Virus record (IMG/VR): IMGVR_UViG_3300037808_000005 | Span: 1-32,099 of that record | Strand: one strand, 5' to 3' | DNA length: 32,099 bases | From: a virus | Part shown: piece after piece, positions 1-32,099 of the stretch | Position numbering within the stretch: position 1 is the first letter of the stretch | Layout: every line of letters begins with the position of its first letter | Made by a program: the position numbers and the translations under genes | Notes under the pieces: model-generated | What the model saw: only the letters and a program-made list of their open reading frames with translations | Databases searched by the model: none | What the model was told of the DNA's origin: nothing

Positions 1-253
1 TAAAACTACCTTTGGCTTTTGTTTTAATATATGTATGGTCTGACTCTGCTGCTGCATTTGCAGTTCTTGATGACAATACGATAACTGAATCAAAACCTGC
101 TCTTTCATTATTAACTGTAGTTTCTGTCACTGATGTTGCTAAAGTAAAAGTACCACTATTATTAGTTTTACCATTCATAGCGTTATTAACTACTTCTGCA
201 ACTGCTCTAGGGTCACCACCTTGATAGGGAAGTGTACGATACATTCTAGGCAT
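1..253 (-). CDS. Phage structural protein, 5' part only (runs off the window)
   Basis: The first 84 codons of a minus-strand gene read MPRMYRTLPYQGGDPRAVAEVVNNAM... and the window ends before a stop. The 'RTLP(F/Y)xGGDPRAVAEVVNN' opening and the run of T/S-rich beta-type sequence are familiar from a small protein of about 100 residues found beside tail and fibre genes in many phages. Its exact role is not known to me. The ATG overlaps the TAA of the upstream gene by one base (TAATG), which implies translational coupling. Probably a virion or tail-associated protein; the family resemblance is from memory. Confidence 0.75.
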   Translation of the reverse strand, partial: MPRMYRTLPYQGGDPRAVAEVVNNAMNGKTNNSGTFTLATSVTETTVNNERAGFDSVIVLSSRTANAAAESDHTYIKTKAKGSF

Positions 254-1689
254 TATCTATTGCCTTGCGGTTTTAAGTCTACATCTACAGCCATTGCTGT
301 TGTCCAACTTCCTGTTGGCTGAACATTAAACCTATGATACCTACCTGCACTTCTTAAATTACATCTACCCTCTGTTGTAGCAGGAACAAATGCACCAAAC
401 TCAATGTTGTCATCTAATTCTCTGCGACTAGCTACAGCTACTTGTGCTGTTCCGTTATCTATTTGTGGTCTTGCTAGTGTTGCTACAGAATTATAGCCAA
501 TTTCTATATCTGTTGTAATAAGTTGTGGAGTTATAGATGTTCCTGTAAATACTACTATTTTATTTCCTATAGCACCTGCAAATAAAAACTTACCACCAAT
601 AAATAATCGTGAATCTAGTGATGCAGGCATAGTATCTATATCTGTATAACCTAAACTTGAGCCTAAACTTTCTAATGTCTCACCTAATGTAGCAATAGTA
701 CCAACGACATCTGATGTTGTTTCAGCTCTTGACCATTTTTGTAATTGCCAGTTGTAAATAAGTATTCTTCTGTTGCCATCTACATCCGCATAGTTCCAAA
801 CCACTAGGTTTTTAACTGGGTCTACAGCAGCACTTATTGTATTAATTTGAGTTAAATCAACTCTACTAAAAAACCATCTATCTATTTTTTCTAATCCTAT
901 GTTTGTTACTGTTTGTCCATCTGTAGAATACCACCCATTATCTGACAGGAAGAAACTAATGTTTCCGTACCTAGCAACAGAGTTACCCTCTAAACAACCT
1001 AATCCACTAGAGATGGTATCAAATTGAAAGAACAATGGCGAACCAACATATGAAGCTCTAACCACAGATTTTTCTAAAAATATAACACCAAACTCACCAC
1101 CTGTTATTGCTTGAACATTACCACCATCAGGAATTATTTGAAAGTCACTTTGGCTTGTAGCTCCAGAAGTCCAATCTGTTTCATCATTAATATCAGACCA
1201 TTGAACTTTATCTGGATTTGTGCCTGTACCAATGTTACCTGCAAATACAAAGTCACGAACAACAGCAATGTCTTTAGCTACAGGAGCTGTTGATGCAACA
1301 TCTGCAAACGCTGTAGATGAACCGATAGTCCATGCTTGTATTTTTTGCGTATCGTTACAAGCTAACACGACATTACCAAACTGCTCAAATCTCCATGTGC
1401 CATTTCCTGTGTAACCACCTGATTTAGATACATCTGCTAATGCAAGTGTTGCAATATTTAGTTTAAATAATTTTGTAGCACCACCTGCAAACACTTCTAC
1501 ATTAGCTCCAAATTTAGCTACAAATATATTGTTAATATCTTCACTAGCAGCGTTAGAAAAATCTTCTGCACTAGGAAAAGCACCATAACCAATACCGACA
1601 GGATATACATTTTTAGCATCATTTAAACTACCTGCATTAGCTGGTTGGTCTGGTAACCAGTCTGTAAATTGTAATCTTTTTGTTGTCAT
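253..1689 (-). CDS. Phage tail/connector structural protein, possibly tail-nozzle-like
   Basis: 478 residues, soluble, with no signal peptide or membrane segment. The opening TTKRLQFTDWLPDQP is followed by a long beta-rich body with repeated blade-like units, for example 'VRDFVFAGN', 'VQWSDINDETDW', 'FLSDNGWYSTDGQ' and 'VDPVKNLVVWNY'. This pattern resembles the beta-propeller tail proteins of podoviruses (P22 gp10 and T7 gp12 types), which form the tail tube or nozzle below the portal. It lies downstream of the fibre genes, in the late leftward operon. Nozzle function is inference from fold-like sequence and context; another virion role is possible. Confidence 0.6.
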   Translation of the reverse strand: MTTKRLQFTDWLPDQPANAGSLNDAKNVYPVGIGYGAFPSAEDFSNAASEDINNIFVAKFGANVEVFAGGATKLFKLNIATLALADVSKSGGYTGNGTWRFEQFGNVVLACNDTQKIQAWTIGSSTAFADVASTAPVAKDIAVVRDFVFAGNIGTGTNPDKVQWSDINDETDWTSGATSQSDFQIIPDGGNVQAITGGEFGVIFLEKSVVRASYVGSPLFFQFDTISSGLGCLEGNSVARYGNISFFLSDNGWYSTDGQTVTNIGLEKIDRWFFSRVDLTQINTISAAVDPVKNLVVWNYADVDGNRRILIYNWQLQKWSRAETTSDVVGTIATLGETLESLGSSLGYTDIDTMPASLDSRLFIGGKFLFAGAIGNKIVVFTGTSITPQLITTDIEIGYNSVATLARPQIDNGTAQVAVASRRELDDNIEFGAFVPATTEGRCNLRSAGRYHRFNVQPTGSWTTAMAVDVDLKPQGNR

Positions 1690-1690
1690 A

Positions 1691-2476
1691 TTATGATTTC
1701 ATTATGTATGCTAAAGCATAGTAAGGGGGTAAGTTAGCATTTGTTCCAGAGCTACCTGCACTACTAACTGTTATTGTGTGATTGTGAGCAGGTACTGTGT
1801 TTGTGCTTGTTGATGTATGTCCTGAAAATACATATGGGTCAAATGGAGTACCATCAGCTCTTGTAGCACCAGCAGCTTTATCATAAGTATGGCTATGTGC
1901 GTTTTCACTAGAACTTGTAGCAGTGTGAGTGTGGCTAACTACTATAGCATCTTTGCTACCACCACTTAAAGTAGAAGAACCTGTTACAGTTGTTTTAGCA
2001 GCACCACCACTATCAGAATGAGCACCAATAACAAATTGATTTCTTAAATCAGGAGTGCTAGAAGTACCATCACATAGTAACCAACCACTTGGAATAGTAG
2101 CAATAGTTCCTGACCACATAATAATCATACCAGCAGTAAACGCATCAGGAAAAGAAACAGATGTCCAAGTAGGAGTTGAACCTGAACCTGATGAAGTTAA
2201 ATATTGACCAGAAGTTCCAGATGCACCATCTAATGTAAGATTTCCAGTAACAGATAATGTGCCTGAAGAAACAAGAGTTCCAGAAGCTGTAACTGTGCCA
2301 GAGCTAGTCCAACCATCACCACTAGAGCCGTCTTGCCAATCTTTAATTTCTTTCATCAACTCTCTAATTGCGTTATTGATTGTACTGGGGGGACACCCCT
2401 CATTTATGTTAATAGAGTTAATGTCAGTGTTATTAGCTGCAACACTATCCCATTCTGATACTTTAGTTTTTGCCAT
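1691..2476 (-). CDS. Tail fibre protein with phage tail collar domain
   Basis: 261 residues. The N-terminal 50 or so residues look helical (INNAIRELMKEIKDWQ), followed by a repetitive TSSGTV/SGTLSVTGNLTLDG beta segment. A clear tail collar domain starts near residue 112: 'AGMIIMWSGTIATIPSGWLLCDG' in part, then 'PDLRNQFVIGA'. The C-terminal region carries HxH pairs (SHTHT, AHSHT, AHNHT), the arrangement known to bind metal ions in T4-type fibre tips. It ends LPPYYALAYIMKS, a usual collar-family ending. The product is a receptor-binding or fibre protein in a long run of fibre genes. Its start follows the repeat-protein gene by three bases. Confidence 0.88.
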   Translation of the reverse strand: MAKTKVSEWDSVAANNTDINSININEGCPPSTINNAIRELMKEIKDWQDGSSGDGWTSSGTVTASGTLVSSGTLSVTGNLTLDGASGTSGQYLTSSGSGSTPTWTSVSFPDAFTAGMIIMWSGTIATIPSGWLLCDGTSSTPDLRNQFVIGAHSDSGGAAKTTVTGSSTLSGGSKDAIVVSHTHTATSSSENAHSHTYDKAAGATRADGTPFDPYVFSGHTSTSTNTVPAHNHTITVSSAGSSGTNANLPPYYALAYIMKS

Positions 2477-2479
2477 GTT

Positions 2480-3196
2480 TTATCCTTGTCGTTTCCAATC
2501 GTTAGTTCCTACTGTTGAATCAGTCCATACATCACTACCTGCTGATACTGCTGACCATGTATTTGTTTCTACTGGCACATCAGTCCATTCTTCACCAAGT
2601 AAATATCCTATTGCTGTTACTGTTCCTACACCATTTATAGAAGCATTAGCGTTTCTTGTTATAGAAGATGCTGCTGTTAATGTTGCTACTCCCTCTACAC
2701 TTGCAATTCCTGTAGCAATTAATCCACCTAATGCAGATACTGTTGCTGTTCCAGAAATACTTGCATCACCAAATGTTATTCTTAAACCATCAGCAGTTAG
2801 TGTAGCTGTGCCACTAATACTAGCATCAGCATAAATAATAGAACCTGATAAAGCGACTGTTAGTGTTGCACGACCACTAATATCACCACTACCAAATGCG
2901 ACATAAACACCATTAGCTGTAACAGTCGCAGTTCCAGTAATAGAACCTGTTGCATTATTAACAAGACCACCTAATGCAGATACAGTGGCTACACCACTAA
3001 CACTTGCATCACCAAGTCTTATTCTTAATCCATCTGCTGTTAGTGTTGCAGTTGCACTGATAGATGCAGCAGCAGTTCTTTCTCTTAATGCACTCGCTGT
3101 AACAGTTCCTATACCCTCTATCTGTGCAGCACCTGTTTTTACTATAGTGCCTAGTGTGGAGTATGGACTCTGTGAAAAGGTTGAAATGCCAAACAT
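2480..3196 (-). CDS. Repetitive beta-rich virion protein (20-residue repeats)
   Basis: 238 residues made almost entirely of about eight or nine units of 20-21 residues. Each unit resembles 'ASISGTATLTADGLRITFGD' or 'ASVSGVATVSALGG'. A two-unit block is itself duplicated: DNA around 2731-2826 resembles 2969-3064. The last 30 or so residues carry three 10-residue units that each begin with Trp (WTDVPVETNT, WSAVSAGSDV, WTDSTVGTND). Such stacked beta units fit a fibrous spacer in a tail fibre or spike. It lies between the collar-domain fibre and a small secreted protein. I do not recognise a named family; the role is inferred from composition and neighbours. Confidence 0.72.
   Translation of the reverse strand: MFGISTFSQSPYSTLGTIVKTGAAQIEGIGTVTASALRERTAAASISATATLTADGLRIRLGDASVSGVATVSALGGLVNNATGSITGTATVTANGVYVAFGSGDISGRATLTVALSGSIIYADASISGTATLTADGLRITFGDASISGTATVSALGGLIATGIASVEGVATLTAASSITRNANASINGVGTVTAIGYLLGEEWTDVPVETNTWSAVSAGSDVWTDSTVGTNDWKRQG
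2590..3150 (-). repeat. Imperfect tandem coding repeats, about 60-63 bp period
   Basis: The DNA encoding the 20-21-residue units is visibly repeated but diverged. Phrases such as 'cacctaatgcagatac' and 'cttgcatcaccaa' recur at about 2728/2969 and 2760/3002, roughly 240 bp apart. Divergence at third positions suggests old duplication maintained by selection on the protein. Confidence 0.65.
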
Positions 3197-3490
3197 TTAT
3201 ATTTCAGCCTCCATCACCTCGCTAAACATATCAGGACTAAAGACACTAAAATCTCCATCCTTCCAAGTTATGTGTATCATATTTTCAGGAGATACTACCC
3301 AACATCCTTTTACAAATTGATGGTTAGTGTTCTGAACAGCAGCTCTAAACCCTCTATCTTCATCACAAGCTACCTTGCTTAAAACAATCCTTGTACTCTC
3401 ATTAAGGTAGTAGACTTGATATTGCCCTGCAAATACGATAGTGCTTATAAAGAGTAATGCTACTAGCGTAATTTTTTTAAGATGCTGCAT
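3197..3490 (-). CDS. Small exported protein with N-terminal signal peptide
   Basis: 97 residues if translation starts at the ATG at 3490, which has AAGGAG ideally placed at 3495-3500. An ATG eight codons upstream has no such site. The N terminus, MQHLKKITLVALLFISTIVFAGQ, is a signal peptide: KK, then a hydrophobic core of about 15 residues, then an FAG-type cleavage site. The mature part has two cysteines, in 'VACDEDRG' and 'VKGCWVV', that could pair in the periplasm. It lies downstream of two tiny membrane-protein genes inside the fibre region. No family is recognised; an envelope-acting role (lysis or exclusion) is possible. Confidence 0.7.
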   Translation of the reverse strand: MQHLKKITLVALLFISTIVFAGQYQVYYLNESTRIVLSKVACDEDRGFRAAVQNTNHQFVKGCWVVSPENMIHITWKDGDFSVFSPDMFSEVMEAEI

Positions 3491-3579
3491 ACCTTCTCCT
3501 TTAGTAAGATACATAAATCTCTACCATAAAATTCCCAAGTGATTGCACCACCTATAAACCATAATAAATACATAATCAT
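3463..3579 (-). CDS. 38-residue membrane protein
   Basis: This short gene reads MIMYLLWFIGGAITWEFYGRD... and ends KKLR. Residues 2-15 form one hydrophobic segment, followed by a basic tail (KEK, KKLR). Its ATG overlaps the TGA of the upstream gene (ATGA), and its 3' part overlaps the start of the exported-protein gene by 28 bases. This tight nesting of small membrane and exported genes supports a real gene, although none of the three matches a family I know. Confidence 0.5.
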   Translation of the reverse strand: MIMYLLWFIGGAITWEFYGRDLCILLKEKVCSILKKLR

Positions 3580-3752
3580 TTAACTATCCATCCATGAGAC
3601 GCTGCCCAAAGATAAACTAGCCCAACGAGAGCCATTGCTGTTATCCCTTTAAGACTCCATTTCCCAAACTCCATAAACTTTTTATCTAACCACTCTTGTA
3701 AGCCTTCCTTCATCGCTTGCTTATTCAGTTCTTTAATTTCCTCTGGATTCAT
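3576..3752 (-). CDS. 58-residue single-pass membrane protein
   Basis: The product starts MNPEEIKELNKQAMKEG and has an amphipathic, charged N-terminal helix of about 30 residues. One membrane segment follows (GITAMALVGLVYLWAASHG), then a short tail (WIVK). The ATG overlaps the stop of the partner-protein gene by one base (TAATG), and the TGA overlaps the next ATG. A helix plus C-terminal membrane anchor is a shape shared by XhlA-like and other small phage lysis proteins. The function is unknown. Confidence 0.6.
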   Translation of the reverse strand: MNPEEIKELNKQAMKEGLQEWLDKKFMEFGKWSLKGITAMALVGLVYLWAASHGWIVK

Positions 3753-3937
3753 TATACGTCAGCCTCTACTGGTTGGTTACCTTTGGCTAACCATTCTAGT
3801 ACTTCTGCATAGTGTCTATTGCTTGGGTCTGTTGGAACACATAATGTAGAGCCATTATCGTATGTAACAAAAACAGCTTTATTATCTATGAATACACCCT
3901 GTCTTGTTAGTCCTGCTTTTTTAACTAAATTAATCAT
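3752..3937 (-). CDS. Small fibre-associated protein (possible tail-fibre assembly partner)
   Basis: 61 residues. The C-terminal half, 'PTDPSNRHYAEVLEWLAKGN', follows the pattern D-P-x-N-x-x-Y-x-x-x-L-x-W-L-x-x-G-N seen in small proteins encoded just after phage fibre genes, some of which act as assembly factors. It starts one base inside the stop of the fibre gene at 3937-4770. It is the third of three fibre-plus-small-gene pairs in this region. The family link is by pattern memory; the chaperone role is inferred. Confidence 0.65.
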   Translation of the reverse strand: MINLVKKAGLTRQGVFIDNKAVFVTYDNGSTLCVPTDPSNRHYAEVLEWLAKGNQPVEADV

Positions 3938-4770
3938 TATAGCTCCGCATCTATGTTAATGTAATCTGTAGCATCATTAAGTTTGATATAACCTATCCCG
4001 CTTAATGTATTAACAGTAACACCTGAAGCAACATTATAAAATAAATTAGCTCCTCTAGGTCCTGTGCCTACATAAGAATTAGGTCCACCAGTTGTCGTTA
4101 GCTCTGTATTTGCCATTGTGCTAAATATTACTGCGGTATTTCCTGATATGGTAGGGTTTGCTCTTTTTTCTAAATAAAACAAATTAATTTCTGGTCTATT
4201 AGCTGAATCTACTGTTGCTATTCCTTGAGGAATACCGCCATCAAAAGCACCGTTATATCTTTCAAAATACCTCTGACACAAAGCTAACTGCTGTCCATAT
4301 TGTAAGTGTTCAAATGGTGTTGCTGTAGTGCCTTCTTCTAGCTGTACGTTAGTTAATGTTCCTGTATTAAATTCAACTGTTGCATTAGTTCCACCTGTAA
4401 GTGTTCCTGTAACTCCAGAGGCACTATAAGAACCAGCATCTATTTTCCCTTGAGCTGTACCAGTCCAAGATAAAGTATGAGTACCACTTTGAATATTTAG
4501 ACCTTCAACAACTTGCTGTAGTGAGCCTGCTGTAATGGTTATAGTAGTAACATTAGCTGTAGTAGCAAAAGTATAGGTTGCTCCAGCAGCTCCAGCTTTA
4601 AATCTGTCATGTCCATAAGCACCTGCTGATAAACTTACTGTTCCTGTAACACCTCTTTGGTTAATAGCTAGATTACCATTGATAATAAGGTTCTTACCTA
4701 CAGGAGCTGATGCTTGTAATGAGCCATCATTATATGTAATACCATTAGTTCCGTTAATAGCTACACTCAT
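3937..4770 (-). CDS. Tail fibre protein
   Basis: 277 residues. The start 'AINGTNGITYNDGSLQ' is a common fibre opening. Near residue 25, 'GKNLIINGNLAINQRG' begins the conserved fibre tip-type domain, which ends with 'VQLEEGTTATPFEHLQYGQQLALCQRYF' around residues 142-168. This set (NLIINGxxxIxQRG ... VQLExGxxATPFExR ... LxLCQRYY) recurs in receptor-binding fibre proteins of many phages and prophages. A beta-rich C terminus follows. It is coupled by one-base overlaps to the genes on both sides. Confidence 0.85.
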   Translation of the reverse strand: MSVAINGTNGITYNDGSLQASAPVGKNLIINGNLAINQRGVTGTVSLSAGAYGHDRFKAGAAGATYTFATTANVTTITITAGSLQQVVEGLNIQSGTHTLSWTGTAQGKIDAGSYSASGVTGTLTGGTNATVEFNTGTLTNVQLEEGTTATPFEHLQYGQQLALCQRYFERYNGAFDGGIPQGIATVDSANRPEINLFYLEKRANPTISGNTAVIFSTMANTELTTTGGPNSYVGTGPRGANLFYNVASGVTVNTLSGIGYIKLNDATDYINIDAEL

Positions 4771-5036
4771 TACGTGTCTCCTTTAGGGTATTTAGCTTTG
4801 ACTGCTTGTCTTTTAGCTTGTAGTTCTTCTAGGTTTCCATCTAGCATTGCATGAACACACTCTTGTAATGTTGGATATTCAGCTAATCTTTTACCTATGT
4901 ATGCTTCAGGGTCTACCCAAGCATCTACTAAAGCCATGTCTATTTCTACATTGTTTCCATCAGCATCCATAGCTCCTGCTGTATCATCTATTGATACTAC
5001 ATTAGGATATAATTCTCTAATTGCTTTATGATTCAT
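4770..5036 (-). CDS. Small fibre-associated protein (XkdW-like pattern)
   Basis: 88 residues. The N-terminal part 'AIRELYPNVVSIDDTAG...DADGN' resembles short proteins that pair with fibres. The C-terminal part 'YPTLQECVHAMLDGNLEEL' and 'AKYPKGD' matches the 'YPSIxDQLDMxxxDG ... IKAVKxKYPK' pattern common in cyanophage and pelagiphage fibre neighbours. It follows and overlaps the fibre gene at 5036-5638 by one base and precedes the next fibre gene. Possible fibre attachment or assembly protein. Confidence 0.65.
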   Translation of the reverse strand: MNHKAIRELYPNVVSIDDTAGAMDADGNNVEIDMALVDAWVDPEAYIGKRLAEYPTLQECVHAMLDGNLEELQAKRQAVKAKYPKGDT

Positions 5037-5638
5037 TATGCTGATACCTCCATCAAAACAATATTTGTAGGAAAACTACCATTGTATGCACCACCACTTG
5101 CAGAACTACCACCAATTACTGCTGTGCCTCCACTTTCAGTTCCAGCTTGTAAAGCATAAGTTGTAGCACTTGTTGTGCTAGGCGAATCTAAATAAGAAAT
5201 TGCAAACATTTGTGTCCAACCTGTACCTGCTGTGGGAGAAAAAGCTGATGTTCGTGAAGCGCCACCTCTTGCGTCTCCTTGATAAATAGAAGTAGAGGCA
5301 CGAAGAAGATTTACTCCAGTAGCATAATTAGTTCCACCATTACCCCATCCACCTGAAACCATAACTAATATTTTACTGCTTGTAGCACTTGGTGTGATAG
5401 TGGCACTTGCTCCAGTAACAGTTGTAAAACTAGACAAAGCTGTTGTGGTTGAAAATGTATCTGTCTTTGTAGTTTGCACAACTTGCAGTATTTTACCAGT
5501 AGTAAGTGCATTTACATCTGCTGTTGTTGCTATCGTGCTTGTACTTGCAGGTAATGTAAGTGTATTTGTACCTGCTACTGCTGGTGCTGCAACTGTAATA
5601 GCTCCAGAGGTGTCTCCTGTTAATACTATATCAGCCAA
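5036..5638 (-). CDS. Tail fibre protein, T/S/A-rich
   Basis: 200 residues. It opens with the fibre-type lead 'ADIVLTGDTSGAITVAAPAVAGTNTLTLPASTSTIAT' (only part needed for recognition), a motif that recurs at the N termini of short marine phage fibres and may dock the fibre to the virion. The rest is beta-rich and low in charge, ending 'FPTNIVLMEVSA'. The ATG has AAGGAG upstream at about 5646-5651. A small XkdW-like gene follows with a one-base overlap. Confidence 0.78.
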   Translation of the reverse strand: MADIVLTGDTSGAITVAAPAVAGTNTLTLPASTSTIATTADVNALTTGKILQVVQTTKTDTFSTTTALSSFTTVTGASATITPSATSSKILVMVSGGWGNGGTNYATGVNLLRASTSIYQGDARGGASRTSAFSPTAGTGWTQMFAISYLDSPSTTSATTYALQAGTESGGTAVIGGSSASGGAYNGSFPTNIVLMEVSA

Positions 5639-5658
5639 AGTAATTCTCCTTAAATCTA

Positions 5659-5844
5659 TTATTTTTCTTCATATTTTGCTAGCTCCTCATCTGTTGGTCT
5701 TGCTAGTGTAGGATGATTCCATTCTTTGATGTAGTCACCTTTACCATCGCTATCATTCTGCAAATAAATAGTGGCAGTAATAGAAGGTGAAAAATCATCA
5801 TTCGTTAATGATGGATAGATTGTTTTAACTTTATTAAGCAACAT
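5659..5844 (-). CDS. Small fibre-associated protein (XkdW-like)
   Basis: 61 residues. The pattern 'IYPSLTNDDFSPSITATIYL', then 'NDSDGKGDYIKEWNHPTLARPTDEELAKY', is the XkdW-like signature of proteins encoded immediately after phage fibre genes. It overlaps the stop of the C1q-like fibre gene at 5844 by one base. Likely a fibre cofactor or assembly protein; the family assignment is from memory of the pattern. Confidence 0.72.
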   Translation of the reverse strand: MLLNKVKTIYPSLTNDDFSPSITATIYLQNDSDGKGDYIKEWNHPTLARPTDEELAKYEEK

Positions 5845-6401
5845 TATGCAGACCTCGCTAGATAACCTTGAAAATATGTAAAATATGATGCCAATGCACC
5901 CGCTTGTCCAGTTTGAGTAGTTGCATAAAGTTCAGCATAATCTGTTGAACCATTTAAATAAACAATGCAAGAAACAGTCATCATAGCGGCAGTTGCTTGA
6001 ACATTTTGTCCTCGTTTTGCTTCAGCACCATTTTTATAAATAGCAACTGTTACATTATTTGCGGTAACACCAGCAGTCCAAGCACCATTAAATTGATAAT
6101 ACCCCGCTACTTGTGGGGTAAAACGATAATTTGTAGTGTTATCATAAGCACTAGCCGTATCAAATTCTTCTGTTTGACATTGTATTTTTGTTGATACGCC
6201 TGCTGATAATGTTTGTGTAGAAGATTGGTAAGCACTAAACGCTGGACCTGTTGTTACCAAGTTTTTACCACTTGCCATTGTAAGACCAGTACTATCTACT
6301 GTAGCAATTGTTGATCCACCAGACTGTAGCTCTATTTCACCCGATGTGTCAGAGGTTAACTTTAATCCGTTACTTGTATCTGCATTTATTATTGTAGCCA
6401 T
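5844..6401 (-). CDS. Tail fibre protein with C1q/TNF-like C-terminal domain
   Basis: 185 residues. The first 55 or so follow the usual short-fibre lead 'NADTSNGLKLTSDTSGEIELQSGG...TVDSTGLTMASGKNL'. From about residue 70 the sequence has C1q-like landmarks: 'YRFTPQVAGYYQFNGAWT', a 'VAIYKNGAEAKRGQ' strand pair, 'VSCIVYLNGSTDYAELY', and the ending 'FQGYLARSA'. C1q/TNF-like jelly rolls form trimers and bind ligands, which suits a receptor-binding tip. It is coupled to the XkdW-like gene downstream. Confidence 0.8.
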   Translation of the reverse strand: MATIINADTSNGLKLTSDTSGEIELQSGGSTIATVDSTGLTMASGKNLVTTGPAFSAYQSSTQTLSAGVSTKIQCQTEEFDTASAYDNTTNYRFTPQVAGYYQFNGAWTAGVTANNVTVAIYKNGAEAKRGQNVQATAAMMTVSCIVYLNGSTDYAELYATTQTGQAGALASYFTYFQGYLARSA

Positions 6402-6402
6402 A

Positions 6403-6891
6403 TTATAATATCACCCATCGTTGTCCAGAAGGAATAGTAACTGTGATGCCACTAGCAATCGTAATTGTCCCAGCAGACATTCCATTGTAGTTTGTAGGAA
6501 AAGTATAGTCTGTATTTATTGTGTCGTTATTTACAAAGATGCCATTAGTTGCACCTATCTGTGGTGCGATACCTGTATTTGTGTTGTCTTGTACTACTGC
6601 TTTTTCAGCAGGGTAAGTACAAAATACATCACTTGTGCCAGACAATGTAATTGCTGAACCAGAATTACTTGACTCCAATATTGTTGTTCTGGATAAAGTT
6701 GTGCCTGAAGATGTATAAGTGCCTAAACCTACTTCATAGTCGTTACCACTTGTAATAGCATAGTAAGTTGTATTACCATTTCCTATAGCAGCAAAAGATT
6801 GAAAACCTGTACTAGCTCCAGCTAATGTAACTGTACCTGTGCCTGTAGTTGTAGTCGTTTCTTTTACTCTATCCTTTACGATAAGAGCCAT
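6403..6891 (-). CDS. Conserved phage virion protein, fibre-associated
   Basis: 162 residues. The opening 'MALIVKDRVKETTTTTGTG' and the blocks 'IGNGNTTYYAI', 'YEVGLGTYTSSGTTLSRTT' and 'SDVFCTYPAEKAV' are highly typical of a protein found beside fibre genes across unrelated phages, either alone or as the N-terminal domain of a fibre. Here it stands alone with a 50-residue beta-rich tail. It probably forms part of the baseplate or fibre base. The biochemical role is not established to my knowledge. Confidence 0.78.
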   Translation of the reverse strand: MALIVKDRVKETTTTTGTGTVTLAGASTGFQSFAAIGNGNTTYYAITSGNDYEVGLGTYTSSGTTLSRTTILESSNSGSAITLSGTSDVFCTYPAEKAVVQDNTNTGIAPQIGATNGIFVNNDTINTDYTFPTNYNGMSAGTITIASGITVTIPSGQRWVIL

Positions 6892-6900
6892 GTTTTATCC

Positions 6901-7293
6901 TTACGCTAATTCTACAGTTAGGTTGCCAGTTGTGATTTTAAATATATCACCAGAGTCAATAGTTTTAGAAGCATCTAGTGCTGTGTGGTATAACATATTT
7001 CCAGAACTAGCAGCATCCCATAAACCTATCCATCCTACAGCTCCCCAAGCTGCGGTTGCAGTTGGAAAAGTTATATCTGCATCTGTAGCAACTAAACCTG
7101 ATGTGCCTGAAGCAGTAGCAAAAGAAGAAGCAGTCCTAGCGTAAGAGCCACCAGAAACTTCTGTTCCAGTTCCAGCATCTGTTGGGTCTGCTGTGTGTAA
7201 TGATACATATGGATTGTTTACTGCTGTAAAAGCAGTTCCATTAAGTGTTAAGTTAAGAAGTTTAACTTCTAAATAATCCGACATTTCAGCCAT
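6901..7293 (-). CDS. Conserved phage tail-associated protein
   Basis: 130 residues. The landmarks 'MSDYLEVKLLNLTLNGTAFT', 'VSLHTADPTDAGTGTEVSGGSYARTA', 'ITFPTATAAWGAVGWIGLWD' and 'FKITTGNLTVELA' define a common phage structural family found with fibre genes. It sits directly downstream of the adaptor gene and upstream of the first fibre gene, so it probably joins fibres to the tail. The exact position in the virion is not known. Confidence 0.75.
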   Translation of the reverse strand: MAEMSDYLEVKLLNLTLNGTAFTAVNNPYVSLHTADPTDAGTGTEVSGGSYARTASSFATASGTSGLVATDADITFPTATAAWGAVGWIGLWDAASSGNMLYHTALDASKTIDSGDIFKITTGNLTVELA

Positions 7294-7299
7294 AGTAAT

Positions 7300-7923
7300 T
7301 TACCTCGTTGAGTTAGTAATAGTAAGTGGTTGAGCAGGATATTCAGATTCATCATCACTCTTGCGTAGAGCTATCATTCCTCTGTCATACATACTTGCCC
7401 ATGTATTAAGTCTTTCATCATTCATCAAATAAGGTTCTGCTTCACCTAATGCAGCGTATAACAACAAATCAGGTGTATTAGCTAACCAAAGGTTAGATGA
7501 ATTAGTGTCGCTCAAATATTCTGGTTGATAAAAGTAAACCATTTGTAGCGTGTAAACGCTGTCAGGGATTGGAGCAAATTGAAACTCTGCACCTAGCAGT
7601 GTGTAAAAATTAGGTAATCCAGAAACAGCAGTAAGTGCATTTCTAAAAAAATTGCTTGTAGATAAAAATTTAATTGTTTGTGGTGGGTTGCCTTGTAAAT
7701 GCAAATCTTTCATAGCTACAAAATCTGAAGGCAAAGATACAGTAGCATCACCTGCTGTAGTAGATGCAGTAGCAACTTTAAGCATTTGTCTTATGCGTAA
7801 GTCTCTTAACAATCTATCTTCAGCTAGTCTAATAAACTCTGGTATCTGGGTTGTTAAATCAGAACGAGCTAAATAATCAGCTATAGTAGCTTGTAGCGTT
7901 GTGTAGTCTGTAAAAAATGCCAT
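7300..7923 (-). CDS. Head-tail adaptor protein (SU10-type phage adaptor)
   Basis: 207 residues, with helical N and C termini around a beta core. The line 'TTLQATIADYLARSDLTTQIPEFIRLAEDRLLRDLRI' (residues about 8-45), followed by 'SLPSDFVAMKDL', is the signature of phage adaptor proteins of the SU10 type, which sit beneath the portal. The order portal, scaffold, capsid, small gene, adaptor fits. The ATG follows the TAG of the upstream gene with no gap. Confidence 0.78.
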   Translation of the reverse strand: MAFFTDYTTLQATIADYLARSDLTTQIPEFIRLAEDRLLRDLRIRQMLKVATASTTAGDATVSLPSDFVAMKDLHLQGNPPQTIKFLSTSNFFRNALTAVSGLPNFYTLLGAEFQFAPIPDSVYTLQMVYFYQPEYLSDTNSSNLWLANTPDLLLYAALGEAEPYLMNDERLNTWASMYDRGMIALRKSDDESEYPAQPLTITNSTR

Positions 7924-8265
7924 TTAGATTCTGCCCTGTTTTGTTCTAAAAAAACGATTGTCTGGATGATTTAAAAATTCTTTAAATCTCTTTAAATCTA
8001 TTACATTAAATCCTTGCATGATCTTTTTATGATTTAAGTCATCAACAACTGTCATTGGTATAGATGCAATCTTGTTATCAAACATATCATCACCCCATTT
8101 TGATGATGAAGTAATAATTTCTTCTTTGTTCATTTCAACAATATCTGTTACATCTTGTTTTGTTTCTATCACATAACCATCATTATCATGGTCATCGTGT
8201 TTTGTTTGGTGTCTATATTTTATTGGTTTAGACCAACTGTTCTTATATTCTTTTTTATCTTCCAT
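7924..8265 (-). CDS. Conserved phage protein between capsid and adaptor genes
   Basis: 113 residues, hydrophilic and charged (about one third D, E, K, R, H), with no membrane segment. The N-terminal 30 residues are rich in K, H and D. The C-terminal half, 'DNKIASIPMTVVDDLNHKKIMQGFNVIDLKRFKEFLNHPDNRFFRT' (part), looks folded and conserved. I do not recall a function. Its place after the major capsid terminator and before the adaptor suggests a head-completion or head-tail joining role. Confidence 0.6.
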   Translation of the reverse strand: MEDKKEYKNSWSKPIKYRHQTKHDDHDNDGYVIETKQDVTDIVEMNKEEIITSSSKWGDDMFDNKIASIPMTVVDDLNHKKIMQGFNVIDLKRFKEFLNHPDNRFFRTKQGRI

Positions 8266-8275
8266 AATCTTCCTT

Positions 8276-8300
8276 AAAAGATATGCCCACCGAAGTGGGC
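8276..8300 (-). terminator. Intrinsic terminator after the major capsid gene
   Basis: On the minus strand GCCCAC-TTCG-GTGGGC forms a six-pair GC-rich stem closed by a C(UUCG)G tetraloop (8285-8300). A short T-rich run (CTTTT) follows a few bases later at 8276-8280. The UUCG loop exists only on the minus strand, so it serves leftward transcription. A partial terminator here would raise capsid mRNA above downstream genes, as in many phages. Confidence 0.75.
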
Positions 8301-8322
8301 TATATCAATACTTAATATTTAA

Positions 8323-9309
8323 TTAAGCGTTTAAATCAGCAACGATTGCATGAGCTGCTTCGTTACTTACTTGCAGAGTTAATTCTGTAAGTATTTGATA
8401 TTTTTCAGCATCACCTGTTTTAGCTAGTAAAGTAGACTGGAATGGTCTTAAAGTTGCACAAGACAACATTGTTGGGTCTATAATAAGAGCTTGTTCGCCA
8501 TTGTTAGAAGCATAATCAGAAGTCATGAATCTTTCTGGTATAACTGAAAGCATACCAAAGTCTGAAAGATAAACATCTGCTGCGCCAACAATTGCTGCTG
8601 CTTTAGTGCTTTTGCCAGCGTTGTCAGTCCAAACACGATTAGCTGCAATACCAGAGAAAGCTGATACTTTAACTTTTTGGTTTGGTGGAACAACTAACAT
8701 AGTTGGAGTGCCACCTGCATTAAACGCTGCTTTCATAGCAGTTTTTAAAGATGCTTCTGTAAATGCTGCTGTGGTACTAGTTGAAGTTGCAGTTCTAATT
8801 GCAGAACCTGGAGGGGATGCTGGAGCTGCTGGAGAACCTGTACCTACTGAAGTCCAGTTAGTTCTAATCCAAGTTTGTAGAGATGCCATCTTTGGTGCTG
8901 TTGAACCTGCTGATGTTACTGGAGCAACATTACCAAGAATAGCAAATTCTATGTCTCGTTTTAGTTCTTGTCCTGCTTTAGCTAATTGATAAGCTGTTTC
9001 TGTCTTACGACCAGCTTTATCAACTCCATCAAGAGTACCAGTAATGTTTACTGTTTTACCCATGATTTGAGTTCTGTTTGTAGCTCTAACTGTAGGTACG
9101 GCTGTAAATGCTGCTGCATCCGCTCCTTCAACTAATGCTGTGTTAGCTGCTGCACCTAGTGTATCTGTTTGCCACTCATGTAGAGTAGCTGTTGCTTTTG
9201 TTTTTCCGATAGAAGAAACTACAGGAGTCTCTGTCGGAGCAATGTTGTAAATGGTGTTGGATAAATCCTCACGCATCCCAACTGCTTGATAAGTATGAAA
9301 TGAAGCCAT
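8323..9309 (-). CDS. Major capsid protein, SU10-like
   Basis: 328 residues. The N terminus 'MASFHTYQAVGMREDLSNTIYNIAPTETPVVSSIGKTKATATLHEWQTDTL' (recognised in parts) and 'RTQIMGKTVNITGT' near residue 80 are signatures of the SU10-type HK97-fold major head protein (DUF5309 family). A helix with 'AGQELKRDIEFAILG' follows, as in this family. The C-terminal region 'TLRPFQSTLLAKTGDAEKYQILTELTLQVSNEAAHAIV' completes the domain. Length is normal for the family. It lies after the scaffold gene and before a strong terminator, the usual place for capsid protein. Confidence 0.93.
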   Translation of the reverse strand: MASFHTYQAVGMREDLSNTIYNIAPTETPVVSSIGKTKATATLHEWQTDTLGAAANTALVEGADAAAFTAVPTVRATNRTQIMGKTVNITGTLDGVDKAGRKTETAYQLAKAGQELKRDIEFAILGNVAPVTSAGSTAPKMASLQTWIRTNWTSVGTGSPAAPASPPGSAIRTATSTSTTAAFTEASLKTAMKAAFNAGGTPTMLVVPPNQKVKVSAFSGIAANRVWTDNAGKSTKAAAIVGAADVYLSDFGMLSVIPERFMTSDYASNNGEQALIIDPTMLSCATLRPFQSTLLAKTGDAEKYQILTELTLQVSNEAAHAIVADLNA

Positions 9310-9321
9310 TGTTATTTTTCC

Positions 9322-10353
9322 TTAAATAAAGTTTTCAAATAAAGCTGCTGCATCTCTGGCATCACCAGTTTGCAGTAACCTGTTCTGTTGTTTTTTAGTT
9401 CTGTCTGTTACAGTCTGCTTTACTTTAGCTCCACCTTTTATTGTCTTGGGAGCATTAGCGACTTTCTTTTTAACACCAGCTTTACCTGCCATTAATTTGT
9501 CGTATTGTGCCGCTTTATGTAACACTAAAACATGGCGAGAGTCATAGACTTGAGATAACTCTTCATCTGTGAAACCAACCTTTTTTCCATAGTTGCGAAT
9601 ACTATTTCTAATTTGTTCGCCTTTGGCTTTGTCTGAAAACTCTGGCAAGGATTGTGCTAGTTTTTGTGCTTCTTCTGCTACAAACTTTTGCATTTGATCT
9701 GCTCTTACTGCGTTTTGCTCTTCAGCAAGGCGGTGTCGTTCAGATTGCACAGCTTGTAACTGTTCTTTTTTTTCGGTCATTTCTGCGACCTTAACTGCAT
9801 ATCCTATTGGGTCGTTCTCTTTCATTGCAGATAAATCTTCTGGGCTGTCATTATTGCCAACCAAGAATTGTTCAACTGCTTGAAGTTTTTGAGCATAGTC
9901 ATCCCTAACTTGTCTAGCTTCAAGAATAGCTTTAGCTTCTTGTTCAATTACTTTACGCTGTTCGGCTACTTCTTGAGTCTTTTTAGTATAGTCGCTGCCA
10001 AGTTGATAAGATTTCTTTAGTTCATCAAGGGTAACTTCTTTTTCCTCACCTGCTGCTTTTATGGTGAAAGTTTGTTCTTCCTCAACTTCTTCAGGTTCTT
10101 CAGGTTCTTCAACTTCGGAGTCTACATCTTCTTCCACTTCATCTTCGGTTGCTTCTACAGCTTCCTCGTAATCCGCTTCGTCTTCTGCTTCCTCTACCTC
10201 TGCTTCTTGTGTATCTTCTTCCGTTTCAGTTGGTTGCTCGTTAGAGTCCTCTGGTGTGGATAACATACCCTCAAATGCAGATGTTGCATCATCTATTGTT
10301 ATAGGGCTATCATTCCCACTTCCAACTTCTGGAGTCGTGGTTTCTTCACTCAT
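9322..10353 (-). CDS. Head scaffolding protein
   Basis: 343 residues. The first 95 are extremely acidic (runs of E and D), followed by 'FTIKAAGEEKEVTLDELKKSYQLGSDYTKKTQEVAEQRK', a motif common in phage scaffolds. A long coiled coil (residues about 125-220) rich in Q, E, K and A follows, and the C terminus is basic (KKKVANAPKTIKGGAKVK). Acidic N terminus, central coiled coil and basic capsid-binding tail are classic scaffold features. Its position between portal and major capsid genes supports the call. Confidence 0.87.
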   Translation of the reverse strand: MSEETTTPEVGSGNDSPITIDDATSAFEGMLSTPEDSNEQPTETEEDTQEAEVEEAEDEADYEEAVEATEDEVEEDVDSEVEEPEEPEEVEEEQTFTIKAAGEEKEVTLDELKKSYQLGSDYTKKTQEVAEQRKVIEQEAKAILEARQVRDDYAQKLQAVEQFLVGNNDSPEDLSAMKENDPIGYAVKVAEMTEKKEQLQAVQSERHRLAEEQNAVRADQMQKFVAEEAQKLAQSLPEFSDKAKGEQIRNSIRNYGKKVGFTDEELSQVYDSRHVLVLHKAAQYDKLMAGKAGVKKKVANAPKTIKGGAKVKQTVTDRTKKQQNRLLQTGDARDAAALFENFI

Positions 10354-10381
10354 TGTATTTCCTTAATCGCCATCTAGGTGT

Positions 10382-10406
10382 GGCATTACCATACAGGCTA
10401 AATGCC
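10382..10406 (-). other. Intercistronic hairpin before the scaffold gene
   Basis: GGCATT (10382-10387) pairs with AATGCC (10401-10406) across a 13-base loop, starting at the stop codon of the 76-residue gene. There is no T-run after it, so it is probably not a terminator. It could be an mRNA processing or stability element. It may also be chance. Confidence 0.3.
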
Positions 10407-10636
10407 TATAATATTGTCCATGATTTATCCTTAATCTTGTCGCTGTCTACGATAGATTGAAGTCTAGTCATCATGCTGTCTATTGCCTTAATCCTTTGAT
10501 AAGCTCTTTCTCTTGTAGCTACATCTTCTGGATTAGAATTTTGTATTTCTGCATAACACTCTTTGGTCATATCTTTTATTTCATCAAGAAATGATTGAGT
10601 ATTTAATACGCTTTTAATTTCAGCTTTTTTGTCCAT
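10406..10636 (-). CDS. Small helical protein after the portal gene
   Basis: 76 residues, predicted all-helical: 'KAEIKSVLNTQSFLDEIKDMTKECYAEIQ' and 'ATRERAYQRIKAIDSMMTRLQSIV'. It overlaps the portal stop by one base. Small helical proteins at this location occur in several podovirus-like genomes, but I cannot name the family. A role in head assembly is inferred from position only. Confidence 0.6.
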   Translation of the reverse strand: MDKKAEIKSVLNTQSFLDEIKDMTKECYAEIQNSNPEDVATRERAYQRIKAIDSMMTRLQSIVDSDKIKDKSWTIL

Positions 10637-12855
10637 TAAATTTTAGGTGTTGCTAGGTTTTGTATTTTTTCTAATGAATTTAATATTTCTGTTGTTTTAT
10701 TTAGATCAGATTTTTCTTGGTCATTGGTAGTCTTTTGCATCAGTTGCATTTCTTTCATAGCCATCTCTGCTTCAAACTGTACTTGTTTTTGTTGCAGCTC
10801 TAACATTTCTTTTTGCACTTTAAGCTCTAGCTCTTGTTTTTCTAATTCAAGTTGTGCCATTTTAGATTGCATTTGCATCTCTGCTTTTTCTTTTTCTACT
10901 TGTGCAAGTATTTTAGCTGCTTCAGTATTAGGATCAGTCTGTGGGTTCTGTGCTTGTTGTTGTGCAAGTTGGTCAGATTCTTCTTGTGTTACATCTTTTA
11001 AGAATGCAGACTCATCTTTAAATCCAGCCATGTTTACAAATTTAGCCAGTGTGTCTCTGTATTGTTTTAAGCTAACTAGTGGATTAGATAATCCGTATTG
11101 TGTAAGCATCTGCTCTTGTTTGTCTAACACCATCTGCATAACAGATAATTGCTCACTTTTAGCACCATTACCCAGACCAACATTGACTGTGACATTGTAT
11201 TCTGTATTCCATTCTCTAGGATTCATGGGTACAAATTTGTTGTTAACTTTAATAATTTTTTCTTTTTGTTGGTACTTACATACAAGCTGTAATATACCTT
11301 TCATTAAAGATGAGACTCCAGTGTCAGCAAATATACGAGCTATCAGTTCTATTTTACCACCTGCTGCTGAACTCATTGCTGCGACTGCTGTGGCTGTTAC
11401 ATTCTGGAGAATATTAGGATCAAGTCCCTGTGATGCTTCACTTACACCAGTTCGTTTAGCTTGTACAGTATCTAAATACTCAAGCATGGGAAATGATTGT
11501 CCTGCACTAGATTGCACTGTCATTGGCACTAACGCATTAGGGTTCTTAATACGAATTACACCACCTGCGGTAGATGTTAGTAAGTCATCAAGATTAACCT
11601 GTCCCTCAACTGCGCCAACACGATAGTTGTTAGTTAAATAAAGATTGTCTAGCATCTGTCTAGTAATAGTAGATTTAATTAATTGTAAATCCATAGTTCT
11701 GTCAGCTAATGATTCACCAAAGAACTTATGTGGTATTGGGAACGGGCATACACTATGGAATGGTTGATAGTCACATTCTTCGTGCATTAGCACTTTGTTG
11801 TCAGCGTAACAAACTCTATGTCGTTCTGCTATGCCATCACCATCTAAATCTGCACGAACATAACACTCGTAATACTCAACACGCTGCATACTTTCATTAT
11901 CAGAGTTGTTATTATCAAAGGGTTGCTCACCTGCACCAAACCTTGCTACCCTCTCTGGAGTAAAGTCTAATAAATCTCCAGTAGATAATTCTGCAACAAC
12001 ATCCGGGTCATATCCCATTGCTACTAGATCACTACGAGTGACTAAACTTCTTTGTGCTACAAAATCAGCATCCTCAATATTAATAGCACTTTTGTCTATT
12101 AAAAATTCTTCTGGAGCAACTGACTCTATTTTAACTTTAGATGAGTCTATTGTTCTTTTACATTTGACATTGTAGTAAAGGTTAATGATTGGAGGTACTT
12201 CCATCATCATTGGCATACCCATCTCATCCATCATCGGTTGCCCAGTCATGGGATCAACAGGTGGTTGTCCAGTTTGTGGGTCTATCATTGGTTGTGGTTC
12301 TTGTTCTATAACTTCTTCTACGACCTCTTGAGAAACAATTTCTACTTCCTCGTCTTGCATAATCATTGCAAGTTCATCTTCTGTTAGGTTCTCGTATTTT
12401 TCTTTTGTTACATCTTTCTTGTCATCCCAGTAGCATTTAAGTACGCCTACTTTTTGGCACAGTGCATCCCAGAACATATCATGCAACAGTTCAAATCCAT
12501 TGTTGTCTTTATAAAAAATGTGGTTTACATATGCTGTCGCTTGTTCAGCTAATTCAGAATCACCCTCGTTAACTGGCTCAAATAAAACTGCCTTTTGTGA
12601 CTGGGTAAAGACCTTAATAAGTTGTGGCAATGCTCCATCAACTGCTTCTGCAACCTCTGCGGTTACTATTTGACTACGACCCTCTACCTCGTTTCCATAA
12701 GGCTCACGAAGATAATAGTCTAATGCGGATGCCCTTTGCAATTGTGTATCAGTTGCAATAAAGCCTAACGAGTCATCAATATGATCGCCAATAATATTGA
12801 CTAATTCTCTATTGTCACTTTCGTTTACTTTCATTTTTTTCTTATCGTATGCCAT
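10636..12855 (-). CDS. Portal protein, P22/SU10 type
   Basis: 739 residues, within the size range of large P22-like portals. Residues about 10-150 form the usual stem-wing opening (DDSLGFIATDTQLQRASALDYYLREPYGNE in parts, 'VEGRSQIVTAEVAEAVDGALPQLIKVF'). A Pro/Met/Gly-rich insert, 'DPQTGQPPVDPMTGQPMM', lies near residue 193. The motif 'MQLIKSTITRQMLDNLYLTNNYR' type helix and 'RTGVSEASQGLDPNILQNVTATAVAAM' near residues 470-500 mark the portal core. The C-terminal 110 residues form a long Q/E/K coiled coil, like the barrel region of P22 gp1. It lies directly after the terminase gene. Confidence 0.92.
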   Translation of the reverse strand: MAYDKKKMKVNESDNRELVNIIGDHIDDSLGFIATDTQLQRASALDYYLREPYGNEVEGRSQIVTAEVAEAVDGALPQLIKVFTQSQKAVLFEPVNEGDSELAEQATAYVNHIFYKDNNGFELLHDMFWDALCQKVGVLKCYWDDKKDVTKEKYENLTEDELAMIMQDEEVEIVSQEVVEEVIEQEPQPMIDPQTGQPPVDPMTGQPMMDEMGMPMMMEVPPIINLYYNVKCKRTIDSSKVKIESVAPEEFLIDKSAINIEDADFVAQRSLVTRSDLVAMGYDPDVVAELSTGDLLDFTPERVARFGAGEQPFDNNNSDNESMQRVEYYECYVRADLDGDGIAERHRVCYADNKVLMHEECDYQPFHSVCPFPIPHKFFGESLADRTMDLQLIKSTITRQMLDNLYLTNNYRVGAVEGQVNLDDLLTSTAGGVIRIKNPNALVPMTVQSSAGQSFPMLEYLDTVQAKRTGVSEASQGLDPNILQNVTATAVAAMSSAAGGKIELIARIFADTGVSSLMKGILQLVCKYQQKEKIIKVNNKFVPMNPREWNTEYNVTVNVGLGNGAKSEQLSVMQMVLDKQEQMLTQYGLSNPLVSLKQYRDTLAKFVNMAGFKDESAFLKDVTQEESDQLAQQQAQNPQTDPNTEAAKILAQVEKEKAEMQMQSKMAQLELEKQELELKVQKEMLELQQKQVQFEAEMAMKEMQLMQKTTNDQEKSDLNKTTEILNSLEKIQNLATPKI

Positions 12856-14118
12856 TTATACTATCCATTGTTTATTAATTTCAAGAGGTTTATTCCATCC
12901 ATCATCTGTTTCGTTTAATCCTACTGCTAAATATCTAAATGAATCAGCAGCATGACTTGTAAAATCATGTAAAGGCTTATCAAAAAATACATCTCGTTTT
13001 TCATCATAAGTTCTACGATAATTCCTTAATAGATCAACTGCATCTTTAACTTTCGTATTGAACCAGCATCTTGGTAAGATTCTGCGTACAGCTTGTATGC
13101 CATCATCAACTGATAACTTTGGTACAACTCTGCAATTTAATCCAGCTTCTTCTAATACTTCAAGCCTAGACTTTCCTGTTCCTAATTCTCTTACTTGTAT
13201 ATCATGAGGGAGTAATTGCTCTGCTGTATCGTATCGGTTATCCCTCAACCAATTAATATAATAATCTAATCCCTTACCATGATTCTCTAAATAATCTATG
13301 ATGTGTATTTCTTGTCCTGCTGACTGTGCTACCCAAATACTCGTGGAATCCCCCATACCTAAATCCCATGAAACGAATGTTTTGCAAATATCATCACGAA
13401 TTACACTATCGTTTATCTGTTGCTTAAACTCTAAATCGTTTATAAGAGTACCATAGTAAGCACCCTCTACTGGTGTGTGAAAGTTTACCTCAAACTCTTG
13501 TGAGTATTTATCCTCACCCATTTCTTTGAGTGCTGCATCTAATTCTTCTTGGTCTACTAAACCAGTTTTACTGGCTTTGAACTCTAATAGCTTCCATCCA
13601 TCTTTTCCTATTGCTGCTTTATCTCGTAATGTTGCAAAATGGTTTCTGCCTTTAGGAGTACCTATAAAAAGAACCCAACCTTTTCTATCTGCAATTGCTG
13701 GTCTTATAATCTCACTAAATAAGCTAGGATTAATCTGTGCGTATTCGTCAATTACAACTCCGTCAAAATATGTCCCTCGCAGACTATCAATATTATCTGC
13801 TCCGTACAAACTTATTCTACGACCCATAAAGTCTGATCGTAGCTCTGCAATATTATTTATAGCTTTTAATGGTCTTGTGTATTCTGTTAGCATATCCCAC
13901 GCCACTCGTTTACTCATTCCATAAGTAGGGCTTATTAAAGCGTATCTTGGATTCTTTAACTCACAATTCAATGCACTATGTATTAGCTGATTAATAGCAC
14001 CAACAGTCTTACCCATTCTTCTATGTGCTACAACAACTGTAAACCTATTATCTCTTACAGACTTATGAATCTGCTTTTGAGGTTCTCTGGGTATATATCC
14101 AGTATTAATCGTTGTCAT
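12856..14118 (-). CDS. terL: Terminase large subunit
   Basis: 420 residues from the ATG at 14118. An ATG 11 codons earlier lies within the small-subunit gene and gives a hydrophobic tail atypical of the family. The packaging motor has Walker A 'AHRRMGKT' at 31-38, Walker B 'VVIDEYA' with D124/E125, and the coupling motif 'FIGTPKG' at about 151-157. The nuclease domain shows 'SWDLGMGDST' with the first Asp at 252 and a C-terminal 'HAADSFRYLAVG' with Asp near 392, the expected RNase-H-like metal ligands. All key residues are present, so it is probably active. It overlaps the small-subunit gene by 14 bases. Confidence 0.94.
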   Translation of the reverse strand: MTTINTGYIPREPQKQIHKSVRDNRFTVVVAHRRMGKTVGAINQLIHSALNCELKNPRYALISPTYGMSKRVAWDMLTEYTRPLKAINNIAELRSDFMGRRISLYGADNIDSLRGTYFDGVVIDEYAQINPSLFSEIIRPAIADRKGWVLFIGTPKGRNHFATLRDKAAIGKDGWKLLEFKASKTGLVDQEELDAALKEMGEDKYSQEFEVNFHTPVEGAYYGTLINDLEFKQQINDSVIRDDICKTFVSWDLGMGDSTSIWVAQSAGQEIHIIDYLENHGKGLDYYINWLRDNRYDTAEQLLPHDIQVRELGTGKSRLEVLEEAGLNCRVVPKLSVDDGIQAVRRILPRCWFNTKVKDAVDLLRNYRRTYDEKRDVFFDKPLHDFTSHAADSFRYLAVGLNETDDGWNKPLEINKQWIV

Positions 14119-14443
14119 TGATTCCAGTAATAACTTGAATAGCACCACCATCTGATCCAGATAATTCTAGTGCATTAGTTTCTTTCCAACCTGCTCTTGT
14201 TTTTAACCAAAACATTTGTGCTGATGTATTTCCAGATTTTGCAGCACCAAATAAACTTTGAGCAATGGCTGCGTTAGCATCTATACGACCATCATCTAAT
14301 TCTTTTTTATAATACTTAACTAATGTGTCAGATGATATTTCTAGCTTTAAACTTATATCTTCATATTTAGTTCCGACAGCAGCTAAATTTCGTACAAGTT
14401 TTCTATTATCTTCGGTAGGTTCGTGTTGTATTCCTTGTGCCAT
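14105..14443 (-). CDS. terS: Terminase small subunit (probable)
   Basis: 112 residues with AAAGGAAAG ahead of the ATG. The N-terminal part 'RNLAAVGTKYEDISLKLEISSDTLVKYYKKEL' (about 19-50) is a helix-turn-helix. It is followed by the helical 'ANAAIAQSLFGAAKSGNTSAQMFWLKTRAGWKET' that typifies phage small terminase or packaging DNA-recognition proteins. It overlaps the large-subunit gene. DNA recognition at pac or cos sites is the family's role; the site itself is not identified here. Confidence 0.82.
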   Translation of the reverse strand: MAQGIQHEPTEDNRKLVRNLAAVGTKYEDISLKLEISSDTLVKYYKKELDDGRIDANAAIAQSLFGAAKSGNTSAQMFWLKTRAGWKETNALELSGSDGGAIQVITGINDND

Positions 14444-14455
14444 ATACTTTCCTTT

Positions 14456-15625
14456 TTATAACTCCGAAGGTGACTGTAATATATCTGCCTTTTTACCTGT
14501 AAAGTCTTCCCAGCGTTTTATTATCACATCACAATAATGTGGTTCAAATTCCATCATATAGCATAAACGATTAGTTTTCTCACAAGCTATTAATGTTGAG
14601 CCTGACCCACCAAATAAATCTAATACGCTGTTTACTTCTTTAAAATAATCAAAAGACCATTCTGCTAATGCCACTGGCTTTTGTGTTGGGTGAACTCTTG
14701 GTTGGTTTCTCTCGCTGTCTTTATTAAATCCTTTCCATAGATGCCTGAATATTCTTACACTTGCCCATTTAGATTTAACCCATGCTAATTCACAATCTGA
14801 CTGTGTGTCTTTCATTTTTTCTTCAACACGCTTATCCCAAACAAACCAGTTATTTGATAATGGTAAAGCATGGCAGTAATAATTAGCACCCCACCATACT
14901 TGTCTTGGAACATTTAACACCCCTTCAATAATGTTGTAAGCCTCTACAGCATAATCAGTAGTGTCGTCTTTAAAGTCTTTAAAGTTATGGTTTTTAGCTA
15001 ATCCTGTTTTTCTTGCAGTTCTGTCGCCCTTTTCATTAATACCATAAGGTGGGTCTGTGTAGCATAAATCTATTTTATTATTATCAATTAACTTCTCTAC
15101 AGCATCTATGCTTGTGCTATCACCGCACATTAACCTATGATTACCTAATTGGTATATGTCCCCCAGCTTTGTTGTAGGTTCATCAGGCAGCTCTGGTACA
15201 GCATCTTCATCTGTTAAACCTTCTACCTGTTCTGGATTAAGTAATGCTGCTAATTCTTTTTCATCAAAACCTAACATAGTTAAATCAAACTCTGCGTCTA
15301 GGTCTTTCAGCTCTAATGATAATAATTCAATATCCCAGTCGCTATTGACTGCTATTCTATTATCAGCAAGCATAAATGCTTTACGCTGTGCATTAGTTAG
15401 ATGATCTAATCTTATGGTTGGTGCTTCTGTTAGGTTCAGCTTTTTAGCTGCTTCTAATCTACCATGCCCAGCAATTATTCCATTGTCTTTATCTATAAGA
15501 ATAGGATTATTAAATCCAAACTCTTTTATGCTAGATGCTATTTGTGTGATTTGCTCTGCATTATGCGTTCTTGCATTGTTAGCATAAGGTATGAGTTCAC
15601 TTATTAATCTTTGTTCTATTTTCAT
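14456..15625 (-). CDS. DNA methyltransferase with N-terminal ParB-like domain
   Basis: 389 residues from the ATG at 15625; a TTG at 15634 is a less likely start. Residues 1-100 form a ParB/sulfiredoxin-like domain (KEFGFNNPILID, 'GHGRLEAAKKL' at 53-63, 'LADNRI'). The rest is an N6-adenine or N4-cytosine methylase with 'DPPY' at 191-194, 'HPTQKP' at about 312-317 and the SAM-binding 'FGGSGS' at 338-343. The catalytic motif precedes the SAM motif, which is the beta-class order. ParB-methylase fusions are frequent in phages and prophages, usually near terminase genes as here. Likely protects phage DNA or marks it for packaging. Confidence 0.92.
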   Translation of the reverse strand: MKIEQRLISELIPYANNARTHNAEQITQIASSIKEFGFNNPILIDKDNGIIAGHGRLEAAKKLNLTEAPTIRLDHLTNAQRKAFMLADNRIAVNSDWDIELLSLELKDLDAEFDLTMLGFDEKELAALLNPEQVEGLTDEDAVPELPDEPTTKLGDIYQLGNHRLMCGDSTSIDAVEKLIDNNKIDLCYTDPPYGINEKGDRTARKTGLAKNHNFKDFKDDTTDYAVEAYNIIEGVLNVPRQVWWGANYYCHALPLSNNWFVWDKRVEEKMKDTQSDCELAWVKSKWASVRIFRHLWKGFNKDSERNQPRVHPTQKPVALAEWSFDYFKEVNSVLDLFGGSGSTLIACEKTNRLCYMMEFEPHYCDVIIKRWEDFTGKKADILQSPSEL

Positions 15626-15627
15626 AT

Positions 15628-15651
15628 TTAGCAACTCTCTTGCGAGGTCAT
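15628..15651 (-). promoter_or_regulatory. Seven-codon leader ORF ahead of the methyltransferase
   Basis: An ATG at 15651 has a near-perfect AAGGAG (15654-15659) and opens an ORF reading MTSQESC, which stops two bases before the methyltransferase ATG at 15625. The methyltransferase has no comparably strong site of its own. Reinitiation after this leader could set its translation level. The alternative is a chance ORF. Confidence 0.35.
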
Positions 15652-15657
15652 TGCTCC

Positions 15658-16188
15658 TTAAAAGTTTTTAAGATAGTTAAACATTATCCTTTTATTGTAG
15701 TCATCTTTCATAGCTTCTGCTGTTACATCACCACCAAACATATTACCTAATAACCCTTCTATAGAGTAAGTAGTGTTGTATGGGTCTTTGACAATGTTAG
15801 CATTAATATTATTATTGTTGTAGCCTAGTCTTTTTATAAGTTCGTCATCAGCTGTTTTAGTTATGCCACCAGAAAAGTTGCCAACATTTGCATTTGCAGA
15901 TTTTTGATACTCATCCATTAAAGCATTTATATTAAAATTGCCACTACCCATTCCAAAGCCAACTCTTGGGTTTATTGTATTCTGTTCGTTCATTGGTTGA
16001 TATGATCCACCGACCATAGCATCAAAATAACTGTTATCTAAAGCAGTTCTGTTTGTAAAATTAGCAGTTGCTGTTGGGTTTTGTGTATTTGCACCTAATT
16101 CTAGCTCACCACTGTTTGGGTACATATCGTAAATGTTTATTTTTTTATATCTATCAGCCACTATGCTCTCGCTTTTTTGTTCATACAC
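15658..16188 (-). CDS. Asn-rich protein of unknown function
   Basis: 176 residues, starting at GTG (16188) with AGGAG close upstream. There is no early in-frame ATG; the next Met is residue 22. Very rich in N, G and A ('LGYNNNNINANIV', 'FGMGSGNFNINALMDEYQKSANANVG') with no membrane segment. It is the first sizeable gene left of the early-operon terminator and sits next to the methyltransferase and terminase genes. Composition resembles small virion or injection proteins more than enzymes, but no function can be assigned. Confidence 0.6.
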   Translation of the reverse strand: MYEQKSESIVADRYKKINIYDMYPNSGELELGANTQNPTATANFTNRTALDNSYFDAMVGGSYQPMNEQNTINPRVGFGMGSGNFNINALMDEYQKSANANVGNFSGGITKTADDELIKRLGYNNNNINANIVKDPYNTTYSIEGLLGNMFGGDVTAEAMKDDYNKRIMFNYLKNF

Positions 16189-16294
16189 AGTCTCCTACAG
16201 ACTCAAACCATCTGCGTAATTCTTGAAGTTTGTTATTTAATACCTTTTTGGTGGTTTCTTTCCTTTCTTCATTTTTATTTTCCTCGTTAGACAT
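16181..16294 (-). CDS. 37-residue charged peptide gene
   Basis: Reads MSNEENKNEERKETTKKVLNNK... and ends RRWFESVGDCV. The first 25 residues are strongly charged and probably helical. The ATG overlaps the TAA of the gene upstream (TAATG), and the stop overlaps the GTG start of the gene downstream. That coupling is the main reason to believe it. No function can be assigned. Confidence 0.45.
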   Translation of the reverse strand: MSNEENKNEERKETTKKVLNNKLQELRRWFESVGDCV

Positions 16295-16464
16295 TAAATT
16301 TTCTCGCATCGTTGTATTCGTAAAAATCCCAAATCTATAATAAAATAATTAAATTTGCTAGTGCGATTATCTTCATAGTATGGGTCTAACTTATCAGATT
16401 CATACCATTCAAACCCAAAGTGACAACCACAGAACCAGTGCCATGACCACATAATATTTTCCAT
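16294..16464 (-). CDS. Small Trp/Cys-rich phage protein
   Basis: 56 residues from the ATG at 16464, or 52 from the next ATG at 16452, which has GGA 11 bases upstream. A longer reading starting at 16515 would begin inside a terminator stem and is unlikely. The N terminus 'MWSWHWFCGCHFGFEWYE' is strikingly aromatic with a CxC pair, and the C terminus is 'YFIIDLGFLRIQ'. I have the impression of similar small proteins in marine phages but cannot name a family. It is the first gene left of the early terminator. Confidence 0.5.
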   Translation of the reverse strand: MENIMWSWHWFCGCHFGFEWYESDKLDPYYEDNRTSKFNYFIIDLGFLRIQRCEKI

Positions 16465-16472
16465 CCTGTAAA

Positions 16473-16503
16473 TAAAAAAAATGCCACCGATTAAAGTGGC
16501 ATT
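16473..16503 (-). terminator. Intrinsic terminator at the left end of the early operon
   Basis: AATGCCAC and GTGGCATT (16480-16487 and 16496-16503) form an eight-pair stem with an eight-base loop. On the minus strand it is followed by eight T residues (16473-16480) and then ATTT. The T-run exists only in the leftward direction. It separates the early operon (from 23588 and 17189) from the late leftward genes, so it is a likely control point for antitermination. Confidence 0.85.
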
Positions 16504-16540
16504 ACAAAGGAGCATGAAACAAATTCTAGACGAACCTGTC

Positions 16541-16639
16541 CTAGCTCTCCGATTTTACTACAAAATTCTCTACGAGGCAAGCAATTAATCCAAACAATCC
16601 AATTGCTGAAAAGACATCAAATAGAAATTGAAATTCCAT
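16541..16639 (-). CDS. 32-residue single-pass membrane peptide
   Basis: Reads MEFQFLFDVFSAIGLFGLIACL... and ends VKSES. Almost the whole chain is one membrane helix. Its ATG overlaps the TAA of the upstream gene (TAATG). Just past its stop, CTAGAC and GTCCTAG (16526-16531, 16538-16544) can pair with one bulge, ahead of the main terminator. The function is unknown. Confidence 0.45.
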   Translation of the reverse strand: MEFQFLFDVFSAIGLFGLIACLVENFVVKSES

Positions 16640-17028
16640 TATGCCACCTCCTTTTTTTCAAAAAGTAATCCTTTTAATTCCTCTGGTTTAACATCTAGCA
16701 CTTTAGTGTCATAACCATTGATGTAGTAAACTCGTTTACTTTTAGACTCAATAATAATGTCGCCTTTGCTAATACTAGCTAGACCTTGCTCTGGATTATC
16801 TATAACAATGTCAATTTGAGGATGGTTGTTACGATCAATGTCCTCGTTACCAAGTGTTATTACTTCAAGTAAACTACCAACTTCAAAGTCAGCAACATGG
16901 TCATAGTCATGTATTAAAATGTCATTGTTTAAATGTCTAGCGTGTCTTGCAACAGCATCATGACCTTTTTCGTTAATTAAATCTACTTCTGCATCTGTTA
17001 AGCTAATTTGTAAAATGTGATATTTCAT
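16639..17028 (-). CDS. Hypothetical early protein
   Basis: 129 residues with AAAGGAGAT ideally spaced before the ATG. Acidic and soluble. It opens 'MKYHILQISLTDAEVDLINEKGHDAVARHARHLN' (part), which looks like an alpha/beta fold, and the middle has 'VGSLLEVITLGNEDI' and 'ISKGDIIIESKSKRVYYINGYD'. I recognise no motif. It ends the early operon with two smaller coupled genes. Confidence 0.65.
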   Translation of the reverse strand: MKYHILQISLTDAEVDLINEKGHDAVARHARHLNNDILIHDYDHVADFEVGSLLEVITLGNEDIDRNNHPQIDIVIDNPEQGLASISKGDIIIESKSKRVYYINGYDTKVLDVKPEELKGLLFEKKEVA

Positions 17029-17189
17029 TATTTATCTCCTTTGGTTTTTTTTAATATTAAATTAAGATTGCTATTCATACCTCTTAATTGGTCAAAACTA
17101 TTTACAGCATCAATATGGCTATAATGAACGCTAATTACATAATAGTCGTTGCCTTTTCTACCTCTGTTTATAATTTTATATTCTTCCAT
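17028..17189 (-). CDS. 53-residue protein, first gene of the second leftward unit
   Basis: Reads MEEYKIINRGRKGNDYYVISVHY... and ends KKTKGDK. It has AAAGGAG spaced seven bases before the ATG, and its stop overlaps the next start (TAATG). Basic, with no membrane segment. It directly follows an operator-like palindrome and shares a 24-base leader with the gene at 23588, so it is probably expressed from its own regulated promoter. Confidence 0.65.
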   Translation of the reverse strand: MEEYKIINRGRKGNDYYVISVHYSHIDAVNSFDQLRGMNSNLNLILKKTKGDK

Positions 17190-17262
17190 TTTGTTTCTCC
17201 TTTGTTGTTTGTGCCTTAATTATCCTCTTTTTAGATAAATGTGCAAGTAATTTGCAGATTAA
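17187..17262 (-). promoter_or_regulatory. Second leftward promoter/operator with shared leader
   Basis: The palindrome TGCAA-GTAAT-TTGCA lies at 17242-17256. On the minus strand TTGCAC is followed, 16 bases later, by GATAAT, a plausible sigma70 pair that overlaps the palindrome at its -35. The leader at 17187-17210 is identical over 24 bases to 23586-23609. Together these suggest co-regulated leftward transcription units. Confidence 0.55.
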
Positions 17263-17290
17263 TTACACCTTTATTGATTTGTTTTACTTA

Positions 17291-17614
17291 TCACGAAAGA
17301 TCAACAATTTTGGAGGTGTATCTGCCATTCTTTTCTTTCTTCCACCCCTCTACTAAAATAGTCCACCCTGCATCTCGTAGGAAAGGCAAGGCAGGACTTT
17401 CTGTAATTTTCTTTACCCTAGCACTAATGTTGCTATAACTTGTCACCTGAATGGCTATGGTGTCACTTTTGTGTATTGCAAGGATGTCAATAATACCGAA
17501 CAAGTCTTGCCTTATTCTTGCAAAAGGATTCCAGCGTTCAGTAATTGCTACCAAATCATAGTTTTCTTTTCTTAACCTAGCTAAAGTTCTCATGGTAGGA
17601 CTAGTCTTTGCCAT
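17291..17614 (-). CDS. PD-(D/E)xK-like protein (resolvase/VRR-NUC-like, atypical)
   Basis: 107 residues from the ATG at 17614, which has GGA eight bases upstream and overlaps the upstream gene. The core reads 'RIRQDLFGIIDILAI' followed by 'TIAIQVTS', that is, Asp37 and Asp43, a beta strand, then Q-V-T where nucleases have (D/E)-x-K. 'ARVKKI' and a C-terminal 'LVEGWKK' follow. The arrangement resembles small phage Holliday-junction or VRR-type nucleases. The usual Glu/Lys pair is replaced, so activity is uncertain and a binding-only role is possible. Confidence 0.6.
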   Translation of the reverse strand: MAKTSPTMRTLARLRKENYDLVAITERWNPFARIRQDLFGIIDILAIHKSDTIAIQVTSYSNISARVKKITESPALPFLRDAGWTILVEGWKKEKNGRYTSKIVDLS

Positions 17615-17798
17615 TGTTTTTTTCCAGTAAGTTTCCGTAGCCATCATCATCACCTTCATCTTCGGGAGATAATTTTTTCTTTCTAATTTCCTCTATAGCT
17701 TTTTCATACTTTTTTTTTGAAATAAATATTCTATCCCAAGCATCTTGTAACTGTTTATCTGTTATTTCTTGTTTTCTTCTGCTGCTTCCTTTACTCAT
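17601..17798 (-). CDS. Small basic early protein
   Basis: 65 residues from the ATG at 17798, chosen because AGGAGG sits six to eight bases upstream; a longer version from 17828 lacks such a site. Highly charged: 'KGSSRRKQEITDKQLQDAW', then a KKK-rich helix, then an acidic 'SPEDEGDDDGYG'. It overlaps its neighbours on both sides by 8-14 bases. No family is recognised. Confidence 0.6.
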   Translation of the reverse strand: MSKGSSRRKQEITDKQLQDAWDRIFISKKKYEKAIEEIRKKKLSPEDEGDDDGYGNLLEKNNGKD

Positions 17799-18072
17799 TA
17801 CAATCCCTCCTAAATTTACATATTTCATGTTTATCGTAATATCTAATGCTGTTGGTTTTCATGTCTATGTTTTTAATTTGTGTACCTTTTGGCAAATAAA
17901 TATATTCTTTTTGCAAACATTTGTATTCCATTTCAACTTTATTTGGGTCTGGATAATGTAGGCTTAAAAAAATAGAGCCTTCTTGGCAACTGCGAAAGTT
18001 TCCAATATACTCCCAATCTTGCAAAGGGTCTGGTGCTAGATTAATTACCATTACAAATGCAAACTCAATCAT
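17791..18072 (-). CDS. Hypothetical protein with four cysteines, maybe exported
   Basis: 93 residues with GGAGG seven bases before the ATG. The N terminus 'MIEFAFVMVINLAPDP' is a short hydrophobic run that could be a weak signal or just a strand. Cysteines occur in 'FRSCQEG', 'YKCLQKE', 'EICKF' and 'RDCNE', and an even count fits disulphides or a metal site. It follows the Ref-like gene by two bases. The function is unknown. Confidence 0.6.
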   Translation of the reverse strand: MIEFAFVMVINLAPDPLQDWEYIGNFRSCQEGSIFLSLHYPDPNKVEMEYKCLQKEYIYLPKGTQIKNIDMKTNSIRYYDKHEICKFRRDCNE

Positions 18073-18074
18073 AA

Positions 18075-18371
18075 TTATTCCTCCAATTTATTAAGTACCC
18101 ATTCTAAAAGTTCTGCTTCTGTTCCATATTTTTCTTGCCAAGTCTTTGGTGCATGATGAAATCCATCCTGACCCTGATGATGTTCCCAGCAAAGTGGCAG
18201 CACCATGTAGTGACTATTCTTTTGTCCCATCCCCATACCTTGTCGGATATGGTGGCAGTTGGCAGGTAATGGGTCATCTATTTCATAATGCTTACGACAA
18301 ATAACACAACCAAAGTTAGATAATTTATTAAGCCAATTTTTTTCGTCTTTAGTTTTAGATTTTTTTTTCAT
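18075..18371 (-). CDS. Ref-like HNH nuclease (RecA-dependent nuclease family)
   Basis: 98 residues with GGAG before the ATG. The Cys/His layout is C22-x2-C25, 'CHHIRQGMG' (H40, H41), 'HYMVLPLC' (C61), 'EHHQGQDGFHH' (H64, H65, H72) and 'YGTEAELL'. This matches the P1 Ref family of HNH-type nucleases that cut DNA at RecA-made displacement loops. Zinc-binding cysteines and the catalytic histidines are all present. Its operon includes ERF, YqaJ and NinB, so it likely acts in recombination-dependent replication. Confidence 0.82.
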   Translation of the reverse strand: MKKKSKTKDEKNWLNKLSNFGCVICRKHYEIDDPLPANCHHIRQGMGMGQKNSHYMVLPLCWEHHQGQDGFHHAPKTWQEKYGTEAELLEWVLNKLEE

Positions 18372-19211
18372 TTAATCTCCACAAAAACAGGCTATACCTT
18401 CTTCGTCTTTATCAAACATATCTTGTTGGTTTATAGCATACTCTTTCATTTTTTTATAACTAGGTCTGTCTAGTCTAAACATATGCCCTTGTCCTAAAGA
18501 TTTGTCAGTTTTAATTTTTGCAACATCTTCCATTTTTATCCACCAATCTGCACGACTTGGTTTTTCTTGTATTAAACTTTGTACTTGATGTGCTGGTTTT
18601 AAAAAACACAGATCACAATTTCCGTGCATAGTTCTACCATTCATGTTTGGTAACTTCAAATCAAAATTATTTTTTTTCCAAAACTTACTAATATCTTTTA
18701 CAGAAATATTATCTGCTACAAGAGGTATCCTATGTGGCTCTATTTTTGATGCTCTTCTATGCTCATCTGCTCTTATTCCAATCCAAGCATCTCTCTCTGT
18801 TATTTTCATACCTATTGATTTACAATATTTTGCTATTACCCTAATCTTTAATTCAATAGAACAAAATCTAGCAACAGGATTTGGTAGCATAGTTTTATTG
18901 TTTAATAATTCTTCAAACGGCTCACCATTGCGACTGGCTGTATTAAAATCTACAATTTTATATCTATCTTTAGTTTCTTCTCCCCATACATATTCTAACC
19001 ATGTAATAGGAACATTCCATTTCTCACCACAATCCCTAACAAACTCTAGTGTAGCTTCTTCTTCTTTTCCTGTGTTTGTAAAACATACAATGGCATCTTC
19101 TGGCAACTTACCACCATTAGATTGCAATACTCTCCACAACATATAAGCAGATGTTCGCCCACCACTAAAAGCTATAACTGTTGGTTCTATAATTTTAAAT
19201 GGATCATTCAT
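18372..19211 (-). CDS. PAPS-reductase-like PP-loop ATPase (CysH/DndC superfamily)
   Basis: 279 residues. The PP-loop 'SGGRTS' lies at 16-21, with 'CFTNTGKE' near 43-50 and 'GIRADEHRR' near 145-153. These are the nucleotide-binding features of adenylyl-pyrophosphatase enzymes that activate sulfur or other groups. Cysteines are placed at 'RFCS' (117), 'NCDLC' (199/202) and the C terminus 'CFCGD' (275/277), a set that could hold an Fe-S cluster. Many phages carry this family beside DNA-modification or recombination genes. The substrate cannot be read from sequence; true sulfate assimilation, DNA thiolation and RNA thiolation are all open. Confidence 0.82.
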   Translation of the reverse strand: MNDPFKIIEPTVIAFSGGRTSAYMLWRVLQSNGGKLPEDAIVCFTNTGKEEEATLEFVRDCGEKWNVPITWLEYVWGEETKDRYKIVDFNTASRNGEPFEELLNNKTMLPNPVARFCSIELKIRVIAKYCKSIGMKITERDAWIGIRADEHRRASKIEPHRIPLVADNISVKDISKFWKKNNFDLKLPNMNGRTMHGNCDLCFLKPAHQVQSLIQEKPSRADWWIKMEDVAKIKTDKSLGQGHMFRLDRPSYKKMKEYAINQQDMFDKDEEGIACFCGD

Positions 19212-19573
19212 ATTTCTTCCTCGCCAAGTTTGAATCCATATCCTCTCGCAAACTCTTTAACTTTTTCTAAATACTCGTTAAATTGTTTTACATTTAATTT
19301 AGTGGTGCTGCCAACAGTCATTACTTTTAAATTTTTAATCTGCTTTTCTTTAGAAAGTAATTTGTATAATAGCACTTCGTGCATTTCATCTTTAGACTTT
19401 AGTCCAAAGTAATTTGCAAGTTCTGCTACTAACCGCCAATAGTAGTCGTTCTGATCCAATGATCTTGTAGACTTGTATGGCTTAACTGTTACCGACCACA
19501 GCTTATCTTGGTCTAATTCTTTTAGCTTACCAACTAAACCATCTAAATTATTTTTGTTTAATGTAAAGTTCAT
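19208..19573 (-). CDS. ninB: NinB-like recombination protein
   Basis: 121 residues with GAGG before the ATG and a four-base overlap with the next gene. The motif 'WSVTVKPYKSTRSLDQNDYYWRLVAELANYFG' (26-58, in parts) followed by 'KDEMHEVLLYKLL' is the NinB signature. Lambda NinB (Orf) is a recombination mediator that binds SSB and ssDNA and loads annealing proteins. The same operon holds ERF and an SSB-like protein, the expected partners. Confidence 0.83.
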   Translation of the reverse strand: MNFTLNKNNLDGLVGKLKELDQDKLWSVTVKPYKSTRSLDQNDYYWRLVAELANYFGLKSKDEMHEVLLYKLLSKEKQIKNLKVMTVGSTTKLNVKQFNEYLEKVKEFARGYGFKLGEEEI

Positions 19574-19902
19574 ACAACACCTCGCATTTTTTTAATTAAT
19601 CCTTGTAACTTTTCTGATATTTCTTTTCTTTTTTCTGGACTCAAGGGTTTAAATGGTAATTTTTTTGTTGCCATCACATCTAAACTTTTCTGTCTACAAA
19701 GCAATATGATGTCATAGGGAGTTGGTGCTTTGTTGCTACTTGTAGTCCAACTATCAAATGCCTTGCTTACCACAGAAATATCATAGCTCTGTAATTTCAT
19801 CCACCAGACCCTTAACAAGTTTTGATCTGCATGAGTCCTATTGTAAATATCAAAGACTGTGTTTAGCATTTCTTTAAATTTAATTTTGTCATCGTTATTC
19901 AA
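19570..19902 (-). CDS. Helicase-loader-like protein, TTG start
   Basis: 110 residues from TTG at 19902. AGGAGGT lies seven bases upstream, and the TTGA overlaps the previous stop, which fixes the start; a longer ATG version at 19935 lacks a site and runs into the initiator gene. The helical pattern 'FKEMLNTVFDIYNRTHADQNLLRVWWMKLQSYDISVVSKAFDSW' (in parts) and 'APTPYDIILLC' resembles G39P-type loaders that place replicative helicase at origins. It directly follows the O-like initiator. No helicase gene is visible here, so the host DnaB is the likely client. Confidence 0.7.
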   Translation of the reverse strand: MNNDDKIKFKEMLNTVFDIYNRTHADQNLLRVWWMKLQSYDISVVSKAFDSWTTSSNKAPTPYDIILLCRQKSLDVMATKKLPFKPLSPEKRKEISEKLQGLIKKMRGVV

Positions 19903-20483
19903 AATGTTACCTCCTCTGTAGGCTCGTCTAACCATCTTTTCTGATTAATGTAGGTAGTAGGGTTTGGTATATAAGTTCCATTGTCCTTAAACCATTGCTT
20001 ACTTTCTTTTTGCCAAGTTAAAGTTTTTATTACATCTTCAACATTTGGTTTATGTTTAACCCACGCTTCTTCAGCTTTACCCTTACCAACTTTTCTTGGG
20101 TAAGTATTCCAAAACAAATCAAACCCATTATCTACCTCTTTCTCTTTCTCTAACTCTTTCTCTACTCTTACTCTTACTCTAGGCAACCGAGTCGGCAACA
20201 CTTCGGCAACATCTTGTAAAACAAATGATGCCAACTGTTCTATCTGTTTGTTAATAAAAGATTTATCCTTTCTTAATCTAAAAGATATTTCATTAATATC
20301 TGGTAATTTACCCTCATTTTCTGATGCTAATAACCACAACTCTATTAAAGTTGCTTTGTTGCTATCAGTTAAATTGCTCCAATCAAAATCATCTAGTAAT
20401 TTTCTGTAAAGTTTGATCCAAATAACATTTCTATCTGACCTCAATGGTGGCTGAAATTCTTGCCAATTTTTTATTTTGTACAT
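19899..20483 (-). CDS. Replication initiation protein, O-like
   Basis: 194 residues with AAAGGAGAT before the ATG. Residues 1-85 form a winged-helix type domain ('VIWIKLYRKLLDDFDW', 'LPDINEISFRLRKDKSFINKQIEQL'). A charged linker 'RVRVRVEKELEKEKEVDN' (about 102-119) joins it to a C-terminal helical domain 'LFWNTYPRKVGKGKAEEAW' ending 'YIPNPTTYINQKRWLDEP', which is the usual tail of phage O-type and DnaD-like initiators. It is coupled to the loader-like gene. It probably opens the phage origin, which may lie in its own linker DNA. Confidence 0.82.
   Translation of the reverse strand: MYKIKNWQEFQPPLRSDRNVIWIKLYRKLLDDFDWSNLTDSNKATLIELWLLASENEGKLPDINEISFRLRKDKSFINKQIEQLASFVLQDVAEVLPTRLPRVRVRVEKELEKEKEVDNGFDLFWNTYPRKVGKGKAEEAWVKHKPNVEDVIKTLTWQKESKQWFKDNGTYIPNPTTYINQKRWLDEPTEEVTF
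20134..20182 (-). repeat. Purine-repeat tract inside the initiator gene (candidate origin)
   Basis: About 48 bases built from six-base units: on the minus strand AGAGTA appears three times, then GAGAAA/GAGTTA units. The tract is nearly all purine on one strand and encodes the RVRVRVEKELEKEKE linker. Lambdoid origins lie in the middle of the O gene as repeats, so the place is suggestive. Low-complexity charged linkers can also create such DNA without an origin function. Confidence 0.35.
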
Positions 20484-20504
20484 TACATCTCCTTTGTCTT
20501 TGTT

Positions 20505-20720
20505 TTAAACCACTTCTGCTTTGCAAGTCATTACAACCTTTCTTTTGCTTGGTCGCTTATAAGTTCCTAGCTTTGCCTGTAATACTATAGTCCTAACCTT
20601 TGGTAACTCTTTATCAGGATTCTTTTTGTACTGATATACCATTTGGTGTGTACACTCCAGTGCTTCTGCTAATGCCTTTGCATCACCATCTAATAATTTA
20701 ATTGCTTCGTTGTAAGTCAT
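20505..20720 (-). CDS. Cro-like transcriptional regulator
   Basis: 71 residues with AAAGGAAAA before the ATG. The start 'MTYNEAIKLLDGDAKALAEALECTHQMVYQYKKNPDKELPKVRTIVLQAKLGT' (in parts) has the Cro pattern: a helix, then a helix-turn-helix 'AKALAEALECTHQMVYQYKK' at about 14-33, then a Pro-rich turn. The tail is basic. Family members bind short palindromic operators as dimers. The TGCAA-N5-TTGCA sites at 23629 and 17242 are obvious candidate targets. No CI-type partner is visible. Confidence 0.72.
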   Translation of the reverse strand: MTYNEAIKLLDGDAKALAEALECTHQMVYQYKKNPDKELPKVRTIVLQAKLGTYKRPSKRKVVMTCKAEVV

Positions 20721-20730
20721 TTGTTTTCCT

Positions 20731-20859
20731 TTAGTGAGGTAAACATAATTTAACTCCCTTGTTAATTAATAAATAAAAAATATACATCCAACATATTATA
20801 GATACAGCTCCCATCATAATGAGAGCTAGACCTAGTGCTATGCTAAAAAGGGATGTCAT
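20731..20859 (-). CDS. 42-residue membrane protein
   Basis: Reads MTSLFSIALGLALIMMGAV... with a hydrophobic stretch from residue 4 to 31 (one long or two short helices) and a tail of INKGVKLCLPH. GAGG lies nine bases before the ATG. It overlaps the SSB-like gene end by 17 bases and fills an otherwise empty gap before the Cro-like gene. The function is unknown. Confidence 0.5.
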   Translation of the reverse strand: MTSLFSIALGLALIMMGAVSIICWMYIFYLLINKGVKLCLPH

Positions 20860-21157
20860 CACTTAAATCCTCAAAACTTTCAACTTGTAATGAGCTAGTG
20901 TTTTCCTTTGGTTTGTTTTGCTTTGACTCACCCTGAAAAAATACTTTAGAGTTGCCAAGTATTACTCCACGAGTTCCTGCTTCTCGTTCTTCTTTTGATA
21001 CAGACTGTGTAATCATTCCGTTATTACCAAATTTATCTTGGTTATCTGTATCAACAAAAGCAGTCACATCTAAATAAGTACCTTCTGTTCCTTTATATAA
21101 TTTAGATTTATCAATTTTTGCTACATTAATTTTTAAAGTTACTCCTATTACTGCCAT
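20843..21157 (-). CDS. Single-stranded DNA-binding protein (SSB-like)
   Basis: 104 residues with AGGAGA before the ATG. An OB-fold-like opening 'VTLKINVAKIDKSKLYKGTEGTYLDVTAFVD' is followed by 'DKFGNNGMITQSVSKEEREAG' and 'VILGNSKVFF'. It ends in 'DLSDDIPF', the acidic tip with terminal Phe that SSB proteins use to recruit partners. It is shorter than cellular SSB. The operon has ERF, YqaJ and NinB, all known to work with SSB. Confidence 0.8.
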   Translation of the reverse strand: MAVIGVTLKINVAKIDKSKLYKGTEGTYLDVTAFVDTDNQDKFGNNGMITQSVSKEEREAGTRGVILGNSKVFFQGESKQNKPKENTSSLQVESFEDLSDDIPF

Positions 21158-21158
21158 G

Positions 21159-21935
21159 TTATTTTCTCCTAGTTAAATAAATATAATCTGTCTTGCTGTT
21201 AAAGTTGTAAATCTCCTCTATGGTTGCTAAATATATTGGTGCGTTAAGTTTATGTTGCAGCATATGCGAACAATACTTTAATTTTTTAATAAATGTTGCA
21301 TGGTTATAATCTGCATTTTGAAATAAAATTAACATAGCTTTGTTAAAAGCTCTACGATTCCATCCATTGTAATATGGTTTTATCTGCAACATCTTTTCAG
21401 CATTTTTCTTTGCTAGTGTTACGCTTTTAATTTTAAAGTTACCATGTTTAAAATCGTTTTTTTCTGCACGATCTATACTTGGTTTATTTAAAAGTAAACC
21501 CATCGTTGTTTGTAATGAAAATTTATATTCTTTTATAAAATGTTTAAGAATTAAATAATCATCAAAATCCCTTTCACAAAACATATTTAAATAATCTTCG
21601 CCTTTCCAATCTTTTGTGTTTGTGTTTAATCTTTGAACATCACCAATTCCACCATCAATAATTAAGTAATGAATAGGCAAGTTTAATTGTTCTGCTGCCG
21701 CAAATCTGTGTTGCCCATCAATAATTTCCATATCTTTATTAACCAAAATAGGTTGCGGTAGATACTTTTCTTTCATAGATTTTACTAAATTTTTTACATG
21801 AGAATTATTAAGTATCCTATTACCTCTCATTCTTTTAAATATTTCATAGTCATAGGTTATTAATATTTTACCCTCCTTACTTTTCGGTATACTGCGTAAC
21901 ATACTGCTACTAATTGTTTGATTTAAAAAATTCAT
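21159..21935 (-). CDS. ParB/sulfiredoxin-domain protein
   Basis: 258 residues with AAAGGAGTA before the ATG. Residues 25-100 hold a ParB-like nuclease/CTPase fold ('NRILNNSHVKNLVKSM', 'LPQPILVN', 'IIDGQHRFAAAEQL' at about 71-84). The remaining 150 residues are helical and basic with 'KPYYNGWNRRAFNKAMLILF'. There is no classic ParB partition partner here. Such stand-alone phage ParB-like proteins may bind DNA, act in recombination or inhibit host functions. It sits between YqaJ and the SSB-like gene. Confidence 0.78.
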   Translation of the reverse strand: MNFLNQTISSSMLRSIPKSKEGKILITYDYEIFKRMRGNRILNNSHVKNLVKSMKEKYLPQPILVNKDMEIIDGQHRFAAAEQLNLPIHYLIIDGGIGDVQRLNTNTKDWKGEDYLNMFCERDFDDYLILKHFIKEYKFSLQTTMGLLLNKPSIDRAEKNDFKHGNFKIKSVTLAKKNAEKMLQIKPYYNGWNRRAFNKAMLILFQNADYNHATFIKKLKYCSHMLQHKLNAPIYLATIEEIYNFNSKTDYIYLTRRK

Positions 21936-21946
21936 AATTTACTCCT

Positions 21947-22522
21947 TTAGTTAAAATTAAATACTGGTTTCCTCTTATAGCGAGGTGGTTCTTTATCGTC
22001 TGCTACATAAGACAAAAACTCTTTGGCTTTTGGTATGTACCAGTCAATAAATTCTTGATCGTATTGCACCAACTCCGTATGTAATTCCTCTGGAGTCCAT
22101 ACAACAAAATGTGCTGCAACTGCATTTTTATATCCATTTGCTTGTGCTACTAACATTTGTATCTGCATCTGTACCCAATACCTGTCAGGGATAGTCGGAT
22201 AAATTTTTTGGGAAAATGGACATTTTAATTCAACTACTAGCCCATTTAGAAAAAGGTCAGGAGTCCCTGCCACAGGTAAATCAGGATGAACTAAAAGCTT
22301 ATTACTACTTTCTCCTATTTCATTCATATGTTTTTCAAATGCTCTCAATCCAATTTCTTCGTGGTCATTCCCCCATTGGGTCATAATATTGCCTTCAAAG
22401 GGTTTTTCCCTAAATGTCTTTTCTCTCCATAGCTTTTGCCTTTCATAGACTGCACCCCATGCTTGAGATGCAGTTACAAGGTAATGCCTACGATTATCTT
22501 TAAGATGCTCGTTTAAGCTCAT
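21947..22522 (-). CDS. YqaJ-family 5'-3' exonuclease (lambda Exo-like)
   Basis: 191 residues. Catalytic-type residues are in the expected order: Glu near 56 ('WGNDHEEIGLRAFE'), Asp89 in 'GTPDLFLNG', and Glu98/Lys100 in 'VVELKCP'. The 'YWVQMQIQML' helix, Q118/Q120, is the YqaJ hallmark. Degradation of one strand provides ssDNA for the ERF annealing protein encoded directly upstream. It overlaps the ERF gene by 23 bases, which fits a two-component recombination system. Confidence 0.9.
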   Translation of the reverse strand: MSLNEHLKDNRRHYLVTASQAWGAVYERQKLWREKTFREKPFEGNIMTQWGNDHEEIGLRAFEKHMNEIGESSNKLLVHPDLPVAGTPDLFLNGLVVELKCPFSQKIYPTIPDRYWVQMQIQMLVAQANGYKNAVAAHFVVWTPEELHTELVQYDQEFIDWYIPKAKEFLSYVADDKEPPRYKRKPVFNFN

Positions 22523-23039
22523 TAGCGTAATCCCTCAATTCAGATTGTTGTACATCTGGTAATTCAAAAAATGCTTGTTTGAGTGCACCAACTGCATGAG
22601 CTTCTTCTAAAGTTTCTTTTGCTTTCTTTAGTTCGGCTTGTGTAGATGGCTTGTTAACAGCACTGTTGTCTTTGCTGTCTGCATCTTTTGTATCATCCAG
22701 AAGTAAAAGGTTTCCTAATGCATACTTCTTTGCATAACTGCTGCTAGATCCAAAACTCTGACTGATATCCATACCTTTACGAGTTGGATTAATACCTGCC
22801 TGTGCTTTGACACTAATAGCATTTTCACCTATCTGAAATACTGCGGTTGCTTCTACATACATATAATTACCTACCTCTTTAACTTCGTCAGTAATTAATA
22901 ACAATGCATTGTGTTTAGCTAGTAAAGGTTTTACAGCCTCTAAAATATCTTCTGCACTTCGGTAATTATAATTGCCAAATTTATTTAACTGCCCTTTTGG
23001 TGCTTTAAGCTCTTGCTGAATTTCCATTAATTCTTTCAT
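22500..23039 (-). CDS. erf: ERF-family single-strand annealing protein
   Basis: 179 residues with AAAGGAGAT before the ATG. 'LKAPKGQLNKFGNYNYRSAEDILEAVKPLL' (10-40, in parts) and 'GMDISQSFGSSSSYAKKYALGNLLLLDDTKDAD' near 90-125 are signatures of P22 ERF-like proteins, which anneal complementary ssDNA in recombination. The C-terminal 60 residues are helical and variable, as usual. It is paired with YqaJ and near NinB and SSB-like genes. Confidence 0.9.
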   Translation of the reverse strand: MKELMEIQQELKAPKGQLNKFGNYNYRSAEDILEAVKPLLAKHNALLLITDEVKEVGNYMYVEATAVFQIGENAISVKAQAGINPTRKGMDISQSFGSSSSYAKKYALGNLLLLDDTKDADSKDNSAVNKPSTQAELKKAKETLEEAHAVGALKQAFFELPDVQQSELRDYANELKRAS

Positions 23040-23204
23040 TTATATCTCCTTTGTTTGTGATGCCATAATTAATTCTTGATAGGCATCAGGGTTAAGTTGC
23101 TTAATTAAACCTAGAACTGAATTTGCTCCAGAGTCTAGTACAATTTCTGCAAAATTACTAATTGCAAAATGTTGATTAGCTTCTTCCATTATTTTTTGTT
23201 CCAT
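23040..23204 (-). CDS. Small early protein, 54 residues
   Basis: Reads MEQKIMEEANQHFAISNFAE... and ends MASQTKEI, with AAAGGAGAATT before the ATG. Soluble, helical and acidic. It lies between the first early gene and ERF with short gaps, so it is part of the operon. No family is recognised. Confidence 0.65.
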   Translation of the reverse strand: MEQKIMEEANQHFAISNFAEIVLDSGANSVLGLIKQLNPDAYQELIMASQTKEI

Positions 23205-23222
23205 TTTAATTCTCCTTTGTTA

Positions 23223-23588
23223 TTAATATCTTTCATCCCAAACACCAGTTTCTTTGTCGTAGATCCAGTTGTCAGGATTATCTTGGTACTCTTTTGCTTC
23301 AGCTTCAGCATCTCGTCTTTCTTCTGCTTCTTCTATAGCTGTGTCTGCTATAGATTGAAAGTCTATTCTGTTACTAAAGTCATAAAGCTGAAAAGATGTT
23401 AGTTTATCTTCAACCTCATCAAACCATGCATCTTTTATTTCAGTAGCTACACTTTTAGCATCTGGGTACATTAGCTCTTTAGTTTTAGTCATAAACTTTT
23501 CAGACTTCCAAGTATAGTCATCTGCTATTTCAGCTATGATGTCTAGTCCTATTAAGTTAGCGATTGTTTTGTTGTCTGTTAGTATCAT
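23223..23588 (-). CDS. First gene of the leftward early operon, unknown function
   Basis: 121 residues with AAAGGAGAAA before the ATG. Acidic and helical with a long charged stretch 'TAIEEAEERRDAEAEAKEYQ' and a C terminus 'NWIYDKETGVWDERY'. No motif is recognised. First-gene position directly after the divergent promoter region suggests high early expression; host-takeover or regulatory proteins are common there. That role is only inferred. Confidence 0.7.
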   Translation of the reverse strand: MILTDNKTIANLIGLDIIAEIADDYTWKSEKFMTKTKELMYPDAKSVATEIKDAWFDEVEDKLTSFQLYDFSNRIDFQSIADTAIEEAEERRDAEAEAKEYQDNPDNWIYDKETGVWDERY

Positions 23589-23617
23589 TTTGTTTCTCCT
23601 TTGTTGTTTATATTTCT

Positions 23618-23645
23618 ATATTACACTATTGCAAGTGAGTTGCAA
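23618..23645 (-). promoter_or_regulatory. Leftward early promoter with operator
   Basis: On the minus strand TTGCAA (23640-23645) and TAATAT (23618-23623) are 16 bases apart, a plausible sigma70 pair. The -35 is one half of the palindrome TTGCAA-GTGAG-TTGCAA (23629-23645), so a repressor bound there would block it. It drives the early operon starting at 23588. Confidence 0.6.
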
Positions 23646-23652
23646 CAATTAT

Positions 23653-23681
23653 TTGCACAAGTAACTTAATTAATTTATACT
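23653..23681 (+). promoter_or_regulatory. Rightward early promoter
   Basis: TTGCAC (23653-23658) and TATACT (23676-23681) are exactly 17 bases apart, a strong sigma70 match. The -35 starts eight bases after the operator palindrome and contains another TGCA core. Predicted transcripts start near 23688 and lead into the gene at 23722. Confidence 0.65.
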
Positions 23682-23721
23682 TCTGGTTATAGTGTTATTT
23701 CACACTCACAAAGGAGTTGTT

Positions 23722-23952
23722 ATGAGAGTTATTTTATTGATGTTGTTAAGCGGTAGTTTGAGTGCCGAAAGTGTTTGGACTGATGATGGATCTTTGGTTA
23801 TTATTGATGCGCCAGATTCAATTGTGTATATAGATAATGAGGGTTCAGTAAATTATGATGTTGAAGTATCTGATAATGAATCAACATTTATTTATGGAAC
23901 TGATAAATTAACAGTTTGTCAGCCTACTGCAAATGGTAGTATTTGTTACTAA
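23722..23952 (+). CDS. Small exported protein, first gene of the rightward operon
   Basis: 76 residues from the ATG at 23722, which has AAAGGAG five bases upstream. A start ten codons earlier has none. Signal peptide MRVILLMLLSGSLSA precedes an acidic mature part of about 61 residues with two cysteines ('LTVCQPT', 'GSICY') likely to pair. The repeated 'D-N-E-G/S' stretches suggest a small beta domain. A secreted phage protein expressed early could act at the cell envelope, for example in exclusion of other phages. That is speculation. Confidence 0.7.
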   Translation: MRVILLMLLSGSLSAESVWTDDGSLVIIDAPDSIVYIDNEGSVNYDVEVSDNESTFIYGTDKLTVCQPTANGSICY

Positions 23953-23971
23953 TAATAATGAGGAATTAAAA

Positions 23972-24268
23972 ATGGAAGATAGCATAAATCCTGAACATTA
24001 CAAAAAAGGTGGCATTGAGACTATAGAATACCAACAAGCTAAAATGAGTAAAGAAGAATTTTATGGTTACTTAAAAGGCAATGCTCTCAAATACATTAGT
24101 AGGGAAGGATTAAAGTCTGAAAAAATTATAGACAAGATAGATGATTGCAAAAAAGCAATATGGTATCTTGAGCAAATGATTAAAGTTCATCAAACAGAAT
24201 TAAAAATTTTGGAGGTTAAAGCCAAAGAAGATGAATGGATAGATGACGAATTGCATGACGAAGATTAA
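23972..24268 (+). CDS. DUF3310-family protein
   Basis: 98 residues from the ATG at 23972, with GAGG eight bases before it. The opening 'INPEHYKKGGIETIEYQQAKMSKEEFYGYLKGNALKYISR' (in parts) and 'DDCKKAIWYLEQMI' match the DUF3310 pattern common in phages. Its function is not firmly known; it has been grouped with nucleotide-metabolism-like small proteins. The C terminus is acidic. Confidence 0.85.
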   Translation: MEDSINPEHYKKGGIETIEYQQAKMSKEEFYGYLKGNALKYISREGLKSEKIIDKIDDCKKAIWYLEQMIKVHQTELKILEVKAKEDEWIDDELHDED

Positions 24269-24404
24269 TTTAAACAAACCACATCCATGCCATATATGCA
24301 AAAAAGAAGGAAAGTTTTTTTATAAAAAATGGTGGTGTGGGCATGACAAATATTTAAAAGGAGTTTGTAATGACAAAGGGAAAAGAGACACTAAAGAAAA
24401 ATAA
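24255..24404 (+). CDS. Zn-ribbon-like small protein
   Basis: 49 residues, MTKINLNKPHPCHICKKEGK..., overlapping the DUF3310 gene. The spacing 'CHIC', then 'WWCGHDKY', then 'GVCNDKG' gives four cysteines and two histidines consistent with a compact zinc-binding module. No SD is obvious, so it probably relies on coupling. Possible nucleic-acid or protein binder. Confidence 0.55.
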   Translation: MTKINLNKPHPCHICKKEGKFFYKKWWCGHDKYLKGVCNDKGKRDTKEK

Positions 24405-24528
24405 AAACGAATGGAAGGAACATAAATTTGTTTGGGAGGGTTATACATATTTTATAATGAGCAAGGACAAAGAATTTCATATTGTTCATGAACCTACAGG
24501 AAAGATTGTTACAAAGGGGGAGTTATGA
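24370..24528 (+). CDS. Small basic protein, 52 residues
   Basis: Reads MTKGKETLKKNKNEWKEHKF... and ends IVTKGEL, with AAAAGGAG before the ATG. Rich in Lys, with a short beta-like part 'GYTYFIMSKDKEFHIVHE'. It overlaps both neighbours (ATGA with the winged-helix gene). No family is recognised. Confidence 0.6.
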   Translation: MTKGKETLKKNKNEWKEHKFVWEGYTYFIMSKDKEFHIVHEPTGKIVTKGEL

Positions 24529-24947
24529 AATATGAAAAATTAAAAAATCAAACTAATCTACATTGGTATAATTTAAAAGATGGCAGGAAATTACAAAGAT
24601 TTCAAATATCAGAAATGATTTATGCTTTGTTTGATGGAGGAAAGGAATTGACTATTCAAGATGTAGCAGAAAATGTTGGAATAGAAGAAACTACATCAGC
24701 TCATATTATTAGAAGTTTATGTATTAAAGATTTATTAGTAAGAAGAAAAACTCAAAGAAACACTGTATATTCCAAGAAGATTGATTGTGCATTAGCTACA
24801 ATGTTTTACCCAAAAGAAATACTAGACAACTTCAAAGTTAAAAGTAAAAAATCTCATAAGATGGATGATGGAAAAAATGTTTCATACCCACAAGCTACCC
24901 CTCATATGTATGGATGTGTAAACACTATTTATGAAGGTGGTGAGTGA
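24525..24947 (+). CDS. Winged-helix DNA-binding protein (probable)
   Basis: 140 residues with GGGGGAG just before the ATG. The middle reads 'ISEMIYALFDGGKELTIQDVAENVGIEETTSAHIIRSLCIKDLLVRRK' (in parts), with a helix, then a helix-turn-helix 'TIQDVAENVGIEETTSAHIIRSL', then a wing 'LLVRRKTQRNTVY'. This is the MarR/winged-helix layout. It likely regulates phage or host genes. It is followed by an antitermination-like gene. Confidence 0.65.
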   Translation: MKYEKLKNQTNLHWYNLKDGRKLQRFQISEMIYALFDGGKELTIQDVAENVGIEETTSAHIIRSLCIKDLLVRRKTQRNTVYSKKIDCALATMFYPKEILDNFKVKSKKSHKMDDGKNVSYPQATPHMYGCVNTIYEGGE

Positions 24948-25270
24948 GGATTAGTCGCCTTATGATTATACTAGACGATTGGTCTAGGTGGATGAAATCA
25001 GATAATCATGGACTAGGTTACCCAAGCAGAACCAGTTATTTTTCTACTGGTGGTGAGTCTACATCGGAAGTGTTTGAGGATATGGTATCTAAAACTGATA
25101 AGAATAATATTAAGATTGTTGATGCAGTGATTGATGGTCTTGAGAAAAATCAAAAGTCTGCTATTTATTATCGGTTTCTTGGTGGTAAGAAACCTTTGTT
25201 TTATGAAAAGAATTTAGACCTTGCTTTTGATAATTTATTAATTATTACTGGTAAAAGAATTTATGCCTAA
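24944..25270 (+). CDS. Q-antiterminator-like protein (tentative)
   Basis: 108 residues from GTG at 24944 (GTGA overlap with the previous stop, GAAGG upstream); an ATG at 24962 is the alternative. 'ILDDWSRWMKSDNHGLGYPSRTSYF' and 'IVDAVIDGLEKNQKSAIYYRFLGGKKPLFYEKNLDLAFDNLLIITGKRI' (in parts) resemble phage antiterminator-Q/ArpU-like regulators, with a helical body and conserved 'LxxWxRW'. In lambda, Q closes the rightward operon and lets RNA polymerase read late genes. The place fits, the family call is tentative. Confidence 0.5.
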   Translation: MRISRLMIILDDWSRWMKSDNHGLGYPSRTSYFSTGGESTSEVFEDMVSKTDKNNIKIVDAVIDGLEKNQKSAIYYRFLGGKKPLFYEKNLDLAFDNLLIITGKRIYA

Positions 25271-25733
25271 TTTAATTTTATACATTAGTAGAGATCAGTT
25301 ACAAAAAGCTAAAGATGTACAGATTGAATTTGATAGACAAAAGACTCATAACAAGTTTAAGTGTAAAACAAATTACATTGGATATTTAGGTGAGCTTGTA
25401 TTTAATGAATATTTAAAAACAACTCCGCACAAGTTTGAGTGGATTTGTTTTACAAAGAAAGAATGGAATAGTCCTGACTTTATTATTAATGGTAGAAGTG
25501 TTGATCTAAAAACTACCTTTAGTGATTCTATGTGGATTCAAGATGAAAAGTTTGACACTTATGTATATGCACAAATAAGTGAAGATGAAACAGAAATGGA
25601 AATTAAAGGTTGGTTATCTAAACAAGACATAACCAGAATGAAACAAGAAAAATTGTGTGAGTTGGTAAAAAGAGATAACAGGATAGACTATGTCTTTAAT
25701 CAATCTTTAATGAAAGAATTTATTAATTGTTGA
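25263..25733 (+). CDS. PD-(D/E)xK nuclease-like protein
   Basis: 156 residues, overlapping the previous gene by eight bases. The residues fit the fold: Glu44 in 'GYLGELVFNEYL', Asp72 in 'SPDFIING', and Asp81/Lys83 in 'VDLKTT', that is, E, then PD, then D-x-K. 'SMWIQDEKFDTYVYAQI' follows as in restriction-endonuclease-like folds. This arrangement suggests an active metal-dependent nuclease, perhaps for host DNA breakdown or recombination. Its exact family is not recognised. Confidence 0.72.
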   Translation: MPNLILYISRDQLQKAKDVQIEFDRQKTHNKFKCKTNYIGYLGELVFNEYLKTTPHKFEWICFTKKEWNSPDFIINGRSVDLKTTFSDSMWIQDEKFDTYVYAQISEDETEMEIKGWLSKQDITRMKQEKLCELVKRDNRIDYVFNQSLMKEFINC

Positions 25734-25745
25734 GAGAAAAATTAT

Positions 25746-25943
25746 ATGCGTAAAATTTTAGTAAATACTGCTGCACCTATGTCACAAGAAATGATGCATG
25801 GATTAACATTGTTAGAGGCTCATTGTTTTTTTACTAACAAAGAAACAATTACTACTGAAGAAGTAAAAGATTGGTTATCAAAAAATAACTATAAAGAGTT
25901 GGTAGAAGATTATCAAAGTGACTTTATTTTGTTAGTACCCTAA
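25746..25943 (+). CDS. Last gene of the rightward operon, unknown
   Basis: 65 residues. 'MRKILVNTAAPMSQEMMHGLTLLEAHCFFTNKETITTEEVKDWLSK' (in parts) suggests a small helical protein. Its 3' end overlaps, tail to tail by 12 bases, the minus-strand small gene at 25932-26081. No clear terminator is visible between the converging operons. Confidence 0.6.
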   Translation: MRKILVNTAAPMSQEMMHGLTLLEAHCFFTNKETITTEEVKDWLSKNNYKELVEDYQSDFILLVP

Positions 25944-26081
25944 TTTTTTTAATAATCCCTCTGTTATCGTTCCAGAGTATGGTTTCATTTGCAAAGAACG
26001 TAGATCATCTGACGTAGGATTTTTTTTATCTATAGTTATTATTTTCCCATAAAGATTTGTCTTTAAGATAAATATTTTCAT
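25932..26081 (-). CDS. 49-residue small protein overlapping the gene above it
   Basis: Reads MKIFILKTNLYGKIITIDKK... and ends EGLLKKLGY. GAGG lies five bases before the ATG, which lies inside the end of the upstream gene (56-base overlap, shifted frame). The sequence 'PTSDDLRSLQMKPYSG' looks like real protein. Alternatives are a frameshifted C terminus of the upstream gene or chance coding. Confidence 0.45.
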   Translation of the reverse strand: MKIFILKTNLYGKIITIDKKNPTSDDLRSLQMKPYSGTITEGLLKKLGY

Positions 26082-26841
26082 CTAAACCTCTTTCTTTATA
26101 AAATTTTGCTATATCTTTATCAGAATAGTTATATAACTTTCCAAAAGCATAATTGGTTTTTTGTTTGTTTGCTGTTTTATATTGTTTTAAAATGTTGTTG
26201 TCTTTATAAGCAATCATAAAATCATCAGGATTGTCTGGATTAATTTTCCATGACTCTATAGTTTTATATCCATCTTTTTCTAATTTTATAATTTTATTTA
26301 AATCTTTTGGATTGTCAGGATTTAAATTTAACTCTGCAAAATTTTGTCTTCCAGATTTTAAATCTTTTAATTCTTGAGAGCTTGTCCTAGCTGTATTAAT
26401 TTTTCCTTGAGAAGATAATTTTTCAAAATTTGTAGTATTTGTAGGCAATTTACTTGTTTTATTTAAAACTCCTGCTAAACCAATAAGTGCACTTTTGGCT
26501 GCTAAAGGTGGGTTTAACATAGAGCTACCCATCTCGGCTAACATATTTCCAGTTCCAGTTTGTTTTGGAGGTAATAAACCTTTTGAGTCTAGGTAAGCTG
26601 TAGATCCAAATACATCTTTGTCATCTAACAGTCCAGACATTGTAAATGGAAGTCCTGCTAAATCTACAAATCCAGTAGCTAACTGTGGAATACCTCTAGT
26701 CATAGAAGTTGCTAATTGACCTGCATTACTAACTATTGGCTTTCCAGTAAATGGATTAATGGCTATATTTTCTTTAGGAGCTCCAAAGTTATTTATAGGG
26801 TTAAACCCACCTAATTTTCTAAATAATTCCTCTTCTGTCAT
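26026..26841 (-). CDS. Putative internal virion protein
   Basis: 271 residues. The first 125 are Gly/Ala/Leu-rich with amphipathic or weakly hydrophobic segments ('AGQLATSMTRGIPQLATGFVDLAGLPFTM', 'NPPLAAKSALIGLAGVL') like internal virion and injection proteins of podoviruses. The remainder is Lys/Asn-rich with two 'NPDNP' units ('NLNPDNPKDLN', 'KINPDNPDDF'). It lies with two other such proteins around the lysis genes. Ejection function is inferred. Confidence 0.5.
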   Translation of the reverse strand: MTEEELFRKLGGFNPINNFGAPKENIAINPFTGKPIVSNAGQLATSMTRGIPQLATGFVDLAGLPFTMSGLLDDKDVFGSTAYLDSKGLLPPKQTGTGNMLAEMGSSMLNPPLAAKSALIGLAGVLNKTSKLPTNTTNFEKLSSQGKINTARTSSQELKDLKSGRQNFAELNLNPDNPKDLNKIIKLEKDGYKTIESWKINPDNPDDFMIAYKDNNILKQYKTANKQKTNYAFGKLYNYSDKDIAKFYKERGLDENIYLKDKSLWENNNYR

Positions 26842-27089
26842 TTTTTATTCCAAATAAATGTTAGCCAATATTTCAATTTATTTACCCTTTCTTGTTGTTG
26901 TGGTTTATCTATTTTTTTTAAAAACGTCTGTCTAAATGCTAAAGTTTTTTTAGACAAATTTAATGCCTCACAATAGACCATGTAGTCCTTGCTGCAATTG
27001 TGTGTTTCTGTGCCGTCTGGAAGTGTCATGGGCTTCGTGGTGCGGTTTTTATTTGTTTTTGATACGAAGAGGTCTTGGCTAATCATCAA
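26838..27089 (-). CDS. Small basic protein of unknown function
   Basis: 83 residues; the ATGA overlap links it to the internal-protein gene. 'MTLPDGTETHNCSKDYMVYCEALNLSKKTLAFRQTFLKKI' (in parts) has two cysteines and a basic helical C terminus ending 'YWLTFIWNKK'. The pattern recalls small phage proteins with a DG...YCEA core, but I cannot name one with confidence. A start at residue 21 is possible. Confidence 0.55.
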   Translation of the reverse strand: MMISQDLFVSKTNKNRTTKPMTLPDGTETHNCSKDYMVYCEALNLSKKTLAFRQTFLKKIDKPQQQERVNKLKYWLTFIWNKK

Positions 27090-27240
27090 GCTCTTGTACG
27101 TTCATATATATACTATCTATAATCATCTCAACTGAACTGCCATCAGATAAATGTAATATTATTTCTGACTCACCTTGCACAACATCAACTGCATCTATGG
27201 TTTTGTCTGCCATGTGTAAAGCTATAAGTTGTACATCCAT
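27079..27240 (-). CDS. Small protein, 53 residues
   Basis: Starts at the ATG at 27240, which has AAGGA eight bases upstream; a longer reading would lie inside the exonuclease gene in another frame. Reads MDVQLIALHMADKTIDAVDV..., acidic, with a likely small beta fold ('SEIILHLSDGSSVEMIID'). It lies between the exonuclease and the 83-residue protein. The function is unknown. Confidence 0.55.
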   Translation of the reverse strand: MDVQLIALHMADKTIDAVDVVQGESEIILHLSDGSSVEMIIDSIYMNVQELDD

Positions 27241-27251
27241 TTCTATTTTCC

Positions 27252-27992
27252 TTATATGGGTACAACGGAGTCTGATTGTATTTTTTCTATGGGGTTTTTT
27301 CCTTTTGACCATTTCCCACAATCTTGACATTGAAATCTTTGGTACTTGTTTGTTAGAGATACTTGAGATCCTCTTTTTTGTAAGTTGTAACCCCCACAAT
27401 TTGGGCAACACATTTCTTTAGTTTCTAGGTTATGGTTTGGATGTACACTAATCCAACCATGCAGTTTGTAATAAACTTCTTCTGTAATTTTAACATCGTT
27501 AATGTTGTATTTCTTCATTAACTTCCATGCTTTGGGATTCTTTGCCATACAATCAATCCATAGAGGCATCCCTTCATGGCTAACCTTTTTTCCTACATTT
27601 AACAAATTAGCAACATAATCTAGCTTATTACTTGCAAATCTAAACTTGTTTCTAGTTGTTGTGAGTAGATCAATATCTTTGTAAGGACTTGGTGGCGGTA
27701 GTTTATGTATTAAAAACTCTTTGTTAAGGGTTGGCATATCAAATCTTTTGCCGTTGTAAGTAATGACAGCATCAGCTTCATTAATTAAATCATGTACCTC
27801 TTTAATCATTTTTATTGGAGTTGTGTCGTAAACGCTAGAAAAAAATATTTTCTTTTTATCTAACCATTTTGCTGCCCAACACAATACTGTTGATGATTCT
27901 ATAAGTTGATTTAAACTAATGTTTTGCTGAAACAACCCCCAATGAAATCCTTTGTGAGGAGAGCTCTCTAAATCCAAAACTAATATTTTCAT
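27252..27992 (-). CDS. DEDDy-type 3'-5' exonuclease with C-terminal zinc ribbon
   Basis: 246 residues from the ATG at 27992; the upstream 15 codons overlap a membrane-peptide gene and are unlikely. ExoI is 'LVLDLES' (D7/E9), ExoII is 'VITYNGKRFDMPTLN' (N80, D85), and ExoIII is 'YNINDVKIT' (Y162, D166), so all four acidic residues and the Tyr are present. The last 50 residues form a zinc ribbon: 'CCPNC' (195-199) and 'CQDC' (222-225), as in IS1-type DNA-binding fingers. It resembles YprB-like exonucleases. No polymerase domain is present. It lies, unusually, in the lysis region. Confidence 0.82.
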   Translation of the reverse strand: MKILVLDLESSPHKGFHWGLFQQNISLNQLIESSTVLCWAAKWLDKKKIFFSSVYDTTPIKMIKEVHDLINEADAVITYNGKRFDMPTLNKEFLIHKLPPPSPYKDIDLLTTTRNKFRFASNKLDYVANLLNVGKKVSHEGMPLWIDCMAKNPKAWKLMKKYNINDVKITEEVYYKLHGWISVHPNHNLETKEMCCPNCGGYNLQKRGSQVSLTNKYQRFQCQDCGKWSKGKNPIEKIQSDSVVPI

Positions 27993-28090
27993 ATAATGTA
28001 TATTACCAATAAGTAACTTGTTAATAATAACAAACAAATGCCAAGCATAGTTAGTAATGCTTTTAAAACTATTTTGTGTTTAAAGAGCAT
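27989..28090 (-). CDS. 33-residue single-pass membrane peptide
   Basis: Reads MLFKHKIVLKALLTMLGICL... and ends LLVIYII. A basic head (KHK, K) is followed by about 23 hydrophobic residues. The ATG overlaps the endolysin stop (TAATG), and its TGA overlaps the exonuclease ATG (ATGA). The paired overlaps and placement support a real lysis-region gene, perhaps a small holin or antiholin. Unproven. Confidence 0.55.
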   Translation of the reverse strand: MLFKHKIVLKALLTMLGICLLLLTSYLLVIYII

Positions 28091-28533
28091 TATTGCGAGT
28101 AAATCATTGTTCCTTTTTTATTTATGATTAACGCTTTTTTCCTAGCAACCTCTCCATCTTTTGGAAAAGCCAAATGGCACCAGCTACTATGTTCCAAAAT
28201 AACCTGGTCGTAAAGAATATCAGACCCAAAAATAGCATCCACAATGTCATTAGGGTCACCATACTTTGGGCAAGTAAAGTCGCAAGCCAGTCCTCTAATG
28301 TGTGCCGAAGTTGGCTTACTGCCGAGTAATTCATTAAGCTCCAGACAACGATAGCCACTGCTAATAAGTATAGGGTTATTATTAAGTAGTTCTCTAACAT
28401 TTTCCATCTCCATTGCTGTTTTGTATAGATTATCTAACACATCATCAGATGGTGTATTGTCTATACCCTTTCTTGCGGCTGTCTCGCTAAAGGTTAATTC
28501 ATCTAAACTAAAGTGTGGTGATGCCCATATCAT
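28090..28533 (-). CDS. Endolysin, M15-family peptidase
   Basis: 147 residues without a signal peptide. 'SPHFSLDELTFSETAARKGIDNTPSDDVLDNLYKTAMEMENVRELL' (in parts) is the M15_3 opening, followed by 'ILISSGYRCLELNELL', 'SAHIRGLACDF' (zinc ligands H78 and D85) and 'WCHLAF' (H120). This family cuts peptide cross-links in peptidoglycan (D-Ala-D-Ala or L-Ala-D-Glu bonds). It follows and overlaps the 3TM holin gene by four bases, the classical holin-endolysin pair. All zinc ligands are in place. Confidence 0.9.
   Translation of the reverse strand: MIWASPHFSLDELTFSETAARKGIDNTPSDDVLDNLYKTAMEMENVRELLNNNPILISSGYRCLELNELLGSKPTSAHIRGLACDFTCPKYGDPNDIVDAIFGSDILYDQVILEHSSWCHLAFPKDGEVARKKALIINKKGTMIYSQ
28128..28400 (-). 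CDS. Nested +1-frame membrane ORF inside the endolysin gene (candidate)
   Basis: 90 residues, MLENYLIITLYLLAVAIVVW..., in a different frame from the endolysin. It has three hydrophobic segments (about 4-21, 41-56, 59-78) and ends 'KMERLLGKKR', the shape of a small holin. GGAG lies seven bases before its ATG. Frames offset from a coding frame can look hydrophobic by chance, so this could be a shadow; the start signal and basic C terminus make it worth listing. Confidence 0.3.
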   Translation of the reverse strand: MLENYLIITLYLLAVAIVVWSLMNYSAVSQLRHTLEDWLATLLAQSMVTLMTLWMLFLGLIFFTTRLFWNIVAGAIWLFQKMERLLGKKR

Positions 28534-28922
28534 TTAGCAATGCCTTTTAGTTTTTCAAAGGTACGCAATCCAGACATTCCGAGTAAAGCAAAAGTTAATT
28601 CTAATAGAATCTCATTGTCAATAGTAGGTATAGGTGTTGTTACACCATCTAATCCATCTAGGTAAACTGCAAAAGGATGCCCTACAAAAAGCCAAAACAC
28701 ACCAAAGGCACACGACCAACCTATCATGGGTCGCCATCCTGCAACAAACAATGACCTATGTCCAGCTTCTACTTTATTAATTTCTGTTTGTGCTAGTAAT
28801 AATTCATTAGCATTTTCAACAAGAGACTTTTCTATCTCTCTCTTTGCTTTAGCGTTAGCGTTCTTGTCAGGAACAACTCTATCTATGACATTTCCAATTA
28901 GTGGTAACAGTGCTTGTAACAT
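28530..28922 (-). CDS. Holin, 3TM superfamily
   Basis: 130 residues. An N-terminal amphipathic segment 'LLPLIGNVIDRVVPDKNA', then a charged helix 'KAKREIEKSLVENANELLLAQTEINKVEA', then 'FVAGWRPMIGWSCAFGVFWLFV' (first strong membrane helix near 60-80), and 'ELTFALLGMSGLRTFEKLKG' near the end. This matches the 3TM/GTA-type holin family. It pairs with the M15 endolysin directly downstream (four-base overlap). Confidence 0.85.
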   Translation of the reverse strand: MLQALLPLIGNVIDRVVPDKNANAKAKREIEKSLVENANELLLAQTEINKVEAGHRSLFVAGWRPMIGWSCAFGVFWLFVGHPFAVYLDGLDGVTTPIPTIDNEILLELTFALLGMSGLRTFEKLKGIAK

Positions 28923-29035
28923 TATTCAACCCATCCATATAGTAAACAAAGTGCAATCGGTGTAACAGGTAATGCAGCTAATAAACCTAATCCAATAACA
29001 ATAGGTTTAAACAGTATTTTTTTTAGTTTATCCAT
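28922..29035 (-). CDS. 37-residue membrane peptide
   Basis: Reads MDKLKKILFKPIVIGLGLLA... and ends CLLYGWVE. A basic head is followed by a single membrane helix (about 11-34). It overlaps the upstream gene by 13 bases, and its stop overlaps the holin start (TAATG). A lysis accessory is likely from position. Confidence 0.55.
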   Translation of the reverse strand: MDKLKKILFKPIVIGLGLLAALPVTPIALCLLYGWVE

Positions 29036-29226
29036 TGTTTAAACACAATAGTAACTAGTGAAGATATAAATGCAGCAATAGCCATACCTACCCAGAAACC
29101 ACCCTTTCCTTGATTAGCTAGTGCTAACATTTCTTTCATATCTCTTGAAAGTTCATCTTGGCTTTTTTGTAAATGCTCTATTTGTTCTTTCATTCTTCCA
29201 AATTCTTGTGGGTTAATATCAGGCAT
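29023..29226 (-). CDS. Coiled-coil plus membrane-anchor protein (XhlA-like)
   Basis: 67 residues. The N-terminal 40 residues form a coiled coil ('GRMKEQIEHLQKSQDELSRDMKEML'), then a membrane helix near 43-62 ('GFWVGMAIAAFISSLVTIVF'), with a short tail 'KQWIN'. This is the layout of XhlA-like lysis proteins, here directly before the holin and endolysin genes. It overlaps the internal-protein gene stop by one base. Confidence 0.7.
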   Translation of the reverse strand: MPDINPQEFGRMKEQIEHLQKSQDELSRDMKEMLALANQGKGGFWVGMAIAAFISSLVTIVFKQWIN

Positions 29227-30716
29227 TATTTTCTTCCTTGAGGAAATCTTAATTGGCTATCTAACAAAGATTTTAATTGCATTTCTTTTTCTTTTTTTAC
29301 TAAATCTTCTTTTGGTAAAGCCAAAAGACCTAAATCAGTTTGTAAGTCTAACTGTCTAAAACCAGGACTAACATCTACTGTTCGGTTTTGAATTTTATTT
29401 ATCATATTATTAATAGCAGTAGACATATTAGCTTCTCTTGCGGCTTTTGATGCTTTTCCTGCTACTCCTAATCCCAAGTATGTTCCTGCTCCTGCTTCTG
29501 GTCCAAAATAACTTCCAACAAGAGCTGATGTAGCAGGAGTTGGACCAATAACATACCCACCACTACTAGGGTCTAATTTAGACATTCCTTTTAAAAAAAC
29601 TTCTACTTTTCCACCTTTAGCAAAATCTTGTAATATTTTTTTTTGGTCTTTAGTAAAATACCTTGATTTTTTTTCTGATTTAACTAATGATTGAACTTGC
29701 CTTTTCATAGCATCAACTAATTGTGCTTGAGTAAAATTTGTTCCTGCCGTCATTTTTGCATTATCAAGCAAGGTTTCTAATATATCTGTATTTTTTGCTT
29801 TTCCATAATATTTTTGCCCTGTTTTAAAAGCATCAATATTTGATTTATTTCCTTTGCTTGATTTAGCAATTACTCCTTCGTCAGCATAAGAAATAAAATC
29901 ATCTAATTCATCTCTTAATAAACCAGAAGCAAATTTAGATTTTGGTTTTGTTGTAACTTGTATATCATCAATTAAATCTCTAAACTCAAACAATTCATTA
30001 ATATTAACTGACTTGCCCATTTTAGCTTTTAATTGTAGTTTCATAATAAGAGCATTTGCTGCTGCTCCATAACTTGAAAGATTGCTAATATTTTCTTCTT
30101 TTAATCTGTTGAGCATTTTGTTACTTAAATCTGTTATAGAGCTATTATTAAAGTCTACTTGAGCTTCTTTAGATTTGTCAAAATACATTTTAGCTCTAGT
30201 AAAAAGAGCTTCTGAAGAGGTAGTTGGTTGTTTAGAATTAACGTTTTTTACTATAGGAGTCTTTCCTTTATATCCTATTCTGCCAAGATTTCCAACTCCA
30301 GGTATAAATGGTGGTATTTTTGAAACCTCAAGAGCACTGCCTAATGCTGATATATTGCGTTGTCCTTCTTCGCTTCTAGGCATATACGTTAAATCGCTAG
30401 TTTTTTCTTGCATTAATTGTTCAAATGATTTTATCTGTGATTGTCTAAATTCGTAGTCTTTTAAAACTCTTTGATAGTCTGGGTGGCTAGATTTTGATTT
30501 ATTTTTCTCTAGCCATTTCTCTTCTTTAAGCATAGTTTGGTCTGGAGATGTTGTAGCATCTTTGTATGCAGCATAACCAATGCCACCAAGCTGTGCTGGG
30601 ATACTTGTAGCTACAGTTGTTCCAGCTTCAATAACGCCTCTAGCTTCCCTGCCAAGCGTTTGTAATGATTCTGGTATATATTTATATATATCGCCTTCGT
30701 TATAATTTAAAGCCAT
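29226..30716 (-). CDS. Putative internal virion/injection protein
   Basis: 496 residues, with 'PESLQTLGREARGVIEAGTTVATSIPAQLGGIGYAAYKDATTS' (in parts) near the start, a Gly/Ala-rich weakly hydrophobic segment, then long helical Lys/Ser/Asn-rich stretches and another Gly/Ala region ('SALVGSYFGPEAGAGTYLGLGVAGKASKA') near 410. Such proteins form ejected channel components in podoviruses. No catalytic motif is seen. It lies with two other such genes. Function is inferred from composition and context. Confidence 0.5.
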   Translation of the reverse strand: MALNYNEGDIYKYIPESLQTLGREARGVIEAGTTVATSIPAQLGGIGYAAYKDATTSPDQTMLKEEKWLEKNKSKSSHPDYQRVLKDYEFRQSQIKSFEQLMQEKTSDLTYMPRSEEGQRNISALGSALEVSKIPPFIPGVGNLGRIGYKGKTPIVKNVNSKQPTTSSEALFTRAKMYFDKSKEAQVDFNNSSITDLSNKMLNRLKEENISNLSSYGAAANALIMKLQLKAKMGKSVNINELFEFRDLIDDIQVTTKPKSKFASGLLRDELDDFISYADEGVIAKSSKGNKSNIDAFKTGQKYYGKAKNTDILETLLDNAKMTAGTNFTQAQLVDAMKRQVQSLVKSEKKSRYFTKDQKKILQDFAKGGKVEVFLKGMSKLDPSSGGYVIGPTPATSALVGSYFGPEAGAGTYLGLGVAGKASKAAREANMSTAINNMINKIQNRTVDVSPGFRQLDLQTDLGLLALPKEDLVKKEKEMQLKSLLDSQLRFPQGRK

Positions 30717-30729
30717 TTAAGAGTCCTTA

Positions 30730-31923
30730 TTATAAATCATTGTTAATAATATCTAAAACGCCTGAATCTGCACCAGGAGCTTTATTTTGGTCAATAATTT
30801 TTTTAATATTAGATTTAATGTTATCAATATATTCTTTTTGCCTATCTTGAAAATAGTTTCTTTCAAAAGTGTATACATTTGTACCATAACCATTTTTTGC
30901 TACTTCTTCTGCAAAAGCATCACCAAATTCTTTTTGCATGTCTTGTTTTGCTTGTGCAACATAAGCGATAATTTGATTGGTAACTTTTGGATTAGTTGTT
31001 TGTACTGTTGTAGCCAAGAAATTTTCAAAATCTTTATCAGTCATTGGTCCAGTTCCTGGTTTTTTCTCACCTAAAGCAAGTTTAATTTGTGCTGTTTTTA
31101 ACGCCCTTATGTAATGCTTTTGTTCACTTCCTGGCAAATCAATATTAAATCTTTTGGCAAGGGCATCAATTCCTGCTAGTGATTCAGCACCAAAACCTTG
31201 AGAACTACCAGCTTCTTCTATTAAACTTGCAGCATAAGCTAATTCTGTAGCATTACTAATACCTGCATTTATATTTTCTTGAACACCTGCAAAATAATCA
31301 ATAGCTTTACCTTGTATTTTTTGTTGTGCATTTCCTGACATATCAAAAACAGTATCAGGTTTCATTTCAATTTCTAACACTGCTTTATTTCTAGCTGGTC
31401 CAGGTTTTAACCCTTCTTTTATGTATTTTAATGTAAGAGCTTCTACAGCTTGTCCTTTATAATCAGGTTTTTGAATTTTAAATTTTTCTTTTAAATTTTC
31501 ATTAATAGCAGTAGTTTGTTGAGATAATGGAGCACCTCTTAAATAAGCCAAACTAGGGTCTTGTAATATCATTCTATCTATAACCCCCTGTGTTTTAGTT
31601 CTTTCACCTAAAACTCTTTGGTTTTCTGCAATCTTTAAATCCATCAAATATTTATCTGCTATTCCTTGAAATGGAGCTTGTGCAGCTTGATTAGCATTTA
31701 AGTATGCTTTACCAAGATAAGGTACAACACTTCCATAATTTTGATTTTTAGGTTGTGCAAAATAACTAGCTATACCAGTCATGATGCCTGTGCCTATTGA
31801 TCTTTTGTCTGCTGCTTCTATTGCTTCTCGGTTTATTAACTTTGCATCTAATAAACTTTGTGCTCTTGCATCTGGTCCTGCACCAAAAGCGTTTATACCT
31901 TCAAAATAATCAAATAAATTCAT
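30730..31923 (-). CDS. Putative internal virion protein, 397 residues
   Basis: The start 'MNLFDYFEGINAFGAGPDARAQSLLDAKLINREAIEAADKRS' (in parts) is followed by a Gly/Ala/Tyr segment 'GIMTGIASYFAQPKNQNYGSVVPYLGKAYLNANQAAQAPFQGIADKY', then mostly helical sequence with Gln and Ala. No enzyme motif is seen. The same type of composition occurs in podovirus internal core proteins. It lies directly downstream of the partial gene at the window edge. Confidence 0.5.
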   Translation of the reverse strand: MNLFDYFEGINAFGAGPDARAQSLLDAKLINREAIEAADKRSIGTGIMTGIASYFAQPKNQNYGSVVPYLGKAYLNANQAAQAPFQGIADKYLMDLKIAENQRVLGERTKTQGVIDRMILQDPSLAYLRGAPLSQQTTAINENLKEKFKIQKPDYKGQAVEALTLKYIKEGLKPGPARNKAVLEIEMKPDTVFDMSGNAQQKIQGKAIDYFAGVQENINAGISNATELAYAASLIEEAGSSQGFGAESLAGIDALAKRFNIDLPGSEQKHYIRALKTAQIKLALGEKKPGTGPMTDKDFENFLATTVQTTNPKVTNQIIAYVAQAKQDMQKEFGDAFAEEVAKNGYGTNVYTFERNYFQDRQKEYIDNIKSNIKKIIDQNKAPGADSGVLDIINNDL

Positions 31924-31932
31924 TGTTTTCCC

Positions 31933-32099
31933 CTATCGTGCTCTTAAAATGTATTCGCCACCAATGCCTGATGTTCCACCCTGACCTAATACATTTCCAG
32001 TCTGACCTCTCATTAGCATTGCTTGTTGATGTCTTAATCTTTCTTCTTGTTCTGGTGTAAGTGCATTTACTCCCATACCTATAACTTGGCTACCTATGT
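31933..32099 (-). CDS. C-terminal end of a minus-strand gene (runs off the window)
   Basis: The last 54 codons read ...IGSQVIGMGVNALTPEQEERLRHQQ... and end 'GGTSGIGGEYILRAR'. The sequence is Gln/Gly-rich with a short helix. It has no recognisable motif. Gene order suggests another internal or structural protein of the late operon. Confidence 0.6.
   Translation of the reverse strand, partial: IGSQVIGMGVNALTPEQEERLRHQQAMLMRGQTGNVLGQGGTSGIGGEYILRAR

Follow-up and report, generated by a model that had tools for sequence, protein, structure and literature searches.

Operator control of the Cro type is an already known, ordinary kind of phage regulation. The P22/N15-type Cro proteins of phage P22 and the telomere phages N15, PY54, and phiKO2 are small single-domain HTH proteins of about 60–70 aa with palindromic sites that overlap promoters. 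The operators of phiKO2 are 16 bp long, and the Cro proteins of phiKO2 and PY54 bind only OR3, apparently not their own promoters (PMC4997575). The locus analyzed here lies in a 32,099-base IMG/VR virus record with 35% GC (the whole stretch is called the window below), and it resembles these systems in encoding a small single-domain HTH protein and in carrying palindromic sites, here predicted as operators, that overlap promoters. It differs in its operator arms (TGCAA-N5-TTGCA), in the position of cro within a recombination/replication operon, and in that no CI/CB gene or immunity region was recognized; in contrast to the Cro proteins of phiKO2 and PY54, the one described here is proposed to repress its own operon. 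A lambdoid CI/Cro immunity switch has a CI-type repressor gene divergent from cro and several shared operators in between; the locus is unlike such a switch, with one strong site per promoter and neither a CI-type repressor nor an integrase recognized among the scanned proteins of the window, which is a fragment. Lambda CII-dependent promoters contain a TTGC-N6-TTGC direct repeat, and they share with the present sites TTGC repeats that lie close to the -35 and are spaced by roughly one helical turn.

The closest cultured relative that we found by DNA is the Methylophilales phage Venkman EXVC282S (MT375522), whose terminase, capsid, and other genes align with those of the window at ~53–86% protein identity. 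It differs in having another HTH protein, gp19, as its Cro/CI-family member, and the TGCAA-N5-TTGCA dyad was not found in it. The phage studied here is probably marine and a member of a group related to a phage of marine methylotrophs. A literature search found no description of the regulon reported below.

Paired Dyads and Leaders in the Window

The original prediction placed a near-palindrome ahead of two leftward leaders. Perfect copies of TGCAA-N5-TTGCA occur exactly twice in the window, both at the leader-bearing promoters, and the dyad core is 15 bp long; positions of all features are given in Table 1. Shuffled windows contained a mean of 0.11 perfect dyads, and 6 of 400 shuffles had two or more, so that the pair by itself is only moderately unlikely by chance. 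The significance of the dyad comes from its conservation in relatives (see below), not from its count in the window. The dyad had also been expected to overlap a plausible -35, and it does so at both promoters, through the downstream arm at P_A and the upstream arm at P_B. We rejected an alternative P_B in which the downstream arm would be the -35 and TATAAA the -10, as it fails in three relatives (L013, L032, L064). The upstream arm is preferred because the -10 then reads TATAAT or TATACT in several relatives.

Table 1. Positions in the window of the predicted regulatory elements and of the genes around them.
Feature	Position	Strand	Remarks
Candidate operator O_B, TTGCAAGTGAGTTGCAA	23629..23645	.	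Core TGCAA-N5-TTGCA at 23630-23644; same position in 15/15 relatives' B promoters
Promoter P_B	23618..23645	-	-35 TTGCAA 23645-23640 (O_B upstream arm), N16, -10 TAATAT 23623-23618
Leader/ribosome site of gene B, 24-nt copy 1	23586..23609	-	Exact repeat
Gene B, first in recombination/replication operon	23223..23588	-	121 aa, acidic, net charge -17; no family match
Remainder of P_B operon	19208..23204	-	54-aa ORF, ERF annealase, YqaJ/RecE-like exonuclease, ParB-like, SSB-like, Cro-like, replication initiation-like, helicase loader-like, NinB
Cro-like protein, proposed repressor	20505..20720	-	71 aa; PHROG 409, E 5e-5; HTH helices at residues 14-21 and 25-33
Candidate operator O_A, GTGCAAGTAATTTGCAG	17241..17257	.	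Core at 17242-17256; kept in 10/11 type I A promoters
Promoter P_A	17219..17246	-	-35 TTGCAC 17246-17241 (O_A downstream arm), N16, -10 GATAAT 17224-17219
Leader/ribosome site of A unit, 24-nt copy 2	17187..17210	-	Exact repeat
First genes of A unit, 53-aa and 129-aa ORFs	16639..17189	-	Upstream of terminase and structural genes
Divergent rightward promoter	23653..23681	+	TTGCAC-N17-TATACT; in 11 distinct relatives; -35 begins 8 bp past the O_B end

The 24-base leader segment, CATTTTGTTTCTCCTTTGTTGTTT, has the same letters at both leftward operons, just as had been noted. Allowing up to three mismatches, a third copy lies at 23202-23224, at an internal start of the ORF at 23040-23204 (shuffles gave 0.01 matches). 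In many loci, AACAACAAAGGAG stands ahead of the gene that opens a unit, both with and without the dyad. The shared leader had been taken as a sign of co-regulation, a use that we dropped since the leader is found free of the dyad in L022–L024 and L027. For the same reason we treat it as an element apart from the operator, best read as a strong ribosome site on short leaders.

Conservation of the Dyad in Related Viral Contigs

Relatives were grouped by their Cro. In type I, Cro is 74–100% identical to that of the window and its gene is inside the operon read from B, whereas in type II it is 37–60% identical and usually encoded at the head of a divergent operon. Gene B was found on 13 viral contigs, each of which has the dyad 55–67 nt upstream of the gene B start. 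After further scans had extended the comparison to 15 homologous B promoters, the dyad was present in every one, as well as in 10 of 11 type I A promoters; the exception, in L032, reads TTGCAATCAACTTGTAC and has one arm mismatch. Across the B promoters the arms are constant and the five central bases drift (CTCAC, ATGGT, ACTGT, ATTAC, ATCAT, TATGT, TGCTT, TTAAG, and others). In L008, P_B has a third hexamer 11 bp on. Three relatives (L007, L049, L053) carry a third copy of dyad, promoter, and leader, which drives a gene whose product has an N-terminal ArdC domain. When 25 type I loci were scanned with a weight matrix, no further site scored at least 15 beyond the A, B, and third promoter copies; the matrix was trained on these very sites, so that part of its contrast with type II follows from the training. 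Absence of the palindrome upstream of the same genes in close relatives would have counted against the original prediction. Its presence there, at specific positions, supports the proposal that the two leftward units are co-regulated.

Promoter Geometry

At the B promoters, the best -10 is TAATAT, TAAAAT, TATACT, or TATAAT; in 14 loci it is separated from the upstream arm by N16, and L008 uses the second of its three hexamers. At A, the downstream arm serves as the -35, N16 from GATAAT or TATAAT, in all 10 promoters compared, and the third copy likewise uses the downstream arm, N17 from TATACT. Relative to the -10, the dyad therefore shifts by 11 bp, one helical turn, between A and B, and its center falls near -38 at A and near -27 at B. 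The conserved positions are dyad-symmetric (TGCAA/TTGCA) and include the arm that lies outside the -35. The dyad is thus a module separate from the core promoter, and because it slides while its conservation stays dyad-symmetric, we infer that a dimeric repressor is favored over an activator.

The self-complementarity of TTGCAA nevertheless means that each site can also be viewed as a direct repeat whose period is 11 bp, recalling the lambda CII sites. The second arm could then be an activator or RNA-polymerase-contact element through which the genes are switched on together, a reading that the third hexamer of L008 would fit. We regard it as unlikely. Activators usually need a fixed position, and here the dyad center moves; the spacing is TTGC-N7-TTGC rather than the N6 of CII-dependent promoters, the -35 coincides with one arm instead of lying between the repeats, and conservation follows the dyad, so that these are not promoters of the CII type. 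Promoter, dyad, and leader do recur as a module, also ahead of the ArdC-like gene, as they would if the repeats were remnants of a duplicated cassette with no regulatory role. This we consider extremely improbable, given that the arms are constant while the center and flanks diverge; the 11-bp offset of the dyad against the promoter between A and B also shows that the two are not plain copies of one cassette.

The Cro-Like Protein and the Distribution of the Dyad

Against Pfam P22_Cro, the Cro-like protein matched at E 0.011 with 15.9 bits, below the curated cut-off of 30.2. Its AlphaFold model (pLDDT 83) is a small single-domain HTH protein with helices at residues 3-9, 14-21, 25-33, and 41-51. 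Foldseek aligned the model with N15 Cro (2hin; TM 0.65 by target, 1.6 Å over 53 residues, prob 0.99, E 0.42) and with P22 Cro (1rzs; TM 0.71 by target), with E-values that are weak for so small a protein, the best being 0.26. Taken together, these matches indicate that the protein probably has the P22/N15 Cro fold. No dyad was found at the type I cro start; cro is transcribed from upstream.

We counted 17 copies of the dyad TGCAA-N5-TTGCA in 142 kb of type I loci and none in 217 kb of type II loci or in five whole type II records. The HTH recognition helix reads THQMVYQYKK throughout type I and is changed in type II. Type II A promoters (L037, L038, L039, L041, L079) keep the TTGCAN-N16 core and have lost the in-register second arm. 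Most type II loci instead have ATGC-N6-GCAT (approximately TGCAA-N2-TTGCA) some 33–35 nt before cro. In both layouts a dyad is thus found at the promoter that reads cro, in the N5 form at P_B in type I and in an N2-like form before cro in most of type II. The type I Cro proteins form a single clade (support 87/88), and the association between Cro and dyad therefore counts as one evolutionary change. The two layouts also differ in gene order, the g23204-ERF-EXO-SSB block being inverted between the groups (L037, L041, L039, L048, L052, and L060 against the window); with the inversion, the divergence point moves between cro in type II and gene B/R1 in the window. L022, L023, and L024 have yet another Cro lineage (37% identical), and there the promoter of the homologue of the 129-aa A protein has AAGTTG-N4-CAACTT overlapping TTGACA.

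Two other phage proteins could in principle read the dyad, which we judge improbable. The wHTH protein at 24525-24947 has weak winged-helix matches and is encoded in the adjacent divergent unit, but its distribution excludes it, as copies 93–100% identical to it occur in type II relatives free of the dyad. Gene B is found in every relative with the dyad at P_B and, by sequence search, is absent from all type II loci but L079 (a 32% match), so that its distribution matches the dyad nearly as perfectly as that of Cro. Its product, however, is strongly acidic and has no recognizable HTH or structural relative, and its sequence falls to ~46% identity while the dyad is unchanged. As the promoters are of sigma-70 type throughout, a host regulator might also bind the dyad, the phage having adopted a host operator. 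We think this very unlikely, since relatives that share much of the genome (wHTH up to 100% identical) and have a different Cro lack the dyad, and a host operator is not expected to follow the phage cro allele. Searches for host genomes, by contig scans with the Cro alignment and with terminase, found no relative. Because the dyad follows the Cro lineage rather than wHTH and lies at the promoter reading cro, the Cro-like protein, the candidate named in the original prediction, appears to be the best-placed regulator.

Gene Content Around the Sites

The moderate-confidence structure model of the gene B product gave no convincing structural match, and tblastn of this protein and the 129-aa A protein against GenBank phages returned zero matches. 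Gene B has conserved ends and a variable middle. Its acidic product might mimic DNA or inhibit a nuclease or restriction enzyme of the host. An unlisted small ORF at about 20715-20845 (-), located between cro and the gene for the SSB-like protein, encodes a membrane-like peptide, MTSLFSIALGLALIMMGAVSIICWMYIFYLLINKGVKLCLPH; similar stretches are present in L006, L010, L013, L034, and L035.

Leftward from 17189, small ORFs are followed by methyltransferase, terminase, portal, scaffold, and capsid genes. The first genes of the A unit differ among relatives. A terminator-like hairpin lies within the A stretch at 16480-16503, and the number of such hairpins is not above that in shuffles. P_A lies ahead of the terminase and structural genes, and transcription from it may read through into these late genes.

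The rightward unit from 23722 encodes DUF3310, wHTH, and weakly Q-like proteins. It is headed by R1, a 76-aa ORF (23722-23952, +) with a signal-peptide-like start; in type II, no dedicated promoter lies immediately upstream of R1. The leader of this unit contains a hairpin at 23691-23706 (+), AGTGT-TATTTC-ACACT, whose pairing is kept in relatives through two-sided changes (GTGT/ACAC, GCGT/ACGC, GTGC/GCAC), with A-U or G-U at the base. The hairpin may act in RNA.

A Proposed Cro Circuit

We consider it probable that Cro represses its own operon and co-represses unit A through TGCAA-N5-TTGCA. A P22/N15-type Cro-like dimer would sit over the -35 of both leftward sigma-70-type promoters and block RNA polymerase. 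P_B would transcribe gene B, the recombination/replication genes, and cro itself, giving negative autoregulation, and strong early transcription would be shut down as Cro accumulates. P_A, ahead of the terminase and structural genes, would be under the same control, and in some relatives the third operator-promoter-leader copy would add an ArdC-like anti-restriction gene. Cro binding, repression through that binding, and its timing are inferred here from promoter sequences and the co-distribution of dyad and Cro. As no CI-type repressor or integrase was recognized in the scanned proteins, the circuit looks like an early-gene shut-off rather than a lysis/lysogeny switch, with a Cro-like protein that seemingly acts without a CI partner.

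More tentatively, and with some doubt, we suggest that Cro and its operator were rewired together. A flip of the recombination block would have moved cro between the head of a divergent operon and the inside of another operon, in either direction, while the recognition helix changed and the operator switched between two forms, approximately TGCAA-N2-TTGCA where cro starts and TGCAA-N5-TTGCA at another promoter. Together with promoter and leader, the N5 form would also have reached the anti-restriction gene and the unit that precedes the terminase genes.

These results provide a testable regulatory circuit for a group of uncultured phages in which control of transcription is little known. Most interesting is that operator and Cro differ as a pair between types I and II. 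The relatives constitute a naturally varied set, comprising two spacings and several recognition helices, in which the evolution of repressor specificity can be studied. If true, the co-rewiring would document in nature how a repressor and its regulon change together.
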